Assembly: GCA_029265355.1 (NCBI GenBank)
Contig: JAJUJL010000006.1
Coordinates: forward strand, 124,001 to 188,000
From: Chloroflexota bacterium
GTDB taxonomy: Bacteria; Chloroflexota; Anaerolineae; Anaerolineales; UBA4823
Length of the DNA stretch: 64,000 nt
Direction: 5' to 3'
The position numbers and the translations under genes are program-made. Within the stretch, counting starts at the first letter, position 1, and the number at the start of each line of letters is the position of its first letter. The notes under the pieces are model-generated. The model searched no databases and was not told the DNA's origin. It saw nothing but the letters and a program-made list of their open reading frames with translations. Below are positions 1-64,000 of this stretch, one piece after another.

Positions 1-1983
1 GGTCCCTTGGTGAGCAATGTTTCAGTCTCGCCTGATCCAGCCTCTGCTGCCAGCACGCTGACGCTAAGCGCCACGCTGGATGAAACCACCACGGGCGGCG
101 AGCAGGTTGTCGCGGCTGAATGGTTCACCGAAACCGCGGGTACGCCTGGAACCGGATTTCCCTTCACCTTTGTTCCTGGCGTCTCGGTGGTGGTGAGCAC
201 GACCATCCCATCCTCTACCCTGACCACCTGGCCGGCTGGCGATGTGACCTTCTATGTGCGCGGCCAGGACGCAGATGGCACCTGGGGCCCAGTTGGCTCC
301 ACAGTGCTCGACCTGGTGAAAGCTGGCCCGGTCATCCGCGGCCTGAGCACGACGCCCGCGGTCACCAACGGCAGCAAGGCAGTTGTCTTCCGTGGCACCG
401 CTGATGACACTGCAACAGGTTCAGTCAATGTCACTGCGTTGGAATACTTCCTGGATGGGACAGGCGCTAATGGCACCGGCTTACCGGTTTCTCAGAACAA
501 GGTGGCGCCGATCGTGGGTATCTCTGGCATCGTTCCCACTACCACGCTGCAAACCCTGGCTGAGGGTGCGCATGTGCTCTACATCCACGGTGTGGATGAG
601 CTGAATAACTGGGGTGCCTTCACGCCGATCACCTTCACCGTCGACTTGACTGGGCCGACTGCAACTGGCGTGGATGTGAGACCCAATCCCAACAATGGGC
701 GTCAGCAACTGAACTCGTCGATGTATGTGATGCGAGCTCGCGCCTCCTTGCTGGACAGCGCCAAGATCACCAAGGCCGAAGGCTTCTTTGATGCGCCTGG
801 CGCTACCGGCACAGGGTTTGCCTGGATCCCATCGGATGGTTTGTACAACGGCACCTCGGAATCGATTTACGTGGACATCCCCTTGACCACTGTCGCTCAG
901 TTTACCGAGGGCCCGCACACAATCTATGTGCATGGCCAGGACGAGGCTGGAAACTGGGGCGCTTTTGCGACGCTCGAGTTTGTGATCGATAAAACTGGGC
1001 CGGCGATCAGTGCGCCGACGGTATCTCCCAATCCCACCAATGGCGCTGCACTCGTGGCGCTGGGCGGCATTGCTACGGATCCTGTCAACGGCGCTGCACC
1101 TGGCTCCAACATCGTGGCAGCCGAATGGTTCGAAGGCTTTGACCCAGGCATGGGCTGGGGTACTCCCTTGCTTGCCCTGGATGGATCGTTTGACAGCGCC
1201 AGCGAGGTGCTGGCAGCCACAATCAATGTCAGTGGCTGGACCAACGGCGACCACCTCCTCTCGATGCGTGCTAAAGACGCCGCCGGCAACTGGGGCGCTG
1301 TGGTGCAGGTCACGCTCACGGTGAGCGGCAACTTGATGAACCACGTGCTGATGGATGACTTCGAGTCAGGCAACCTGATGAGCGCCTGGAACTACGCCAC
1401 GGCTGATGTGTACAACTCTTACTCAGCAGCTCTGGATGGCAGCAAGGGTCTGCGCATCATGCTGAGGAATGGACAACCCTCCTTCCTGGTGGACCGTACA
1501 CCCACCGGCGAAGCCAGCTACCGGGCGAGCTTCCTGATCAATGCAGCGAGCCTGGATACGAAGGGTGATGCGCTTGGCTTCTTGACGGGCGAGTCTGCCG
1601 GCGAAGAGGCGCTGTTCGGCCTCGAGTATGCTCGAAGTTCAAACGGCGGCCAATTGCGCGCCTGGGTGCTTTCGGGCGGGCAGCGCAGTTACACCGGTTG
1701 GAGCAGCCTGACGGATGGCGTCCAGAAGGTGGAACTGGTTTGGGAAGCCAGTGGTAATGCGAACGTTTACTTGATGGTGAATGGTGTCTCCGTCTCGGCT
1801 ATCCGCGGCATTGACACCAGCGCCTACCGGCTGGAAACAGTCAAGTTGGGTGTCAGAGAAGCCTACTCGACCAGCCTTTTTGGCTCGCTGTTCTTTGATA
1901 ACTTTGAGTCCTACAGGCAACTGCCGGCCGCACCGCAGTTCAAGGTGTTCATGCCCTCAGTCGTTAGCAAAGTTACCCCGTAA
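1..1983 (+). CDS. Ig-like repeat surface protein, C-terminal part (5' partial)
   Basis: The reading frame is open from the first base, so the true start lies upstream; TTG at 7 and GTG at 10 are probably internal. The visible ~660 residues hold about four copies of a ~110-residue module. Each starts near TGP..VSPNPTNG, passes through an AAEWF-type segment and ends in a D.AGNWG..-D-TGP segment, as in bacterial Ig-like stalk repeats. From about residue 445 (DDFESGN) the fold looks like a concanavalin/LamG-type beta sandwich. The protein ends in a short FMPSVV tail, similar to tails on the exported protease downstream. It is probably secreted or on the cell surface; the function of the missing N-terminal part is unknown. 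A strong hairpin terminator follows directly. Confidence 0.8.
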   Translation, partial: GPLVSNVSVSPDPASAASTLTLSATLDETTTGGEQVVAAEWFTETAGTPGTGFPFTFVPGVSVVVSTTIPSSTLTTWPAGDVTFYVRGQDADGTWGPVGSTVLDLVKAGPVIRGLSTTPAVTNGSKAVVFRGTADDTATGSVNVTALEYFLDGTGANGTGLPVSQNKVAPIVGISGIVPTTTLQTLAEGAHVLYIHGVDELNNWGAFTPITFTVDLTGPTATGVDVRPNPNNGRQQLNSSMYVMRARASLLDSAKITKAEGFFDAPGATGTGFAWIPSDGLYNGTSESIYVDIPLTTVAQFTEGPHTIYVHGQDEAGNWGAFATLEFVIDKTGPAISAPTVSPNPTNGAALVALGGIATDPVNGAAPGSNIVAAEWFEGFDPGMGWGTPLLALDGSFDSASEVLAATINVSGWTNGDHLLSMRAKDAAGNWGAVVQVTLTVSGNLMNHVLMDDFESGNLMSAWNYATADVYNSYSAALDGSKGLRIMLRNGQPSFLVDRTPTGEASYRASFLINAASLDTKGDALGFLTGESAGEEALFGLEYARSSNGGQLRAWVLSGGQRSYTGWSSLTDGVQKVELVWEASGNANVYLMVNGVSVSAIRGIDTSAYRLETVKLGVREAYSTSLFGSLFFDNFESYRQLPAAPQFKVFMPSVVSKVTP

Positions 1984-1996
1984 ATAGGGTACAATT

Positions 1997-2041
1997 GACG
2001 GCGTGGGACAGACGTGAGGTCTGTCTCACGCCGTCGCTTTT
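1997..2041 (+). terminator. Rho-independent terminator of the surface-protein gene
   Basis: A 17-bp stem (1997-2013 with 2019-2035, one G-T wobble) with a 5-nt loop is followed by GCTTTT. It lies 14 bp after the stop codon at 1983. Confidence 0.85.
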
Positions 2042-2085
2042 CAGAACAATCCGTTAGCGCCAATTTTGGCAATAAGTAAGGAAGC

Positions 2086-2595
2086 ATGAAAGAATTAAGC
2101 GCTTCGAATCCTCAAGAGGGCTTGCGCTCTCCGATGATCATGCGGGTGGTATTACCCGTGCTGGCAGGCCTGGTGATCGTTGTCGCAGGCGTATTTGCTT
2201 ACCTGTACTTCGGTTCAGGTAGTGAAGCCCGGCAGGCAGCCAGGATCGCGGCTGAGCAAGAGCGCGCCATGAATGCCATCGCGGATGAATGGGGCATTCG
2301 CTTTGTGCATCTGGCTGTGCTGGCAGATGGTGGCTTACTCGAGCTGCGTTTTCAGATTGTGAATCCGGATCGTGTGGCCTTGATGTTTGAAGATCTTGAG
2401 CTTATCCCGTGGATCATCGACGAGGACACCGGCACGGAGATAAAGCTCAATAACTTGCCTCACAGTCATGATATTCCTGCTGGTTTGAACGAATTCATCA
2501 TCTACCGGAATATTGGCGGAGTGGTTCTGCCAGGCGATCTGGTGACGCTTGTGGTTGGCGACCTGCGCCTGGAGCATTTTCGCGTGTTGAAATAG
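2086..2595 (+). CDS. Hypothetical membrane-anchored protein
   Basis: 169 residues, not recognised as a family. ATG 2086 has AAGGAAG just upstream. A short polar N-terminus (1-17) precedes one hydrophobic segment (about 19-43), then a charged stretch and a globular C-terminal half of alternating beta-type sequence. That order suggests an extracytoplasmic domain held by one N-terminal helix. It sits between two exported-protein genes, separated by the terminator at 2036 and by 48 bp from the protease gene. No catalytic motif is visible. Confidence 0.7.
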   Translation: MKELSASNPQEGLRSPMIMRVVLPVLAGLVIVVAGVFAYLYFGSGSEARQAARIAAEQERAMNAIADEWGIRFVHLAVLADGGLLELRFQIVNPDRVALMFEDLELIPWIIDEDTGTEIKLNNLPHSHDIPAGLNEFIIYRNIGGVVLPGDLVTLVVGDLRLEHFRVLK

Positions 2596-2643
2596 TCATT
2601 GCCAGGCGATAGGTGAGGGAGTTATCTTCCCTGGCGGTACAAT

Positions 2644-4218
2644 GTGACAGGTATCAGGCGACACAAACAATTTTTCTGGAGATCAACAAAGGCCCGGGTG
2701 CTCCTGGGCCTTGTGTTGTTGACCTGCTTGAGCATAACTGGTTCGGCGTTGACCGCTGCACCGGGAACGGATGTGCTCGAACCGAGTTTGAGAAGCAGGT
2801 TGAACACGATGTCACCTGATGAGATGGTGCGGGTGATCGTTGTTCTGGACCAGCAGTTGGATGTGCGCCAGCCATGGGGATTGGATCGGCAAGCGCGACT
2901 GGAGACTCTCAATCGGTCGCTTCAATTCCATGCAGAACGCACCCAGCAAAACATCCGGTCGCTGCTGGCGGCGCGTATCCAGGATGGCTCGGCATCAGAC
3001 CCAATCTATTTTTGGATCTTCAATGGGGTATCCCTGCTGGCGAATCGAACATTGATTCTCGAATTGGCTACAGTCCCGGAAGTCAGGCAGATACGCCTGG
3101 AGTGGCGATCTTCTCTGCCGCCTGAAACTCAGGTGAGCGAGCAGGTACAGCCCAATATCGAGCAGATTAATGTCCCCGCAGTGTGGGCATTGAACTACCG
3201 AGGGCAGGGGGTGGTGGTGGCTGCGTTGGACACCGGCGTATCCATGAGCCATGACGATCTGGTGAGCCGCTGGCGCGGCGGCAGCAACTCCTGGTATGAT
3301 CCGTATAACGAACATCCAGATTATCCAACTGACCTTTCTGGACATGGCACGAACGTGATGGGGATCATGGTGGCAGGGGAGGTCAACGGAGCGAGTGTGG
3401 GCGTGGCGCCTGCTTCCCAGTGGATTGCCGCTCGGATTTACAACGACGACGGCTGGTTTTTTGAGACCGCCGCACACCTGGCGTTTCAATGGTTGCTTGA
3501 CCCGGACAATAATCCCGCAACGCCTGACGCCCCTCAGGTGGTGAACAATTCTTGGGGCGCGGTGGTGCCTGAATGTAACCTGGCTTTCCAGGCGGATTTG
3601 CAAGCATTGTTGGCAGCGGGGATATTGCCGGTATTTTCTGCTGGCAACCTCGGCCCGGCAGAAGACACTGGCACCAGCCCGGCCAATTATCCCGAAGCAC
3701 TGGCAGTGGGTGCGGTTGATGGCACGGATCTCATCTGGCCGCTGAGCAGCCGAGGCCCTTCCAGTTGTGGCGAGTCGACGACGATATTTCCCGAGCTTGT
3801 GGCGCCTGGGGTGGGGATTTACACCCTGGACCGCGCAGGTGCATTCTCAACCCGCACAGGCACCTCTATGGCCGCGCCGCATGTCTCCGGTGTGCTGGCC
3901 TTGCTGTTGAGCGCCTATCCTGGAGCTTCGGTTCAGGAACAGCGCCAGGCCCTGCTGCAAACTGCTATGGATTTGGGCGAGCCCGGCGCAGACAATACCT
4001 ATGGGTATGGCCGCCTGGATGCTATGGCGGCCTTCAACTGGATGGCGATCAATTACAAAACGCCGACACCGACCTTCACACCCACCTATACGCCGACACC
4101 GACCTTCACGCCCACTGCAGGAGCTCATTACCTGCCTGAGATCTTCCGCCAATTTGCGCCGACGCCATCGCCTGTCTCCAGTTATTTCCCTGATATTTTC
4201 TATGATTACAGTCCATAG
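2644..4218 (+). CDS. Subtilisin-like serine protease (S8), exported
   Basis: 524 residues. An N-terminal signal sequence (basic residues, then a hydrophobic core at about 19-37 ending TAAPG) and a propeptide-like region precede the S8 catalytic domain. The triad is visible: Asp196 in ALDTG, His234 in SGHGT, Ser408 in GTSMAAPH, with Asn in the oxyanion segment (VNNSWG). A Pro/Thr-rich linker (about 475-495) separates the domain from a C-terminus with two similar short motifs, YLPEIF and YFPDIF. The listed start is GTG 2644; a TACAAT at 2637-2642 touches it, so initiation slightly downstream is possible. Likely a secreted or surface-held scavenging protease. Confidence 0.9.
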   Translation: MTGIRRHKQFFWRSTKARVLLGLVLLTCLSITGSALTAAPGTDVLEPSLRSRLNTMSPDEMVRVIVVLDQQLDVRQPWGLDRQARLETLNRSLQFHAERTQQNIRSLLAARIQDGSASDPIYFWIFNGVSLLANRTLILELATVPEVRQIRLEWRSSLPPETQVSEQVQPNIEQINVPAVWALNYRGQGVVVAALDTGVSMSHDDLVSRWRGGSNSWYDPYNEHPDYPTDLSGHGTNVMGIMVAGEVNGASVGVAPASQWIAARIYNDDGWFFETAAHLAFQWLLDPDNNPATPDAPQVVNNSWGAVVPECNLAFQADLQALLAAGILPVFSAGNLGPAEDTGTSPANYPEALAVGAVDGTDLIWPLSSRGPSSCGESTTIFPELVAPGVGIYTLDRAGAFSTRTGTSMAAPHVSGVLALLLSAYPGASVQEQRQALLQTAMDLGEPGADNTYGYGRLDAMAAFNWMAINYKTPTPTFTPTYTPTPTFTPTAGAHYLPEIFRQFAPTPSPVSSYFPDIFYDYSP

Positions 4219-4367
4219 CTTGTTGGCCACAGGCATCTATTCCACTCACCCCCCGTTCTCTCTATGACCCTCTTTGGGTCAAAGGATGGAGAGAGCAAGA
4301 CGTACCTCCTTTGTAAAGTCCTTAACAAGCATCCCTACCGTTACAACGAGGGAATGGGAAGGCGCGG

Positions 4368-4373
4368 TATAAT
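4368..4373 (+). promoter_or_regulatory. Candidate -10 (TATAAT) for the mutase small-subunit operon
   Basis: Perfect TATAAT 33 bp before ATG 4407, in the 188-bp gap after the protease gene. No convincing -35 at 16-18 bp, so the call rests on the -10 alone. Confidence 0.45.
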
Positions 4374-4406
4374 CCTAATGTACCTATAAACTTGCGGGAG
4401 GCAGAC

Positions 4407-4823
4407 ATGGTTGAGCGGAAAATCCGCGTGATAGTGGCAAAACCCGGGTTGGATGGTCACGATCGCGGCGCAAAGGTGGTGGCGCGGGCGTTGCGGGATG
4501 CGGGCATGGAAGTGATTTATACTGGATTGCGGCAAACGCCTGAAATGATCGCAGAAGCAGCGCTCCAGGAAGATGTGGATGCTGTTGGACTTTCCATCTT
4601 GTCGGGCGCACACATGGCCTTGGTTCCGCGCGTTCTGGAGTTGCTGCGCGCCAACGGTCAGCAGCATGTCAAGGTATTCATTGGTGGAATTATTCCAGAT
4701 GAAGACATCCCGCGTTTGTTGGAGAGTGGTGTCGCAGGGGTGTATGGTCCGGGTACACCTACAGACACGATCATCAGGGATATTCGCCTGTCGGTATCAG
4801 CCTCCAATGCAGATGCGCAATAA
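4407..4823 (+). CDS. mcmA2: Methylmalonyl-CoA mutase, cobalamin-binding small subunit
   Basis: About 138 residues from ATG 4407, chosen over TTG 4392 because GGGAGG sits 5 bp before it. The protein is a stand-alone B12-binding domain. It carries DGHDRG (the DxHxxG motif whose His ligates cobalt), SILSG and GGIIP (the S-L and GG segments around the nucleotide tail), and begins with the typical [13 protein letters not shown] stretch. It should pair with the catalytic large subunit encoded at 19901-21580 to interconvert methylmalonyl-CoA and succinyl-CoA. The mutase chaperone gene meaB starts 6 bp downstream, an expected partner. The two-subunit form is known in archaea and some bacteria. Confidence 0.93.
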
Positions 4824-4829
4824 GCCGGG

Positions 4830-5879
4830 ATGATTTCTTCCGAGTTGGATATTCCTCAAGCAGTGCTGGGTGGCAATCGGCTGGCGTTGGCCAGGCTGAT
4901 CACCCAGATTGAAAATGGTACGCCTGAGGGCTATGACGCTCTGAGGCGATTATTCTCCCACACGGGCAAAGCACACCTGGTGGGGATCACGGGCGCTCCC
5001 GGAACAGGTAAATCTTCCCTTGTCAATCAACTGGCGCACTTTTATCGCAACCCGACCCCTGGAATGACGCCTGCCCGGGTGGGTATCGTTGCCGTTGATC
5101 CTTCCAGTCCATTTTCAGGAGGGGCAATCTTAGGAGATCGCGTTCGCATGCGTGACCTGGCGGGGGACCCCGGGGTGTTCATTCGTTCGATGGCCTCCCG
5201 CGGTTCTTTGGGGGGGCTGGCTGCAGCCACCTCAGGAGTCGTTCAAGCCCTGGATGCAGCCGGATTTGATGTCATTTTGATAGAAACTGTTGGCGCTGGC
5301 CAGGCTGAAGTTGAAATAGCCCGGTTAGCCCACACAACATTGGTGGTTGAGGCCCCGGGATTGGGCGATGATATCCAGGCAATTAAGGCGGGCATTTTGG
5401 AAATTGCGGATATTCTGGTGATTAATAAGGCTGACCGCCCAGGTGTTGAAAATACTGAGCGAGCTTTGCGCAATATGCTGCAACTCGCCCACCCATTGCG
5501 CAGGGATTTTTTATCACCTGCCGACGCAGTGCACCACACCGATCTCGTGCACAAGGCGATTCCATCGCCTGGAGATGAACCCAATATATGGTCGCCACCG
5601 GTGCTGCGAACCGTCGCAACGGAGGGCATCGGTATACAGGAACTGCATTCTTCCATCCAAAACCATCGTAAGCACCTGAGTGAGAGTGGGGAATGGCAAC
5701 GCCGTGAACAATCGCGCATGGAAACTGAGCTGAGCATGATTGTTCAGGAGAGATTGATGCGCAGATGGCGTGATGGACTGCCTGCAGGGCGTTACCAGAG
5801 TGTTTTAGAGGCTGTTTACATGCGCCAGATTTCTCCCTGGCAAGCAGCGGACCGGTTAATCACGGGAGATGAACCATGA
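4830..5879 (+). CDS. meaB: MeaB, G3E GTPase chaperone of methylmalonyl-CoA mutase
   Basis: 349 residues, normal length. P-loop GAPGTGKS at about 55-62, then the family-typical VDPSSPFSGGAILGDR segment, ETVGAGQAE (switch region) and NKAD (guanine specificity). MeaB gates cobalamin loading and protects or reactivates the mutase. It lies 6 bp after the mutase B12 subunit and its TGA overlaps the start of the next gene by 4 bp, so the genes are probably co-transcribed and translationally coupled. Confidence 0.95.
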   Translation: MISSELDIPQAVLGGNRLALARLITQIENGTPEGYDALRRLFSHTGKAHLVGITGAPGTGKSSLVNQLAHFYRNPTPGMTPARVGIVAVDPSSPFSGGAILGDRVRMRDLAGDPGVFIRSMASRGSLGGLAAATSGVVQALDAAGFDVILIETVGAGQAEVEIARLAHTTLVVEAPGLGDDIQAIKAGILEIADILVINKADRPGVENTERALRNMLQLAHPLRRDFLSPADAVHHTDLVHKAIPSPGDEPNIWSPPVLRTVATEGIGIQELHSSIQNHRKHLSESGEWQRREQSRMETELSMIVQERLMRRWRDGLPAGRYQSVLEAVYMRQISPWQAADRLITGDEP

Positions 5880-6427
5880 TCATCGGTAAACGAGTTCGTC
5901 TGCGCGCTGTTGAGCGCAGTGATTTACCCGCTTTCGTAAACTGGTTGAACGATCCAGAGGTGCGCGAATTTTTGATGGTGTATTCACCGCTATCGAACGA
6001 ACAAGAGGAGCGTTGGTTCAAAGAGATACTCGAGCAGCCGGTCTACAACCAACCCTTGACAATTGAGGTTCGGGAGGGTGAATCCTGGATACCGGTTGGC
6101 AATTGTTCCTTTCACGTGCAGGATTGGCGCATCCGCGCGGCCGAGTTGGGTATATTCATTGGTGAGAAAGCGTACTGGGGAAAAGGATACGGCGCTGAAG
6201 TGATGCGGTTGCTTTTGGATCATGGTTTCAAGATACTGAATCTGAACCGCATCTATTTGAGGGTCTACGAGAATAATCACCGCGCAATCCGTGCGTATGA
6301 GAAGGCCGGTTTTGTTCATGAAGGTCGCATGCGCCAGGCGGAGTATAGAAATGGCAACTATGAAGACGTGCTGCTAATGAGCGTGCTGCGAAGCGAATGG
6401 CAGGGGAAAGAGGAAGATCGAGGGTGA
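5876..6427 (+). CDS. GNAT acetyltransferase, RimJ/RimL type
   Basis: 183 residues. It starts inside the meaB stop (ATGA overlap). It shows the RimJ/RimL-like layout: RLRAVERSDLPAFVNWLND at the N-terminus, the acetyl-CoA loop YWGKGYGAEV (consensus Q/RxxGxG/A), then NRIYLRVYENNHRAIRAYEKAGF, the classic C-terminal motif. It probably N-acetylates a small molecule or protein N-terminus; the substrate cannot be read from sequence. It shares the operon with meaB and the PRPP synthetase gene, without an obvious functional link. Confidence 0.88.
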   Translation: MIIGKRVRLRAVERSDLPAFVNWLNDPEVREFLMVYSPLSNEQEERWFKEILEQPVYNQPLTIEVREGESWIPVGNCSFHVQDWRIRAAELGIFIGEKAYWGKGYGAEVMRLLLDHGFKILNLNRIYLRVYENNHRAIRAYEKAGFVHEGRMRQAEYRNGNYEDVLLMSVLRSEWQGKEEDRG

Positions 6428-6431
6428 GGGG

Positions 6432-7421
6432 ATGATGAGTGGGAAACATCGGGAGGTCAATATCTACGGGGATATTAAACTTTTCGCTGGCACTGCCTGC
6501 CCAGAGTTGGCAGCCGAGGTGGCAGCCTATCTCGGTTGTCCGCTCAGTGGCAGGGACGTAACCCTGTTTCCAAACGACAATTTATTCGTGCGTCTGCACA
6601 GCAGCGTGCGCGGACAGGATGTCTATGTCATTCAAACCACCTCCAAGCCAGTGCACCGCAACTTAATGGAATTATTGATTATGCTGCAAACTCTGCGCCT
6701 TGACTCTGCTGCGCGGGTCACTGCAGTCATTCCCTATCTGTGCTATGCCCGGTCAGACAAGAAGGATAAACCGCGTGTGCCCATCACCGCCCGGCTGGTG
6801 GCTGATATGATCGAAGTGGCAGGCGCGGACAGGTACATCACCTTGGATCTACACGCCGGGCAGATCCAGGGCTTTTTCTCGATCCCTGGCGATGTGCTGA
6901 CGGCTTTTCATATCTTGACTGATTACACGAAGAAGCTGCTCCCCCACATGAGAGACCCGGTGGTAGTGGCGGCCGATTTGGGATTTGCGAAAAAAGGGCG
7001 AAATTTTGCTGCTACGATCAATGCACCGATTGCATTCATTGAAAAACGCCGTTCCGGGGGAGACGATCAGCCGGCTGCCCTGACCCTGATCGGGGAGGTC
7101 AATAATCGTGATGTGCTGGTGGTGGATGATGAGGTAGATACTGGGGGATCTGTCTCGCAGGCAGTACAATTAGTGAAAGCCTGCGGGGCGCGAGATGTTT
7201 ACCTTATTTTCGTACATCCTGTATTATCCTCGCCTGCAGAAAAGCGACTATCCGAGCTACCAATTAAACAAATCATCACCACCAATACCATTCCAATCCC
7301 CCCGGAAAAAGCCGCGGCTTTGCAAGGAAAACTCAAGGTTTTATCGGTTGCGCCGTTATTAGGAGAGGTGATCATACGTGCTCACCAGGGCCGCAGCGTT
7401 GGTGAAATGTTTGATGAATGA
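6432..7421 (+). CDS. prs: Ribose-phosphate pyrophosphokinase (PRPP synthetase)
   Basis: 329 residues. It makes PRPP from ribose-5-phosphate and ATP for nucleotide, His and Trp synthesis. It shows the duplicated phosphoribosyltransferase fold, with YARSDKKDKPRVPITARLVA (ATP/catalytic flap), LDLHAGQIQGFF and the PRPP loop VVDDEVDTGGS. The loop differs slightly from the usual VDDMIDTGGT, so this is a divergent member. ATG 6432 or 6435 is preceded by GAGGGTGAGGGG. It is 4 bp after the acetyltransferase gene and 3 bp before mutM, inside one operon. Confidence 0.93.
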   Translation: MMSGKHREVNIYGDIKLFAGTACPELAAEVAAYLGCPLSGRDVTLFPNDNLFVRLHSSVRGQDVYVIQTTSKPVHRNLMELLIMLQTLRLDSAARVTAVIPYLCYARSDKKDKPRVPITARLVADMIEVAGADRYITLDLHAGQIQGFFSIPGDVLTAFHILTDYTKKLLPHMRDPVVVAADLGFAKKGRNFAATINAPIAFIEKRRSGGDDQPAALTLIGEVNNRDVLVVDDEVDTGGSVSQAVQLVKACGARDVYLIFVHPVLSSPAEKRLSELPIKQIITTNTIPIPPEKAAALQGKLKVLSVAPLLGEVIIRAHQGRSVGEMFDE

Positions 7422-7424
7422 GTT

Positions 7425-8249
7425 ATGCCGGAACTACCAGAAGTTGAAACGATCGCGGGTGTATTAAACAACGGCGCAAATGACCAACCACCCTTACCAG
7501 GGTGCGTGATCCTCGAGGCGCGCCTGTTATGGGAGCGCAGTCTTGCGCAGCCAGCGCCTGAGGTGTTTCGCAGACAGATCGCCGGGCAGTCAATTCATTC
7601 AGTGGGGCGGCGAGGTAAATTCCTGGTTTTCAGCCTCAGCCAAGATGTGCTGTTGATCCATTTGCGAATGAGCGGCGATATCCTCGTTGAACGAGGTGAT
7701 ACTCCCATCCCTTCCCATGCTCGGTTGCTGCTTCACCTGGACAATGGCTGGCGATTTGCTTTCAGTGATGCAAGGAAATTTGGTCGTGTCTGGTTGACCA
7801 AGGACGCTGGGCAAGTCCTCAACTCTTTAGGTCCCGAACCTTTTGACGAAGCATTGACTGAGCACGACTTCTGGCTTTCGTTGCAGCGGTATCATCGCCA
7901 ACTTAAGCCTCTCTTGCTCGATCAGCACTTTTTAGCCGGCCTGGGGAATATTTATACAGATGAGGCGCTCAACCTGGCGCGCTTGCACCCTCTCATGAAT
8001 TCTCAGAAGGTCACAGAAGAACAGGCATCCAGGTTATTGCACAGCATTCGCGCCGTGCTCAAGGAGGGCATCCTCAGAAACGGCGCAAGCATTGATTGGG
8101 TTTATCGCGGCGGAGATTTCCAAAATTATTTCCGAGTTTACCGACGAACAGGACAGCCATGCCCGGAATGCGGAACGCTGATTGAACGTTTGATAGTTGG
8201 GCAGCGGGGTACCCATTATTGCCCGCAATGCCAGGATTTGCCGGAATAA
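7425..8249 (+). CDS. mutM: Formamidopyrimidine-DNA glycosylase (Fpg/MutM)
   Basis: 274 residues, family-typical. The N-terminus MPELPEVETI supplies the catalytic Pro (after Met removal) and Glu; GRRGKFLVF holds the conserved Lys of the beta-elimination step. The helix-two-turn-helix region includes GLGNIYTDEALNLARLHP. The C-terminal zinc finger is intact: CPECG and YCPQC. The enzyme removes oxidised purines such as 8-oxoG and nicks the strand. It starts 3 bp after prs. Confidence 0.96.
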   Translation: MPELPEVETIAGVLNNGANDQPPLPGCVILEARLLWERSLAQPAPEVFRRQIAGQSIHSVGRRGKFLVFSLSQDVLLIHLRMSGDILVERGDTPIPSHARLLLHLDNGWRFAFSDARKFGRVWLTKDAGQVLNSLGPEPFDEALTEHDFWLSLQRYHRQLKPLLLDQHFLAGLGNIYTDEALNLARLHPLMNSQKVTEEQASRLLHSIRAVLKEGILRNGASIDWVYRGGDFQNYFRVYRRTGQPCPECGTLIERLIVGQRGTHYCPQCQDLPE

Positions 8250-8269
8250 CCGAATTTTGGGAGGTTGGG

Positions 8270-8980
8270 ATGATGGATTTGCCAACTTTGATACTGGTTA
8301 GTTTGGTAATGATGCTGGTCGGCGCGGGCCTGGGCTATGTGCTGTCTCTGCTGCGGACAGTCCCAGATGCTACTCGGCAGAGTTCAAAGGACGACTCTCA
8401 AGGAGATAGGGAACGCGTGTTGACCATTTGGCGCGATCGGAAATCCGCAGCGATTTCTGTGCAAATTGACGACCAAACGATCATCACCCAATCTGACTTG
8501 ACTTCGGACAGCCGAGAATTATTAGCCCTTCGATTGGAAATGCTACAAAGATGGTTGGAAAATGGGCAACATAAGCCAGATTTATCTGAAAAATCTGCTC
8601 CTACACAGAGAAACGCAAATGTTCGCATTGCAGTTTCAGCGCAGGATTCATTATTGGCTCCGAATTCGGGCGGGGAGCGAGAACGAGCTGGCGGCCTGAA
8701 TCCGCTTGCCATTTTCGCGCGTGCGCTGACAACTGAGGTGCGGAGCCCCCAGCCGGTTCAAAGCCTGGCAGCGCAAATTGACGCAATTTTGCAAGAGAGA
8801 CTGGAAGGCTCTTTGTTGTCAACGAGAGGTATTCGCTTACAGGATCATCCCCAGCAAGGCCTGATCGTACAGGTGGGGTTAAATAAATACAATAGCATTG
8901 ATGAAGTGCCTGAGAAAGAGATCCGCGATTTCATTCGCGAGGCCATTGCGGAATGGGAAAAACAGGCTGGCGGCAGCTAA
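8270..8980 (+). CDS. Hypothetical protein with one N-terminal membrane helix
   Basis: About 236 residues. The frame is open from 8219, overlapping mutM, but ATG 8270/8273 follows GGGAGGTTGGG and begins directly before a hydrophobic helix (about 5-27), so that start is preferred. The rest is soluble, polar and moderately charged, ending in an amphipathic region (EVPEKEIRDFIREAIAEWE). I do not recognise the family. It is the last gene of the plus-strand run from 4407 and meets the adenosine deaminase gene tail-to-tail with 7 bp between. Confidence 0.7.
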   Translation: MMDLPTLILVSLVMMLVGAGLGYVLSLLRTVPDATRQSSKDDSQGDRERVLTIWRDRKSAAISVQIDDQTIITQSDLTSDSRELLALRLEMLQRWLENGQHKPDLSEKSAPTQRNANVRIAVSAQDSLLAPNSGGERERAGGLNPLAIFARALTTEVRSPQPVQSLAAQIDAILQERLEGSLLSTRGIRLQDHPQQGLIVQVGLNKYNSIDEVPEKEIRDFIREAIAEWEKQAGGS

Positions 8981-8987
8981 GCTCGTT

Positions 8988-10037
8988 TCAAACTTTGGAA
9001 TGCGCGGCAAGTACTGTGTCGAATTCTTGGCCGATTCTCTTGACCAATTGCATGTTCTCAGTGGAGTCTAAGAACGCAGATCGCGCAGCCGCTAAGATTC
9101 GCCTTCGAAGCTCTGATGTCCCGATGCCCATTTGTTGATGAACCAGGCGATATTCATCTGACAGAGTGATTTGTGAGATACTTGGATCATCGGTATTGAT
9201 GGTTACAGCCAAATCCTCTTCGATCATTTTCGGTAAGGGGTGTGCAGACAGGCTAGAAACAGCCCCGGATTGGTAATTGCTGGTTACACACACTTCAAAA
9301 GCCGTGCCGGAGCGCTTTGCCAGGTCTAATGCGGGTTGGCTTTCAAAGACTCGAATTCCATGCCCAATGCGCTCGGCGCGCAGGTGTTCAATGGCGTGAT
9401 AGATATTGTCCCCCGGCCCCCACTCTCCGGCGTGGACAGTGATGTGCAGACCTTTTTCGTGGGCCGATTGGAACAGTTTTGCGAAGGTCTCGGCATGGAA
9501 ATCAGCTTCGTTCCCGGCAAGATCCAGGCCCACGATGCCCTGTGAGATACGTTCTTGTGCCAGATAAGCCACCTGGGCAGCCAGGGCGAGGCTTTCGTGG
9601 CGGTTGACGCTGGCGATCAGGCGTGTGGTGACCCCATATTTTTTCTCGCCAATCTTTGCTCCTTCGATCACCCAATCCATCACTTCAGCCAGAGGAAAAT
9701 CTTGTGATTTGCTCAAAGCAACCGGTGTAAATCGCAGCTCAAGATAGCGAACATTGTCCTGTGCAGCGTCGGCAATGGCTTCTTGGGTAATGCGGCTGAT
9801 GATTTCGGGCGTGCGGTAGAAGAGGCGCAGCGTGGAGAATTTCGAAAGAAAATTGACGAAGGTCATGGGCTCATTGGGACCAATCTGTACCATCTCCCGC
9901 AATTGGGCAGTTGGTGGCAGATTCAATCCATGGATGCGCGCCAGCTCGCGCAGGGTTTCGAAACGCAGCGATCCTTCCAGGTGACGATGAAGCTCAACCT
10001 TGGGTATGGCTTGAAATAAATCTGGCAATGCGCTCAT
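8988..10037 (-). CDS. add: Adenosine deaminase
   Basis: 349 residues from ATG 10037. It deaminates adenosine to inosine in purine salvage. Zinc and substrate residues are all present: HRH in KVELHRHLEGSLR, HAGEW (His/Glu), GHGIRV, and NTDDPSIS near the C-terminus. Two starts are possible: ATG 10037 with GAAGGT 5 bp upstream, or ATG 10058, one base after the secA stop. I prefer 10037 because it places the HRH motif at the usual distance from the N-terminus. It follows secA on the same strand and may be co-transcribed with it. Confidence 0.93.
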   Translation of the reverse strand: MSALPDLFQAIPKVELHRHLEGSLRFETLRELARIHGLNLPPTAQLREMVQIGPNEPMTFVNFLSKFSTLRLFYRTPEIISRITQEAIADAAQDNVRYLELRFTPVALSKSQDFPLAEVMDWVIEGAKIGEKKYGVTTRLIASVNRHESLALAAQVAYLAQERISQGIVGLDLAGNEADFHAETFAKLFQSAHEKGLHITVHAGEWGPGDNIYHAIEHLRAERIGHGIRVFESQPALDLAKRSGTAFEVCVTSNYQSGAVSSLSAHPLPKMIEEDLAVTINTDDPSISQITLSDEYRLVHQQMGIGTSELRRRILAAARSAFLDSTENMQLVKRIGQEFDTVLAAHSKV

Positions 10038-10059
10038 CTGACCTTCGAGAGGTTTCATC

Positions 10060-13000
10060 TTATTTTCGTCGCCTGCGACGACGTTTCCCTTTATTAGCTG
10101 GTTCTCCATCTACTTGCTGCATCGTGCTGCCGTTTTCCTGGGCTGCCTGTGATTGTTCTTCCGGTTCATTATCGTCATCAATTGCCTCGTCCTGTGGCTC
10201 TTCGATTGGTGTGGTAGATTGTATGGAACTCAGGTCACGTGGACGATAGGTGAACATGCGAGAGACAACACCCAATCGCATTTTTGCCAGGAGGTCGGAG
10301 AACAGAGCCGAAGCGCGATTCTTGTATTGAACAAGGGGATCGCGCTGCGCGTAGGCTTCCAGGCCGATCGAGACGCGCAAGGCCTCCATTTCGGTGAGGT
10401 AATCGACCCACAATTCTGTAATCACACTCAGAAGGAGTTGGCGATAGACTTCAGTGAGCGCGCGTTGGCCAAGTGCATCTATCACAGATGAAGCTGCGAG
10501 GCCATCGAGGGTGGTCAACGTCTGCGATTGGAGATGGGAATACTGCTCTTCTCCCAGACGAGCTCGAACAATTGACTGCGTTTGGGCGTCCACTTCTCCG
10601 AGGGTGGAGTTTGCCAGGCGACTGAATTCAATGAGCCCCCAGCTGCGCTGCAGGACTTTTTGCGCTTCGAGCAAATGGTCCTGAACCGATTGTACCAATT
10701 GTTCGCGGTCGATGCCATGCAGGAAAGTGGCGGCGTAAAAGGAATAGGTCAAGCGTGTTGTGCGTTCCTGGATTCGCCGGTGGGTCTTACGGTCGAAGGT
10801 GGTGCGCGAGCCCTGGGTCATCATGACCAACAGTTGGTAAATGTCGTTCAGGGTGAGGCGCCTATCGACACGGCTAAGCGTAGCAGCGAGATCACGGGTG
10901 ATGGACCCATTCTCACCAAGCAGGCGCTCATGGCGTCGCTCGAAGGCAGCATCCAGGGCATGCATCACCTGATCGGTGATCTCAGGCCAATCCTGGTTCG
11001 AAAGCTCATCCGGAGAGAGGCCGAGGCTGTCTTCCATGCGCCGCTCAATCGCCCCCACCAAGCGCGTGATGGCCTGGGTGGTCAGGAAGGTTTCGATCTG
11101 CTGTTTGATGGGTTCTACCAGGGTGTCCGGGGCATCGCGAAGGGCGCGCTGCTCATCGACATTCAAACGCAGAGGCACGCGGACAGAATTTTGCAGCTCA
11201 TCCCACAGTTCACGCGGGGAGCGCGTATCGGTCTCATCTTCCAGTTCGAGCCCTTCAAAAAAGGTGTCCATCGCGTCAAATCGTTCGCGAACGAGGTCAT
11301 CCAGGCGATCCTGAGATTGGTCTACGAGTTCTAGGACGGCATCAGACAGGTGTTGGTGCTCGGCATTGAGGGATTGGCGCGCGACATCTTGCAGCGCTTC
11401 GATCGCGCTGCGCGGGTCTATTCCCTCTCTGCCATTGGCGCCAGATTTGGAGGCATTTTCAAAGATCGAGTCTCCCAGGAGTTTGTAGCTGTAGGAGGGG
11501 AAGAACATATTTCCCACCTGAATCGTGGGTTGAATTTGATCCAACCAGCCGATCAGTTTCCAGGCATCTTCATCGCTTTGAATTGCTTGCGGGATATGGC
11601 GGGAGATTTCTTCCCTCAACATTTCCAGGAGATCTTCGGTCAGGTCTTCTTTGGTGAAGATGCGATCTCGTTGAGAGTAAATCTTGGCGCGTTGCGTGTT
11701 GAGCACATCATCGTACTCGAGCAAATGTTTGCGCACATCGAAATTCGCCCCTTCAACACGGGTTTGCGATTGCTCTACCAGCCTGCCGACCAGGCCGATC
11801 TCCAGGGGCATGGCATCGTCGATCTTCATGCGCTGCATGAGCGCGTCGGCTTGCTGACCTCCGAACAGGCGCATCAATTCGTCTTCCATAGAAAGGTAGA
11901 AGCGCGAAGAGCCTGGATCTCCCTGGCGAGCCGCGCGCCCACGCAGTTGGTTGTCAATGCGCCGGGCTTCATGACGCTCGGAGCCGATCACATGCAAACC
12001 TCCCAGGCTGCGCACGCGCTCCATATCTGCAATTCGTTGGAAGAAGAAATCGATCTCGGCCTCGTAGATGCTGTATTGGTCGCGTGGTACACTTTGCAAC
12101 GCTTTCAAGCGCTCTTCCATGGACATGTCGTAAGGATCTTCAAAGCCGGCGCGACGCAGCACACGGTTGACTGCTGAAAGGATCTCTTCAGCCAGCTCAC
12201 CCCCCAGGCGGATGTCCACACCACGACCGGCCATATTGGTGGCGATGGTGACTGCGCCAAATGCGCCTGCTCCGGCGATGATCTGGCTTTCTTCGGTGTG
12301 CTTGCGGGCATTCAGCACCTGATGGGGGATGCCGCCTTGAAGCGCAGCAGCCAGCCGCTCGGTGCAATCACCGCTCAAGTCGAGCAATCTGAGCAATGTA
12401 TTTATGTTGTTTTCTTCTTCAGGGTTGAGAGCTATGTCCAACTCGCGCGCCAGTTTTCGCATGGCGCTGAGCTCCAACTTGTCCAACGGTTCGTTTAAGA
12501 ATTGGAGCTCTGCAACCTGCCGCCCATCTTCCTCAGTATGATTTCGCTCGAACCAATTCTGGCGCAATAGCAGCACCTGCGCCAGGCGTCGCAGTGGCTC
12601 AGCGCGCAGGCGATTGGAAACATTCTCTGAAAGTTCCACTGAAGTGGTTCCAACCAGCACCGGACGGCCCATCGCATGGTGCTGAAGGATTTCACGGGTG
12701 ATGGCGCGCAGTTTGGCTTCTTGTGTGCGGTAGACAACATCTGGGTAATCTTTGCGTCGCCAATAAACCGGATTTTTCAGTGGATCATCACGGCGAGCAT
12801 AGAAGCTGTACTTATAGCCATGCTTGTCCTTGGCTTCTAACTCAACCAAGCCTGATTCGGGCTGGCTAGCCAAGTATTCCAGGTTGGTAGGAATTGGCAA
12901 TACATCCAGCTTGTAAATTTTGTCGAATTCTTCGGCTTCGGTCAGCGCAGTACCGGTCATCCCAGCCAGTTTTTGATACATCCGGAAATAGTTTTGGATG

Positions 13001-14166
13001 GTGATGGTGGCGTAGGTCACATTTTCTGGTTGGACGCGCACACCCTCTTTGGCCTCCACGGCCTGATGCAAACCATCTGACCAACGCCTGCCCGGCATCA
13101 GGCGACCGGTGAATTCATCAACGATGATGACTTTTCCGGCTTGCACCAGATAGTCTTTGTTGCGTCGGTAGAGGAACTGAGCGCGCATCGCCTGCTCGAT
13201 GTAACCCAACATGCGCGCCTGCTCGGGGGTGACGTCCTCGGGGCGATCGGGGTCCCTCAGCGGCATGCCCAACAAATCCTCGACATAGGCCTCGCCAATT
13301 TCGGTCAGGCTGACAGCGCGGTTTTTCTCATTTACTTCATAGTGTTCTGGTCGAAGCTGGCGGACGATCTGGGCCATGCGAATGTACCATTCAGCCTCGT
13401 CTTGCGCAGGCCCAGAGATGATCAGTGGTGTGCGCGCTTCATCGATGAGTACATTATCAACTTCATCAATGATGGCAAAGTGGTGGCCACGTTGTACACG
13501 ATCGGCCAGGCGCAGGGTCATATTGTCACGCAGGTAATCGAAACCGAACTCGCTGTTTGTGCCATAAGTGACATCCGCTGCATAAGCTTGTTGCCGAGGC
13601 ACCATGCGAAGCTGGTGCTGATCTTCGTGAGGCGACACTCGCTCCAGGTCTACCAGAAACGCTTTTTTGCCATTTTCGGTGCGGGCAGCCATCTGCAGCA
13701 CACCCACGCTGAGTCCGAGCGCGTGATAGATGGGCGCCATCCAGCGGGCATCGCGCCGTGCAAGGTAATCGTTTACTGTGATCAAATGCACACCCTTACC
13801 GGTCAGGGCATTAAGGTAAATTGGCAGTGTGGCAACCAGGGTCTTGCCCTCGCCCGTACGCATCTCGGCAATTTTGCCATGGTGGAGAACTGCACCACCG
13901 ATAATCTGAACATCGTAGTGGCGTAAACCAATCGTGCGTTTGCTCGCTTCTCGAACTGCGGCAAATGCCTCTGGGAGCAGATCGTCCAAGCTTTCTCCCT
14001 GGGACAATCGTCGGCGAAACTCATCCGTTTTGGCGCGCAGAGCTTCATCGCTAAGCTTCTCGAATACCGGTTCCAGCTCGGAAACTTGCGCAACAATGGG
14101 GTTGTACTTCTCGAGCGCGCGCTTGATTGGGTCGCCCCCAAAAATCTGTATGAAACGTTTAAGCAT
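10060..14166 (-). CDS. secA: SecA preprotein translocase ATPase, unusually long
   Basis: 1368 residues, against about 840-950 in most bacteria. Walker A TGEGKT (about 104-109), DEVD Walker B (about 231-234), the preprotein-binding segment and the helicase region GRAARQGDPGSSRFYLSMEDELMRLF in two halves are all intact. The helical wing/scaffold is interrupted: after the LLEYDDVLN segment comes a ~350-residue helical insert (roughly 900-1260) before the conserved ELWVDYLTEMEALR..GL..Y.QRDPL end. The usual C-terminal zinc motif (CxCxSGxxxxxCH) is absent; the protein ends in an acidic stretch and a basic tail, GKRRRRRRK. ATG 14166 has GAGGTAGG before it. Confidence 0.95.
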   Translation of the reverse strand: MLKRFIQIFGGDPIKRALEKYNPIVAQVSELEPVFEKLSDEALRAKTDEFRRRLSQGESLDDLLPEAFAAVREASKRTIGLRHYDVQIIGGAVLHHGKIAEMRTGEGKTLVATLPIYLNALTGKGVHLITVNDYLARRDARWMAPIYHALGLSVGVLQMAARTENGKKAFLVDLERVSPHEDQHQLRMVPRQQAYAADVTYGTNSEFGFDYLRDNMTLRLADRVQRGHHFAIIDEVDNVLIDEARTPLIISGPAQDEAEWYIRMAQIVRQLRPEHYEVNEKNRAVSLTEIGEAYVEDLLGMPLRDPDRPEDVTPEQARMLGYIEQAMRAQFLYRRNKDYLVQAGKVIIVDEFTGRLMPGRRWSDGLHQAVEAKEGVRVQPENVTYATITIQNYFRMYQKLAGMTGTALTEAEEFDKIYKLDVLPIPTNLEYLASQPESGLVELEAKDKHGYKYSFYARRDDPLKNPVYWRRKDYPDVVYRTQEAKLRAITREILQHHAMGRPVLVGTTSVELSENVSNRLRAEPLRRLAQVLLLRQNWFERNHTEEDGRQVAELQFLNEPLDKLELSAMRKLARELDIALNPEEENNINTLLRLLDLSGDCTERLAAALQGGIPHQVLNARKHTEESQIIAGAGAFGAVTIATNMAGRGVDIRLGGELAEEILSAVNRVLRRAGFEDPYDMSMEERLKALQSVPRDQYSIYEAEIDFFFQRIADMERVRSLGGLHVIGSERHEARRIDNQLRGRAARQGDPGSSRFYLSMEDELMRLFGGQQADALMQRMKIDDAMPLEIGLVGRLVEQSQTRVEGANFDVRKHLLEYDDVLNTQRAKIYSQRDRIFTKEDLTEDLLEMLREEISRHIPQAIQSDEDAWKLIGWLDQIQPTIQVGNMFFPSYSYKLLGDSIFENASKSGANGREGIDPRSAIEALQDVARQSLNAEHQHLSDAVLELVDQSQDRLDDLVRERFDAMDTFFEGLELEDETDTRSPRELWDELQNSVRVPLRLNVDEQRALRDAPDTLVEPIKQQIETFLTTQAITRLVGAIERRMEDSLGLSPDELSNQDWPEITDQVMHALDAAFERRHERLLGENGSITRDLAATLSRVDRRLTLNDIYQLLVMMTQGSRTTFDRKTHRRIQERTTRLTYSFYAATFLHGIDREQLVQSVQDHLLEAQKVLQRSWGLIEFSRLANSTLGEVDAQTQSIVRARLGEEQYSHLQSQTLTTLDGLAASSVIDALGQRALTEVYRQLLLSVITELWVDYLTEMEALRVSIGLEAYAQRDPLVQYKNRASALFSDLLAKMRLGVVSRMFTYRPRDLSSIQSTTPIEEPQDEAIDDDNEPEEQSQAAQENGSTMQQVDGEPANKGKRRRRRRK

Positions 14167-14187
14167 AGATCCTACCTCGTTAGGGCG

Positions 14188-14332
14188 ATTATAGCATGGG
14201 AAAGGCAGCCTGTATGGCGAGGGTTTGCAGGATGCCGAAACTTGACCTGTAAGATTCTTGCCTTAAGATGTCTGGTTACTGCGGTAATTTTAAGCCTTCT
14301 TATCTAATTTGATCGAACTGCCGTGCTATAAT
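14188..14332. promoter_or_regulatory. Divergent promoter region between secA and dnaE
   Basis: The 261-bp gap holds a TATAAT on the minus strand (14193-14188, about 21 bp before secA ATG) and a TATAAT on the plus strand (14327-14332, about 95 bp before dnaE ATG). Neither has a clear TTGACA-type -35 at normal spacing. No other feature was seen in the gap. Confidence 0.45.
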
Positions 14333-14427
14333 TTCATTGCCGATCCATTTGCATCCACACGCAATTAACCTGAGCGATACTGTCGGTTGGGTCTTGTAGC
14401 AGTTAGTGAGAAGTTATTCAGGCGCTT

Positions 14428-17400
14428 ATGTCATTTGCCCACCTCCACGTGCACTCCGAATACTCGTTATTGGATGGCTTCAGCAACATCAAGAAGCTGA
14501 TCAAGCGCGCGGTCGAGATGAAAATGCCAGCGCTCGGCTTGACCGATCATGGCACGATGTTTGGGGTGATCGATTTCTACAATGCTGCCGTATCGGCGGG
14601 TATCAAGCCAATTATTGGCGTCGAGGCCTACCTGGCGGCGCGGGGTATGCGAGATCGCGATCCACAGCTTGATAAGAAATCATCCCACCTTTTGCTGCTG
14701 GCTGAAAACGAGACTGGATACAAGAATCTGTTGCACATTGCCAGTGCAGCCCAGATCGATGGTTTTTATTATTATCCGCGAATCGATCATGACTTCCTGG
14801 CGCAGCATGCTGAGGGACTCATCTGCACATCCGGCTGCATGTCAGCGGAAGTTCCGCGTTTGATCGCTCAGGGGAATTTGGAAGCTGCCCGAAAGCTGTT
14901 GGATTGGTATTATGAGGTTTTTGGGGCGGGGCGGTTTTTTATTGAGCTCCAGTCGCATGACATACCTGAACTGGAAAACATCAATAAAAATCTGCTGGCA
15001 TTAGGCAGGCGCTATGATGCTCAATTTGTTGCTACCAATGACGTCCATTATGTAGATAGAAGTGATGCACGCCTGCAGGATATCATGCTGGCTATCCAGA
15101 CGGGTTGCGTGCTCACCGATCCAAATCGGATGCGCATGACTTCAGATACGTATTACCTGCGCAGCCCAGAGGAAATGGCAGCAATTTTTGGTGGCATACC
15201 CGGAGCGTTGGAAAATACGCTGTCAATCGCAGAGCGCTGCAACGTAGACCTGAGTTTTAAGGGTTATCGCTTACCGCATTTCAATGTTCCGACGGGCTAT
15301 ACGGCCGAATCTTATCTGCGGTATTTGTGCGAGCAAGGCCTTCAGCGGCGCTACGGTACGCGAGCCCAGAATCCAGCGGTGCGAGAAAGACTCGAATATG
15401 AACTGAGCATCATTCACCGCATGGGCTTTGATACCTACTTTCTCATTGTTTGGGATCTTTGCCGTTATGCCCGGGAACAGAATATCTGGTATAACGCGCG
15501 CGGCTCAGCCGCCGGATCAATCGTTGCCTATAGCCTGGACATCACCCTGGTCGATCCCATTGAGCATGGCCTCCTTTTCGAGCGCTTTCTCAATCCAGGC
15601 CGCATTTCGATGCCGGATATCGACCTGGATTTTCAGGATGACCGCCGGGCAGAGATGCTAGCGTATACGGTGCGCAAATACGGCGACGATCGCGTGGCGC
15701 AGATTATCACTTTCGGTACGCTAGGGGCGCGGGCAGCTTTGCGGGATGTGGGTCGTGTTATGGATATCCCTCTCACCGAGGTGGACCGCGTGGCGAAAAT
15801 GGTGCCCAACGTTCCGGGTAAACCGGTGACCTTGCGGGCAACTCTGGAGGAAGTGCCGGAATTCAGGGAGACTTACGAGAGAGAGGCTTATCTCCGTGAT
15901 CTGATCGATACCGCTGCAGAGGTCGAGGGCGTCGTTCGCAACGCCGGTACGCACGCTGCGGGTGTGATCATCACTGATGAGCCGATCATTGAGTATATTC
16001 CCCTTCATCGCCCAACGGGCAACGCAGCAGACGATAACCCGGTCAAGACGGTCACCCAATTCGAGATGTCGGTGCTGGATTCCCTGGGTCTGCTCAAGGT
16101 CGATTTTCTGGGGCTGGCAACGTTGACCATCATGGCCCGTGCTTGTGATCTTATTCGCACCCGCCACGGAATTAGCCTGGATCTTTCGAATATTCCGGTT
16201 GATGATGCTGCAACGTATGAACTATTGGGGCGAGGTGAAACCGCCGGTGTCTTCCAGGTGGAAGGCTCGGGTATGCGCCGTTGGCTGATGGAGATGAAGC
16301 CGAAGGAATTGGCGAATGTGATCGCCATGGTAGCACTATTTCGTCCAGGACCGATGGACTTCATCCCCGGTTATATCAGGCGCATGCACGGCGAAGAAGA
16401 GGTTACCTATCGTCATCCCCTGCTAGAACCGATATTCAAAGAAACTTACGGTTACCCCGTCTATCAAGAACAGTTGATGTTTGCGGTGATGCAACTGGCT
16501 GGCTATACTGCCCCAGAAGCGGATGACTTGCGCAAGGCCGTAGCCAAGAAGATTAAGGAAAAGCTGCTCAAACACCGCGAAAAATTTATTACAGGCGCGG
16601 TAAAGAATGGTATACCGGAAGAAACCGCGGGCGCCATATTTGATGATTGGGAAGAATTTGCCCGCTACGGTTTTAATAAATCCCACGCGGCTGATTATGG
16701 GGTCATTGCCGTTCAAACTGCTTACCTGAAAACTCATTTCCCCGTAGAGTATATGACGGCGTTGCTGTCGGTCTCTGCGAATGAAACGGCCAAGGTAGCG
16801 CTCTATGTGGCTGATTGCCGGCGGATGGGGATCCAGGTGGAACCTCCGGATGTCAATGCGAGCGGATGGGATTTTACGATCGAAGACCGACGGCTGGAGG
16901 ATGGCAGGCTCAAATCCTCGATCCGTTTTGGGATGGGGGCGATTAAAAACGTGGGTCGCGGCCCGGTAGATGCAATCATCAAAGCGCGTGAATCTGGCCC
17001 GTTCAAAGATTTGAACGATTTTGCGCATCGGGTAGACTTGCGACAGGTTGGTCGGCGTGCTCTCGAAAGTTTGATACGCGTGGGTGCCCTGGATCGCTTT
17101 GGATCGCGCACTGCATTGTTGGATGGCATTGACCGTATCCTCGCTTTGAGCAGCTCGCATTTCAAGGCCGCGGAAATTGGCCAAATCAGTTTGTTTGGTA
17201 TGCACACCGGGCTGACCGATCAAATCCAGTTGCCGGAGCCATCCCGTGAGGTTAACCGCCGCGAGATGTTGCACTGGGAGCGCGAGCTGATCGGTCTGTA
17301 CGTATCCGATCATCCATTGAGCCCTGTTATGCAGGAGCTGACCGAAGCAGTGACCCATTTTTCAGGGCAGCTAGCCGAGGCCGCTCACAATGAACAGGTG

Positions 17401-18537
17401 CGCGTCGCAGGGCTGGTGGTTCGCATTCGCCCGCACCAAACCAAAGCCGGTAAATCGATGGCTTTTGTGAGCCTTGAAGACATCCAGGGGACCATCGAGC
17501 TGGTGCTCTTTCCGAAAACCTGGGCCAAATATTCAACAATAGTCGAGTATGAGAAAATCTTGCTGGTCACGGGAAAAGTGGATGCACAAGGCGGCGAGCC
17601 CAAGGTTTTGGTAGACGAAATGACCACTGATTTTAAGATGACCTACTCGGTAGACGAACCAAGCTGGACGCCGCCGTATGAATTTACCTGGGAGGAGACC
17701 GACGGTTTTGAAGAGGTGGAGCCTGGCGTTGCGCCCCAGGGCCAGCCACCTGAAGCTGGATCGGTGCACAAGGTGAATGACAGCAGTTCTGAAGTACGCC
17801 CCGTGAGCCAGGTGCCGCAAACCCGGGTTGCAGCGAAAGTCGATGAAACATTTGCAGGATCTCAAGTTGCCATACAGGAACCGCCATCGCCCATCGAGGA
17901 GAATGACATCCCCCCTGAGCCAGACCCGTTTCCACCATTTTGGGATTTGGTGGATGCCGATTCGGTCGGGTTAGGTGTGATGGCAAGGCACATCTTCGAG
18001 GAGGGCGATGCGCAAGCTGCTCGCCATGCTGACCAGGCGATAGAGTTGGCGTCTGTTAACGAGCCGCATGGCGCGCAACATGGCAGCGTGGAGGAAGCAG
18101 GTATTTCCCAGAAATTGATTTCGGAGCAGCAGCCGGTCGCGGGAGTGCTGGTTGAAGACGGTCAGCAAGCCAATCGAAATGCTTTTGGGCAGGGGCTTGT
18201 GGAGACGGATAAGAATGGGCAGACAGCCAGCCTGGTGCCACCCTATTTGGTTTCTCCCCTGGTTGTTCCTTCCCGGGACCAGGTGCAGATGATCACGGTG
18301 GTGTTGCGCGCCAGCTCAGACAAAACGCGCGATGTACTTCGCTTGCGCCGGATCCATGGCACGATCATGAGCTATCCTGGGAATGACCGGTTTGCATTCC
18401 AGGTATATGAAAAGGGTCGGGGTTACCTGGTAGAGTTCCCCAACTTCACAACTGGAGCGTGCCCAGAGTTGATCAACCGGCTACGATTGTTGGTAGGCGC
18501 AGAGAATGTCAGAGTCGAGCCCCTGATGTTTCAATAA
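14428..18537 (+). CDS. dnaE: DNA polymerase III alpha subunit (DnaE), with long C-terminal extension
   Basis: 1369 residues, about 200 longer than E. coli DnaE. The PHP domain starts at residue 2 (AHLHVHSEYSLLDG) with its metal-type His residues kept. The catalytic acidic cluster PDIDLDF (Asp397, 399, 401) and the third-Asp segment KVDFLGLATLTIM are present, as is GRGSAAGS-like NARGSAAGSIV. The finger and beta-binding region runs to about 1000, then an OB domain (VRVAGLVVRIRPHQTKAGKSMAFVSLED). After about residue 1080 comes a ~180-residue low-complexity, Pro/Glu/Gln-rich linker, then a conserved-looking terminal domain (QMITVVLRASSDKTRDVLRL). This is the chromosomal replicase. Confidence 0.96.
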   Translation: MSFAHLHVHSEYSLLDGFSNIKKLIKRAVEMKMPALGLTDHGTMFGVIDFYNAAVSAGIKPIIGVEAYLAARGMRDRDPQLDKKSSHLLLLAENETGYKNLLHIASAAQIDGFYYYPRIDHDFLAQHAEGLICTSGCMSAEVPRLIAQGNLEAARKLLDWYYEVFGAGRFFIELQSHDIPELENINKNLLALGRRYDAQFVATNDVHYVDRSDARLQDIMLAIQTGCVLTDPNRMRMTSDTYYLRSPEEMAAIFGGIPGALENTLSIAERCNVDLSFKGYRLPHFNVPTGYTAESYLRYLCEQGLQRRYGTRAQNPAVRERLEYELSIIHRMGFDTYFLIVWDLCRYAREQNIWYNARGSAAGSIVAYSLDITLVDPIEHGLLFERFLNPGRISMPDIDLDFQDDRRAEMLAYTVRKYGDDRVAQIITFGTLGARAALRDVGRVMDIPLTEVDRVAKMVPNVPGKPVTLRATLEEVPEFRETYEREAYLRDLIDTAAEVEGVVRNAGTHAAGVIITDEPIIEYIPLHRPTGNAADDNPVKTVTQFEMSVLDSLGLLKVDFLGLATLTIMARACDLIRTRHGISLDLSNIPVDDAATYELLGRGETAGVFQVEGSGMRRWLMEMKPKELANVIAMVALFRPGPMDFIPGYIRRMHGEEEVTYRHPLLEPIFKETYGYPVYQEQLMFAVMQLAGYTAPEADDLRKAVAKKIKEKLLKHREKFITGAVKNGIPEETAGAIFDDWEEFARYGFNKSHAADYGVIAVQTAYLKTHFPVEYMTALLSVSANETAKVALYVADCRRMGIQVEPPDVNASGWDFTIEDRRLEDGRLKSSIRFGMGAIKNVGRGPVDAIIKARESGPFKDLNDFAHRVDLRQVGRRALESLIRVGALDRFGSRTALLDGIDRILALSSSHFKAAEIGQISLFGMHTGLTDQIQLPEPSREVNRREMLHWERELIGLYVSDHPLSPVMQELTEAVTHFSGQLAEAAHNEQVRVAGLVVRIRPHQTKAGKSMAFVSLEDIQGTIELVLFPKTWAKYSTIVEYEKILLVTGKVDAQGGEPKVLVDEMTTDFKMTYSVDEPSWTPPYEFTWEETDGFEEVEPGVAPQGQPPEAGSVHKVNDSSSEVRPVSQVPQTRVAAKVDETFAGSQVAIQEPPSPIEENDIPPEPDPFPPFWDLVDADSVGLGVMARHIFEEGDAQAARHADQAIELASVNEPHGAQHGSVEEAGISQKLISEQQPVAGVLVEDGQQANRNAFGQGLVETDKNGQTASLVPPYLVSPLVVPSRDQVQMITVVLRASSDKTRDVLRLRRIHGTIMSYPGNDRFAFQVYEKGRGYLVEFPNFTTGACPELINRLRLLVGAENVRVEPLMFQ

Positions 18538-18566
18538 AAAAAAACGGGCGGGCTGTGCGGCCCGCC
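18534..18566 (-). terminator. Hairpin terminator between dnaE and pfk
   Basis: Stem GGCGGGC/GCCCGCC (18547-18553 with 18560-18566, 6-nt loop). On the minus strand it is followed by nine T residues, giving a strong terminator for pfk. On the plus strand the tail is only TCTATCTCTC, so it may end dnaE weakly. Confidence 0.85.
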
Positions 18567-18574
18567 TCTATCTC

Positions 18575-19777
18575 TCACTCGCTGGTCATGATGAACAAGG
18601 GCATCATCTCGAAGCTTTCATATTTCGGGCGTAGCCGCTCTGTGTTGTAGAATCTATCCACATTCACCAGTTTCTTCGAGCTGGTGACGACATCGATGGG
18701 CAAGTTGTCGTAGCGCCCGTTCTTGAGCACCACCAGCCGACCATGGACGCGGTGCAGGATCAAGTCGAGGGCCAGGTTGCCGTAAGCCATGGGAACGATG
18801 GAGTCGACTGCGTCTGGGTCTCCACCGCGCACCATATAGCCCAGCTTTTGGTTAATGGTATTGACGCTCTTTCCGTTGTTGTACCTGGGGGAAATCTCCT
18901 TGATCTGGGCTGAAACCAGATCTCCGATCCCACCCAGCTTGGCGTGTCCATAAGCATCCGTCGAGTGATCCTGGAAGACCATATCGCCGCCTTCGTAAGT
19001 GGCGCCTTCGGAAACTAGGACCACAGAGTAATGGCTGGGGTTGTTATTCCGGTCGTAAACCAGCAGCTCGGTGAGGCGATCGATGTTGAATTTGTACTCA
19101 GGAATGACACAGCGATGGGCTGCGCCGGCCATGGTCGGCAGCAAGGCCGTGAAGCCGGCGTAACGGCCAAACACTTCCAACACAAGGATGCGCTCGTGAG
19201 AGCCGGCGGAGGTGCGCAGGCTGTTGGTCATCTGGATGGTGCGGGTAACGCAAGTGCTGAAGCCGATGCAATAATCCGTGCCGGGGACATCATTATCCAT
19301 GGTCTTCGGAATAGCGACGACTTTGACGCCTTCCTGGTACAAGCGCACCCCGTAGCTCAGCGTATCATCACCGCCAATGGGAATCAGGTAGTCGATGCCC
19401 AGGTAATCGAGATTTTTGAGCACTTCAGGGGTGAGATCGTTGACTTCATTGTTGTACTTATCCCGAAGATTTTCTGGGACATCATTCTTTTTTACGTGGC
19501 TGGGGCGAGTGCGGGAAGTGTGCAGGAATGTGCCTCCGGTTCGTCCGGCGCGGTTAACGATCTCCTCTGTCAGGATCTGGTAGTGATTGCTGTTATCAGC
19601 CTTGGGATCGCGGCTCATTTCCAGGATGCCAGCCCAGCCTCGGCGCAAACCGATCACTTGATAACCTTCGCGCAATGCCCGAAAAGTCACCGCACGGATA
19701 GCTGGGTTCAAACCTGGCACGTCGCCGCCGCCGGTCAGGATACCGATTACTCCTTTGGTTTTTTTTACATTCGCCAT
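18575..19777 (-). CDS. pfk: 6-phosphofructokinase, pyrophosphate-type signature
   Basis: 400 residues from ATG 19777, chosen because GGAGG lies 6 bp upstream; the longer frame to 19795 lacks a site. It phosphorylates fructose-6-phosphate. Motifs: GGGDVPGLN (nucleotide/phosphate loop), IGGDD at 134-138, PKTMDNDVPGTD at about 157-168. In the PFK family, GGDG with PGT marks ATP enzymes, while GGDD with PKT marks the pyrophosphate-dependent group. Both diagnostic positions here (second Asp, Lys) point to PPi use, which would make the step reversible. It is 123 bp downstream of the mutase large-subunit gene on the same strand. Confidence 0.9.
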   Translation of the reverse strand: MANVKKTKGVIGILTGGGDVPGLNPAIRAVTFRALREGYQVIGLRRGWAGILEMSRDPKADNSNHYQILTEEIVNRAGRTGGTFLHTSRTRPSHVKKNDVPENLRDKYNNEVNDLTPEVLKNLDYLGIDYLIPIGGDDTLSYGVRLYQEGVKVVAIPKTMDNDVPGTDYCIGFSTCVTRTIQMTNSLRTSAGSHERILVLEVFGRYAGFTALLPTMAGAAHRCVIPEYKFNIDRLTELLVYDRNNNPSHYSVVLVSEGATYEGGDMVFQDHSTDAYGHAKLGGIGDLVSAQIKEISPRYNNGKSVNTINQKLGYMVRGGDPDAVDSIVPMAYGNLALDLILHRVHGRLVVLKNGRYDNLPIDVVTSSKKLVNVDRFYNTERLRPKYESFEMMPLFIMTSE

Positions 19778-19900
19778 TTTACGCCTCCAAATCAATTTGT
19801 GTTTTATGGTAAATGTCTATCCGAAATTTGGCGGGGGGTTGGGGTCTGGGGGTGCGCAACGCGAAAGTATGCCCAATCCCTCTCGAATTTTCGGTTAGAG

Positions 19901-21580
19901 TTAAATCCAGGTAGGTTCTTCGTAAGTTCCAAAAACCTCGCGCATCACACCGATGATCTCTCCCAGCGTGGCATAGGCATGAACAGCCTCGAGAATATAG
20001 GGCATGGTATTTTCAGTACCCTGGCAAGCGATGCGCAGCCGATCGAGCGTTTGCCCAACCCGTCCTGGATCGCGTTCCTGGCGGACTTTCGCCAGGCGGG
20101 CCACCTGACGCCTGTATCCCTGAGGATCCATTTCGAGGATTGGGATGGTGATTGGAGTTTGATCCTGGTATTTATTCACTCCGACAATGCTGCGAATATG
20201 TTGATCTATTTCCATCTGGTAGCGGTAGGCCGCGTCGGAAATTTCGCTCTGGAAGAAGCCCTTCTCGATAGCCGGCAACACGCCTCCCAGCTCTTGAATG
20301 CGTCGGAAATAATCGTATGCCTGGGCTTCGATGCGGTTTGTCATAGCCTCAACGAAGAATGAGCCTCCCAGCGGGTCGATGGTATTGGCGACGCCAGATT
20401 CCTCAGCAATAATTTGCTGTGTGCGCAGGGCTATAGTGACCGCATGTTCGGACGGCAGCGCCAGGGCTTCATCCATGCTGTTGGTATGCAGCGATTGCGT
20501 CCCACCCAGCACAGCAGCCAACGCCTGTATGGCAACCCGGACGATGTTATTTTCGGGCTGTTGAGCGGTCAGTGAAACCCCCGCAGTTTGGGTGTGGAAG
20601 CGCATTAACCAGGAGCGTTCTTGAGTGGCGCCAAAGGTTTCACGCATCTCACGCGCCCAGATGCGGCGGGCTGCACGGTACTTGGCTATTTCTTCGAAGA
20701 AATCGTTGTGAGCATTGAAAAAGAAGGAAAGGCGGGGGGCGAACTCATCGATGTCCAAACCACGGGCTTGCGCCCAGCGCACGTACTCCATGCCGTCCGC
20801 CAGGGTGAAAGCCAATTCCTGGGCGGCTGTTGAGCCTGCCTCGCGGATATGATATCCGGAGATGCTGATTGTATTCCACTGGGGCACTGCCCGTGTTCCG
20901 TATTCAATGGTGTCCACAACCAGGCGCATGGAGGGCTCGGGAGGGAAGATGAATTCCTTTTGGGCAATATATTCCTTCAGGATATCGTTCTGGATTGTGC
21001 CGCGCAGTTGATCGGGGCGGATGCCTTGCTTCTCGGCAGTGGCTATATACATTGCCCAGATCACCGCAGCCGGTGAGTTGATGGTCATGCTGGAGGACAC
21101 CTTATCCAGGGGAATGTTTTCCAGCAAGATTTCCATGTCTCGTAAGGAAGATACTGCCACGCCGCATTTCCCGAACTCTCCCAAGGATTCTGGGGAGTCG
21201 GTATCATATCCCATGAGTGTGGGCAAATCGAAGGCAATCGATAGACCAGTTTGCCCTTGATCGAGCAGGTAGCGGAAACGGGCGTTGGTTTCTTCGGCTG
21301 TGCCAAAACCGGCGAACATACGCATGGTCCACAGCCGGCTGCGATACATGGTCGGGTGCACGCCGCGCGTGAAGGGATATACGCCAGGCAGTCCCAGATC
21401 CCGCTGATAGTCCTGTTCGGCTACATCCAGAGGCGTATACAGCCGCTCAACCGGAGCGGAAGAGGTGGTGATAAATTCTTTGCTTCGTTCCGGCAGGCGC
21501 GATAAGCTCTGTTGCAGGTGGATTTCTTCCCACTTCTCCAGGTCTTTTTTAAGTGCTTCCAGTTGAGCTTTGTCGTACAT
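19901..21580 (-). CDS. mcmA1: Methylmalonyl-CoA mutase, catalytic large subunit
   Basis: 559 residues: a TIM-barrel catalytic subunit without the cobalamin domain. Family segments are clear: [20 protein letters not shown] (substrate region), [12 protein letters not shown]-like [43 protein letters not shown] and RWAQ, and [17 protein letters not shown]. It must pair with a B12 subunit such as the one at 4407-4823, about 15 kb away on the other strand. The start ATG 21580 has AAAGGAGAAAC just upstream. The gene lies 44 bp after the sensor kinase gene. Confidence 0.95.
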
Positions 21581-21623
21581 TGTTTCTCCTTTGGCATTTG
21601 AAGAAACTCGATTGGCAGGTGTG

Positions 21624-21629
21624 ATTATA
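21624..21629 (-). promoter_or_regulatory. Candidate -10 for the mutase large-subunit gene
   Basis: Minus-strand TATAAT, 44 bp before ATG 21580, overlapping the TAA stop of the upstream kinase gene. No strong -35 at 16-18 bp. Confidence 0.4.
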
Positions 21630-24600
21630 GCACGGCCTTAAGCCACACTGAGAAGGTACTGCCCTTGCCAGGCGAGCTCTCCACGGTAATATGCCCGCCC
21701 ATGCGCTCGCTTAACTCTTTAGAAATTGCCAGGCCAAGGCCGGTGCCAGGAGCGCCAGTCAATTCGCTGGCGGAGCCGCGGAAGAATCGCGTGAAAAGGT
21801 TGGGAGATTCTTCAGGGGGGATGCCTACACCAGTATCGCTTACCTGGATAACTACCCAGTGGTGATCCTCCTGCAGTTCATTGCGGAGTTGGATGTGGAT
21901 TTTGCCGCCCGGTTGAGTGTAGTTGAGAGCGTTTGTCAACAAGTTGGATACCACCTGGGTGAGCAAGCGCGGATCTGCCCAGACATCGGGAATATCGCCG
22001 GTGCACACGTGGCTCAATTGAAGGGTTTGACGAGCCGCCATGGGAGCGCGATCTTCGACCAGGTTGGCAACCAGGTAGCAAGCGTCCACTGGCTGAATAT
22101 CGATTTCCATCTTATTGGCTTCTAAACGCGAGATGGTCAGTAGATCCTCGATGAGATGGGTCAATCGCTGGGTTTCGCGGCGCAATGCATCCATATAATG
22201 GGAGGTGCGCTCTGGTTCGGGGGAATGGGAGAGCAAGTCGATGTACAGGGCCAGGTTGGCAAGAGGGGTACGCAGCTCGTGTGAAACGTCGGAGACGAAG
22301 CGTGTCTTCATCTGATCCAATTCCCGGAATCGGGTGACATCTCGGAAGACGACGACGAGACCCGATGAGGCTTCTCTGTCTGGCAGACCAGATGCCACTG
22401 CCTGGTAGGCGCGGGCGCCAACTTCCAAGATAGCGTGCTCTTCGCGCAATGAGCCCTGGCGTAACCCGGAAAGAAATTCTTTGGAGAACAAATCGATCTG
22501 CGCTTTGCCAGCAACCATGATCAGCTTGTCTGCAGCAGGGTTGGATTGAATGAGCCTGTCCTCGCTGTCGAAAACAAACACTGCGTCGGGCACCGATACG
22601 AGAATACGCTCGATGCGTTCTTTTGCATCAGCTAATTCAGCCGTGCGGCTGCGCACGCGATCCTCGAGCTTTTGAGAGTAAAGACGAAGCTCTTCATAAA
22701 GCTGTGCATTCTGCAAAGCGCTGGCGAAGGTGGCTGCAAAGGCCTCCAGGCGAGGACAAATATCACTGCTGAAGAAGTTGGCTTCATCGCTGTTCATGCT
22801 GAGGAAACCGATGACTTGATCGCGAACGCAGAGCGGAGCAGCAGCGTATGAGCGTACCCAACTGGTTGTGCTCAGATGACGCCACAGATTTGAATTGGCG
22901 GTATCGGGAATGACCAATGGTTGCCCGGTTTCGATCATTTCCTTCAACGTGGGCATCGACAGGGGAACCTGAACATTCGAGCTTCTCTGGATGGCGTTGG
23001 GGTTGGTAGTGTCCAGCATGCGCACGACGCGAGCGATATCGCCTTCAATCAGCATCAGGTTTACTGAGCGGCAGTTTACCACTCTCAATGCCTGGTCGAG
23101 TATTTGATCCAGCACCTCTTCAAGATTCAGGCTGGTATTGACAGCCGTGGCAGCCTGTGCGAGGGCTTCGGCAAATTGGCGCTGGCTGTGCTCGGCAGCA
23201 AACAGGCGCAGGTTTTGGGTCATGATCCCCAGGGCGCGCGCCAGGGTCATTCCCAACTGCAACTCTTGCGGCTGAAATTGGTGCGGCGCATGAAAATACA
23301 TCACCAGAGTGCCAATGGGACGCTCCTGGAAGGAAATTGGCAACACCATCAAGGCCAGTAAACCATGCGCGGCTGCCACCCGCACGCGCTCGCCAAATGC
23401 AGGGTCTGCACTGGTATCCGGGATGACAACGGGTTGGTTGGTTTTGAGCACCTGCTGGCCGGGAAGTCCACGGATGTCTTTGCGGATGAAATCCACAAAA
23501 CTCTCCGGCAGGTTGTGCGTGTAGTACTCAGCAATACGCAATTGCTCCTCGTCGGCGATGTACATGGCGCTGGCATCGGCCTGCAGTAACTCCTCGCTAG
23601 CGGTGAACAACTTTTCCATGAGGATGGGTATCTCTTGCGCCTGGACCATGTCCGTCACAAACTGGTTCAGAGTGACGAGCTGCTTTTCGTATCTCCGCCT
23701 GCGGCTGATATCCCGAACGTTGACAACGATGAGGGTGTCTTGAGTATGGTGCACCAGGTGCGCTGAGATCGAAAAAGAGAGCAAGCCGCGATCAGGATCA
23801 ATGTGCTCGAAGTCGAAATTAACTTTGCCTTGTTGCATCAGCACCTGGTAATAGCCTTCGATCAGCTCCAGACTGGATTGGCTGGGTAAAAACTGGCGAA
23901 AGTTCGCTCCAGGCAGATCGGTGTGAAGGACACCAATGTATGTTGCAATGGATGGATTGGCGTACAAAATGCTGCCTTCCTCATCCAATATCAGTAAACC
24001 GTCTTCCATAGTCTCTGCGCCAGCGTGCAGGACAGCTTGTTGGTGGCGGGCTTCGATGTTGATCAGTGCATACGCCAGGTTATCTGCCAACTCTTGAAGC
24101 AAATCGATCTCTTCGGGGTCGAAGGCGTTATTCAGGTGGGAGTAAACGCTCAGCAAGCCAAGCACACGGCCAGCGTGGCGCATTGGGAAGCAGCCCATGG
24201 AGCGAAACTGGCCTTCCTGGATGGTTGAGTGTTGCCAGTTGGTGTGTTTGCCGCTCTCTTGTAGATGGGAGAGAATTATCGGCCTGGCATCTTCCACTGC
24301 ACGCGCATATGGAGAGTCGACATCGAGACTCACATCTATCTGGGCCTGGTTCAAGTTTTCACTGGCTCGTCCGGACCAGGCATGAATGGCAGCGCTATCC
24401 TTGCCGGACTCGAGCAAGCCTATCCACACCAATTGGTGGTTGCGATGCATCACCAGAAGCTGTGCGGCCTGCCGAAGCAATTGCAAGGGATCGGCGGTAT
24501 CCACAATCATCCGGTTGACCTGGCTTAAGGTGCGGAGCAGGTTGAAGTGGAAGTGCGCCCGCGCTTCTAGTTGTGAGGTTGTGCTGAAGATATCCAATAT

Positions 24601-25311
24601 GGGTCGCGAGATGATTCCCGTGTGCCCGCCAAATTGAGGGGAAATGCGGCTCAGGTAGAATTGCAGGAAAGGCAGCAAGCTGATCACAAGTAAAGAGCGA
24701 ACAGACAGGTTTTCGATCAGGTGAAGCGCCAGGTGTTCGAATAGCAACGCCATTAAAAAGGTGTCGATCCAGAGCGCCAGGAGCAAGGCAGCCAAACTGA
24801 TGAATAAATTCGGGCTATGGCGCATCCAGTTGCTGAGCAATTGAAAAGCAATCACCAGCACGAGGAAATCGAGCGCCAGGATGGCTGTAAATATCAGAAT
24901 GGTTCGAGCAGTGCCGAGCTGGAGTGAACCCAGGTTGATTTGAATTGGCTCGAAGGAGAAATTGATGCTGCGTGTCACGGCGTACAGAGCAGCCAGGAGA
25001 CCCATGCCGGTCAAGCTGGCGATGACGATGCGAGCGCGGACAGTGCCGTCAAAGATATAGATCGTCAAAATGCCCAATAGCAGGGTGGGCAAAATGGTCA
25101 TCATGCCGATATGCAAACCGAACCCTTCATGCGCGGCGTGCAGTTGCAATGTGTCAGCCGATTGGACGAGCAGCCAGATGGTGAGACTGCCCAGGTAAAT
25201 GAGCATCGGGGTGAGGCCGTAGCGCGGGCTGATGCGGTGTAAGATCAGCGCAGCGGCGCTCATGGCCCAGATATTTATCAAGAGAATAATTATTGTGACG
25301 AAAGATTGCAT
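21625..25311 (-). CDS. Multi-sensor histidine kinase (7TM, GAF, PAS, HisKA, HATPase)
   Basis: 1228 residues. Order as read: seven or so membrane helices (1-220), a GAF-type domain (about 255-400), PAS (about 415-520), GAF (about 545-700), GAF (about 720-870), a coiled coil, PAS (about 895-990), HisKA with phospho-acceptor His in [16 protein letters not shown], and HATPase with N box ([13 protein letters not shown]), [10 protein letters not shown] and GTGLGLAIS. It is an orphan: no response regulator gene is adjacent. The ligand is unknown; the 7TM module plus GAF chain suggests integration of a membrane signal with small-molecule or redox cues. Confidence 0.93.
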
Positions 25312-25437
25312 GGCCAGGAGGATAATGGGGGAGACACCGGTTCCGGTCGATTGCCAGAGTGAAATGAGTGCATGAATGAATTATACTCTCGCCCCACTAA
25401 GCCGGGCTTCGGTTTTAGAGATCGAGCAGAGTTTTTA

Positions 25438-25466
25438 TTGACGAAGCCTTTCGGGCATGGTAGAAT
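25438..25466 (+). promoter_or_regulatory. Sigma70-type promoter of tRNA-Glu
   Basis: TTGACG (25438-25443), 17-bp spacer, TAGAAT (25461-25466). The tRNA begins 12 bp after the -10 hexamer. This is the best-formed classical promoter in the window. Confidence 0.8.
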
Positions 25467-25478
25467 TCCTTCGCTTTT

Positions 25479-25551
25479 GCCCCCATCGTCTAGCGGCCCA
25501 GGACGCGGCCCTCTCAAGGCCAAAACAGGGGTTCGAGTCCCCTTGGGGGCA
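25479..25551 (+). tRNA. tRNA-Glu (CTC anticodon)
   Basis: 73 nt. Acceptor arms GCCCCCA (25479-25485) and TGGGGGC (25544-25550) pair fully, with A as discriminator; CCA is not encoded. D arm GTCT..GGAC, T arm with GGTTCGAGTCC. The anticodon loop is CTCTCAA, giving CTC. The first pair of the anticodon stem (27-43) is a C-A mismatch; the other four pairs are G-C. All other identity features fit tRNA-Glu. Confidence 0.95.
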
Positions 25552-25581
25552 CACTCAAAATCTCCGATCATCTTGTCGATG

Positions 25582-25628
25582 AAGAAGCTGCTGTGCGCGA
25601 AGAGCGTTGCGGGCAGCTTCTTTATTTT
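25582..25628 (+). terminator. Hairpin terminator after tRNA-Glu
   Basis: Ten-bp perfect stem (25582-25591 with 25613-25622), 21-nt loop, then TATTTTTC. Confidence 0.75.
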
Positions 25629-25777
25629 TCGGCAGGAATTCGGCTGCCGCAAGCGAAAAATCTACACCTTGCTTAACAATTGTTTACCAAACCTTTCCAG
25701 AGATTTCACCCACCATTTTGCACAAGCGACTAAAATGATGAATAGTGCGAAGAAGTATTTCTTTCTGGAGGGGCGAC

Positions 25778-25894
25778 GTGATAAGCAATACAGGTGAAAT
25801 TCGAGGAATGCGTCTGGTGACGCTGCTGAACAATTCGTTATTTTGGCTTAATGCCAAACGATGGTTCAGCATTGAGTTCACAGAGTTGCTTTGA
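25778..25894 (+). CDS. Possible 38-residue small protein or gene remnant
   Basis: GTG 25778 is preceded by GGAGGGG 4 bp upstream. The product (MISNTGEIRGMRLVTLLNN at its start) has no recognised family and no membrane segment. It lies in the 357-bp stretch between the tRNA and a degraded gene, 15 bp before that gene's start, and may be a leftover of a decayed upstream partner. Apart from the terminator, nothing else was seen in this stretch. Confidence 0.3.
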   Translation: MISNTGEIRGMRLVTLLNNSLFWLNAKRWFSIEFTELL

Positions 25895-25908
25895 GGGTTT
25901 GCGATCCG

Positions 25909-27043
25909 ATGAATAAGAAGACCTGGATCGAAACCATACCCTACCCCACGGGCTGGATGAAATGGGTGTATAAATTGCCCATCCTGCTGTATTGACTTGG
26001 GTTGGGCTTCCTGCTTGGCCGTTTATTCATGATATTGACCACGACCGGGCGCAAGAGTGGCCAGCCGCGCCGCACAGCCATTGAGTTTCATGAGTTTGAA
26101 GGCCGCCCGACTGTGATGAGCGGATGGGGAACGAAAACCGATTGGTATCGCAACCTGGAAGCCAACCCTCTCGTCACAGTCCAGACCTGGCGCGGAGCGC
26201 AACCGGCGCAGGCGCGGCGCATCACCTCGGAAGATGAACTGGCGCGTGCTTTTCAATGGGCGCAAGGGAATCCTGCCATGCGCGGCATGATGAAATTAGC
26301 CGGGTTCGAGATGACGCTCGAGCATTTCCTCGCCGAAAAAGAGCGTTTCACTTTTGTCGCTTTCGAGCCGACCAATGAAATTACGCCTCCGCCGCTCCAG
26401 GCAGACCTGGTTTGGGTCTGGGCGCTCTTGCTGCCGCCAGCCTTGATCGCCAGTGCTGCGATGGTTTTTAATCGCACACAGTGGGGTTTGGAAAAGGAAG
26501 CTGCCTATTTGCTCGGCTTCGGCACCTATTGGCTATTTTTTTGCCTGCTTGTTCCTCGCATTCTGTTGGGCAGGGTCGAGTTTGCCACTATCCTGCGCGA
26601 TCACGTCCCTCTTTATTAACCGCTCTAACTGGTTGGCAGCGGTGCTCTGGCTGGTGATCACTTTTATAGCTGTTTTGATATATGCCGGGGAGTTCATTCG
26701 CGCCCCGCTATCGCTCATCCTGCTCTCCGCGCCACTGGCTACCTTGAACGGTTTTTGCGAGGAGATTCTTTGGCGGGGACTGTATGTCCGCCTGTTTCCG
26801 CGCAATCCCTGGCTGGCCATTCTGTATCCATCTTTCGGTTTTGCCTTCTGACATCTTGCCCCACAAGTGGTCTTCCCTGCCGAAAATATCGGCGGCTTTG
26901 TGATCTCGACATTTTTCCTTGCCCTGCCCTATGGTTACATCGCTTACCGCACCGGCTCGGCCAAATGGACAGCTATTTCACACAGCCTGAGCGGAATCCT
27001 GGCTTTAAGCGGTTATCTCGCACCAAGCTTACTGGCGCTGTGA
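25909..27043 (+). pseudogene. Degraded Ddn-type nitroreductase / CPBP membrane protease fusion
   Basis: Read through, this is one polypeptide. Residues 1-~150 are a Ddn/F420-type nitroreductase-like domain (TTTGRKSGQPRRTAIEF, NLEANPLVTVQ). A multi-helix CPBP (CAAX protease-like) domain follows with the EEILWRG catalytic motif. Three lesions break it: TGA 25993-25995 where relatives have Arg (CGA to TGA, before LGLGFLLGR), a +1 insertion near 26610-26620 in CTCTTTATTAACC, and TGA 26849-26851 where Trp is expected (FAF-stop-HLAPQ). Start ATG 25909 gives a family-like N-terminus. Not read as selenoprotein, since neither TGA replaces Cys. Confidence 0.8.
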
Positions 27044-27088
27044 AAACGCGTTGCTACAAAAATTCCCCCTGGGGAGTAAGTTTAGACC

Positions 27089-27631
27089 ATGAACCAGAAT
27101 GATGCAGGCGTTACCCAGATCTCGAAAACGATCTATCGCTATTCCCTATTGGTCGGTTTGCTGATGCTGGGGGTTTCTTTGGCTGGCCTGATCTCTCCCA
27201 ATAAGCTCTATCCGACGGTCGATTTGCGCCATTCGTTCCTGGCGAATGATGTGGTCAACCTGGGCATTGGGCTACCCATCTTATTATTCTCTATGCGGTA
27301 TGCACAGCGCGGCAGACTGGTTGGCCGGCTGCTTTGGCCTGGCGCGCTGTTGTACGTGCTTTACAACTATATTGTTTATCTGTTTGGCGCGCCGGTGGGA
27401 GTGGCCAAGATTGGCTACTTCATCTTAGTTGTTTTGAGCGCGTATCTCATCTACTGCCTGATTAAAGAGATCGATGGGAAGGCTGTACGCCAGCGATTGG
27501 AGAATGTTGCTCCGGTTAAGAGCGGGGGCCCGATCATGTTCCTGTTTGGAGCTGGGTTTCTTTCCAGGATCTTCAACAAGCTATTTCAAGCGCTTATCGG
27601 GAGCGCTGCTTTGCAGCGGCCCGAAAAGTGA
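27089..27631 (+). CDS. Hypothetical four-helix membrane protein
   Basis: 180 residues. Hydrophobic segments at about 19-39, 50-66, 80-98 and 105-124, then a polar tail with a final hydrophobic stretch (GGPIMFLFGAGFL). Family not recognised. Start ATG 27089 has GGGGAGTAAG about 10 bp upstream. It follows the degraded fusion gene by 45 bp and precedes a low-coding stretch, so it may itself be a shortened relic, though the frame is intact. Confidence 0.6.
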   Translation: MNQNDAGVTQISKTIYRYSLLVGLLMLGVSLAGLISPNKLYPTVDLRHSFLANDVVNLGIGLPILLFSMRYAQRGRLVGRLLWPGALLYVLYNYIVYLFGAPVGVAKIGYFILVVLSAYLIYCLIKEIDGKAVRQRLENVAPVKSGGPIMFLFGAGFLSRIFNKLFQALIGSAALQRPEK

Positions 27632-27658
27632 TCAACGGATGATTACCGCGTAGGTTGA

Positions 27659-27925
27659 TTGTGCATCTGGCTAATCACCAACCTCCCCATTGTGGGTGAG
27701 TTGTTCGTCATTCCGAGGTACCCTGAAAAAACATGGATGGCGCTGCTCATGCGGGCTGCCGGGGGGACGAAGTCCTATCTCTGTTTTGCAGGCTTGCTGA
27801 CTTATTCGGTGATCGCCAGCCAAGGCTGCTTTGCCACGCAGGGGCAGTGGCAGCCGGTGGGTATGTTTGCAGTGCTGCTAATACTTACTCTGATAACTTC
27901 AGTAAAGATCGCACCCGCCAGGTAG
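27659..27925 (+). CDS. Possible small membrane protein (doubtful)
   Basis: 88 codons from TTG, with two hydrophobic stretches (about 42-52 and 66-80). No clear ribosome site and no recognised family. It occupies the 414-bp gap between two membrane-protein genes. It could be the remains of a longer gene; the flanking frames are stop-rich. Confidence 0.25.
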   Translation: MCIWLITNLPIVGELFVIPRYPEKTWMALLMRAAGGTKSYLCFAGLLTYSVIASQGCFATQGQWQPVGMFAVLLILTLITSVKIAPAR

Positions 27926-27977
27926 GCGATGCTGGTATAGGTAGGGGTTACTTACACTGTCCACCTGACCAGTTGTA

Positions 27978-28008
27978 AACTCCCCCCTCGACGGGGGAGT
28001 TATTGTTT
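27978..28008 (+). terminator. Hairpin terminator
   Basis: Nine-bp stem AACTCCCCC/GGGGGAGTT (27978-27986 with 27993-28001), 6-nt loop, then ATTGTTT. It separates the decayed region from the gene pair starting at 28046. Confidence 0.7.
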
Positions 28009-28045
28009 CAGGTCAATATAATCACGATAGAGGAGACTAACGAAA

Positions 28046-28438
28046 ATGAAGAGCATATCACAGCCTGCAGTTATTACACCCGGCATTCTTGCTCTGGCCT
28101 TGCTTGCCGTCACAGTGACCTTTATCGGCGTGACTGGGAATAAGGTTCCCCTGCTTTCCAACGTAAAACTCGATATCATCCTGCTGGTAGTTATCGGCAT
28201 GGCGATCTGCGCCCAAGGTGGCATTGGGCGCATCGCAGCCTTGGGCCAGTGGTCGCACGTGCAATCGATCATCGGGTATATCTTAGGTGGTCTCATCCTG
28301 CTAATCACGCTGGCAGTATTTGCCGGATGGAAGCTTCCCATGATCAAGACTGAGCAGCAGGCGCTGCTTGCCGTTGCGCTATTGGCTGCTCTAAATGTGG
28401 TAAATGCCGTCGTTCACAATGTATGGAGCAAATCATGA
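28046..28438 (+). CDS. Hypothetical four-helix membrane protein
   Basis: 130 residues, almost entirely hydrophobic: helices at about 12-30, 43-60, 74-94 and 105-124. Start ATG 28046 follows AGAGGAGACTAACGAAA. The stop TGA overlaps the ATG of the next gene (ATGA), so the two are translationally coupled and probably work together. No family recognised. Confidence 0.7.
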   Translation: MKSISQPAVITPGILALALLAVTVTFIGVTGNKVPLLSNVKLDIILLVVIGMAICAQGGIGRIAALGQWSHVQSIIGYILGGLILLITLAVFAGWKLPMIKTEQQALLAVALLAALNVVNAVVHNVWSKS

Positions 28439-29073
28439 GCACACGCATCAAGATTTTGGGCGCGCTGGCCAGCCTGGTCGCACTGGTTATTGTGGCGATA
28501 ATTTTATTGACCCCATGGATGGATCGCTGGGGAGCAACGGAAGAGGAGATCGCTGCTGCTTTCCCGGGCGACGAGCTGGTGCCGGAACCAGCCAGCTTTG
28601 TCAATCGCGCCATCACGATCCAGGCGGCTCCCGAATACATTTACCCCTGGATTGTGCAGTTAGACGCCCGCAAAGGCGGCTGGTATAGCTACACCTGGCT
28701 GGAGGCGATGGCGGGCTGCAAGATGGTCAACGCCGATCGCATTCACGAAGAATGGCAGAATCTGAAAGTGGGCGACCAGGTGTATATGTGCCCTGGTGAG
28801 TCCGGCCCACCCCCCTACATCGTGGCGCAGATCCATCCCAACCAGGCGATTGTGCTGGGACACAAAGACAACGGTGAGTGGGTCGACCTGTACCAATTCG
28901 TCATCGTGCCGCAGACCAACGGTTCCTCGCGCCTGATCTTGCGCACGCGCACCATGATGGTTGGGGGAATATGGAACATCGTTCACCCGATTGCCTATTT
29001 CATGGAGCGCGGTATGCTCTACGGGCTGAAGCAGCGCGCTGAGCGCTTGATGCAAAGCGGTCGCCAGCCATAG
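28435..29073 (+). CDS. SRPBCC-type (START-like) protein with N-terminal membrane helix
   Basis: 212 residues from ATG 28435 (4-bp overlap with the upstream stop). An N-terminal hydrophobic segment (about 7-27) is followed by a helix-grip-like domain: ITIQAAPEYIYPWIVQLD..GGWYSY is typical of SRPBCC/polyketide-cyclase-like proteins, as are WQNLKVGDQVYMCPG and a strand-rich second half ending in a long C-terminal helix. It likely binds a hydrophobic ligand next to the membrane. The ligand is unknown. It pairs with the small membrane protein upstream. Confidence 0.75.
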   Translation: MSTRIKILGALASLVALVIVAIILLTPWMDRWGATEEEIAAAFPGDELVPEPASFVNRAITIQAAPEYIYPWIVQLDARKGGWYSYTWLEAMAGCKMVNADRIHEEWQNLKVGDQVYMCPGESGPPPYIVAQIHPNQAIVLGHKDNGEWVDLYQFVIVPQTNGSSRLILRTRTMMVGGIWNIVHPIAYFMERGMLYGLKQRAERLMQSGRQP

Positions 29074-29147
29074 AGAAAGATGCTCGGTAAACCGAACAAG
29101 CCTAGTGCTCGATACCGTAACGAGATAGTCACGGAGGCAAGGTAAGC

Positions 29148-30074
29148 ATGAAATTGCGTATGCGGAAATATCAACGCGAAGACGACTGCTGGAGAATCCG
29201 CCAATTCTTGCGAGATATCGCCGTGTTGTATCAGCTCCGGGAGGTGTGTTGGCCAGTGAACCGTTGGGATTATTGGCGCTGGCACGTGAATGAAAATATC
29301 TGGCGGTTCAATTTGCAGGCTGCGGTCTTTATGTGGGAGAGCGCCCAAGATCGTTTGGCTGCGGTGCTTCATCCGGATGGCGCAGGAGAAGCCTTTATGC
29401 AGGTGCACCCGGAATTTGACTGCCTCGAGCTGGAAATCGAGATGATCTCGCTGGCGGAATCTCACTTAGCAGTTCAGCAGCCCGATGGACGCCAGCGGTT
29501 GGTGATCTGGGTGCATGAGTCAGACACCATGCGGCAGGACTTACTGCGACGGCGCGGTTATGTGAAGGGCGCCCAACCAGAATACCAACGCCGCCGCGCT
29601 CTGGACGCGCCCATACCTGAGTTTATGCTGGCAGACGGATACCAAATACGTGCATTGGGCGACGCGAATGAGCTGCCTGCTCGCTCCTGGCTATCATGGA
29701 AGGCATTCCACCCTCAGGAACCGGATGGGAAATACGCGGGCTGGGAGTGGTACCGCAATGTGCAGCGCGCTCCGCTCTACAGGCGAGACCTAGACCTGGT
29801 GGCTACTGCGCTGGATGGAGAACTGGTGGCTTTTTGTACGCTGTGGTTCGATGACGTCACCCGCACGGCTGCCTTCGAGCCTGTAGGCACGCATCCAAAT
29901 CACCAACGCAAGGGTTTGGGCAAAGCGATCATGGCAGAGGGCTTGCGCCGGGTGGGCGAAATGGGCGCCACGCTTTGCACTGTCGGATCGTATTCAGATG
30001 CAGCAGGCGGTCTATACGCTGCGCTGGGCTTCACAGCGTATGAATTGAGCGAGCCGTGGGTGAAGAGGTGGTAA
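29148..30074 (+). CDS. GNAT family acetyltransferase, double-domain type
   Basis: 308 residues. The C-terminal half has a complete GNAT core: VGTHPNHQRKGLGKAIMAEGLRR (acetyl-CoA loop, consensus RxxGxG) followed by YAALGF. The N-terminal ~150 residues resemble a second, degenerate GNAT fold without the loop. ATG 29148 has GGAGGCAAGG 5 bp upstream. Substrate unknown. It precedes the sensor kinase gene by 26 bp, but that kinase appears to have its own promoter. Confidence 0.82.
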   Translation: MKLRMRKYQREDDCWRIRQFLRDIAVLYQLREVCWPVNRWDYWRWHVNENIWRFNLQAAVFMWESAQDRLAAVLHPDGAGEAFMQVHPEFDCLELEIEMISLAESHLAVQQPDGRQRLVIWVHESDTMRQDLLRRRGYVKGAQPEYQRRRALDAPIPEFMLADGYQIRALGDANELPARSWLSWKAFHPQEPDGKYAGWEWYRNVQRAPLYRRDLDLVATALDGELVAFCTLWFDDVTRTAAFEPVGTHPNHQRKGLGKAIMAEGLRRVGEMGATLCTVGSYSDAAGGLYAALGFTAYELSEPWVKRW

Positions 30075-30088
30075 ACCTGCATTAAGCG

Positions 30089-30094
30089 TATAAT
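30089..30094 (+). promoter_or_regulatory. -10 element placed for a leaderless kinase mRNA
   Basis: Perfect TATAAT ending 6 bp before ATG 30101, so the expected transcription start falls on the start codon itself. No Shine-Dalgarno sequence precedes the ATG, which fits leaderless translation. Confidence 0.45.
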
Positions 30095-30100
30095 AATTTT

Positions 30101-32023
30101 ATGTCGAAGATGCACCAACCTCACCCACGCCAGGCTGCCAAGGATATCGAAAACGAGCGAATCGAAGTAGAACTGCGCGCTGCAGAAGCTCGTTTCAAGG
30201 CGGCTTTCGAGAGCTCAGCGATCGGTATGGGGTTAATGACGCTCGATGGGCGCATCCTGGCTGCCAACGCAGCAGTGTGCAAAATGTCTGGCTACACCGA
30301 GGAAGAACTCAAGCAGCGCTATGACTACCAAAACGTGTACCCTGCCGATGCCCAGGTGGGTATGGATCGCTTCGCCGAGATGCTGGAAGGCAAATGCGCA
30401 TCCTACACCGTCGAAAAGCGCTACCTGCGCAAGAGCGGGCAGGCGTTTTGGGCGCGCCTCACCCTCTCATTGGTGCGCGACAGCCAGGGAGAGCCCTCCT
30501 ACCTGGTCTCTATGGTGGAAGATATCGAGGAACAAAAGCGCACGCTATCAGAGTTGCGCGAGTCCGAAGCCCGCTTTCGAGCAATGTACGAAAATGCTGC
30601 TATAGGCATCAGCTTGATCGCTCCGGATGGCAGTGTAGTGGCAGTCAATCCGGTGCTGGTGGAGCTCTCTGGCTACAGCGAAGCCGAGCTGAAGCGGCTG
30701 GGTGGGCAAGCCATTACGCTGCCTGAAGATCGGCAGGTCGGCAGGCGGGAATTTTGGGAAGTTCTCGGTGGGAAGCGTAACTCCTACCAGGTGGAGAAAC
30801 GCTACGTGCACAAAGACGGGCGCATCCATTGGATGAAACAGACAGTATCGCCAGTGAGAGACGCTGGCGGACAGGTGCTGTACCTGGTGGTGATCGCCGA
30901 GGATATTGATGACCGCAAGCGGGCGGAAGAAGAGCTGCGCCAATCTGAAGCCCGGTTCAAAGCGCTCTTCGAGCATTCGGCGGTGGGTATGGGCTTGATG
31001 GCGCTCGATCGCACGATTCTTGCTGCCAATCCAGCGATGTGCGAAATGTTGGGGATGTCTGAAGCGGAGTTAGTCGGGCGGACGCCCGCCATGGCGACAC
31101 ACCCGGAGGACTACACCGTTTCCACGCAATTGTTCAATCAGATGCTTGCGGGGGAAATCGATCATTACATTTCCGAACGGCGGTACGTGCATAAGAGCGG
31201 ACAGGTCTTCTGGGCGCAGGTTTCGATGAGCATGGTGTATGACTCGGAAGGCAGACCTCTATACCTGGTAGGGCTGATCAATAACATCGATGCCATGAAA
31301 CAGGCGCAGGTCAGGTTGGCTGCCCAGGAAGCAGAATACCGTCGCCTGCTGGAAAAGCGCATCGCAGAGCGCACCGAAGAGCTGAATCGTGCCAATGAGC
31401 TGTTGCGGGAGAAAGCAGCCCAGGATGCGGTGATTGCTGAACGCACTCGCCTGGCACGCGACCTGCATGACGCGGTGACACAAACACTGTTCTCAACGAC
31501 CCTGATTGCTGAAGTGCTGCCGGATATCTGGGAATCTAACCCCGAGGAAGGCAAACGCCGTTTGGAAGAACTGCGCCAGTTGACACGCGGTGCGCTGGCT
31601 GAAATGCGCACGCTGCTGGTTGAACTGCGCCCCAATGCGCTGGTGGAAGTGCCTCTGCCCACGTTGCTGCGCCAGCTCACCGAAGCCTTGAATGGGCGCT
31701 CACGGATTAACATTCAGTTTAATGTGACAGGAGATTGTAATTTGCCGGGGGATGTACAGGTGGGGCTGTACCGCATCGCCCAAGAAGCGCTGAACAACGT
31801 GGTCAAGCATGCCCGCGCCAGCCATGCGGTGGTCACGCTGTGGATGTGTGACAGCGTGCGCTTAACCATAGCTGATGACGGGACTGGCTTCGACCCAGGT
31901 ACGGTCACCGCTGACCATTTGGGTTTGAAAATCATGCGCGAGCGCGCTGAGGCCATCGACGCAAAATTAAGTCTGTACAGCGAACCGGGCGAGGGCACGC
32001 AGATCTCGGTGGTCTGGAGTTAA
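30101..32023 (+). CDS. PAS-PAS-PAS sensor histidine kinase, NarL/DesK type
   Basis: 640 residues, no membrane segment. Three PAS/PAC units (about 29-150, 152-275, 277-400), each starting with an F..AFE/YE..AIG segment and ending in the PAC-type Y.V..VEDI motif. Then a coiled coil, HisKA_3 with phospho-acceptor His456 in ARDLHDAVTQTLFS, and HATPase (NNVVKHARAS, ADDGTGFDPG). It senses a cytoplasmic cue, perhaps redox or a small ligand. The NarL-type response regulator 76 bp downstream is its obvious partner. Confidence 0.94.
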   Translation: MSKMHQPHPRQAAKDIENERIEVELRAAEARFKAAFESSAIGMGLMTLDGRILAANAAVCKMSGYTEEELKQRYDYQNVYPADAQVGMDRFAEMLEGKCASYTVEKRYLRKSGQAFWARLTLSLVRDSQGEPSYLVSMVEDIEEQKRTLSELRESEARFRAMYENAAIGISLIAPDGSVVAVNPVLVELSGYSEAELKRLGGQAITLPEDRQVGRREFWEVLGGKRNSYQVEKRYVHKDGRIHWMKQTVSPVRDAGGQVLYLVVIAEDIDDRKRAEEELRQSEARFKALFEHSAVGMGLMALDRTILAANPAMCEMLGMSEAELVGRTPAMATHPEDYTVSTQLFNQMLAGEIDHYISERRYVHKSGQVFWAQVSMSMVYDSEGRPLYLVGLINNIDAMKQAQVRLAAQEAEYRRLLEKRIAERTEELNRANELLREKAAQDAVIAERTRLARDLHDAVTQTLFSTTLIAEVLPDIWESNPEEGKRRLEELRQLTRGALAEMRTLLVELRPNALVEVPLPTLLRQLTEALNGRSRINIQFNVTGDCNLPGDVQVGLYRIAQEALNNVVKHARASHAVVTLWMCDSVRLTIADDGTGFDPGTVTADHLGLKIMRERAEAIDAKLSLYSEPGEGTQISVVWS

Positions 32024-32047
32024 TCCGCAGATTTCGCAGATTTTATG

Positions 32048-32082
32048 CAGATAATGATGTGTTACGCAACATAAATTATCTG
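32048..32082. repeat. Inverted repeat between kinase and regulator genes
   Basis: CAGATAAT (32048-32055) and ATTATCTG (32075-32082) form a perfect 8-bp inverted repeat, next to direct copies of CGCAGATT at about 32028-32043. It could be an interspersed element or an mRNA hairpin between the two genes. The right arm ends 18 bp before the regulator ATG. Confidence 0.45.
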
Positions 32083-32099
32083 TGGATGAGGAGAGTGCG

Positions 32100-32729
32100 A
32101 TGGGCGAGAAAATCCGCGTCATGATTGTGGATGATCATGCGGTGGTGCGCTCGGGATTGAGCGCTTTTTTGAGCGTAAATCGCGACCTGGAGCTGGTGGG
32201 CGAAGCCGAAAATGGCGAGCAGGCTGTGGTGCGCGCTGGACTGCTCCGACCAGACGTGATCCTGATGGATTTGATGATGCCGGTGATGGACGGCGTGGCT
32301 GCCATCCGAACCATTAAGGCGCAGCACCCGCACATACAGATCATCGCCCTGACCAGTTTCCCGGAAGATGAGCTGGTGCAGAGCGCGCTCAAGGGCGGAG
32401 CGGTGGGCTATCTGATGAAAAACGTCACCGCGCGGGAGCTGGCAGCAGCAATCCGCGCCGCCAAAGATGGGAGGATAACGCTTTCGCCAGAGGCAGCGCA
32501 ATCGCTGGTGCGCGCCAACCAGCAGGCGCAGGAGACCGGAACGCTCACCGAGCGCGAGCGAGAAGTGCTCAAGTTGATGGTAGAGGGGCTCAACAATGCT
32601 GAGATCGCTGAGCGACTGGTGGTCAGCCTGTCAACAGTCAAGTACCATATCAGCAACATCCTGATGAAGCTGGGGGTGGATAACCGAGTGGCGGCGGTCA
32701 GCATGGCAATACAGAAAAGGCTGGTATAA
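32100..32729 (+). CDS. NarL/LuxR-type response regulator
   Basis: 209 residues from ATG 32100; a GTG at 32082 is in frame but the GAGGAGAG site fits the ATG. Receiver domain: VDDHAVV acidic pair, phospho-acceptor Asp57 in LMDLMMP, T/S in LTSF, Lys in LMKN. The C-terminal LuxR-type HTH (about 145-205) has LTEREREVLKLMVEG and SLSTVKYHISNILMKLGV. It is the likely output of the PAS3 kinase upstream; target genes are not evident. Confidence 0.95.
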   Translation: MGEKIRVMIVDDHAVVRSGLSAFLSVNRDLELVGEAENGEQAVVRAGLLRPDVILMDLMMPVMDGVAAIRTIKAQHPHIQIIALTSFPEDELVQSALKGGAVGYLMKNVTARELAAAIRAAKDGRITLSPEAAQSLVRANQQAQETGTLTEREREVLKLMVEGLNNAEIAERLVVSLSTVKYHISNILMKLGVDNRVAAVSMAIQKRLV

Positions 32730-32880
32730 ACCATTGAAGCGTGGATGTGGTAAAGGGCGGCGGGGACAATCGCGCGTGCGACTCACAATACTGGTCGATT
32801 GGGCAGGTTCGAACTCAACCTCCAGACGAGATGTGCCAACAAGCACCAGGATAGACTTATAGATCGGGAGGCATTACTCG

Positions 32881-33228
32881 ATGAGACGTATCTTGATTGC
32901 GGATGGCAATCCCGTCTTGCGCTCTGCCCTGGCGCTATTATTGGAGACGCGCTTGAAATCGCAGATTGTTGCTCTGGTGGACAGTTCGGAAAGCCTGTTG
33001 ATCGAAGCGGCTGACGCCTGCCCAGATATTGTCATCCTGGATTGTGGATTGCTTGGCGAAACCTGTGCGGCGTGCATCGCACACCTCCGCCGCATGCTAC
33101 CTCAGGCGCGCATCATTGCTACCAGTGCGTGTCTGGAGGCCGGCAACCGGGCAGAAGGCGCAGATGCTCTCGTGTGCAAGTTCGACCCGCCCGAAACGAT
33201 TCTAAAAGTGATCCAAACAGTTTCCTAG
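32881..33228 (+). CDS. Stand-alone receiver domain protein
   Basis: 115 residues, a single receiver domain without output. Phospho-acceptor Asp54 (VILDCG) and Lys100 (VCKFD) are present, but the N-terminal acidic pair is reduced to ADGNP with one Asp, so metal binding may differ. Ser/Thr switch in ATSAC. GGGAGG precedes ATG 32881. It may act as a phosphate sink or protein-partner switch for the neighbouring kinase; that is inference from position. Its last 4 bp overlap the end of the convergent gene. Confidence 0.8.
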   Translation: MRRILIADGNPVLRSALALLLETRLKSQIVALVDSSESLLIEAADACPDIVILDCGLLGETCAACIAHLRRMLPQARIIATSACLEAGNRAEGADALVCKFDPPETILKVIQTVS

Positions 33229-34049
33229 TAGAGCACCAGCGTATTTTTGAGCGCATTTTCGGCCAGTTGCATGTCTCCGGATAGTTTTGCCTTGCTTAAT
33301 ACATCTGCGTACGTGTAACGTCCGGAGGCATAGATATTGAAGTCCAGCACGTCCATTGCGATCGTGGCGCTGGCCTGGCCCAGACCGACCTGGAAGTCCC
33401 CTCCGGCGATGCCGGAAAGCGCGAAGAGAACTGCGCCAGCGCCGATTTTTGGGGGCAGGGTTTGCGCCAGGTCGCGCATCACCAGTGCAGCGATGCGCCC
33501 GTCATGTTCGGCAGTTTGCTCAAAATGCCGTCCGGTGGCGCGGCAAATATCCAGGCGGTGCATCCAGGTGTCGCGGCTGTGAATCACCATCATCAGATGG
33601 CGCAATGACAGGCTGCCGATATCGGGGCGTGGAATGGTGACCAGCTTGGCCAGGCGGAACTGATACGCCCATTTGCGGATGGCGATCGGTCCAACCTGGC
33701 GGAGCTCGTCGATCAGCTCGGCGGGGGTTTTGCCCGCTCGCTCGGTCAACTGGCGGCGGTTGACGGCGTCTTCGGCGAGTTCTCCCTTGCGAGGCCAGGC
33801 GCTGTACTGGTGAATCATTTCTCTGTAGCTGGTTCCGCTGGCATACCCGCCGGCCTGGTGCGCCAGCATATCGCGCACATTCCACAGCGTGCAAGCGGTG
33901 GGCTTTTCCCAATCGCCGGGTTCCAGGCTGTCCACCAATGCCAGGAAGCGCTGCAGCTCGGTTTCCATCAATATGTAAGCCTCATGGGCAGTGACGTAGG
34001 GTATGCTCGCTGCATGCAAAACAATGGGGGAGAGTGCGGCAGTGATCAT
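33225..34049 (-). CDS. Maleylpyruvate isomerase-like protein (DinB-type fold)
   Basis: 274 residues. The N-terminal part matches the DinB/maleylpyruvate isomerase N domain: WEKPTACTLWNVRDMLAHQAGG holds a metal-type His, with later HSRDTWMHRLDICRATGR supplying another His. The C-terminal ~90 residues resemble an SCP2-like domain. Family members use mycothiol or similar thiols, but the actual substrate is not readable here. ATG 34049 has GAGGAG upstream. It is 35 bp downstream of a TetR gene on the same strand and is probably controlled by it. Confidence 0.8.
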   Translation of the reverse strand: MITAALSPIVLHAASIPYVTAHEAYILMETELQRFLALVDSLEPGDWEKPTACTLWNVRDMLAHQAGGYASGTSYREMIHQYSAWPRKGELAEDAVNRRQLTERAGKTPAELIDELRQVGPIAIRKWAYQFRLAKLVTIPRPDIGSLSLRHLMMVIHSRDTWMHRLDICRATGRHFEQTAEHDGRIAALVMRDLAQTLPPKIGAGAVLFALSGIAGGDFQVGLGQASATIAMDVLDFNIYASGRYTYADVLSKAKLSGDMQLAENALKNTLVLY

Positions 34050-34084
34050 GTTCGGCTCCTCACAGATAAGATGATGATCAAGGA

Positions 34085-34711
34085 TCAGGATTTTGCCCAG
34101 GCTTTTTCGAGCACCTGGATGACGGCTGGGATCAGGCTGCCGAAGCGCCCCTCTCCCAGGGGCAGCTGCGGCTGGTTGGCGATGTGCAGCGCTGTAATGC
34201 CGTGCATCATGCTGATCAGCAGGTCGACGATCTGCTGCGCAGATAGATCACTGGAGATTAATGGCAGCAGGCGCTCGGCGCGCTGGTAGGAGGCTTGCAG
34301 TAAGTCCAGGCTGATCTGCAGGCTTTCTGGCGATGGCTCGAAGCCCGGCACCGGGCGCTCGAAGCACAATTGGTAGAGCTCCGGGTTGCGCTGGGCAAAG
34401 GTGAAATAGGCTTCGAATGCCAGGCGCAGCTCATCCTGCCAGCTTTGAGCGCCCTGGATCATATTTTGCATGTGCTGCGCGTACAGTGTAAAGCCCAGGC
34501 GGAAGAGGGCGTCGTAGAGGTCCATCTTGCTGGCAAAGTAATTGTAGAGGGAAGGGGCGCGCAGGTCGAGGTGCCGCGCCAGCGCTTGCATGGAGAGGGC
34601 AGCGACACCCTCCTCGCGCATGATCTGGCGGGCGGCATCCAGGATCGATGTGATCATGCGCTGGCGCTTGTGAAGCTGGTGTGGGGAAAGGTGAGGGGCG
34701 CTAATGGTCAT
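34085..34711 (-). CDS. TetR family regulator
   Basis: 208 residues from ATG 34711; the frame extends upstream to 34891 but that part covers the operator region. The N-terminal HTH is clear: RQRMITSILDAARQIMREEG, then ALSMQALARHLDLRAPSLYNYF, typical of TetR. The C-terminal ligand-binding domain (about 95-205) has a TetR_C-type SWQDELR...AYFTFAQRNPELYQLCF region. It likely represses itself and the downstream enzyme gene via the tandem palindromes just upstream. Confidence 0.9.
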   Translation of the reverse strand: MTISAPHLSPHQLHKRQRMITSILDAARQIMREEGVAALSMQALARHLDLRAPSLYNYFASKMDLYDALFRLGFTLYAQHMQNMIQGAQSWQDELRLAFEAYFTFAQRNPELYQLCFERPVPGFEPSPESLQISLDLLQASYQRAERLLPLISSDLSAQQIVDLLISMMHGITALHIANQPQLPLGEGRFGSLIPAVIQVLEKAWAKS

Positions 34712-34721
34712 GGTCAGTATT

Positions 34722-34752
34722 CTAATGATATTAGATTTTCTAATTGTATTAG
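34722..34752. promoter_or_regulatory. Tandem palindromic operators of the TetR gene
   Basis: Two 13-bp sites of the form CTAAT-N3-ATTAG: CTAATGATATTAG (34722-34734) and CTAATTGTATTAG (34740-34752). Both are perfect palindromes around the centre, spaced 18 bp. They end 11 bp from the TetR ATG, so occupancy would block transcription of the regulator-enzyme pair. No other gene was seen between 34712 and 35183. Confidence 0.75.
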
Positions 34753-34908
34753 TTTTATCTGGATTGTCAAGGAAGAAATCGATTTGGTCATAAATACCTG
34801 GCTGCTCTGATCCTGATAGAGGCACGGATAAGCTGCTCGCACGATGTGGGCCACGCAAAACGACCTGATAGGAGATTGCCACGACCAGCACAATACGCTG
34901 GTCTACTC

Positions 34909-34975
34909 ATGACATATCTGTCATTCCAAGACTGGATGACGCTTCCAGCGTCATGGAAACATCTCGCAATGACAG
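34909..34975. repeat. Small nested inverted-repeat element
   Basis: Ends CTGTCATT (34918-34925) and AATGACAG (34968-34975) are inverted. Inside lies ATGACGCT-TCC-AGCGTCAT (34936-34954), a perfect hairpin, and ATGACA-TATC-TGTCAT (34909-34924) overlaps the left end. Looks like a short non-coding mobile or REP-type element in the gap between the TetR gene and nirS. Confidence 0.55.
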
Positions 34976-35070
34976 CTAAGGTCAAATAAGGAGGACCTGC
35001 TCAGTCACAACCTGCTTGTCCCATCATTGCTTCAGGATCACGATCTCGGGCGCCAGGCTGCCAGATCAAT

Positions 35071-35112
35071 TTGCGCCAGCGCAAAGAAAGCATCCGCTCT
35101 TAGGGTTATGAT
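35071..35112 (+). promoter_or_regulatory. FNR-type site and -10 of nirS
   Basis: TTGCG-CCAG-CGCAA (35071-35084) has the TTG..N4..CAA geometry of CRP/FNR-family boxes. TATGAT (35107-35112) is a good -10. Taking the start as 35119, the box centre (35077.5) lies at -41.5, the class II activator position. The regulator itself is not in the window. Confidence 0.6.
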
Positions 35113-35183
35113 GATGATTGAATTGCGGCAAGAATTTCCGCGAGCACTCAAGAAAACTATTCGTCAAAGTCGAGGAGAGCGAG

Positions 35184-37247
35184 ATGAGAAGCATCGCAAA
35201 AAAAGTTATGCTCTTGATCCTGGCTGCGGTCTTCCTGGGAGGCTGCAGCCTGTTCATCAAGACGCCCTCGGAGCAGCCGGCCTCGGCGCCCGAGTCGGCC
35301 CAATCTCCGGGGTTGTATGATGAAGAAGTCGCCCTGGCAGCGTTCAGCAAGGGAGGCTGCGCGGCATGCCATGTGATCCCGGGTGTGCCGGGTGCGGTGG
35401 GCACGCTGGGACCAAGCCTGGCGGGTATCGGTAAAACTGGCGCTGCCAACATTCAACTGGCAGACTATTCGGGCAGCGCAAAAACGCTCGAAGACTATCT
35501 CCGCGAAGGCATCCTGGATCCAGACGCTTATATTTCCAAGGCTTGCGGCGGAGCACCCTGCCAGGCGGGGCTGATGCCCAAGACATTCCGGGACACCTAC
35601 AGCGATGAAGAGATAGCCGCCATGGTGGGTTTCCTGGCGAAATTGCAGGATGAAAGCGCCGTGGCAGAAGCCGCGCCAGCCGGCGAAGCAGCGACTACTG
35701 CCGCGCCGGTGCTCAGCGAGCAAGAATTTGCCTGGGCCAAGCAGACTTACTTCGAGCGCTGCGCTGGCTGCCATGGCACGCTGCGCAAAGGCGCCACCGG
35801 CCCGGCGCTGACGCCGGACCTGACCCTGCCCAAGGGAACCCTGGCGCTTTCGGCGATCATCTTCAATGGCACCATGAAGGGCATGCCCGACTGGGGCAAA
35901 CAGGGCTTTTTCACCGAGGCGGAGACTGAAGTGATGGCGAAGTTCATCCAGAACGAGCCGCCGCAGCCCCCCGAGATGTCGCTGGAACAGATGAAGGCCA
36001 CCTGGAAGCTGTTAGTGCCGCCCGAGCAGCGCCCCACCTCGCCGCAGACCAGCCGCGATTGGGAGAACTATTTCGTGGTCACTCTGCGCGACGCCGGGCA
36101 GGTGGCGATCATCGATGGCGACACTTATGAGATCGTCAATACGGTGGATACCGGCTATGCAGTGCATATCTCGCGCATGTCGGCCACCGGGCGTTATGTG
36201 TACACCATTGGGCGGGATGGCAAGCTGGCCATGATCGACCTATGGATGGAGATACCGGAGAAAGTTGCCGAAGCGCAGTTGTGCTACGATGCCCGCTCAG
36301 TAGAAGTCAGCAAATACGTGGGGGCGGAAGGCGATTTTACCGATAAGCTGGCAATTGTCGGCTGCTATTGGCCACCCCATTTTGTCATCCTGGATGGGCA
36401 GACGCTGGAGCCGTTCAAAATTGTCAGCACGCGCAGTTACACTTATGACACCGAGGAATTTCACCCCGAGCCGCGCGTGGCCAGCATCGTGGCCTCGCAT
36501 TACAAACCGGAATGGATTGTCAATGTCAAAGAGACCGGGCAGGTCTGGCTGGTCAACTACGTCGATCCGGTGAACCCTTCAATTAAAATGATCGAGGCTG
36601 AGCGTTTCCTGCACGATGGCGGTTGGGATTCCACGCGGCGTTATTTCCTGGTGGCGGCTAACCAATCCAACAAGATCGCGGTGATCGATGCTCAAGAGGG
36701 TAAGTTAACCGCCCTGGTGGATACGCCAGCCGTGCCACACCCCGGGCGCGGCGCCAACTGGATCGATCCAGAATTTGGACCGGTGTGGAGCACCTCTCAC
36801 CTGGGCGACCCAGCGCTGGTATCGATTGGCACCGATCCCGAGGGACACCCGGACTCAGCCTGGAAGGCGGTGCGGGTGACGCCTTTGCCCGGCGCTGGCA
36901 GCCTGTTCATCAAGACGCATCCCAACAGCAAGTGGGTATGGGTGGACCTGGTGTTGAACTCCGATCCGAAACTCTCTCGCACGGTGTGCGTGATCGAAAA
37001 AGCCAATCCGGCAGAAGTGTACAAGTGTTGGGAAGTGGGCAGTTATGGCCGCGCTGTGCACATGGAGTACAACAAGCAAGGCACTGAGGTGTGGGTCAGC
37101 CTGTGGGGCGCAGCAGATGTTCCGGGAGAAACCGGAGAGATCGTGGTGTATGACGATGCCACGTTGGAAGAGAAGGCGCGCATTCCCAATTTGATCACAC
37201 CCACCGGAAAGTTCAACGTATACAACACGGTGCACGATATTTACTAG
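35184..37247 (+). CDS. nirS: Cytochrome cd1 nitrite reductase (NirS), di-c-heme lipoprotein form
   Basis: 687 residues from ATG 35184 (GAGGAGAGC upstream). It reduces nitrite to NO in denitrification. The N-terminus has a lipobox, VFLGGC, with Cys21 as lipid anchor. Two c-heme sites follow: CAACH at 59-63 and CAGCH at 193-197; most NirS proteins have one. The C-terminal d1 beta-propeller (about 285-687) is typical: GYAVHISRMSATGRYVYTIG with His328 as d1 ligand, FHPEPRV (His427), ASHY (His439), FLHDGG (His477), HPGRGAN and a TPTGKFNVYNT end. I did not assign which His are the two catalytic ones. No d1-heme synthesis genes lie nearby. Confidence 0.93.
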   Translation: MRSIAKKVMLLILAAVFLGGCSLFIKTPSEQPASAPESAQSPGLYDEEVALAAFSKGGCAACHVIPGVPGAVGTLGPSLAGIGKTGAANIQLADYSGSAKTLEDYLREGILDPDAYISKACGGAPCQAGLMPKTFRDTYSDEEIAAMVGFLAKLQDESAVAEAAPAGEAATTAAPVLSEQEFAWAKQTYFERCAGCHGTLRKGATGPALTPDLTLPKGTLALSAIIFNGTMKGMPDWGKQGFFTEAETEVMAKFIQNEPPQPPEMSLEQMKATWKLLVPPEQRPTSPQTSRDWENYFVVTLRDAGQVAIIDGDTYEIVNTVDTGYAVHISRMSATGRYVYTIGRDGKLAMIDLWMEIPEKVAEAQLCYDARSVEVSKYVGAEGDFTDKLAIVGCYWPPHFVILDGQTLEPFKIVSTRSYTYDTEEFHPEPRVASIVASHYKPEWIVNVKETGQVWLVNYVDPVNPSIKMIEAERFLHDGGWDSTRRYFLVAANQSNKIAVIDAQEGKLTALVDTPAVPHPGRGANWIDPEFGPVWSTSHLGDPALVSIGTDPEGHPDSAWKAVRVTPLPGAGSLFIKTHPNSKWVWVDLVLNSDPKLSRTVCVIEKANPAEVYKCWEVGSYGRAVHMEYNKQGTEVWVSLWGAADVPGETGEIVVYDDATLEEKARIPNLITPTGKFNVYNTVHDIY

Positions 37248-37269
37248 CAGCAGGGAAGTTAATAGCGAG

Positions 37270-37318
37270 TGCGGGCTGTTGGCGGAGAGAGCTGGCTAAC
37301 AGCCCGCAGTTTCTTTTA
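37270..37318 (+). terminator. Hairpin terminator of nirS
   Basis: Eleven-bp stem TGCGGGCTGTT/AACAGCCCGCA (37270-37280 with 37298-37308), then GTTTCTTTT. A TATAAT at 37317-37322 directly after it may be the -10 of the next gene. Confidence 0.75.
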
Positions 37319-37355
37319 TAATGCTGAATGCAAGGTATCCTGTCTGAGGATGCAA

Positions 37356-38339
37356 ATGACCATGGAGGAAGCTCTCACGGGTATTCTGATTGCCAATACT
37401 GGTACCCCTGATGCGCCTGAACCAGCGGCGGTGCGGCGCTACCTGGCGCAGTTTCTCTCCGACCGGCGGGTGATCGAATACCCGAGGTGGGTATGGCTGC
37501 CGTTGCTGCACGGTGTAATCTTGCGCACACGCCCGCAGCGTTCGGCGAAGCTGTACCAGCGGGTGTGGGGTGAACATGGCTCCCCGCTGCTGCACTATAC
37601 CCGGCGGCTGGCGCAAGAACTGGCGGACTGGGCGGCGCAACAGGGCAGGGCAAATCTGCAGGTCGAGGTGGGTATGCGCTACGGCAACCCGTCTATCCCA
37701 GCCGCTTTGCAGCGGTTGCGCCAATCGGGTGTGCGAAAGCTGGTAGCGCTGCCGCTCTTCCCGCAATTTTCTGGTTCCACCACCGGCTCGATCTTTGATG
37801 CGATCATTGCAGAGCTCAGCGCCTGGCGCAGCTTGCCTGACCTGCATTTCATCGCCGGCTACCACGACCATCCCGCATACCTGGATGCGATGGCGGACCA
37901 CATCCGCCGCGCCTGGCAAACACGCCAGCCGCCGCGCAAGCTGCTGTTCTCATTTCATGGTATTCCGAAATCCTATGTGGAGCGAGGCGACCCATACCAG
38001 CAGCAATGCCTGTACACGGCTGAGCGGCTGGCAGAGCGCCTGGGCTTAGGCCGTGAGCAATGGCAGGCGTCCTTCCAGTCGCGCTTTGGGCCACAAGAGT
38101 GGCTCAAGCCGTACACCGATGAGACCTTGCATGCCTTGGGGCGCAGCGGCCTGGATGGGCTGGATGTGGTGTGTCCGGGCTTCGCCGTGGACTGCCTGGA
38201 GACGATCGACGAGATTGGACATGAGGGAAGGCGCACCTTCGAGGAGGCGGGCGGTAAGAATTTCTGCTACCTGCCGGCCTTGAACGACAGCCCGGGGCAT
38301 GTCGCGGCGCTTGGCGAAATACTGAAGCCTTATATTTAA
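37356..38339 (+). CDS. hemH: Ferrochelatase
   Basis: 327 residues from ATG 37356 (TGAGGA 5 bp upstream); the frame extends to 37269 but runs through the nirS terminator. It inserts Fe2+ into protoporphyrin (or coproporphyrin) in heme synthesis. Family motifs: ILIANTGTPDAPE (usually LLxNLGTP), YLAQFLSDRRV, FSFHGIPKSYVERGDPYQQQC with the active-site His, and CPGFAVDCLETIDEI with the conserved Glu. It is placed just behind nirS, which needs c-type hemes; the link is inference. Confidence 0.95.
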   Translation: MTMEEALTGILIANTGTPDAPEPAAVRRYLAQFLSDRRVIEYPRWVWLPLLHGVILRTRPQRSAKLYQRVWGEHGSPLLHYTRRLAQELADWAAQQGRANLQVEVGMRYGNPSIPAALQRLRQSGVRKLVALPLFPQFSGSTTGSIFDAIIAELSAWRSLPDLHFIAGYHDHPAYLDAMADHIRRAWQTRQPPRKLLFSFHGIPKSYVERGDPYQQQCLYTAERLAERLGLGREQWQASFQSRFGPQEWLKPYTDETLHALGRSGLDGLDVVCPGFAVDCLETIDEIGHEGRRTFEEAGGKNFCYLPALNDSPGHVAALGEILKPYI

Positions 38340-38342
38340 TCC

Positions 38343-38374
38343 GGAGAGCCGCCAGGCAGCGTTGGCGGCTCTCC
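38343..38374. terminator. Hairpin between convergent hemH and GyrI-like genes
   Basis: Perfect 12-bp stem (38343-38354 with 38363-38374) and 8-nt loop. Neither side has a T tract, so termination strength is uncertain. Confidence 0.5.
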
Positions 38375-38390
38375 AGCGTCGACGCTCGCC

Positions 38391-38858
38391 TCAGGCGATG
38401 ACCGGCAGGTACAGGTCGAAGACGTATCTTGTGGGATCGGTTTCCAATGGGTTGAGCAAATTTTCCAGCCATTGGTGCTGGCCACGCTGGTAGGGGCTAT
38501 GCTCCCGCCAGGCGACCAGCTCATGCCAGACGCGGCCGATGTTTTCAAGATTCTCGAAATGGGTGACTGCGTATAAGCCTCCAGAAAAGTGTTTGATCTC
38601 CACCTCGCCTTGTCCCAGAACATCAGCTGGCACCGTGACCCAGATTTCGTAGCCATAGTTGGGGCTGCCCGCCGAGGGGCTGGGGTTATTGAAGCCAAAG
38701 TGGCGGTAGCGCTCACCATAGCCTTCTAACAGGTCATTGGCTTGCAGGAAGGCGAGCATCTTTTTATGCGCCAGCTCTTCCGGGTTGGGTCCGAAGCCCA
38801 GGGCGCTGGCCACCCGCATGGGCTCGAGCGATACAATCCTTACATCCAGGTCAGACAT
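38391..38858 (-). CDS. GyrI-like effector-binding domain protein
   Basis: 155 residues. DVRIVSLEPMRVASALGFGPNPEELAHKKM and YGYEIWVTVP with GGLYAVTHFENLENIGRVWHELVAWR match the AraC effector-binding / GyrI-like (SHS2-type) fold. There is no DNA-binding domain. Such proteins bind small amphipathic ligands and often serve with regulators. Start ATG 38858 has GAGAAAAAA upstream. A WYL-type regulator gene is divergently placed 107 bp away. Confidence 0.85.
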   Translation of the reverse strand: MSDLDVRIVSLEPMRVASALGFGPNPEELAHKKMLAFLQANDLLEGYGERYRHFGFNNPSPSAGSPNYGYEIWVTVPADVLGQGEVEIKHFSGGLYAVTHFENLENIGRVWHELVAWREHSPYQRGQHQWLENLLNPLETDPTRYVFDLYLPVIA

Positions 38859-38965
38859 TTTTTTCTCCTATACATGTTGAGGTTTTTAATCATTCTACGC
38901 ATAAAATAAGCCATCTGATGTCATATTTTGAGATTAAAATGATGGAAAACGGACGAGGTGAAGGT

Positions 38966-39928
38966 ATGCGTGCAGACCGTTTACTCTCGATTTTGCTGCT
39001 GCTCCTGCAGCGCAGGCAGGCCACCGCCGGGGAGTTGGCGCGTCAATTGGGCGTCTCGGTGCGCACCATCTCCCGCGATCTGGAGGCGTTGAACCAGGCA
39101 GGCGTCCCGCTTTACACCGAGCGAGGCATAGGGGGTGGTTGGCGGTTGGTGGAAGAATACCGCACCGACCTGAGCGGTATGACGCCATCTGAAGTGCAGG
39201 CGCTGCGCCTGCTGAATATTCCTGAAGCCCTGGGAGCGCTGCAAGTTGGCGCCGATTTGCGCAATGCTCTTCTCAAGTTGCTCGCCGCGGCAGCGCGTTA
39301 TGAAGATCGCGGTGCAGGCCAGTCGCAGATCATTTTCCTGGATTGGGCGGAGAAGGAACGCCATCCAGAGGCTGAAGCGCATCTCAAGCTGTTGTATCGC
39401 GCAATTCTTGAGTCACGCCAGGTGGGATTGACCTACCGTTATGGCAATTTTGTGGATGTAAACCAGCGGGTGGATCCGTATGGTTTGGTAGCCAGGCAAG
39501 GCGCCTGGGTGCTGGTGTATATGACAGGGCAGCGCCTGCGCGGGCTTCGCCTGAGTGAATTGGTCGGGCTGCAGCTCCTCGAGACACATTTTCGGCGGCA
39601 GGAAGGATTTGACCTGCCTGCTGCCTGGCGCAAGCTGCAAGCCGAGATGGCGGTGGAGTTCAGCTTTGCGGTGCGCCTGCGCCTCTCACCGCAGATGGCT
39701 GCCTGGCTGGATGTGCTGCAACAGAAGCGTACCTTTCGAGTGGGAACGGTTTTGGGAAATGCACAACCGGGTGAATGGCGGGAAATTGAGATTTATTTCG
39801 AAAATTTCGAATCGGCGCGAGCGGAACTGCTCGCCTGGGGCGGCAGCGTGGAGGTGCTGGAACCCTTAGCTTTGCGGCTCAGTATGAGCGACTACGCCGC
39901 TCAAATCCTGGCGCGGTATCAAAAATAA
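38966..39928 (+). CDS. YafY-type HTH/WYL-domain transcriptional regulator
   Basis: 320 residues from ATG 38966 (AGGTGAAGGT upstream). The N-terminal HTH_11: RADRLLSILLLLLQRRQATAGELARQLGVSVRTISRDLEAL, then GVPLYTERGIGGGWRL. The centre holds a WYL-like domain, with the motif region YGNFVDVNQRVDPYGLVARQGAWVLV in place of the usual xxWYL. The C-terminal WCX-type extension runs from about 235. Family members sense nucleotides or DNA damage signals. Its last 60 bp overlap the end of the next gene on the other strand. Confidence 0.93.
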   Translation: MRADRLLSILLLLLQRRQATAGELARQLGVSVRTISRDLEALNQAGVPLYTERGIGGGWRLVEEYRTDLSGMTPSEVQALRLLNIPEALGALQVGADLRNALLKLLAAAARYEDRGAGQSQIIFLDWAEKERHPEAEAHLKLLYRAILESRQVGLTYRYGNFVDVNQRVDPYGLVARQGAWVLVYMTGQRLRGLRLSELVGLQLLETHFRRQEGFDLPAAWRKLQAEMAVEFSFAVRLRLSPQMAAWLDVLQQKRTFRVGTVLGNAQPGEWREIEIYFENFESARAELLAWGGSVEVLEPLALRLSMSDYAAQILARYQK

Positions 39929-40186
39929 GCGCGTGAGCGCAGCCGTGATGGCGAATATTCCAGCAGGAATGCTTGCCAGCAGAATCACAAGCACACCCAG
40001 CCCATTCAGCAGTTGAACCGGCGATAAGGGAAGGAGCGCCAGTGCAAACGCTTGTGATGATGCGGCGCTCATATCCATCAGCGCGCCGCCCAACAGCAAG
40101 CCCAGTATGAAAATGATCCCAGCGCTCAAGAGCATTGTGCGGCAGAAAGCGCGCAGTTTGGTCGTTTGTCGGCTTGAAGTTGTCAT
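39866..40186 (-). CDS. Hypothetical two-helix membrane protein
   Basis: 106 residues with hydrophobic segments at about 17-36 and 55-85. ATG 40186 has AAGGAGAGGCCC upstream, which supports expression. The final 60 bp run antisense over the WYL gene's end. Family not recognised. Confidence 0.55.
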   Translation of the reverse strand: MTTSSRQTTKLRAFCRTMLLSAGIIFILGLLLGGALMDMSAASSQAFALALLPLSPVQLLNGLGVLVILLASIPAGIFAITAALTRLFLIPRQDLSGVVAHTEPQS

Positions 40187-40275
40187 GGGCCTCTCCTTCA
40201 GGCTTGATTTTAGCTGCAGAAAGAGGTCGGCGCACTCGCCGGGGGGAGAGGCTTTACCCTGGTCAGGTGGACAGT

Positions 40276-42513
40276 CTAAAGGCGGGTAGACCAGCGCTTG
40301 GGTGTGCGCAAGCCCGATCCGATGCCCAGGCTGTTCCAGCGCGAACGCGCCCCGGTCCGGTCAGAGGGTGTGCCAAGCTCAGGGACAGCATTGCCTTCTG
40401 ATTGGGGCTCGACGATCTCTTCTGATGGCGGGCTTTGCTCTTCTTCTTTTGCCTGAACATCACGCACCAGCACCAGCAAGGTGATGTCATCGAATTGGGA
40501 GGCTTTGCCGACGAATTCTTTGACGGAAGCCAGGATGGCAGCCTGGATTTCCTGCGCTGGACGGTTGATGCTCGCCAGGGCGACTTCCATCAGTCGCCGC
40601 TCTTTGTAGAAGCTCCCGTCGCTATTTTGGGCATCGGGGATGCCGTCGGTGTACAGGATCAAGGCTGCGCCGGGGTCAATCTGGATCACTTCTTGCGTCC
40701 AGGTGGCATCCGGATCAACACCGATGGGTATACCCGTGGGCGTGAGGGCAGTGAATGTGCCGCCATCCTGATTGTTGATCAAGAAAGGTGGGTTGTGCCC
40801 GGCGTTGCTGTAGGTGAGGGTGCCCAGGCGCGGGTCGAGAATGCCATAGAAGGCAGTAACAAAGAGGTTAGCGCGGGCATCCTGCAGGATGCGCTCATTG
40901 GCAGAGAAGAAAACAATGTCCGGGCGCGCTTCGTACTCCAAGGCATAGGTGCGAAACAGTGTGCGGGAGAGCGCCATGTATAGGGCTGCGCCTAAGCCTT
41001 TATCGGCTACATCTGCTACCAGGATGCCCACCCTGCCATCTGGCAGCGGGATGAAATCGAAGAAGTCCCCGGAAGTCTCGCGAGCGGGCACCAGCGTGAC
41101 TGCCAGCTCCCAACCAGCCAGATCAGGCAGCTCGTTGGGCAGAAAACTGGCCTGTATGCGCCCGGCAAACTCCAATTCTTGCAGCGTGGCCTGGAATTCC
41201 AGGGATTCGGAGTAGATGCGCGCCTGGTGCAAGGCGGATGCAACCTGAGCGGCGAGCGACTGGGCTGCCGGGAAGAGCGCGGTGAGCGCCTTGCGATGCC
41301 AGGGCTGCGCCAGGCTGCGCAGCTCGATATAGACGCAACCCAATGGTTGGTTGCTGTCGACCTCCAGGATGGGCGTGATGATGGCGGGCGAGTGGTGGAT
41401 CGCTGCGCTGTTCCAGGGTAAGGGCTCGCCCTCGAGAAAGGCATGCGCCTGGCGCTGGTCCTGAACCCAGTCCCAGATCTGTTCCATTTCCGGCGACCAT
41501 TCCTGGGGGTGGCGGTGTAAAAACTGGTTCGAGCTCAGCCAAATGGCTACGCGACCAGAGGGGAACATGTTGGGCACATGCTCATCCAGCAGGTTGGAGA
41601 GGCGCGAAGCATCCAGCGGGGAGGTGATGATATCCCGGCTGAGGTGCTCCAACTGTTCGAGCTGGCGCGTTTGTTGGCGGCTCAGCTCAGCTACCCAGCT
41701 CAACTGGCGAGAAATGTAAGCCACGATGAGCAAGCCCATGGAGATGAAAATGAACACGACCAGGCCTTGCTGAAAATACAGCCCTGCCACCAGGATAGCG
41801 AATGGGTTGGCCACGGTGGGCAGGCCCAACGCCATGATAAGAAAGCGCAGCAGCGGGCGGATAGATGTGCTGGAGATAGCCACGCGCTGCATCCAGATGG
41901 CAAGCGCAATGTAGGGCGTCCAGATGATGAGCACCAGTATGAAATACGCTGAAAGAGCCAGGCTGCCGGCGAGAATTGCCTGTGTGTCTGGGGCGCTCAG
42001 CGGAATCTTGCCCCCGAAGCGCGCATAGACCTGCAGGCTGATCAGGTACGCCAGGGTAACATTGCTGATCTCCATGGCCTGGGCGCGCCATTGGTTCCAA
42101 CGGGCTGCCGTGGATGGAGCCCAGTACAGGTTCCAGGCAAAACGGACGAAAGAGTTGATCACGCTCAACCAAAGCGCTATCGGTCCGTAGAGAAATGCGG
42201 CTGCCCACTGCACCATACCTGCCAGAGAGCCCTCGGCGCTGCCATAGCGGTCAGTATGGATTTCCACAATCAGAAAATAATTCAACTGGTTGAAGATGAC
42301 GATCAAAGCGCCGAACAGAAGCAGCATAGGCCAGGCAGCGAGTACGATGCTGGTATCGCTGGCGAGCACTAACCAGACAAGGCCTGCCACAGCAAATGGC
42401 GCGATCAGCAGGAACATGAGAACGTCGCCGGCTCCAGCCAGGCGGCGCTGCTCGTTCATATTCTCTAGCTCGGGCCAAAACACGCGGGCGAGAGAAGTTA
42501 AGAGATTTCTCAT
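40276..42513 (-). CDS. SpoIIE-type PP2C phosphatase with membrane sensor
   Basis: 745 residues. Six or more N-terminal membrane helices (about 30-265), a coiled coil, a GAF-like middle domain (about 300-425), then a PP2C/SpoIIE phosphatase domain (about 445-680). The phosphatase shows IQASFLPNELPDLAGW, SGDFFDFIPLPDGRVGILVADVADKG (metal Asp), YSNAGHNPP and ILYTDGIPDAQN with QFDDITLLVL. It would dephosphorylate an anti-sigma-factor antagonist in a partner-switching system. No anti-sigma or STAS gene was seen in the window. The acidic tail after about 690 is low complexity. Confidence 0.92.
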   Translation of the reverse strand: MRNLLTSLARVFWPELENMNEQRRLAGAGDVLMFLLIAPFAVAGLVWLVLASDTSIVLAAWPMLLLFGALIVIFNQLNYFLIVEIHTDRYGSAEGSLAGMVQWAAAFLYGPIALWLSVINSFVRFAWNLYWAPSTAARWNQWRAQAMEISNVTLAYLISLQVYARFGGKIPLSAPDTQAILAGSLALSAYFILVLIIWTPYIALAIWMQRVAISSTSIRPLLRFLIMALGLPTVANPFAILVAGLYFQQGLVVFIFISMGLLIVAYISRQLSWVAELSRQQTRQLEQLEHLSRDIITSPLDASRLSNLLDEHVPNMFPSGRVAIWLSSNQFLHRHPQEWSPEMEQIWDWVQDQRQAHAFLEGEPLPWNSAAIHHSPAIITPILEVDSNQPLGCVYIELRSLAQPWHRKALTALFPAAQSLAAQVASALHQARIYSESLEFQATLQELEFAGRIQASFLPNELPDLAGWELAVTLVPARETSGDFFDFIPLPDGRVGILVADVADKGLGAALYMALSRTLFRTYALEYEARPDIVFFSANERILQDARANLFVTAFYGILDPRLGTLTYSNAGHNPPFLINNQDGGTFTALTPTGIPIGVDPDATWTQEVIQIDPGAALILYTDGIPDAQNSDGSFYKERRLMEVALASINRPAQEIQAAILASVKEFVGKASQFDDITLLVLVRDVQAKEEEQSPPSEEIVEPQSEGNAVPELGTPSDRTGARSRWNSLGIGSGLRTPKRWSTRL

Positions 42514-42745
42514 GCCCAGGATTATATCCTATCGGAGTTACGCACTTCAGATGGGTTTGGGAGGTGTTTTGACCGGCTTAGCTTGCCAAAACATCTCTCG
42601 GTGTTTCACCGGAAGTGTTTTTACAAGAATGTGAACGAGCACCGGCGAAACCCTGGAGAAAACCGCCATCGCGATGGCCGATTTACTGTAAACAAACACT
42701 TTCAGCGGTTTACTTAACTTCAGGCCAACCGGGTAAGTCTTAAGC

Positions 42746-42789
42746 AAAACAGGGTGTGAACGCAAATGATAATGCGCGTTCACACCCTG
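42746..42789 (-). terminator. Long-stem terminator of the 42818-43204 gene
   Basis: Perfect 14-bp stem (42750-42763 with 42776-42789) and 12-nt loop. On the minus strand TTTTGCTTAAG follows. The rest of the gap 42514-42749 shows no gene; it has scattered short CACCGG and AAACAC copies of no clear meaning. Confidence 0.7.
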
Positions 42790-42817
42790 CTCCCGTAAAG
42801 TTATCGACTGGTAGATC

Positions 42818-43204
42818 TCAAGCAGCGCTGGGCGAGCCAGGCTGGTTGAACAGGGGCACTGAGTCGTCGTCCAGCAGCACCCAGATGGCGTAGATGCCCA
42901 GCAAGGTACCAATGGGCATCAAAGGCAGGTTGAGCACTGCCAACACCAGCGCCAGGATGCGCGCCCATCTCTGGTAGCGCAACAAGCCAAATCCGGCAAC
43001 GATGCCGGGCAACGAAGTGGTGAGCAGGATGCCCGCAATGAACAGGGCGGTGATGGTCAGCACGCTCATCGCCACGCGGTCATTGGTGATGATGCCGATG
43101 CTAAAAAACAGGCCGAAAATGCACAGGGCGGTGACCAATCCAAGCGCGCCCAGCACGATGTACAGCCAGCTAACCACTTTGACATGTGTATCCATGCGAT
43201 CCAT
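42818..43204 (-). CDS. Hypothetical four-helix membrane protein
   Basis: 128 residues from ATG 43204, chosen because AAAGGAG lies 9 bp upstream; the longer frame to 43243 has no site. Four hydrophobic helices (about 12-35, 40-60, 65-85, 95-115) with the pattern YIVLGALGL..GLFFSIG and P.IVAGFGLLRYQRWARILALVLAVLNL..IGTLLGIYAIWVLL, seen in small DUF-type bacterial membrane proteins. Function unknown. Confidence 0.75.
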   Translation of the reverse strand: MDRMDTHVKVVSWLYIVLGALGLVTALCIFGLFFSIGIITNDRVAMSVLTITALFIAGILLTTSLPGIVAGFGLLRYQRWARILALVLAVLNLPLMPIGTLLGIYAIWVLLDDDSVPLFNQPGSPSAA

Positions 43205-43420
43205 ATCGATTTTCTCCTTTGTCACCGCATTCACCGAGAGCACGGGGTAGACGTCACATTACCTGGTGCCACCTCACCGTGCCCTATAGCAGTGATCCGT
43301 AGACTCACTGATTAATACGAAGGTGATATTATAAAGTTGCAGGCTTGCGCTTCGCTCTGGGTTGGCGAGCTGGGAAAATCCGAGGCTACCTGGACGCCGG
43401 TTTTGTGGTATACCTTCGGC

Positions 43421-44959
43421 ATGTTCACCGATGCACCCGGCGCGACGAAGCGCCCTGGGAAGATGGTAAGCTGGCTGGTGTGGATGATCGCCTTTGCGAT
43501 CGCATACGCCCAATCCCCGCTGTTCACCTCCAATCAGAACCAGTACTTTTTGCACGGGCTGGCCAGGGCAGGCTTGGGACGCCTGAACGCTGATTGGCTG
43601 GCAAATACGCTCGATCCCACGCCGGTCTTCAGCTTGCTGGTGGAATGGTGCTACCGGATATTTCAGAGCACGGCGGTATTTTATGCGATTTACGCCGTCT
43701 TGATGGGTATTTACCTGTACAGCCTGTATATCATCGCCAGCCACGTTTTTGCCTGGGAAGATCAAGCCGAGCGAAAAGCTATCTTTCTGGGGCTGGTCAC
43801 GCTGTTACACTCAGCCGGCTGGCGCTACGCGCTGTCCCAGTTTTTGAGCAGTAACTGGACTTATGTGCTGGAAGATGGGGTCGCTGACCAGCGCATGTTG
43901 GGCACAGTGTTGCAGCCAAGCGCCTTCGGCGTGTTGCTACTGCTCTCGGTGGCGGTGTTCCTGCGCGGCCGTTTATACCTGGCCCTGGCGTTGAATGTGC
44001 TGGCGGCAAGCATGCACCCAACTTACCTGTTCAGCGCGGGGGTGCTTTCGGCGACGTACCTGGCGATCGCCTGGCGGCGAGATGGTAGCTTGACGAGGGC
44101 GCTCCTGGCAGGTCTGCTTGCGTTGCTGATGGTGGCGCCGATCTTGATCTATACCTACACCGTTTTTGCAGGGGGAGATCCGCAGGCTGCGACTGAAGCG
44201 CGGCATATCCTGGTGAGCTTCCGCATTCCACACCACGCCCTGTTTGCCTGGTGGTGGGATGGCACGGTGGTCTTCAAGGTGTTGATGGTGCTGGCGGCGT
44301 TGTGGCTATCGCGCCGCTCGGCGCTCTTTTCGATATTGATGGTAGGATTTGCGAGTGGGGGAGTGTTGACGCTGGTCCAGGTATTGATCGGTAGCGAGGC
44401 GCTGGCGCTGCTCTTTCCGTGGCGCATATCGATCTTGTTGGTGCCGCTGTCGCTGGGCGTGATCCTGGGTGCGCTCGTTCTGCGCATAGATAACCGGCTG
44501 ACAACGCTAATCGCTCGCCGGGCAGCGACCTGGGGGATGTTAACCCTGACGACCCTGGCGGTGGCTGCCGGCATCTACCGGTTTGCGTACGATATACAAC
44601 GCCAGGCAGGTTACCCTGAGCGTCCATTGATGGCATACGTGCAGCAGCACCAGGACCCACAGGATGTGTACCTGATTCCAATCAAAATGCAGGATTTTCG
44701 CCTGGCGACCGGCGCGCCAGTCTTCGTGGATTTCAAGGCTATCCCTTATAAGGATACCGACGTGTTAGAGTGGCACCGGCGAGTGCGACTGGCGGAGCGC
44801 TTTTATAAAACACCTGATTGCCAACTTTTAGAAGAGATCGCCAGTTCAGGACATGTGACTCACCTGGTGTGGCCTGCCAATGAGCGGCTGGACTGCCCAG
44901 CGCTGGAGGCGGTGTACCAGGATGAGGCGTATTGGCTTTTTCAGATCAAGCATCCTTAG
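43421..44959 (+). CDS. Large multi-helix membrane protein, glycosyltransferase-C-like
   Basis: 512 residues if started at ATG 43421; TTG 43337 and ATG 43463 are alternatives, and none has a strong ribosome site. About ten hydrophobic helices with short loops are followed by a ~115-residue soluble C-terminal domain (MAYVQQHQDPQDVYLIPIKMQDFRL). This layout resembles GT-C-type or DUF6798-type membrane proteins. No catalytic motif is certain. A TATTAT at 43327-43332 may be its -10 element. Confidence 0.7.
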   Translation: MFTDAPGATKRPGKMVSWLVWMIAFAIAYAQSPLFTSNQNQYFLHGLARAGLGRLNADWLANTLDPTPVFSLLVEWCYRIFQSTAVFYAIYAVLMGIYLYSLYIIASHVFAWEDQAERKAIFLGLVTLLHSAGWRYALSQFLSSNWTYVLEDGVADQRMLGTVLQPSAFGVLLLLSVAVFLRGRLYLALALNVLAASMHPTYLFSAGVLSATYLAIAWRRDGSLTRALLAGLLALLMVAPILIYTYTVFAGGDPQAATEARHILVSFRIPHHALFAWWWDGTVVFKVLMVLAALWLSRRSALFSILMVGFASGGVLTLVQVLIGSEALALLFPWRISILLVPLSLGVILGALVLRIDNRLTTLIARRAATWGMLTLTTLAVAAGIYRFAYDIQRQAGYPERPLMAYVQQHQDPQDVYLIPIKMQDFRLATGAPVFVDFKAIPYKDTDVLEWHRRVRLAERFYKTPDCQLLEEIASSGHVTHLVWPANERLDCPALEAVYQDEAYWLFQIKHP

Positions 44960-45104
44960 GCCTGGTTTTGATGTATTCCAAGTGAGGGGTGATGATGGAA
45001 GCAGAGATTGCATGATGCGGTGGAATGGATATTGGTTCTCCTTGCAACCTCTGGTCAAAGATTGCGTAGATCAATTTAGATACAAACCAAGGAGACTGAT
45101 CACG

Positions 45105-45347
45105 ATGGACCTTTCAAAACGTTTATACCGCAGCCGCTCTGACCGCGTCTTTGCTGGTGTGTGTGGCGGCCTGGGTGAATACTTCGGCTTAGATGCGACC
45201 CTGATCCGCCTGGGGTTCGTGTTTGCCTCGCTGCTGGGCTGGTTTGGCCCTTTGCTGGCAGCTTACATCGTCATGATGATCGTGGTGCCAGAAACCGCTC
45301 CAGCCTCCAAGAGCGTGGTGGATGCTGAACCGGATACCATTATTTAG
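45105..45347 (+). CDS. PspC domain protein
   Basis: 80 residues. ATG 45105 has AAGGAG 10 bp upstream; the open frame upstream to 44880 overlaps the previous gene and is not used. The PspC core is complete: KRLYRSRSDRVFAGVCGGLGEYFGLD followed by a membrane helix (GFVFASLLGWFGPLLAAYIVMMIVVP). Such proteins act in membrane stress sensing. A strong terminator follows. Confidence 0.9.
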   Translation: MDLSKRLYRSRSDRVFAGVCGGLGEYFGLDATLIRLGFVFASLLGWFGPLLAAYIVMMIVVPETAPASKSVVDAEPDTII

Positions 45348-45371
45348 CCATTGCTTGCTCCTCTCCTCAAG

Positions 45372-45410
45372 CCTGCTGGCAGTGCAATAGCGCTGCCAGC
45401 AGGTTTTCTT
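45372..45410 (+). terminator. Hairpin terminator after the PspC gene
   Basis: Perfect 11-bp stem (45372-45382 with 45393-45403), 10-nt loop, then TTTTCTT. Confidence 0.85.
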
Positions 45411-45465
45411 ATCTGATACAATCGCCAGGTCGATAGTACATAAATCACCTTTGACTGGGGCTGGA

Positions 45466-46749
45466 ATGGCAAAATCCGCGTTTCAGGCGAGCAGGCCAGC
45501 AGGTTTTTCGGATTATTTATCACTGCTCACAACCAACCGTGATTACCGCTTGTTGTGGCTTGGCGAGGTGATCAGCCTGTTTGGCGACTGGTTCAACCTG
45601 ATTGCCTCGGCGGCGCTGGTTTCGCGGCTGACCTCGTCCGGACTGGCAGTGGGTGGTTTGTTTGTGTTGCGCATGCTGGCGCCGTTCCTGGTCAGCCCGT
45701 TGGCAGGCGTGGTCGCCGATCGCTACAACCGCAAACGCCTGCTGGTCATTGCGGATTTGCTGCGCGCCGGGGTGGTGCTGGGTTTCCTGCTGGTGCGAGA
45801 CGCCCAGCAGGTGTGGCTGCTCTACGGCCTGACAGCTATCCAGCTTGGCTTGAGCGGCATGTTTTTCCCGGCGCGCAATGCGCTGTTGCCCGATATTGTT
45901 TCTCGGCAGCATATCGGCGCGGCGAACGCGCTGAGCTCGGCCACCTGGTCGGTGATGCTGGCGTTCGGCGCCGCGGTGGGTGGGGTGGTCGCTGGGCGCT
46001 ATGGCATCTACACCTCCTTCGTGATCGATGCCGCCACTTTTATATTTTCAGCGATTTTGATCGCAGCCATCGGTTACCGCCAGCATGGAGGGCTGGCTGG
46101 CAGCGGTGGGTGGCGCCAGGCGCTGGGCCAATACCTGGAGGGCCTGGGCTACCTGGCGAGGCGCAGAGATGTCTTAATGATCGCGATTCAAAAAGGTGTC
46201 ATGGCCCTGGCGGTGGGTGGCGCTTACCAGGTCGTGCAGGTGGTGATTGCGGAGCAGGTTTATAGGATTGGCGAGGGCGGTAGCACAAGCCTGGGCATCC
46301 AATACGCTGTGGCAGGCATTGGCACTGGACTGGGGCCGATCCTGGCGCGCCGCTTGAGCGGCGATCAAAGCGCAGCGCTGCGACGCATGTTGCTGTGGGG
46401 GTGGGTGATGAGTGCGATGGGGCTGGTCATCTCAGCGCCAATGGTTTCATTCGGCGTTGTTTTATTGGGGCAAACGCTGCGAGCGGCAGGCTCGGGGATC
46501 AACTGGGTGTTCACCACACAGCTCCTGCTGCAAGAGCTGCCAGAGGAGGTGCGCGGGCGCGTTTTCTCCACCGATTTTGCGCTTTTTTCGCTGGCGAGCG
46601 CGGTGGCGGCTTACCTGGGCGGCTGGTTGTTCGACCGCGCCGGGCTTGGGGTGGGCGCGGTACAGTGGTTGATGGCCATTGCCACTACACTGGCAGGGCT
46701 CGTGTGGCTGGCATGGCTGCTGCGCGAGAGAGGCGAGGCCAATTCGTGA
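45466..46749 (+). CDS. MFS transporter, efflux type
   Basis: 427 residues from ATG 45466. Twelve hydrophobic helices are visible. The N-terminal region YRLLWLGEVISLFGDWFNLIA and the loop GVVADRYNRKRLLVIADLLRA (MFS loop 2-3 signature) resemble macrolide-efflux (MefA-like) transporters. The second-half signature is LARRLSGDQ. A TACAAT at 45418-45423 may be the -10. It ends 10 bp from the convergent membrane-protein gene. Substrate unknown. Confidence 0.9.
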   Translation: MAKSAFQASRPAGFSDYLSLLTTNRDYRLLWLGEVISLFGDWFNLIASAALVSRLTSSGLAVGGLFVLRMLAPFLVSPLAGVVADRYNRKRLLVIADLLRAGVVLGFLLVRDAQQVWLLYGLTAIQLGLSGMFFPARNALLPDIVSRQHIGAANALSSATWSVMLAFGAAVGGVVAGRYGIYTSFVIDAATFIFSAILIAAIGYRQHGGLAGSGGWRQALGQYLEGLGYLARRRDVLMIAIQKGVMALAVGGAYQVVQVVIAEQVYRIGEGGSTSLGIQYAVAGIGTGLGPILARRLSGDQSAALRRMLLWGWVMSAMGLVISAPMVSFGVVLLGQTLRAAGSGINWVFTTQLLLQELPEEVRGRVFSTDFALFSLASAVAAYLGGWLFDRAGLGVGAVQWLMAIATTLAGLVWLAWLLRERGEANS

Positions 46750-46759
46750 TTTCCAGCGT

Positions 46760-47488
46760 TTAGGCGGTCACGGTTTGTTGGCGATCGCGCAGCGCATAGG
46801 GCAGGTAGAGGAGTGTGCAGAGCAGCAGGGCGATGGCTTCCAGGCTGAGCACATACCAGGGCCACGGGCCGAGCACATCGATCAGGCTGGCGGTGTCCGG
46901 CTTGCGCATGATGAACAGGTAATTGCTGCCCAGTATGGTATTGATGGCCGCTACCACCAGCATATACAGGTTGCCCCAAATGATGACGCGCTTGAGCGAG
47001 CTCCAATAAGGGCGGTAGCCCTCCACGAAGGTCATGTAAATCGCAGCGATGACGATGGCGCCGTGCGAGATGATCACCTGGAAGAATCGAAAGTGTGGAA
47101 AGCCATAGGCGCCTGCATCGGGTGTGAGCAGGGCTTGCGTGGCGCCCGCGATGCCCAGGAAATAGGAAAATTCGTAGATTGCATAGCTCTTGCGGATGAG
47201 CATATAGGCGCTCAACCATACCAGCACACTACATAAATGAAAAGGCAGCATGGTCTGCAATGTCCACTGCCCGGTGGCGTAGTTCCAGACGTGCCAGGCC
47301 AGTTCATTGAGAACCAGGATGGCGGCCAGCGCATAGCGGGCGACCAGTTTGCCCCGTGAGCTGAAGTTGCGGCGATTGACGATGACCAGGGTGATGATGA
47401 GAATCACAACAGCCAGCGCGATCAAGTGGGCGCGTCCAAACAATTCGAAGGGTGGGCCGGGCCAGTCTTTGGCAAAAAATGCTTCCAT
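46760..47488 (-). CDS. YwaF / TIGR02206-type integral membrane protein
   Basis: 242 residues with about seven hydrophobic helices. The family pattern is visible: N-terminal FELFGRAHLIALAVVILIITL, MLPFHLCSVLVWLSAYML, FSYFLGIAGATQALLTPDAG..FPHFRFFQVIISHGAIVIAAIYM, and RKPDTASLIDVLGPWPWYVLSLE. Function in the family is not established. ATG 47488 has GGGAGGCATTC upstream. Confidence 0.85.
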   Translation of the reverse strand: MEAFFAKDWPGPPFELFGRAHLIALAVVILIITLVIVNRRNFSSRGKLVARYALAAILVLNELAWHVWNYATGQWTLQTMLPFHLCSVLVWLSAYMLIRKSYAIYEFSYFLGIAGATQALLTPDAGAYGFPHFRFFQVIISHGAIVIAAIYMTFVEGYRPYWSSLKRVIIWGNLYMLVVAAINTILGSNYLFIMRKPDTASLIDVLGPWPWYVLSLEAIALLLCTLLYLPYALRDRQQTVTA

Positions 47489-47626
47489 GAATGCCTCCCG
47501 ATGAAGAAAGGGGTGTTTAAGGCCTCATCCCGTGATCAGGTTAGCATACTAAACACTGTACTACGGAAATCGATCTGCTGCAACTGCTTGCTTGCAGTAA
47601 AATAATGGGCAATCAGGAGCAAAGCT

Positions 47627-48400
47627 ATGAAACTATCCATCGGACAAGAAGCCCCCGATTTCACGCTTCCCAGCCACCTGGATAAGACAGTGCGCCTGCG
47701 CGATTTTCGCGGCAAGAACGTGGTGCTGGTCTTTTTCCCGCTGGCGTGGACGCCGATATGAACAAGCCAGATCCCGTCTTACCAGGCCGAGCTGGCCGAG
47801 TTTGAGGGATTGAATGCCCAGGTGCTGGGCATATCGGTGGATCACGTACCTTGTTTGAAAGCCTGGGCTGAAAGCCTGAAGGGCATCGAGTACCCGCTGC
47901 TGAGCGATTTTTGGCCGCATGGGGCGGTTGCGCAGCTTTACGGGGTGTTTCGTCCGGATGGACGCAGCGAGCGCGCCATCTTTGTCATCGATCGCTGGGG
48001 CTGCATTCGCTACATCGACATTCATGACATCGACCATCAACCGGACAACGAAGAAATCCGCCAGGTGCTGCGGCGCATCGATCCGCAGGCAGCGGCGAGA
48101 GTGCGCGAGCAGCGCGCCGCTGCGGAGTTCACCCCGCCGCAAGGCGGTATTGTGCTCTACTGCACCTCCTGGTGCCCAGACTGCAAGCGTGTGCGGCGCT
48201 GGCTGGAAGAGCGGGGCTTGCAATACACAGAGTATGACATCGATGTCGAACCAGGCGCAGCGGCGCGGGTCAAAGGCTGGGCTAACGGCAACCGCACCAC
48301 GCCGACCATCGATGTTGGTGGACAAGTGATCGTGGGTTACAGGATGGAGCAGCTCGAACAGGCCGTGCAGGCCTGGCGGCAGTCGCATCCGGGGGATTGA
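47627..48400 (+). CDS. Selenoprotein peroxiredoxin-glutaredoxin fusion (TGA = Sec45)
   Basis: 257 residues if TGA 47759-47761 is read as selenocysteine. ATG 47627 has CAGGAGC 6 bp upstream. Residues 1-~160 are an AhpE/AhpC-type peroxiredoxin: [28 protein letters not shown]-Sec45-TSQIPSYQ, then ISVDH and [14 protein letters not shown] with the conserved Arg. In relatives position 45 is the peroxidatic Cys of TxxC. Residues about 170-257 are a glutaredoxin/mycoredoxin-like domain, [12 protein letters not shown] with CPDC at 183-186 and a TTPTIDVGG cis-Pro. The frame is intact after the TGA. It probably reduces peroxides, with its own Grx domain recycling the selenenic form. A nonsense mutation is the alternative. 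Confidence 0.82.
47778..47800 (+). promoter_or_regulatory. Candidate bacterial SECIS hairpin
   Basis: Seventeen bases after the TGA: CTT (47778-47780), CCAG (47782-47785), loop GCCGAG, CTGG (47792-47795), GAG (47798-47800). A 4-bp upper stem and a 3-bp lower stem are separated by an internal loop. The 6-nt apical loop starts with G about 24 nt after the TGA, within the range reported for bacterial SECIS elements. Confidence 0.5.
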
Positions 48401-50356
48401 TCAGCGCGCCCGGCGGATTTCTTCAACTGCCTCTGGGTTGACTAGCGAGGAAGTATCTCCGGGGTCCAGCCCCAGGTAGGCGGCGCGGATCATCCGCCGC
48501 ATCAGCTTGGCGTTGCGCGTCTTGGGCAGTTCACTGACGAATAGAATTTCTTTCGGCGCGAGCGGTTTTCCCAGGGCGTCCACCAGCATTTGCCGCAGCT
48601 CATCTTTCAGCTCTGAACATTCCTGGCAGGCTTCTTGCAGCACGCAGAAAGCCACCACGGCGTTGCCCTTGATCTCATCCGGCACGCCGATCGCAGCGGC
48701 TTCGACAACATTGGGGTGTTGCACCAGCACGGATTCCACTTCGGCGGGTCCCAGGCGTTTGCCAGCTACCTTGATGGTATCGTCCGAGCGCCCCAGTATG
48801 TACCACATGCCGTCTTCGTCAATAGCGGCGAAATCACCGTGCACCCACACACCGGGCCAGCGCGACCAGTAGGTTTGCTCATAACGCTGAGGGTCCTTCC
48901 AGAAGCCACGCGTGATACCGATCCAGGGGGATTTGATCACCAGCTCGCCCACCTGGCCGCGCACTGGCTGACCATGCTCATCGAGCACATCGGCCAGCAT
49001 GCCAGGGCAGGCGGCGGAAAAGGCGCAGGGTTTGAGCGGCAGGATCGGGTTACCCATCACAATGCCGCCGGCCAGCTCGGTGCCGCCAGAGTAGTTGATG
49101 ATCGGCTTTTTGCCTTCCAGCACCACGTTGAACAGCCACATCCAGGGGTCGGGATTCCAGGTTTCGCCAGTGGATGCCACCAAGCGCAGGGAGGACAGGT
49201 CGTGAGCGCGCACTGGCGCTTCGCCGTGTGGGATCAGAGATCGAATAAAGGTGGGCGACACACCCAGGGCGTTGATCCTGTGCCGGGCGACCATCTCCCA
49301 GGTGCGGTGCGGACCGGGGTAGTCCGGCGCGCCATCGTAGAGCAGCATGGTGGCTTGCAGGATCAGGCTGCCAAAGACCAGCCAGGGTCCCATCATCCAA
49401 CCCATATCGGTGATCCAGTAGATCACCTGCCCGGGATGGATATCCGTGCCGAAAGCCATATCCTGGGAAGCTTTGACCGGAAAGCTGCAATGGGTATGCA
49501 CCGCGCCTTTTGGTTTTCCGGTAGTGCCGGAAGTGTAGATGATCATCATCACATCATCGGCGGCGGTGTCGGCTGTCTCAGCTTCAACAGGCTGGGAGGC
49601 GACCAGCTCGTGCCACCAATGATCGCGCCCCGGCTGCATGGATGTCTCGACACCTGTGCGCTGGAGCACGAGCATGTGTTCCAGGGTGGGCACGTGATTG
49701 GCGGCTTCATCAGCAAGCGGTTTAATCGCCACCGCCTTGCCGCGACGGTAGAGCCCGTCAGAGGTGACGATCGCCTTTGCTCCAGCGTCTGAAAGGCGCG
49801 TCGCCACCGCGCCGGCGCCGTAGCCGGAGAATAGAGGCAGAATCACGCCGCCAATTTTGGCGATCGCCAACAGGGCGGCAACAATCTCAGGCGTCATCGG
49901 CATGAATAAGCCGACTGCGTCCCCTGGACCAATGCCCAGGCTGCGCAGGGCATTGGCGGCTTGGTTGGTCAGGCGATAGAGCTCGCCATAGGTGAGCCGG
50001 CGCACAGAGCCTTCCTCGCCTTCCCAGATCAGGGCGGTCTGGGACTCAACCGGCGTGCCGATGTATTTATCCAGGCAGTTGTGGATAATATTCATGCGCC
50101 CGTCCACGCACCAGCGCGGCCAGGCGCTGCCGCGGCCGGTATCCAGAATTTGGGTGTAGGGCTGGGAGAAGCGGATATCCAGGAAGGAGAGCAGGGCCTC
50201 GGTGAACCAACCGGGATCGCTGGTTGAGCGCTGCATCAATTCGTCGTAACTGGCGATGTCGAAGCGCTGCATGAAGCGCGTCAGGTTGGCGTTATCGACG
50301 TAGTCAGATGTTGGCTGCCAGACGACTGGCCCGCCAATGCTTATTCCCTCACTCAT
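48401..50356 (-). CDS. AMP-forming acyl-CoA (acetyl-CoA-like) synthetase
   Basis: 651 residues. It activates a short-chain acid with ATP and CoA. The adenylate motifs are complete: IIYTSGTTGKPKGAVHTH (P-loop), YSGGTELAGG, WVHGDFAAIDEDGMWYILGRSDDTIKVAGKRLGPAEVE and the C-terminal catalytic Lys region TRNAKLMRRMIR. The ACS-type N-terminus and WITDMGWMMGPW resemble acetyl/propionyl-CoA synthetases. Its stop codon abuts that of the selenoprotein gene with no base between. Activating propionate or acetate would fit the methylmalonyl-CoA genes in the window; that is inference. Confidence 0.93.
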   Translation of the reverse strand: MSEGISIGGPVVWQPTSDYVDNANLTRFMQRFDIASYDELMQRSTSDPGWFTEALLSFLDIRFSQPYTQILDTGRGSAWPRWCVDGRMNIIHNCLDKYIGTPVESQTALIWEGEEGSVRRLTYGELYRLTNQAANALRSLGIGPGDAVGLFMPMTPEIVAALLAIAKIGGVILPLFSGYGAGAVATRLSDAGAKAIVTSDGLYRRGKAVAIKPLADEAANHVPTLEHMLVLQRTGVETSMQPGRDHWWHELVASQPVEAETADTAADDVMMIIYTSGTTGKPKGAVHTHCSFPVKASQDMAFGTDIHPGQVIYWITDMGWMMGPWLVFGSLILQATMLLYDGAPDYPGPHRTWEMVARHRINALGVSPTFIRSLIPHGEAPVRAHDLSSLRLVASTGETWNPDPWMWLFNVVLEGKKPIINYSGGTELAGGIVMGNPILPLKPCAFSAACPGMLADVLDEHGQPVRGQVGELVIKSPWIGITRGFWKDPQRYEQTYWSRWPGVWVHGDFAAIDEDGMWYILGRSDDTIKVAGKRLGPAEVESVLVQHPNVVEAAAIGVPDEIKGNAVVAFCVLQEACQECSELKDELRQMLVDALGKPLAPKEILFVSELPKTRNAKLMRRMIRAAYLGLDPGDTSSLVNPEAVEEIRRAR

Positions 50357-50473
50357 AGGATGCCTCCTTTGGCGAAAGGCTGGGCAAAGACCACCGAATA
50401 AAAAAAATTATAACATTGCTGGGGGAGATTCTTCGCTTGCCTCCCGACTCTCACGGTTTTGCATTCCCATTAC

Positions 50474-50687
50474 GTAGGGGCAGGTTTGTTCCAGCACGAT
50501 GCCTATTCCAAAACGCACACCTCTCAGGCCTTTCAATCCGATCGGTCAGGGCCAAAACCTGCCCTGTCTGTAAAGCATAACCACCTCTATGGGCGAGGGT
50601 GGGTTTTCGCCTGGAAAGACTGGATCGAAGATCCTGACGGAGGGTTCTCCGCGCCGGCGTGCGCTGCTGGTACAAACCCACCCCTAC
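50474..50687. repeat. Inverted-repeat element (copy 1)
   Basis: Arms 50474-50496 and 50665-50687 match as inverted copies at 20 of 23 positions, from GTAGGGG.. to ..CCCCTAC. Internal inverted copies of the GGCAGGTTT core lie at 50553-50564 and about 50595-50607, giving two hairpins. The right arm runs into the stop codon of the epimerase gene. This fills the 327-bp gap 50357-50683; no gene was seen there. Confidence 0.65.
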
Positions 50688-51682
50688 CGTAGGATGGCGA
50701 GGTTCTCCCTAAACCATCGCGCCGTATCTGCCAGGGTAAGCGCCAGCGGCCGGGGATGGTAGCCCAGCTCGCGACGGGCTTTGTCGCTGCTGATGAGCGA
50801 ATTGCTGGCCAGCACTTCCAGCGAGTAGGGGGTGAAGCGCGGCCGGGCGCCGGCCAGGCGGTAGTAGGACGGCATCAAGCGCGCTGCCAGGCGGCCCAAC
50901 CAGGGCGGGGCTTTGATCTTGACCAAAGGCGTTCCGAGCGCCTGCTGTACGGATTGGATGAGATCTTTGACGCTGATCTGCTCGCCGGATAGGATGTAAT
51001 TCTCACCGCACCGGCCTCGCTCGCTTGCCAGAATCAACCCCTGGGCGACATCGCGCACGTCCACAAAGTCGTAGGCGCCGTCGATATAGAGCATGGGCCG
51101 GCCGCGCACACAATCCAGGATGATATTGCCCATCTCTGACAGGCGGTAATCGTGCGGGCCGATCACACCGGTTGGGCAAGCGATGACCACATCCAGGCCT
51201 TCACACGCGGCCTGCTGGACGAGCAGCGACGCTTGCGCCTTGGAGCGGTCATAAGCGCCGTAGGGGTTGTCTGGGTCGTAGGGCAGCGATTCGTCCACCA
51301 CCAAGCCATGTGGTATGCGCCGCAGAGCGTGAATCGAGCTGGTGTAAACCAGGCGCCGCGCCCCAGATTGCTGGAAGGCGCACAGCACGTTACGGGTGCC
51401 GACGACATTTATCAGATGCAGAGTGGGATCATTTCCCGGCAGGATAGAAATGGCGCCTGCCAGGTGATAAACGGTGTTCACCTGGTGCATGGCCGCCAGC
51501 AGGGAGGGGTAGTCGAGCAGGTTGCCTTCAACTAACTCCACATCCACCCCGCGCAGCGGGGTGAGATCTTCGCCGGGCAGCACCAGGGCGCGCACTTCTT
51601 CCCCGGCGCAGGAAAGCAGGCGCGCCAGCACGTTGCCAATGTGACCGGTGGCTCCAGTAACCAGGCTCAGGCCGCCGGGCAT
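50684..51682 (-). CDS. NAD-dependent epimerase / dihydroflavonol-reductase-like (SDR)
   Basis: 332 residues from ATG 51682; the upstream frame to 51910 lies inside the TetR gene. Extended SDR signs: LVTGATGHIGNVLARLL (TGxxGxxG cofactor loop), VYHLAGA, YTSSIHAL, YDRSKAQAS (YxxxK catalytic pair, with its Ser in TSS) and PTGVIGPHD. It likely acts on a sugar or sterol-like/hydroxy substrate with NAD(P). It overlaps the upstream TetR gene by 16 bp and is almost certainly co-transcribed with it. Confidence 0.9.
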   Translation of the reverse strand: MPGGLSLVTGATGHIGNVLARLLSCAGEEVRALVLPGEDLTPLRGVDVELVEGNLLDYPSLLAAMHQVNTVYHLAGAISILPGNDPTLHLINVVGTRNVLCAFQQSGARRLVYTSSIHALRRIPHGLVVDESLPYDPDNPYGAYDRSKAQASLLVQQAACEGLDVVIACPTGVIGPHDYRLSEMGNIILDCVRGRPMLYIDGAYDFVDVRDVAQGLILASERGRCGENYILSGEQISVKDLIQSVQQALGTPLVKIKAPPWLGRLAARLMPSYYRLAGARPRFTPYSLEVLASNSLISSDKARRELGYHPRPLALTLADTARWFRENLAILR

Positions 51683-52263
51683 GCAAACCCCTCGACCAGC
51701 AGGCGCACGCTGCTTTCGATCTCGGCAGGCCAGTCGGCGCCCTGTGGATCGAACAGCCCCTGCATGAGCAGCCCCAGGGCGGTTGCCACCAGCAAGCGGG
51801 CGGCTGTATCTGGGTGCACGGAGCGGAAGGCGCCGCCCTGGATGCCGGAGCGGATCAGGCCAGCAAAATACTGTTGGTAGCGGTGATAGGGAGCGATGGC
51901 TGCCTGCCACAGCTCGGGATCGCGCTGCGCCTGCACCCAGAACTCGAGCAGGATGGCGAGATTCACATCCGCTGCCCGGAAGACCTGCCCGGCGATGCGG
52001 CTCATCTGCAGCAGGGCAGTGGGAATGTCAGCGCTGTCCTGGTAAGCCTGCTGAAAGCTGCGGTCCAGGTCTGCCAGCCAGGCTTCCATCAGCGCCAGGA
52101 AGATGGCTTGCTTGGTAGGGAAGTGGTGGTAGAAGGCGCCTTTGCTGGCGCCGGCGGCGCTGCAGATTTCGGCGACGGAGGTAGCCTGGTAACCGCGCTG
52201 TGAGAACAGGCGCAGGGCGGCTTCCATGAGCTGCAAGCGAGTTTCGAGGCTGCGAGGTTGCAT
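51667..52263 (-). CDS. TetR family regulator of the epimerase operon
   Basis: 198 residues from ATG 52263 (AGAGGA 7 bp upstream). The HTH is typical: TRLQLMEAALRLFSQRGYQATSVAEICSAAGASKGAFYHHFPTKQAIF. The C-terminal TetR_C domain has AQRDPELWQAAIAPYHRYQQYF. A palindromic operator lies 18 bp upstream of the ATG, consistent with autoregulation. It overlaps the epimerase gene by 16 bp, making a two-gene self-controlled operon. Confidence 0.92.
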   Translation of the reverse strand: MQPRSLETRLQLMEAALRLFSQRGYQATSVAEICSAAGASKGAFYHHFPTKQAIFLALMEAWLADLDRSFQQAYQDSADIPTALLQMSRIAGQVFRAADVNLAILLEFWVQAQRDPELWQAAIAPYHRYQQYFAGLIRSGIQGGAFRSVHPDTAARLLVATALGLLMQGLFDPQGADWPAEIESSVRLLVEGFACPAA

Positions 52264-52281
52264 TGGAAATCCTCTTGTAAA

Positions 52282-52299
52282 ATACCGACTGGTCGGTAT
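52282..52299. promoter_or_regulatory. TetR operator palindrome
   Basis: Perfect 18-bp palindrome ATACCGAC-TG-GTCGGTAT, 19 bp before the TetR ATG. The ACCGAC..GTCGGT core is common for TetR-family operators. The remaining gap to 52517 shows no gene. Confidence 0.8.
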
Positions 52300-52517
52300 G
52301 ATTCTAACTAAACATGGAAAGACTGTCAAGAATTCATAAGGTGGGTACAGGATATGCGCATCGTGTCGTTATTGCGTGGAATTGCAACATATCATCAAAT
52401 TTATTTCATTTTCCGCGATCATTAAGATACCCAGGGGGAACGAGTGGAAAGCCCCCCAGGGAAACCTTCTCAAGTCAATACCCGCGCCAACCTTCTTTGA
52501 CGTTTAAGGGGGGGAAA

Positions 52518-53111
52518 ATGAACCCAACCCGACGCATTTACCGCATTGTCAGCTTGCTCGTCATCCTTGCTTTGACATGTTGTAGGACGAGCTGTCAGCT
52601 CGTCCAGGGTGGATGGGCAAGCTGTCAGCTTGGTCTACTTCTTGTTACCAAAATGCAAATTTATGATCCTGATATGGGAACGTGGTAAGATCAATTTGAT
52701 GCGGCGAGCAACGTGGACTGGATCAAGGATTACACCGCCAGGTGGCCGGATGACCCACCCTCAGCCCACGAGCTGCAAGATTTCACGTATCACCTGCTCA
52801 ACCGGCTGGACGCCGCCTCCGCCACCGGCGGCGACGGGCAGGGGTTGTATCATGAGAACTATGATTACAATGCGCAAGGCAAGCTGTGGAAGAAGGGCAC
52901 TACCGGCTCGGAGACGGTGTACGACTACCCGGACAGCAGCCATAAGCACGCCGTGACGCACCTGGGCGGGGTGCAGCAGTACTGGTATGACCTCAACGGC
53001 AACATGACCACGCGCACAGTGGGCACCACCACCTACACCCAGGGCTGGGACGCCGAGAACCGCCTGACGAGCGTGAGCGGTAATAATTTTTGCCTGCCTG
53101 TGATATCATAG
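52518..53111 (+). pseudogene. RHS-repeat protein remnant
   Basis: One reading frame broken by a single TAA at 52686-52688. ATG 52518 (AAGGGGGGG upstream) opens with a signal-like segment (RIYRIVSLLVILALTCC). The palindromic element described next then inserts in frame, followed by MQIYDPDMGTW and, after the stop, classical RHS motifs: YDYNAQGKLWKKG, YWYDLNGNMTTRT and WDAENRLTSV. The middle of a normally very large RHS protein is missing and the end is chimeric (NNFCLPVIS). It is a relic of a surface or toxin-type protein. Confidence 0.8.
52582..52638. repeat. Palindromic element inside the RHS remnant
   Basis: GGACGAGCTG-T-CAGCTCGTCC (52585-52605) is a perfect 21-bp palindrome. CAAGCTG-T-CAGCTTG (52618-52632) is a second. 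The outer ends GTAGGAC and GGTCTAC are imperfect inverted copies. It is in frame with the remnant gene. Confidence 0.65.
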
Positions 53112-53115
53112 CCCC

Positions 53116-54378
53116 ATGCCAAATTCCCAAACCTCCCACATCCGTATCAATCCCAACCGCTTGCGCGCCGACTTCGACGCCCTGAGCCAGTTCGGCGCCA
53201 CGGCTTCGGGGGGCGTCAACCGACCGGCCTTCAGCCCGGCGCACCTGGAAATGCGGCGCTGGTTCCACGAAAAAGCGCGGCAGGCCGGTCTGGAGATATT
53301 ATCCGACGGCGCCGGCAACCACTCGGCGCGGCTGCGCTGCGGACCTGATGGCGCCAAATACCTGCTGATGGGCTCGCACCTGGATTCAGTGCCCGATGGC
53401 GGGCGCTACGACGGCGCGCTGGGTGTGCTGGCAGCGCTAGAAGTTCTGCGCACGGTGCAGGAGCAGCGCCTGAAGCTGCCGTATCACCTGGAAGCGATCG
53501 ATTTCACCGATGAGGAAGGGACGCTGGTCAGCTTCCTGGGCAGTTTCGCCTTCTGTGGGCTGCTCACCGCGGCAGACCTGGAAAAGCCGCGCGGCGATCC
53601 ACAGGCGCTGGCAGAAGGTTTGCAGCGCGCCGGGTTGACGCACGAATCGATCCTGGCTGCCCGGCGTGATCCAGCGCAGCTCGCTGGTTATCTTGAGCTG
53701 CATGTGGAGCAGGGCAGCCGCATGGAGAAAGCTGGTGTGCAGATCGGCGCGGTAACGCACATTGCCGGCATACGCTTTTTTCGCCTGACGTACACCGGCA
53801 GCCCTGGCCACGGCGGCACGATTCCCCTGGAAGAGCGGCGCGACGCAGCCTGGGGCGCCAGCGCCTTCACCCTGGCGGTGCGCGAGATTGTGATGGGCGG
53901 CTTTCCGGAATGCTTTGCCAACGTGGGGCGGGTGGAGTATCGACCGGGGTTTTTCAACACCATACCGCAACAAGCAGAGCTGGCGCTGGAGTTTCGTTCG
54001 CCCGACCCGGATCAGTTCGATCGCCTGGAACAGGCGCTGTTCGAAAACGCCCGTGAACAGGCGCAGCGCTTCAAATTGGAGCTGAACATCGAATTCATCG
54101 GCAAGCGCGATCCAGCGAGGATGGATGCACGAATCGTATCTGCTGTGCGGGAGAGCGCAGCGGCTCTGGGGTTAAGCTGCACAAGTATCATCTCGCGGGC
54201 CGGGCACGACGCCCAGGCGCTGGCGACGATTTGCCCGACAGGGATGATCTTTATACCCTCGCAGGGCGGTCTCAGCCACTCGCCGCTGGAATACACTCGC
54301 TGGGAAGACTGCGTCAATGGCGCCAACGTGTTGTTACAGACGGTGTTGCGTTGTGCCAATTTGGATTTAAGCTCCTGA
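53116..54378 (+). CDS. M20 family amidohydrolase (N-carbamoyl amino acid / allantoate type)
   Basis: 420 residues. The dinuclear metal set is visible: GSHLDSVPDGGRYDG (His, Asp), DFTDEEGTLVSF (Glu pair), YLELHVEQGSRMEKAG (His, Glu) and SRAGHDAQALA (His). The dimerisation insert has GSPGHGGTIPL. It resembles N-carbamoyl-L-amino-acid hydrolase and allantoate amidohydrolase; without neighbours in a purine or hydantoin pathway the substrate is open. ATG 53116 lies 6 bp after TATCAT, so the mRNA may be near leaderless. It follows the RHS relic by 4 bp. Confidence 0.93.
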   Translation: MPNSQTSHIRINPNRLRADFDALSQFGATASGGVNRPAFSPAHLEMRRWFHEKARQAGLEILSDGAGNHSARLRCGPDGAKYLLMGSHLDSVPDGGRYDGALGVLAALEVLRTVQEQRLKLPYHLEAIDFTDEEGTLVSFLGSFAFCGLLTAADLEKPRGDPQALAEGLQRAGLTHESILAARRDPAQLAGYLELHVEQGSRMEKAGVQIGAVTHIAGIRFFRLTYTGSPGHGGTIPLEERRDAAWGASAFTLAVREIVMGGFPECFANVGRVEYRPGFFNTIPQQAELALEFRSPDPDQFDRLEQALFENAREQAQRFKLELNIEFIGKRDPARMDARIVSAVRESAAALGLSCTSIISRAGHDAQALATICPTGMIFIPSQGGLSHSPLEYTRWEDCVNGANVLLQTVLRCANLDLSS

Positions 54379-54418
54379 GGCGATCCGCATCCCCATGATG
54401 TTTTTCTGCAGGTGGGAT

Positions 54419-54505
54419 GGGCGGGTTTTTGCAATGTCGGACCAAGTCGGAGATCCTGAGATGTATGTAATTGGATATCGCCGTCTTGCTGGTGCAAACC
54501 CGCCC
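54419..54505. repeat. Inverted-repeat element (copy 2)
   Basis: GGGCGGGTTT (54419-54428) and AAACCCGCCC (54496-54505) are perfect inverted ends, each next to a GCA/TGC segment. The right end GCTGGTGCAAACCCGCC resembles the right arm of the 50474-50687 element. Confidence 0.6.
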
Positions 54506-54544
54506 TACAAATCCTGGGTGAATATCTGCTTGGAGAGAGGGGAA

Positions 54545-54587
54545 TAAAAAAAGGGTGGCCTGGCGAGAAAAATCAGCCAGAACACCC
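54545..54587 (-). terminator. Terminator of the coaD / coiled-coil genes
   Basis: On the minus strand: GGGTG..CTGGC, loop, GCCAG..CACCC (arms 54583-54587 with 54553-54557, and 54576-54580 with 54560-54564), followed by TTTTTTTATT. Confidence 0.8.
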
Positions 54588-54614
54588 CAGTATATCCTGA
54601 TTGTGGTGGAGAAG

Positions 54615-55103
54615 TTAATCGCTAGAGCTGGAGGCAGGCTCAGCGGCGGGCTCTTTGCGACGATGAGCCTCCAGGGTCATCACGCCATTGCGCACCTGGT
54701 TGAGATAGCGTTCCAGCTCCATCTCAACACGGCGCAGTGTGTCGATGACGTAGTCATCGGCGTCGCGGCGAATGCTTTCGGCCTCGGCGCGCGCTTGCTG
54801 GATGATCTGCTCAGCGCGGGTTTGGGCAGCCTGCATCAGCGCATCCCGCCCGAGGAGCTGCTCACTTTTCTCGCGAGCGATGGTCAGCGTGCGGTTGGCT
54901 TCTTCCTGAGCCTGAGCCACCAGGCGGTCGCGGGTGGCCAGGATCTTCTGCGCCTCGCGTATTTCTTCGGGGATGGCCATGCGCATCTGATCGATCAAGT
55001 CCAGCATACGGTCTTCATCGACAACGACGTTGTGCGTAAATGGAATGGGACGGCTTTGGTTGAACAATTCTTCCAGCCGGTCGACCAGGTGCATGATATC
55101 CAT
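54615..55103 (-). CDS. Coiled-coil protein, DivIVA / ATP-synthase-B-like
   Basis: 162 residues from ATG 55103 (GGAGGAG 5 bp upstream). After a short N-terminal part, residues ~50-135 are a long amphipathic, Ala/Glu/Arg-rich coiled coil (EAQKILATRDRLVAQAQEEA, AQTRAEQIIQQARAEAESI). The tail is Ser/Ala-rich. Proteins of this look sit next to coaD in several bacteria. It may be a membrane-curvature or scaffold protein, but this is not shown. Confidence 0.75.
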   Translation of the reverse strand: MDIMHLVDRLEELFNQSRPIPFTHNVVVDEDRMLDLIDQMRMAIPEEIREAQKILATRDRLVAQAQEEANRTLTIAREKSEQLLGRDALMQAAQTRAEQIIQQARAEAESIRRDADDYVIDTLRRVEMELERYLNQVRNGVMTLEAHRRKEPAAEPASSSSD

Positions 55104-55233
55104 AGGGGCTCCTCCGCTTGCTTTCACATGGCAAGTTTAATCATCATTAGATTACATTTAAACCTGAAATCCGTCAATAGCGGTCGCATATCCATTTGCG
55201 AAACGTTGCAGTAAACGTGCCATCCAGAGCATG

Positions 55234-55758
55234 TCAATCCGGCATAGAGTGGGTGGGCACCAGGGTCTGCCCGTCGCCCAGCTCCCGAAAGCGCTCGTGG
55301 AGCACTTTTTCGACATGGGGCGGCACCATGCTGCTGACGTCGCCGCCCAGCGAGGCGATCTCACGCACTGTGGAAGATGAGAGGAAAGTGTGCTCTTCAG
55401 CGGTGATGAGCGCCATCAGCTCGATTTCTGGCGCCAGGCGGTGATTGGCAAGCGCCATGCGGAATTCGTATTCGAAGTCGGAGAAGACGCGCAGGCCACG
55501 CACCACCACACGGGCGCCGATTTGACGGCAAAATTGCACAGTCAGTCCGCTGTAGCCCATGATGCGGATCTTGGGATGGTCTTCAAAGGCCTGGGCTGCC
55601 AACTGAATGCGCTGCTCGGGCGAGAAGAGCAGCGATTTCAGGGGGCGGTCGTACACCGCCACCACCAGCTCGTCGAATAGGTTGGCGGCGCGGCGGGCGA
55701 TGTCGATGTGCCCCAGGTGGATGGGGTCAAACGTACCAGGAAAGACTGCTCTTACCAT
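55234..55758 (-). CDS. coaD: Phosphopantetheine adenylyltransferase (CoaD)
   Basis: 174 residues. It catalyses the penultimate step of coenzyme A synthesis. VFPGTFDPIHLGH carries the HxGH nucleotide motif, and FLSSSTVREIASLGGDVS the ISSTxVR-type motif. ATG 55758 is preceded by AAAGGAGAGG. An inverted-repeat element begins 20 bp upstream of the start. Confidence 0.96.
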   Translation of the reverse strand: MVRAVFPGTFDPIHLGHIDIARRAANLFDELVVAVYDRPLKSLLFSPEQRIQLAAQAFEDHPKIRIMGYSGLTVQFCRQIGARVVVRGLRVFSDFEYEFRMALANHRLAPEIELMALITAEEHTFLSSSTVREIASLGGDVSSMVPPHVEKVLHERFRELGDGQTLVPTHSMPD

Positions 55759-55777
55759 GTCCTCTCCTTTGTTGCCA

Positions 55778-55924
55778 TGTCATGCTGAGGCGGCCCTTCG
55801 TTGATCAACCTTGCGGGTTGGCGCTCAGGCTGAACGCCACATCCGAAGAAGCTAAATCCACGCTTCGCTCAGAGCTTGCGCTGAATGACCATGAAGGGAT
55901 AGCCGTTCCTTGCTCAGGATGACA
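55778..55924. repeat. Inverted-repeat element upstream of coaD
   Basis: Ends TGTCATGCTGAG (55778-55789) and CTCAGGATGACA (55913-55924) are inverted with one mismatch in 12. The ~147-bp span contains no gene and fills most of the recG-coaD gap. Confidence 0.7.
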
Positions 55925-55951
55925 GCCTCTTGCACAAGATGATTGTACGGT

Positions 55952-58441
55952 TCAACTGATGTCGCCTCGCCGGTTAGCAGTCCAGAAGCGCTGCAAAACC
56001 CCTGCCAGGGCGGCGTGCTTGGGATGCTGCAAGCCAGGGTCTTCCTCAAAGATCGTGAGCGCCAGTTTCTGGGCGTTTTCGATGAGCTTGAGATTGGTCA
56101 GGCTGGCGAGTTGCAATTCGCCGAAGCCCGATTGGCGAGTGCCGAGAAAGTCGCCTGCGCCGCGCTGTTCCAAGTCCATCTCCGCCAGTTTGAAGCCATC
56201 GTTGGTGGTTGCCATGGCTTGCAAGCGCTGGTTTTCGATATCTTCTGGCTTCTCGGCCACTAACAGGCAATAAGATTTCTCATGGCCACGCCCAACCCGG
56301 CCGCGAAACTGGTGCAGTTGCGCCAGGCCGAAGCGGTTGGCGCCTTCGATGAGCATCACGGTGGCATTGGGCACATCCACGCCCACTTCCACGACCGAGG
56401 TGGAAACCAGGATGTGGGTCTCGTTAGCCAGGAAACGCTGCATAGCGTCTTCCTTTTCCGCCGGGCTCAGGCGCCCGTGGAGCAAGCCCACCTTGAAGTT
56501 GGGGAACACTTCAGACTGAAGGTAGGCCTGCCCTTCAACTGCGGCTTGCGACTCGCCGTTCTCACCCTCCTCGACCAGCGGGTAAATGACGAAAGCCTGG
56601 CGCCCAGCTTCCACCTGGCTGCGGATCAGCCGATAAGCGCGCTCGCGTTCGCGCGGCGTGAGCACATACGTAGCCACCTCCTGGCGTCCAGGCGGCATCT
56701 CGTCGATGATGCTCAAGTCCAGGTCGCCGTAGATGGTCAGCGCCAGCGAGCGGGGGATGGGTGTGGCGGTCATCACCAGTAGATGGGGGTTGTTGCCCTT
56801 GCTGCGCAGGGCGGCGCGCTGCTCGACGCCGAAGCGGTGCTGCTCATCGATGATCACGAGCTGCAAGTCGGAGAAGGTGACAGGATCCTCGATCAGAGCG
56901 TGCGTTCCGATCAGCAGGCGAACATCACCCTGCTCGAGTTGTTGACGGATTTCATTCTTCTCGGCTTCAGGCGTGGCGCCGGTCAGCAGACGCACTTGCT
57001 CGGGTTTGAAGGGGCCGCCTGGGCTGCACAAGATGCGCTGCAAGCTGCGATAATGTTGCTCCGCCAGTATCCCCGTGGGCGCCATCAGTGCAGACTGGCT
57101 GCCGGCCTGGCCGACGATAGCGATCGCCAGGGCTGCCACGATGGTTTTGCCCGAGCCGACGTCGCCCTGCAGCAGGCGATTCATGGGGCGCCCAGAGCGC
57201 AAATCCTGGCGCAGGCTTTCCAGGGCGCGCTGCTGTGCGCCGGTTAAAGCAAAAGGCAGGCGCTCGATCTGCTGTTGGAACCATTCCTCCGGCGCTTCGA
57301 TGACACGCGCGCTGCGCTCTTGCCAGGCGGATTTTTGCTGCAGCAAACCAAGCTGGAGCAGGAAGATCTCATCAAAAGCCAGGCGGTAGCGCGCCGATTG
57401 CAGCAGGTTGTGCGAATCTGGGAAGTGGATCTGCATCAGCGCTTTTTGCAGCTCGAGCAGGCCTGCCTGCTGGCAGGTCTCGGGAGGCAGGTGATCGGTG
57501 ACGCGCGGCGCCCAGTGCGAGACGACGTTGTTCATGATTTTGCGCAGCCATTGCTGGGTGATTTGCCCGCTGAGCGGGTAAACTGGCGCAATGCGGTTGG
57601 TGCTGAGCATTTGCTGGTCAATGGGCTCCCACTCTGGGTTGCTCATCACCGGGCGCCCGAGGTACTGTTCGACCTTGCCGGAGACCGAGATCTGAAGACC
57701 GCCGTGAAGGCGCCGAGCAACATAGGGGTTGAACCAGACCAGGCGCATGGCAGCAGTGCCATCGTGGATGATTGCCTCGACGATTTGCTTACCACTGCGG
57801 ATCTTGCGCGCACTGTAGTTTTGCACCGTGCCAATCACAGTGACCACATCGCCGAAAGTCAGGCGGTTGATAGGTTTGAGCTGGGAGTAATCGTCATAGC
57901 GCCGGGGGAAGTAGTAGAGCATATCCCGCAAGGTGTGCATACCCATCTTGCCCAGGGTTTGAGCGTACCTGGGGCCTACTCCGCTCAGGACGCTCACTGG
58001 CGCGTCCAGGGCGGTCGGCGCTTCGATGAGCGCCGCGACCGGCTTACCGCGCCTGCTGCTCGCCGAAAAATCCAGCTCCTCAGAATCGGATGGCTCTTCG
58101 CTGGGTCTGGCAGGCGCAGCAAGGCCTGGGAGGGGCGGCTTGCCTGGCACAGCCGTGGGCTGGCGGAAAAGTTCGGGCAGTGGCGCTGCTCCAGCCTCAC
58201 GTTGCAGGCGAGTCCACAAGCCGCGCAGCAATTCCAGGCGCGAGTCGGCGCTCAGCCGGGAATAGTCTCGCAAGCGAGCGTTGATGAATTGCACCAGCAC
58301 TTCTGCCAGGCCTTCGTTGCGCGCCTCCAGCTCCCACCAGTCCAGAATGCGATCCAGGCCGCCGACGACAGCGCGATTGTCAAAACCGCGCTCAATTTCC
58401 AGCTTAATAAATTTTTGCAATTTTTGGAGCGAAGGTATCAT
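55952..58441 (-). CDS. recG: ATP-dependent DNA helicase RecG
   Basis: 829 residues. It remodels stalled forks and branched DNA. The wedge/OB domain (about 170-290) includes VSVLSGVGPRYAQTLGKMGMHTLRDMLYYFPRRYDD. Helicase motifs: GDVGSGKTIVAALA (Walker A), IIDEQHRFGV (DExH), TATPIPRSLALT, VVEVGVDVPNATVMLIEGANRFGLAQLHQFRGRVGRG. The N-terminal ~165 residues carry an extra helical, Pro-rich extension, commonly seen in this group. It is downstream of the DegV genes on the same strand. Confidence 0.96.
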   Translation of the reverse strand: MIPSLQKLQKFIKLEIERGFDNRAVVGGLDRILDWWELEARNEGLAEVLVQFINARLRDYSRLSADSRLELLRGLWTRLQREAGAAPLPELFRQPTAVPGKPPLPGLAAPARPSEEPSDSEELDFSASSRRGKPVAALIEAPTALDAPVSVLSGVGPRYAQTLGKMGMHTLRDMLYYFPRRYDDYSQLKPINRLTFGDVVTVIGTVQNYSARKIRSGKQIVEAIIHDGTAAMRLVWFNPYVARRLHGGLQISVSGKVEQYLGRPVMSNPEWEPIDQQMLSTNRIAPVYPLSGQITQQWLRKIMNNVVSHWAPRVTDHLPPETCQQAGLLELQKALMQIHFPDSHNLLQSARYRLAFDEIFLLQLGLLQQKSAWQERSARVIEAPEEWFQQQIERLPFALTGAQQRALESLRQDLRSGRPMNRLLQGDVGSGKTIVAALAIAIVGQAGSQSALMAPTGILAEQHYRSLQRILCSPGGPFKPEQVRLLTGATPEAEKNEIRQQLEQGDVRLLIGTHALIEDPVTFSDLQLVIIDEQHRFGVEQRAALRSKGNNPHLLVMTATPIPRSLALTIYGDLDLSIIDEMPPGRQEVATYVLTPRERERAYRLIRSQVEAGRQAFVIYPLVEEGENGESQAAVEGQAYLQSEVFPNFKVGLLHGRLSPAEKEDAMQRFLANETHILVSTSVVEVGVDVPNATVMLIEGANRFGLAQLHQFRGRVGRGHEKSYCLLVAEKPEDIENQRLQAMATTNDGFKLAEMDLEQRGAGDFLGTRQSGFGELQLASLTNLKLIENAQKLALTIFEEDPGLQHPKHAALAGVLQRFWTANRRGDIS

Positions 58442-58503
58442 TGAGAGACAATTTTACCAGTATAAACCCACTATTCCGGTGTGAAAGAATGGCGCAGGGG
58501 AAA

Positions 58504-59361
58504 TTACTCGACCACTGCGGTAAAACCTAACCCTTGCGGGCCGACATGTGCTCCAATGACGGTCGTGACATTGACGATCAAGGTGTCTACCGGCGCCAGG
58601 GCGCCCAACTCTCTGAGCAAGCGGTCGGCCTGCTCTTCGGCGTTGGTATGCAGTATCGCCAGGCGTTTAATCAGCCCCAGGTTTTGAATCAGGCTTTTCA
58701 AGCGCTCAAAGCCTTTTTGAAAGGTGCGCGTCTCGCCCAGGCGCAGCACACTTCCGCCGCGCAGTTCGATGAATGGTTTGATGCGCAGCAGAGCGCCTAG
58801 CTGAGCGCGAGCCCAGGAAACCCGTCCGCTGCGACGCAGGTATTCCAGTGTGTCCAGCATGGCCACCAGGCGAATACGCTGGCGAATGTTAGCGGCGATG
58901 GCGATCAGTTCATCGATGGGCAGGCCTGCCTGCGCTGCTTCTGCGGCTGCCATGACTTGAAATCCCAGGCCCAGGCTGACAAATTGGCTGTCTATGACTT
59001 GCACATGGCCGCGGAATGCCTGTGCGGCTGTGCTGGCGGCATTGAGTATTCCGCTCAATAACCCCGATGGGTGCAGTGAGAGGATTTGTTGAAACCCGCT
59101 AGCCAGCAATTGATCGTAGAGCTGCTCGTAAGCGCCAGGCGAGGCAGTGCCGGTGGTGGGCAACTTCTGCATTTCGGGCAGCGTTTGGTAAAAACTCTCG
59201 CGAGATAGGTCGATGCCATCTCGGAAACTCACCCCGTTGATCATGATGATGTTCGGAATCACGTGGATGTGCAGCTTCTCAGCAACATCTTGGGGTAGAT
59301 CGGCGGTGCTGTCGGTGACGATTGCCACTGGCGCAGAAGCGCCCTGGATGGTAGAGCTCAC
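58504..59361 (-). CDS. DegV family fatty-acid-binding protein (second copy)
   Basis: 285 residues. DegV layout: VAIVTDSTADLP at the N-terminus, TTGTASPGAYEQLYDQLL, SGLLSGILNAA, VIDSQFVSLGLGFQVMAAAEAAQAG and LRRSGRVSWARAQLGALLRIKPFIEL. DegV proteins bind fatty acids, as in the FakB partners of the fatty-acid kinase. It overlaps the upstream DegV gene by 4 bp. The DAK2/YloV protein encoded two genes upstream is the matching FakA-like partner. Confidence 0.93.
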   Translation of the reverse strand: MSSTIQGASAPVAIVTDSTADLPQDVAEKLHIHVIPNIIMINGVSFRDGIDLSRESFYQTLPEMQKLPTTGTASPGAYEQLYDQLLASGFQQILSLHPSGLLSGILNAASTAAQAFRGHVQVIDSQFVSLGLGFQVMAAAEAAQAGLPIDELIAIAANIRQRIRLVAMLDTLEYLRRSGRVSWARAQLGALLRIKPFIELRGGSVLRLGETRTFQKGFERLKSLIQNLGLIKRLAILHTNAEEQADRLLRELGALAPVDTLIVNVTTVIGAHVGPQGLGFTAVVE

Positions 59362-60218
59362 CGGAGCCTCCTGTCGCCCTCTACGGCGACCAAACCCAGG
59401 CTGGCGGGTCCGATCAATGCCGCAGTCACCGGGTTTAATAAGTGCTCGCTGATGCGCACTTGAGGGTGCTCGCTTTGCAGGCGTTCCTTCAAACTGCGCG
59501 CCTCGTTTGAAAAGTGGCTGGCGCTTTGCAGCAGGGCAATGTGTTCCAGTTGGGAGATTTCATTGATGTATTCGAATAAGATATCTACCAAATTGCGCCC
59601 GCTGCGAGCCTTGTGCACGGCGGTCAACTGGCCGTGTTCGAGGGCTAAAACCGGCAGCATGCCGAGCATTTCTCCCACGATTGCTTGAGCCGGGTGAAGC
59701 TGGCCGGCGTGTTCGAGATAGGAGAGCCCACGAATGCCAAAAACGGCGTAGATATGAGGGATGTAGCCCAAAAGTTCTTGTTTGATCTGGCTGGCAGCGA
59801 AATGGTGGCTGGCCAGTCCGGCGGCTTTTTGAACCAGGATTCCTAAGCCAAGGTCAATTGCCTGCGAATCGAGAATATGAATTGAGGCGGGCGCGTGCGA
59901 CCTAGCGGCAGCAATTTTGGCATTTTCGACCGCCGCGTTCATATTCTCCGAAAAAAGTAACACGAGGATCTCATCAAAGGCGCGTCCCAGCGTGCGGAAG
60001 ACACGCTCGAAGTCAGCGATACCGGGCAAGAGGATGACTGGTTGCTGGGGATCGCGCACGGAAACGGATAACAGGGAGGTCAGGCTGGAATCGTTGGGCG
60101 GGTACACCTTGCCGTTGATTTGGATGGAGATCGGCATGCTGTGCACCAAATCAAATCCTGCAAAGCCTGGTGTCAGGAATTGGGCGGTGCTGTCAGTTAA
60201 GATGCAAACGCGAGCCAT
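59358..60218 (-). CDS. DegV family fatty-acid-binding protein (first copy)
   Basis: 286 residues. VCILTDSTAQFL at the N-terminus, a DegV-like IHILDSQAIDLGLGILVQKAA and YLEHAGQLHPAQAIVGEMLGMLPVLALEHG at the C-terminal core. It is more divergent than the copy at 58504. It overlaps that gene by 4 bp, and the DAK2/YloV gene ends 21 bp upstream, suggesting one operon. It may offer different acyl-chain specificity; that is inference. Confidence 0.9.
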   Translation of the reverse strand: MARVCILTDSTAQFLTPGFAGFDLVHSMPISIQINGKVYPPNDSSLTSLLSVSVRDPQQPVILLPGIADFERVFRTLGRAFDEILVLLFSENMNAAVENAKIAAARSHAPASIHILDSQAIDLGLGILVQKAAGLASHHFAASQIKQELLGYIPHIYAVFGIRGLSYLEHAGQLHPAQAIVGEMLGMLPVLALEHGQLTAVHKARSGRNLVDILFEYINEISQLEHIALLQSASHFSNEARSLKERLQSEHPQVRISEHLLNPVTAALIGPASLGLVAVEGDRRLR

Positions 60219-60239
60219 ATATGGATTTAGGCGCTCGGG

Positions 60240-61928
60240 TTATTCGATGGCAATGATGAAGTGGTAATGAGGTTGGTTTCCCTCTTGGATTTCCACCTCT
60301 TGATCTGGATAGGCGCGGCGGATGATGTCGGCGATGCGGTTGGCTTCAGTCTTTGGCAGGTTGGCACCGTAGAAGAGTGTGATCAACTCGTAATGGTCGG
60401 CATGCGCCTTCTTGAGCAAACCCAGGCAAGCCTGTTCCAGGTTGGTGGTGGAGAGCACCAGCTTGCCGTTGTGCAGGGCGATGACTTCCCCTTCTTTGAC
60501 AGTGACACCATCGATCTCTACGGTGCGGGTGGCAATGGTGATCTCGCCGGATTCCACATCATCCATCGCCGCGGTCATCTCCTGGACGACCTCCTCGAAA
60601 TCGCCCTGGGGAACGAGGCGCATCATGGCAGCCAGCCCCTGGGGCACAGAGCGGGAAGGGACCACGGCCACTTTCTTGACAGTCAGCTCAGCAGCGGCTT
60701 TGGCTGCCAGGATGATGTTTTTATTGTTTGGCAGGATGATGATCTTATCGGTTGGCAGGTTTTCGAAGGCGTTGATGATCTCCTGGGTGCTGGGATTCAT
60801 GGTTTGACCGCCTTCGACAATTGCGGCGACGCCCAGGCTGGCAAAGACGCGAGCGATGCCCGCTCCGGGCGCTACGGCAACAACCGCGATTTGATCGGGC
60901 TCCACAGGCGCAAGCGTCAGGCGGCTGCTGCCTGCATGAGTTTCGATCTCTTGCATTTGGGCCATCAAGTTTTCAATGGCTACCTTGGTGATAGTGCCCA
61001 GCGACATGGTGTAGTCGATGGGGTGGTAGCGTTTCTCGGTGGGTACGTGAATGTGCAGACGGTAGATGCCATCACCTTCACCGACCTGGATGGAGGTGCC
61101 CATTTCCTGCAGATCCTGGTAAAAGGTCTCCAGGTCGAGGGGTGCGGCGGGGCGAAAGTCGACCACCACTTCATAATCCTGTCCGGGTTCGATCGACTCG
61201 ATGGTATTTTCCAGGTTCATGGCTGCCAGCGGTTGAACCGTGGTGATTGGCGCGTCCAGGGGTTGGCCATTGGAATAGCGCAACATGCCTTCGAGGATCA
61301 AGAACAAGCCTTTGCCTCCAGAATCGACCACGCCAGCCTCTTTGAGCACAGGCAGGAGTTCTGGTGTGCGCTGCACGGATTGGTCAGCAGCTTTGACGAC
61401 GATCTCCAGAAGCTGATAAGGATCTTTGGTGTTCTTTGCGGCTGCCTCGGCCGCGGCAGCCACATCTTTGGCAACGGTGAGGATCGTACCTTCGACCGGG
61501 CGCACGACGCCTTTGTAGGCGGTATCGCGTGCAGCAGCAAAAGCTCTGGCAAGTCCACTTGCATCCAGGTATTCAGAGGCGTCCGAGGCGCGGGCAAAAC
61601 CCCGCCAGAGCTGGGAAAGGATCACGCCAGAGTTGCCGCGTGCCCCCATCAAAGCGCCGTGGGCTACCGAATGCGCCATCTTGCCAAAGTTCCGTTCAGA
61701 GGAGTTGGCAATTTCATCCAGGGCAGACTGCATGGTTAGGACCATGTTCGTGCCGGTATCGCCATCTGGAACGGGGAAAACATTCAAGGAATTGACAAGC
61801 TGCTGGTTGGTGCGCAGCCAGGTGAGCCCGGCTTCGACAAGTTTACGCAGGCCTTGCCCATCGATTGGTTTACTGCGGAAGGCGTGGACAGGTGCGCTCG
61901 GAGAGAGCGCGGGTGGCGTTTCGCTCAT
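60240..61928 (-). CDS. DAK2 / YloV-type kinase protein (FakA-like)
   Basis: 562 residues. N-terminal DAK2 domain with FPVPDGDTGTNM (Mg-ATP acids), GARGNSGVILSQLWRGF and DSGGKGLFLILEGML, then the YloV-type middle and C-terminal domains (VVVDFRPAAPLDLETFYQDLQEMG, KVAVVPSRSVPQGLAAM). In Firmicutes the FakA homologue phosphorylates fatty acids bound to FakB/DegV. The two DegV genes downstream support that role here. The start ATG 61928 follows TTGAACG with a weak site. Confidence 0.94.
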   Translation of the reverse strand: MSETPPALSPSAPVHAFRSKPIDGQGLRKLVEAGLTWLRTNQQLVNSLNVFPVPDGDTGTNMVLTMQSALDEIANSSERNFGKMAHSVAHGALMGARGNSGVILSQLWRGFARASDASEYLDASGLARAFAAARDTAYKGVVRPVEGTILTVAKDVAAAAEAAAKNTKDPYQLLEIVVKAADQSVQRTPELLPVLKEAGVVDSGGKGLFLILEGMLRYSNGQPLDAPITTVQPLAAMNLENTIESIEPGQDYEVVVDFRPAAPLDLETFYQDLQEMGTSIQVGEGDGIYRLHIHVPTEKRYHPIDYTMSLGTITKVAIENLMAQMQEIETHAGSSRLTLAPVEPDQIAVVAVAPGAGIARVFASLGVAAIVEGGQTMNPSTQEIINAFENLPTDKIIILPNNKNIILAAKAAAELTVKKVAVVPSRSVPQGLAAMMRLVPQGDFEEVVQEMTAAMDDVESGEITIATRTVEIDGVTVKEGEVIALHNGKLVLSTTNLEQACLGLLKKAHADHYELITLFYGANLPKTEANRIADIIRRAYPDQEVEIQEGNQPHYHFIIAIE

Positions 61929-61959
61929 CGTTCAATAACTCCAATAAAAGGGTGGTGGC

Positions 61960-62316
61960 TTAACCGGTTTCACTGACTCGCAAGCCGCGAATATGGACAT
62001 TCACTGCACTCACCGGCAGGCCCAAAGCTTTCTCGACGTTAAAGCGCACGGTATTGATGACACTGTTGGCAACGGATTTGATGCGGGTACCATACTCCAC
62101 CACGATGTACACATCGATCTTGATTTCATTTCCATCATAGGCGACTTCGATACCCTGGGTCGGATCTTTTGCCAGGGCATGGCTCAACCCACTCACCAGG
62201 TTTTTAGGCGCCAATCCGACAACACCGTACGACTCAAGCGCAGCATGAAAAGCAATGGTGGCGATGGCGCGTGGCGATACGTGGATGCTGCCCAGGGGAG
62301 TTTGTTCTCCGGTCAT
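61960..62316 (-). CDS. Asp23/Gls24 family envelope stress protein
   Basis: 118 residues from ATG 62316 (GGAGGAGGGAC upstream); the frame to 62424 overlaps the region in front of rpmB and has no site. Core: GSIHVSPRAIATIAFHAALESYGVVGLAPKN and VDVYIVVEYGTRIKSVANSVINTVRF..VN-VHIRGLRV, typical of the family. It opens the minus-strand operon with YloV and DegV, a known arrangement next to rpmB. Confidence 0.93.
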   Translation of the reverse strand: MTGEQTPLGSIHVSPRAIATIAFHAALESYGVVGLAPKNLVSGLSHALAKDPTQGIEVAYDGNEIKIDVYIVVEYGTRIKSVANSVINTVRFNVEKALGLPVSAVNVHIRGLRVSETG

Positions 62317-62459
62317 CAAGTCCCTCCTCCGCTTGTATTTGGAATGATAGTGTGGTAAACTTGTGCGGCTGTTTGGCGATAAGATGTCGCCAGTACAGCC
62401 GTTTGCAGCGTGAATATTGGCCAAAGCTGGCCTGAAACGAAAGAAAAGGAAGTGCAGTT

Positions 62460-62642
62460 ATGGCAAAATGTGATCATTGCGGAAAAAAGACCACCTTTGG
62501 TCGCAATCGTCCCTGGTCGAAAAAGGCAACCCAACGCACCTTCAAGCCTAATCTGCAGGCTATCAGCGTTTTCGAAGATGGTCGAAAAATTCGAAAGCTG
62601 TTGTGCGCCAAGTGCATTCGTACCCTGGTAAAGATCAGCTAA
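62460..62642 (+). CDS. rpmB: 50S ribosomal protein L28
   Basis: 60 residues, zinc-type L28 with CDHC at the N-terminus and CAKC near the C-terminus. KCDHCGKKTTFGRNRPWSKK and RTFKPNLQAISVF are family hallmarks. AAGGAAGTG precedes ATG 62460. It is divergent from the Asp23 gene, as in many bacteria. Confidence 0.97.
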   Translation: MAKCDHCGKKTTFGRNRPWSKKATQRTFKPNLQAISVFEDGRKIRKLLCAKCIRTLVKIS

Positions 62643-62667
62643 AGAATTCATACCGCTACAGCCAGAC

Positions 62668-62694
62668 AAATCGCGGCCCGGGCCGCGATTTTCA
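62668..62694. terminator. Bidirectional terminator between rpmB and the kinase gene
   Basis: 24-bp perfect palindrome (62668-62679 with 62680-62691), A-tract on one side and TTTT on the other. Confidence 0.85.
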
Positions 62695-62763
62695 CTTTAA
62701 ATTCAGGCCTTTAAGTATCTCGAATGATACCTGCCAGGGCAGGCTTTGGCAAGGGAGAAAGCC

Positions 62764-63816
62764 TCATCGAAATTGGAAAAAGACCCACAGGTAAAATGGC
62801 ACCAGGCCGCCCACGGCGATCAGGGCAATCAGCGCAACCAGGATGGTCAGCCAATCGACATCCAATGGGTCCCTGCCCGTGCTGGCGCTGGGAATATTGC
62901 CCGGCATGGGGACAGGCTGTGGAGGAGTTACGGAGGGAACCGTGACCGGCGCGGGGCGCTCCCTGGGCGCGGGTCGGACGGTTTGGTCGGGCGCTGCTTT
63001 GCTGGCAAAATTGATCAGCAAACGTCCGAGCTGATCGGCCGTGCGGTAGCGGTTGGCAGGTTCTTTGGAGAGCACCTTGATCAGGATCTGTTCCAGGGTG
63101 GATGGGATCTCTTTGTTCAGGCGGCGTGGAGAGGGAGGCGGCATGTCGCGGTGCATACGGGCCAGTTCTTCCGCCGAGGATGAGATGAAGGGGAGCTGTC
63201 CGGTGAGCATCTCATACATGACCACTCCCAGGGAATAGACATCCGAGGCTGGTGAAGGGGCCAAGCCGGCGGCCTGCTCTGGGGAGAAATATTGAGGCGA
63301 TCCCCAAACAATTTCCGCTCTTTCTTCAGGATGGATGGTTGCCAGGACGCGGGCGATGCCAAAATCGGTGACCTTGACGCGTTTATCGGGTGTGATCAGG
63401 ATGTTGTGCGGTTTGATATCACAGTGTACCAGGCCGGCGCGGTGTGCATAGCCCACGCCTGCGCACGCCTGCGCCATGATGTCCACAGTATCCTGGATAC
63501 TGAAGTGACCGACGCGAACCAATAAATTTTTCAAATGATCACCGGGCACATATTCCATTACGATGAACAGGCGTCCCCGATCGAAACCGAAATCGTGGAC
63601 GGTCACAATATTGGGGTGGGTCAGGTTGGCGGCTGCCCTGGCTTCCTGGCGAAACTGCTCGCGAAACTCTTCGTCGCCAGAATAACGCTCACGCAAAACC
63701 TTGATTGCCACATCGCGTTCCAGCTCGATATCGCGTGCGCGATAGACAACCGCCATTCCGCCACTGCCCAGGCGCTCTTCCAGCTTATATCGATCTTTTA
63801 AGAGTATCTGCTCCAC
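62764..63816 (-). CDS. Ser/Thr protein kinase (PknB-like) with C-terminal membrane helix
   Basis: 350 residues. Kinase domain about 10-270: LGSGGMAVVYRARD (glycine loop), AIKVL (VAIK Lys), HCDIKPHNIL (catalytic loop), DFGIA (DFG) and YFSPEQAAG. A Pro-rich linker leads to one C-terminal membrane helix (about 322-345) with almost no extracytoplasmic part. No PASTA sensor domain is present. Likely a membrane-tethered regulatory kinase; targets unknown. Confidence 0.94.
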   Translation of the reverse strand: MEQILLKDRYKLEERLGSGGMAVVYRARDIELERDVAIKVLRERYSGDEEFREQFRQEARAAANLTHPNIVTVHDFGFDRGRLFIVMEYVPGDHLKNLLVRVGHFSIQDTVDIMAQACAGVGYAHRAGLVHCDIKPHNILITPDKRVKVTDFGIARVLATIHPEERAEIVWGSPQYFSPEQAAGLAPSPASDVYSLGVVMYEMLTGQLPFISSSAEELARMHRDMPPPSPRRLNKEIPSTLEQILIKVLSKEPANRYRTADQLGRLLINFASKAAPDQTVRPAPRERPAPVTVPSVTPPQPVPMPGNIPSASTGRDPLDVDWLTILVALIALIAVGGLVPFYLWVFFQFR

Positions 63817-63976
63817 AGATTAATCCTGTCTTACTCGTCAATTTACCGGGATAGCGCTTACGCCCGCCAGAGGTGTCCGGTATTCATAATGTGAATTTTA
63901 CCACCGCGGCGCGGGAAATCGCTGCGTTGAGCTGGCTCAATCTGGATTACAATGTGCTCTAATTTGCCGGGAGCGG

Positions 63977-64000
63977 ATGGATGCCATGCCAAACGGAATG
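63977..64000 (+). CDS. Possible start of a plus-strand gene (3' cut by window)
   Basis: ATG 63977 follows CCGGGAGCGG and the frame (MDAMPNGM) is open to the window edge. A TACAAT at 63948-63953 lies upstream. Only eight codons are visible. Confidence 0.25.

Follow-up and report, generated by a model that had tools for sequence, protein, structure and literature searches.

Cytochrome cd1 nitrite reductases (NirS) with two c-type haem domains ahead of the d1 propeller have already been described in Chloroflexi as C1-C2-NirS by Schwartz et al. 2022 (PMC8756737), and Pold et al. 2024 (PMC10999283) placed them in NirS clade 1g. In the published members nirS is isolated, with no other denitrification genes nearby, and some of them carry cupredoxin-like domains ahead of C1. 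Schwartz et al. reported no C2-NirS lacking C1 in Chloroflexi (PMC8756737). The solved enzymes of Pseudomonas aeruginosa and Paracoccus (1nir and 1aof), in contrast, contain a single c haem and are accompanied by a full d1 gene cluster. The synthesis of haem d1 starts from siroheme and proceeds via NirDLGH, NirJ, NirF/NirC and NirN, a pathway whose function assignment has been described as complete (PMC13168839), and siroheme is itself preceded by precorrin-2, the product of uroporphyrinogen-III methyltransferase (SUMT; PMC7242693).

We analyzed a 64,000-nt stretch of the genome of a Chloroflexota bacterium of the order Anaerolineales (the window; assembly GCA_029265355.1, contig JAJUJL010000006.1, positions 124,001 to 188,000) that encodes a protein of this published type. 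The di-c-haem architecture is therefore not new and neither is the protein type; the result added here is the absence of the haem d1 genes from this genome and from those of its relatives. The domain order and the phylum of the window protein match those of the published C1-C2-NirS, and its nirS gene is likewise isolated. The term lipobox does not occur in PMC8756737, whereas the window protein possesses one, and the ferrochelatase gene next to nirS is a feature of this member relative to the published ones.

The nirS gene (35184..37247, + strand, as for all window features below) encodes a predicted tethered di-c-haem cytochrome cd1 nitrite reductase of 687 aa, based on its open frame, Pfam domains, similarity and a structural model. 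Its ATG at 35184 is preceded by GAGGAG (35172..35177), which resembles a ribosome-binding site. The lipobox LGGC (residues 18-21, 35235..35246) was read from the sequence in the context FLGGC and ends on Cys21. It is followed by the C1 cytochrome c domain (residues 53-154, 35340..35645; PF00034, Cytochrom_C), with its CxxCH haem site at residues 59-63 (C59-H63, 35358-35372) and distal Met131 (35574), and by the C2 domain (residues 186-255, 35739..35948; PF13442, Cytochrome_CBB3), with its CxxCH site at residues 193-197 (C193-H197, 35760-35774) and distal Met234. The d1 propeller occupies residues 292-682 (36057..37229; PF02239, Cytochrom_D1) and scored 437.8 bits, where the cut-off is 25.5. 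All three domains were found above their Pfam cut-offs, so that the original prediction of CxxCH sites at 59 and 193 ahead of a d1 propeller, one of them an additional c-type haem site, was confirmed, as was the lipobox cysteine.

The original prediction also named the protein as the reductase rather than a NirF or NirN, and this identity was supported by every comparison. The closest solved structures were NirS of P. aeruginosa (E 4e-189) and of Paracoccus (E ~2e-181), whose C2 and d1 propeller are ~53-55% identical to those of the window protein and share all of the ligands. The matches to NirN (E 2e-37) and NirF (E 1e-8) were far weaker. The AlphaFold model of the window protein (mean pLDDT 84.9) gave a structural match of Z 60 to NirS, relative to 47.5 for NirN and 39.7 for NirF. 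In the tree, all Chloroflexota NirS, including the window protein, formed a single clade (support 99/96), and the identification as NirF or NirN was rejected by similarity search, phylogeny and structure alike. By sequence and model, the window protein is a membrane-tethered cytochrome cd1 nitrite reductase, lipid attachment and nitrite reduction being predicted.

The Chloroflexota clade branches beside Scalindua-type NirS with moderate support (87/85). This nearest group (loci L047, L051 and L067) is 60-65% identical to the window protein; these enzymes have one c haem and, unlike the window genome, their genomes encode NirDLGH and several NirJ-like proteins. Thermus NirS is 56% identical and also has a single c haem, but in Thermus nirS is accompanied by a radical-SAM gene and by the gene of a separate cytochrome, NirM, neither of which lies at the window locus.

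The loci that we retrieved by similarity came mostly from Anaerolineales and other Chloroflexota, and nearly all of them presented the two-c-haem layout. Because this layout recurs in ~40 Chloroflexota genomes at 66-81% identity, a chance arrangement can be excluded. Among the 35 relatives whose N terminus could be read, a strict lipobox was found in 24, a W-A-C lipobox variant in eight (one of them judged by eye) and a transmembrane segment in three. A membrane anchor is thus predicted to be nearly universal among Chloroflexota NirS. Several loci depart from the common form. Three are tri-haem versions, with a transmembrane segment and one more cytochrome c domain ahead of C1-C2-NirS (L014, L016 and L017), and nine are lipoproteins with a further N-terminal domain of ~120 residues before C1 (L018, L021, L026, L031, L033, L041, L045, L049 and L071), which may be the cupredoxin-like domain that Schwartz et al. 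described. A frameshift, either real or a sequencing error, interrupts nirS between C1 and C2 at two loci (L043:10001-11934 and L046:2030-3968). A search of viral contigs returned no match.

One member of the same class as the window genome (G458, L243:7930-9798) encodes a NirS with a lipobox and only one c haem, in which a Pro-Thr-rich repeat linker takes the place of C1. This sequence is sister to all remaining Chloroflexota NirS, and its basal position fits a fusion of C1 after the acquisition of nirS. As a single sequence, it offers a lead that would contradict the statement of Schwartz et al. on the invariable presence of C1.

We mapped the functional residues onto the P. aeruginosa numbering, taking their roles from PMC7278500 and PMC8756737. 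In all 40 Chloroflexota relatives, we found identical C2 haem ligands (H197 and M234), d1 iron ligand (H328), nitrite-binding pair (H477 and H519), arginines holding the d1 side chains (R302, R344 and R522) and tryptophan lid (W641). In C1, the haem residues C59, C62, H63 and M131 are invariant among relatives, together with an additional cysteine pair, C121/C126. The preservation of every ligand across the relatives indicates that the NirS protein is under selection and is no relic.

Downstream of nirS, we detected a terminator-like hairpin (37270..37318) with a 14-bp stem and a T-rich tail (folding energy -30.5 kcal/mol, z -4.97 relative to shuffled sequences). The next gene, on which the original prediction was silent, encodes a hemH-type ferrochelatase (37350..38339; PF00762, 377.9 bits; TIGR00109 above cut-off). 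The strong hairpin between the two genes disfavours a nirS-hemH operon and hemH is probably a separate transcript; it adjoins nirS in the window only, among the loci compared, and may at most be a candidate for a role in the NirS system. The recurring neighbours of nirS are membrane proteins and a Crp/Fnr-type regulator, the latter near nirS in 17 loci, and no shared neighbourhood of d1 genes was found among the loci compared. We considered the name NnrS for a recurring membrane protein of ~355 residues and dropped it, as Pfam yielded no match. Pairs of membrane proteins of ~135 residues also lie near nirS in four loci (L018:6495-7317, and L026, L031 and L033); these gave weak matches, below cut-off, to the two ends of the cytochrome oxidase subunit I model.

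The absence of d1-haem genes beside nirS, as originally noted, holds at the locus and across the whole genome by profile searches. In the window genome, which is 98.45% complete, the d1-propeller model recovered NirS alone, with no NirF or NirN above cut-off; the NirDLGH model gave a single match of 22.6 bits, below cut-off; and the NirJ model gave nothing near its cut-off. We did find SUMT and a protein with the CysG N-terminal domain, both of the siroheme branch. Of the d1-haem genes sought elsewhere in the genome, the siroheme branch is present, and NirDLGH, NirJ, NirF and NirN are not seen above family cut-offs. The original prediction had counted a genome without any d1-haem synthesis genes against the reductase, and this genome comes close to that state, with its siroheme-branch genes only. 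We do not read the missing genes as evidence against NirS, because the d1 pocket is intact in 40 of 40 relatives.

The same search was conducted on 50 genomes with NirS, of which 38 (among them the window genome) are Chloroflexota and 12 belong to other groups; many are metagenome-assembled and several are incomplete. NirDLGH (at least 49 bits) was detected in none of the 38 Chloroflexota and in 10 of the 12 others, and NirJ (at least 300 bits) showed the same distribution (0/38 vs 10/12); both thresholds were set after the scores were seen, with a large score gap, and since the genomes are also related and non-independent, Fisher p-values are descriptive only. An additional d1 propeller, of the type seen in NirF and NirN, was found in 0/38 Chloroflexota relative to 6/12 others. 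SUMT, the entry step towards haem d1, was found at E 1e-10 in 5 of the 38 Chloroflexota and in all 12 others. These absences were judged with models of known families, which an unrelated pathway would escape. Two Planctomycetota genomes with NirS, at loci L059 (G079) and L063 (G081), also lacked NirDLGH, NirF and NirJ above cut-off. Their position elsewhere in the tree suggests that such an orphan state arose at least twice.

We then extended the search to a second sample of 400 Chloroflexota with a completeness of at least 85%. NirDLGH-type domains were found in 32 genomes, all of which belong to classes other than that of the window genome. Matches to the d1 domain came from 12 genomes, comprising 11 full NirS proteins and a fragment, and no genome appeared in both sets. 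The NirDLGH model gave scores of as much as 122 bits elsewhere in the Chloroflexota, compared to 49-119 bits in the control NirS genomes, which indicates that the model works in this phylum. Single-contig NirS genomes scored as 99% complete were also without NirDLGH, so that missing contigs do not explain its absence. We found no discussion in the literature of this gene absence in Chloroflexota NirS genomes, including the texts of PMC8756737 and PMC10999283; it may have been on record before for clade 1g in the supplementary table of Pold et al., who scored nir accessory genes clade by clade.

Two ferrochelatases are encoded in the window genome, one beside nirS (37350-38339) and one on contig C31 (G000:C31:55030-55938), where it belongs to a coproporphyrin-type haem b cluster with HemQ and a radical-SAM protein of family TIGR04053. 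No ferrochelatase was shown in 23 of the 38 Chloroflexota NirS genomes, a gap that points to haem import in many of these bacteria. Together with the 33 genomes for which no SUMT was shown, this pattern fits tetrapyrrole import. In the isolate Longilinea arvoryzae KOME-1, which has NirS, the searches returned no SUMT, NirDLGH, NirJ, NirF or ferrochelatase. The NirJ-like matches near 100 bits proved to be TIGR04053 proteins and a separate radical-SAM family of ~450 residues, and the TIGR04053 proteins that we examined sit in haem b clusters.

The best overall explanation, and one that we consider fairly probable, is a tethered cd1 nitrite reductase with haem d1 from a non-canonical source. The lipid anchor would keep NirS at the outer face of the cytoplasmic membrane, where C1 would be reduced by a donor in the membrane or periplasm and pass the electrons through C2 to haem d1, at which nitrite would be reduced to NO outside the membrane. 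C1 would stand in for a free donor cytochrome such as NirM, a substitution also proposed by Schwartz et al. (PMC8756737), and the distinct electron route through the extra haem that the original prediction envisaged is plausible. The supply of haem d1 would bypass the canonical pathway (SUMT/NirE, NirDLGH, NirJ, NirF/NirC and NirN). One tentative possibility is that exposed apo-NirS captures haem d1 from outside, presumably after its release by neighbouring cells; the outward orientation of the d1 pocket may render an importer unnecessary. An unrecognised synthesis route is similarly tentative, and we hold capture and synthesis to be about equally likely. Occupation of the pocket by another tetrapyrrole seems unlikely, and the rest of the probability falls to d1 genes that were missed or to a protein without cofactor. 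For the clade as a whole, we lean slightly towards the reading that a conserved group of cd1 reductases receives its haem d1, or an analogue of it, from a source other than host synthesis by the known pathway, whether through surface capture or an unrecognised synthesis route.

Alternatively, haem d1 or a close analogue might be made non-canonically by a radical-SAM enzyme of the TIGR04053 family, as the nirSJM genes of Thermus appear to do. Thermus respires nitrite with nirSJM (PMC7694296, PMC5748679) and its NirJ is a TIGR04053 protein; on plasmid pTHTHE1601 of Thermus thermophilus (L249:11929-15188), nirS is directly followed by the TIGR04053 gene and a cytochrome c. We identified 18 nirS-bearing Thermus plasmids, and no Thermus was named among the plasmid matches to NirF and two NirDLGH proteins. 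Plasmid-linked copies of NirDLGH and NirF are dispensable for nitrite respiration in Thermus, which may by analogy be a partial precedent, within the plasmids searched, for a functional nirS without them. The TIGR04053 protein of the window genome is 48% identical to that of Thermus, and both Planctomycetota NirS genomes without NirDLGH contain such a gene. However, TIGR04053 is common on plasmids of many genera and lies among haem b genes in the window genome. When the NirJ model served as a proxy, only 11 of the 38 Chloroflexota NirS genomes showed a TIGR04053 protein, and none appeared in the isolate Longilinea arvoryzae or in the single-contig genome G064. We view this route as doubtful.

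It is also conceivable, and in our view improbable, that the propeller binds a tetrapyrrole other than haem d1, for instance haem b or siroheme, in a different redox role. This would account for the missing d1 genes in a genome that has haem b and siroheme-branch genes, and Schwartz et al. left a different function for Chloroflexi NirS possible (PMC8756737). The ligands of the d1 side chains, the iron and nitrite that we checked are, however, the same in all 40 relatives, a constancy that would be difficult to account for had the cofactor and substrate changed, and siroheme cannot be the general cofactor when 33 of the 38 genomes show no SUMT.

That canonical d1 genes are present and were missed, through assembly gaps or excessive divergence from the models, is very unlikely. 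Several of the genomes are indeed incomplete, but the completeness of the window genome and of the single-contig genomes, the performance of the NirDLGH model elsewhere in the phylum and the joint absence of four gene families refute this reading in substance. Least credible is a NirS relic that no longer works, as the missing cofactor genes and the lack of NO reductase in many such genomes (PMC8756737) might suggest, since conservation refutes it in substance: the frame is intact in nearly all of ~40 genomes, the ligands are invariant and the extra haem domain has been kept.

Our results bear on how nirS is interpreted, as this gene is used as a marker of denitrifiers in environmental surveys. 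Because the assignment of haem d1 synthesis has been described as complete, a clade with an intact d1 pocket and without those genes constitutes a direct exception. If the known pathway to haem d1 is closed to the Chloroflexota hosts of NirS, counts of denitrifiers may be wrong or, alternatively, a second way to obtain haem d1 would exist.
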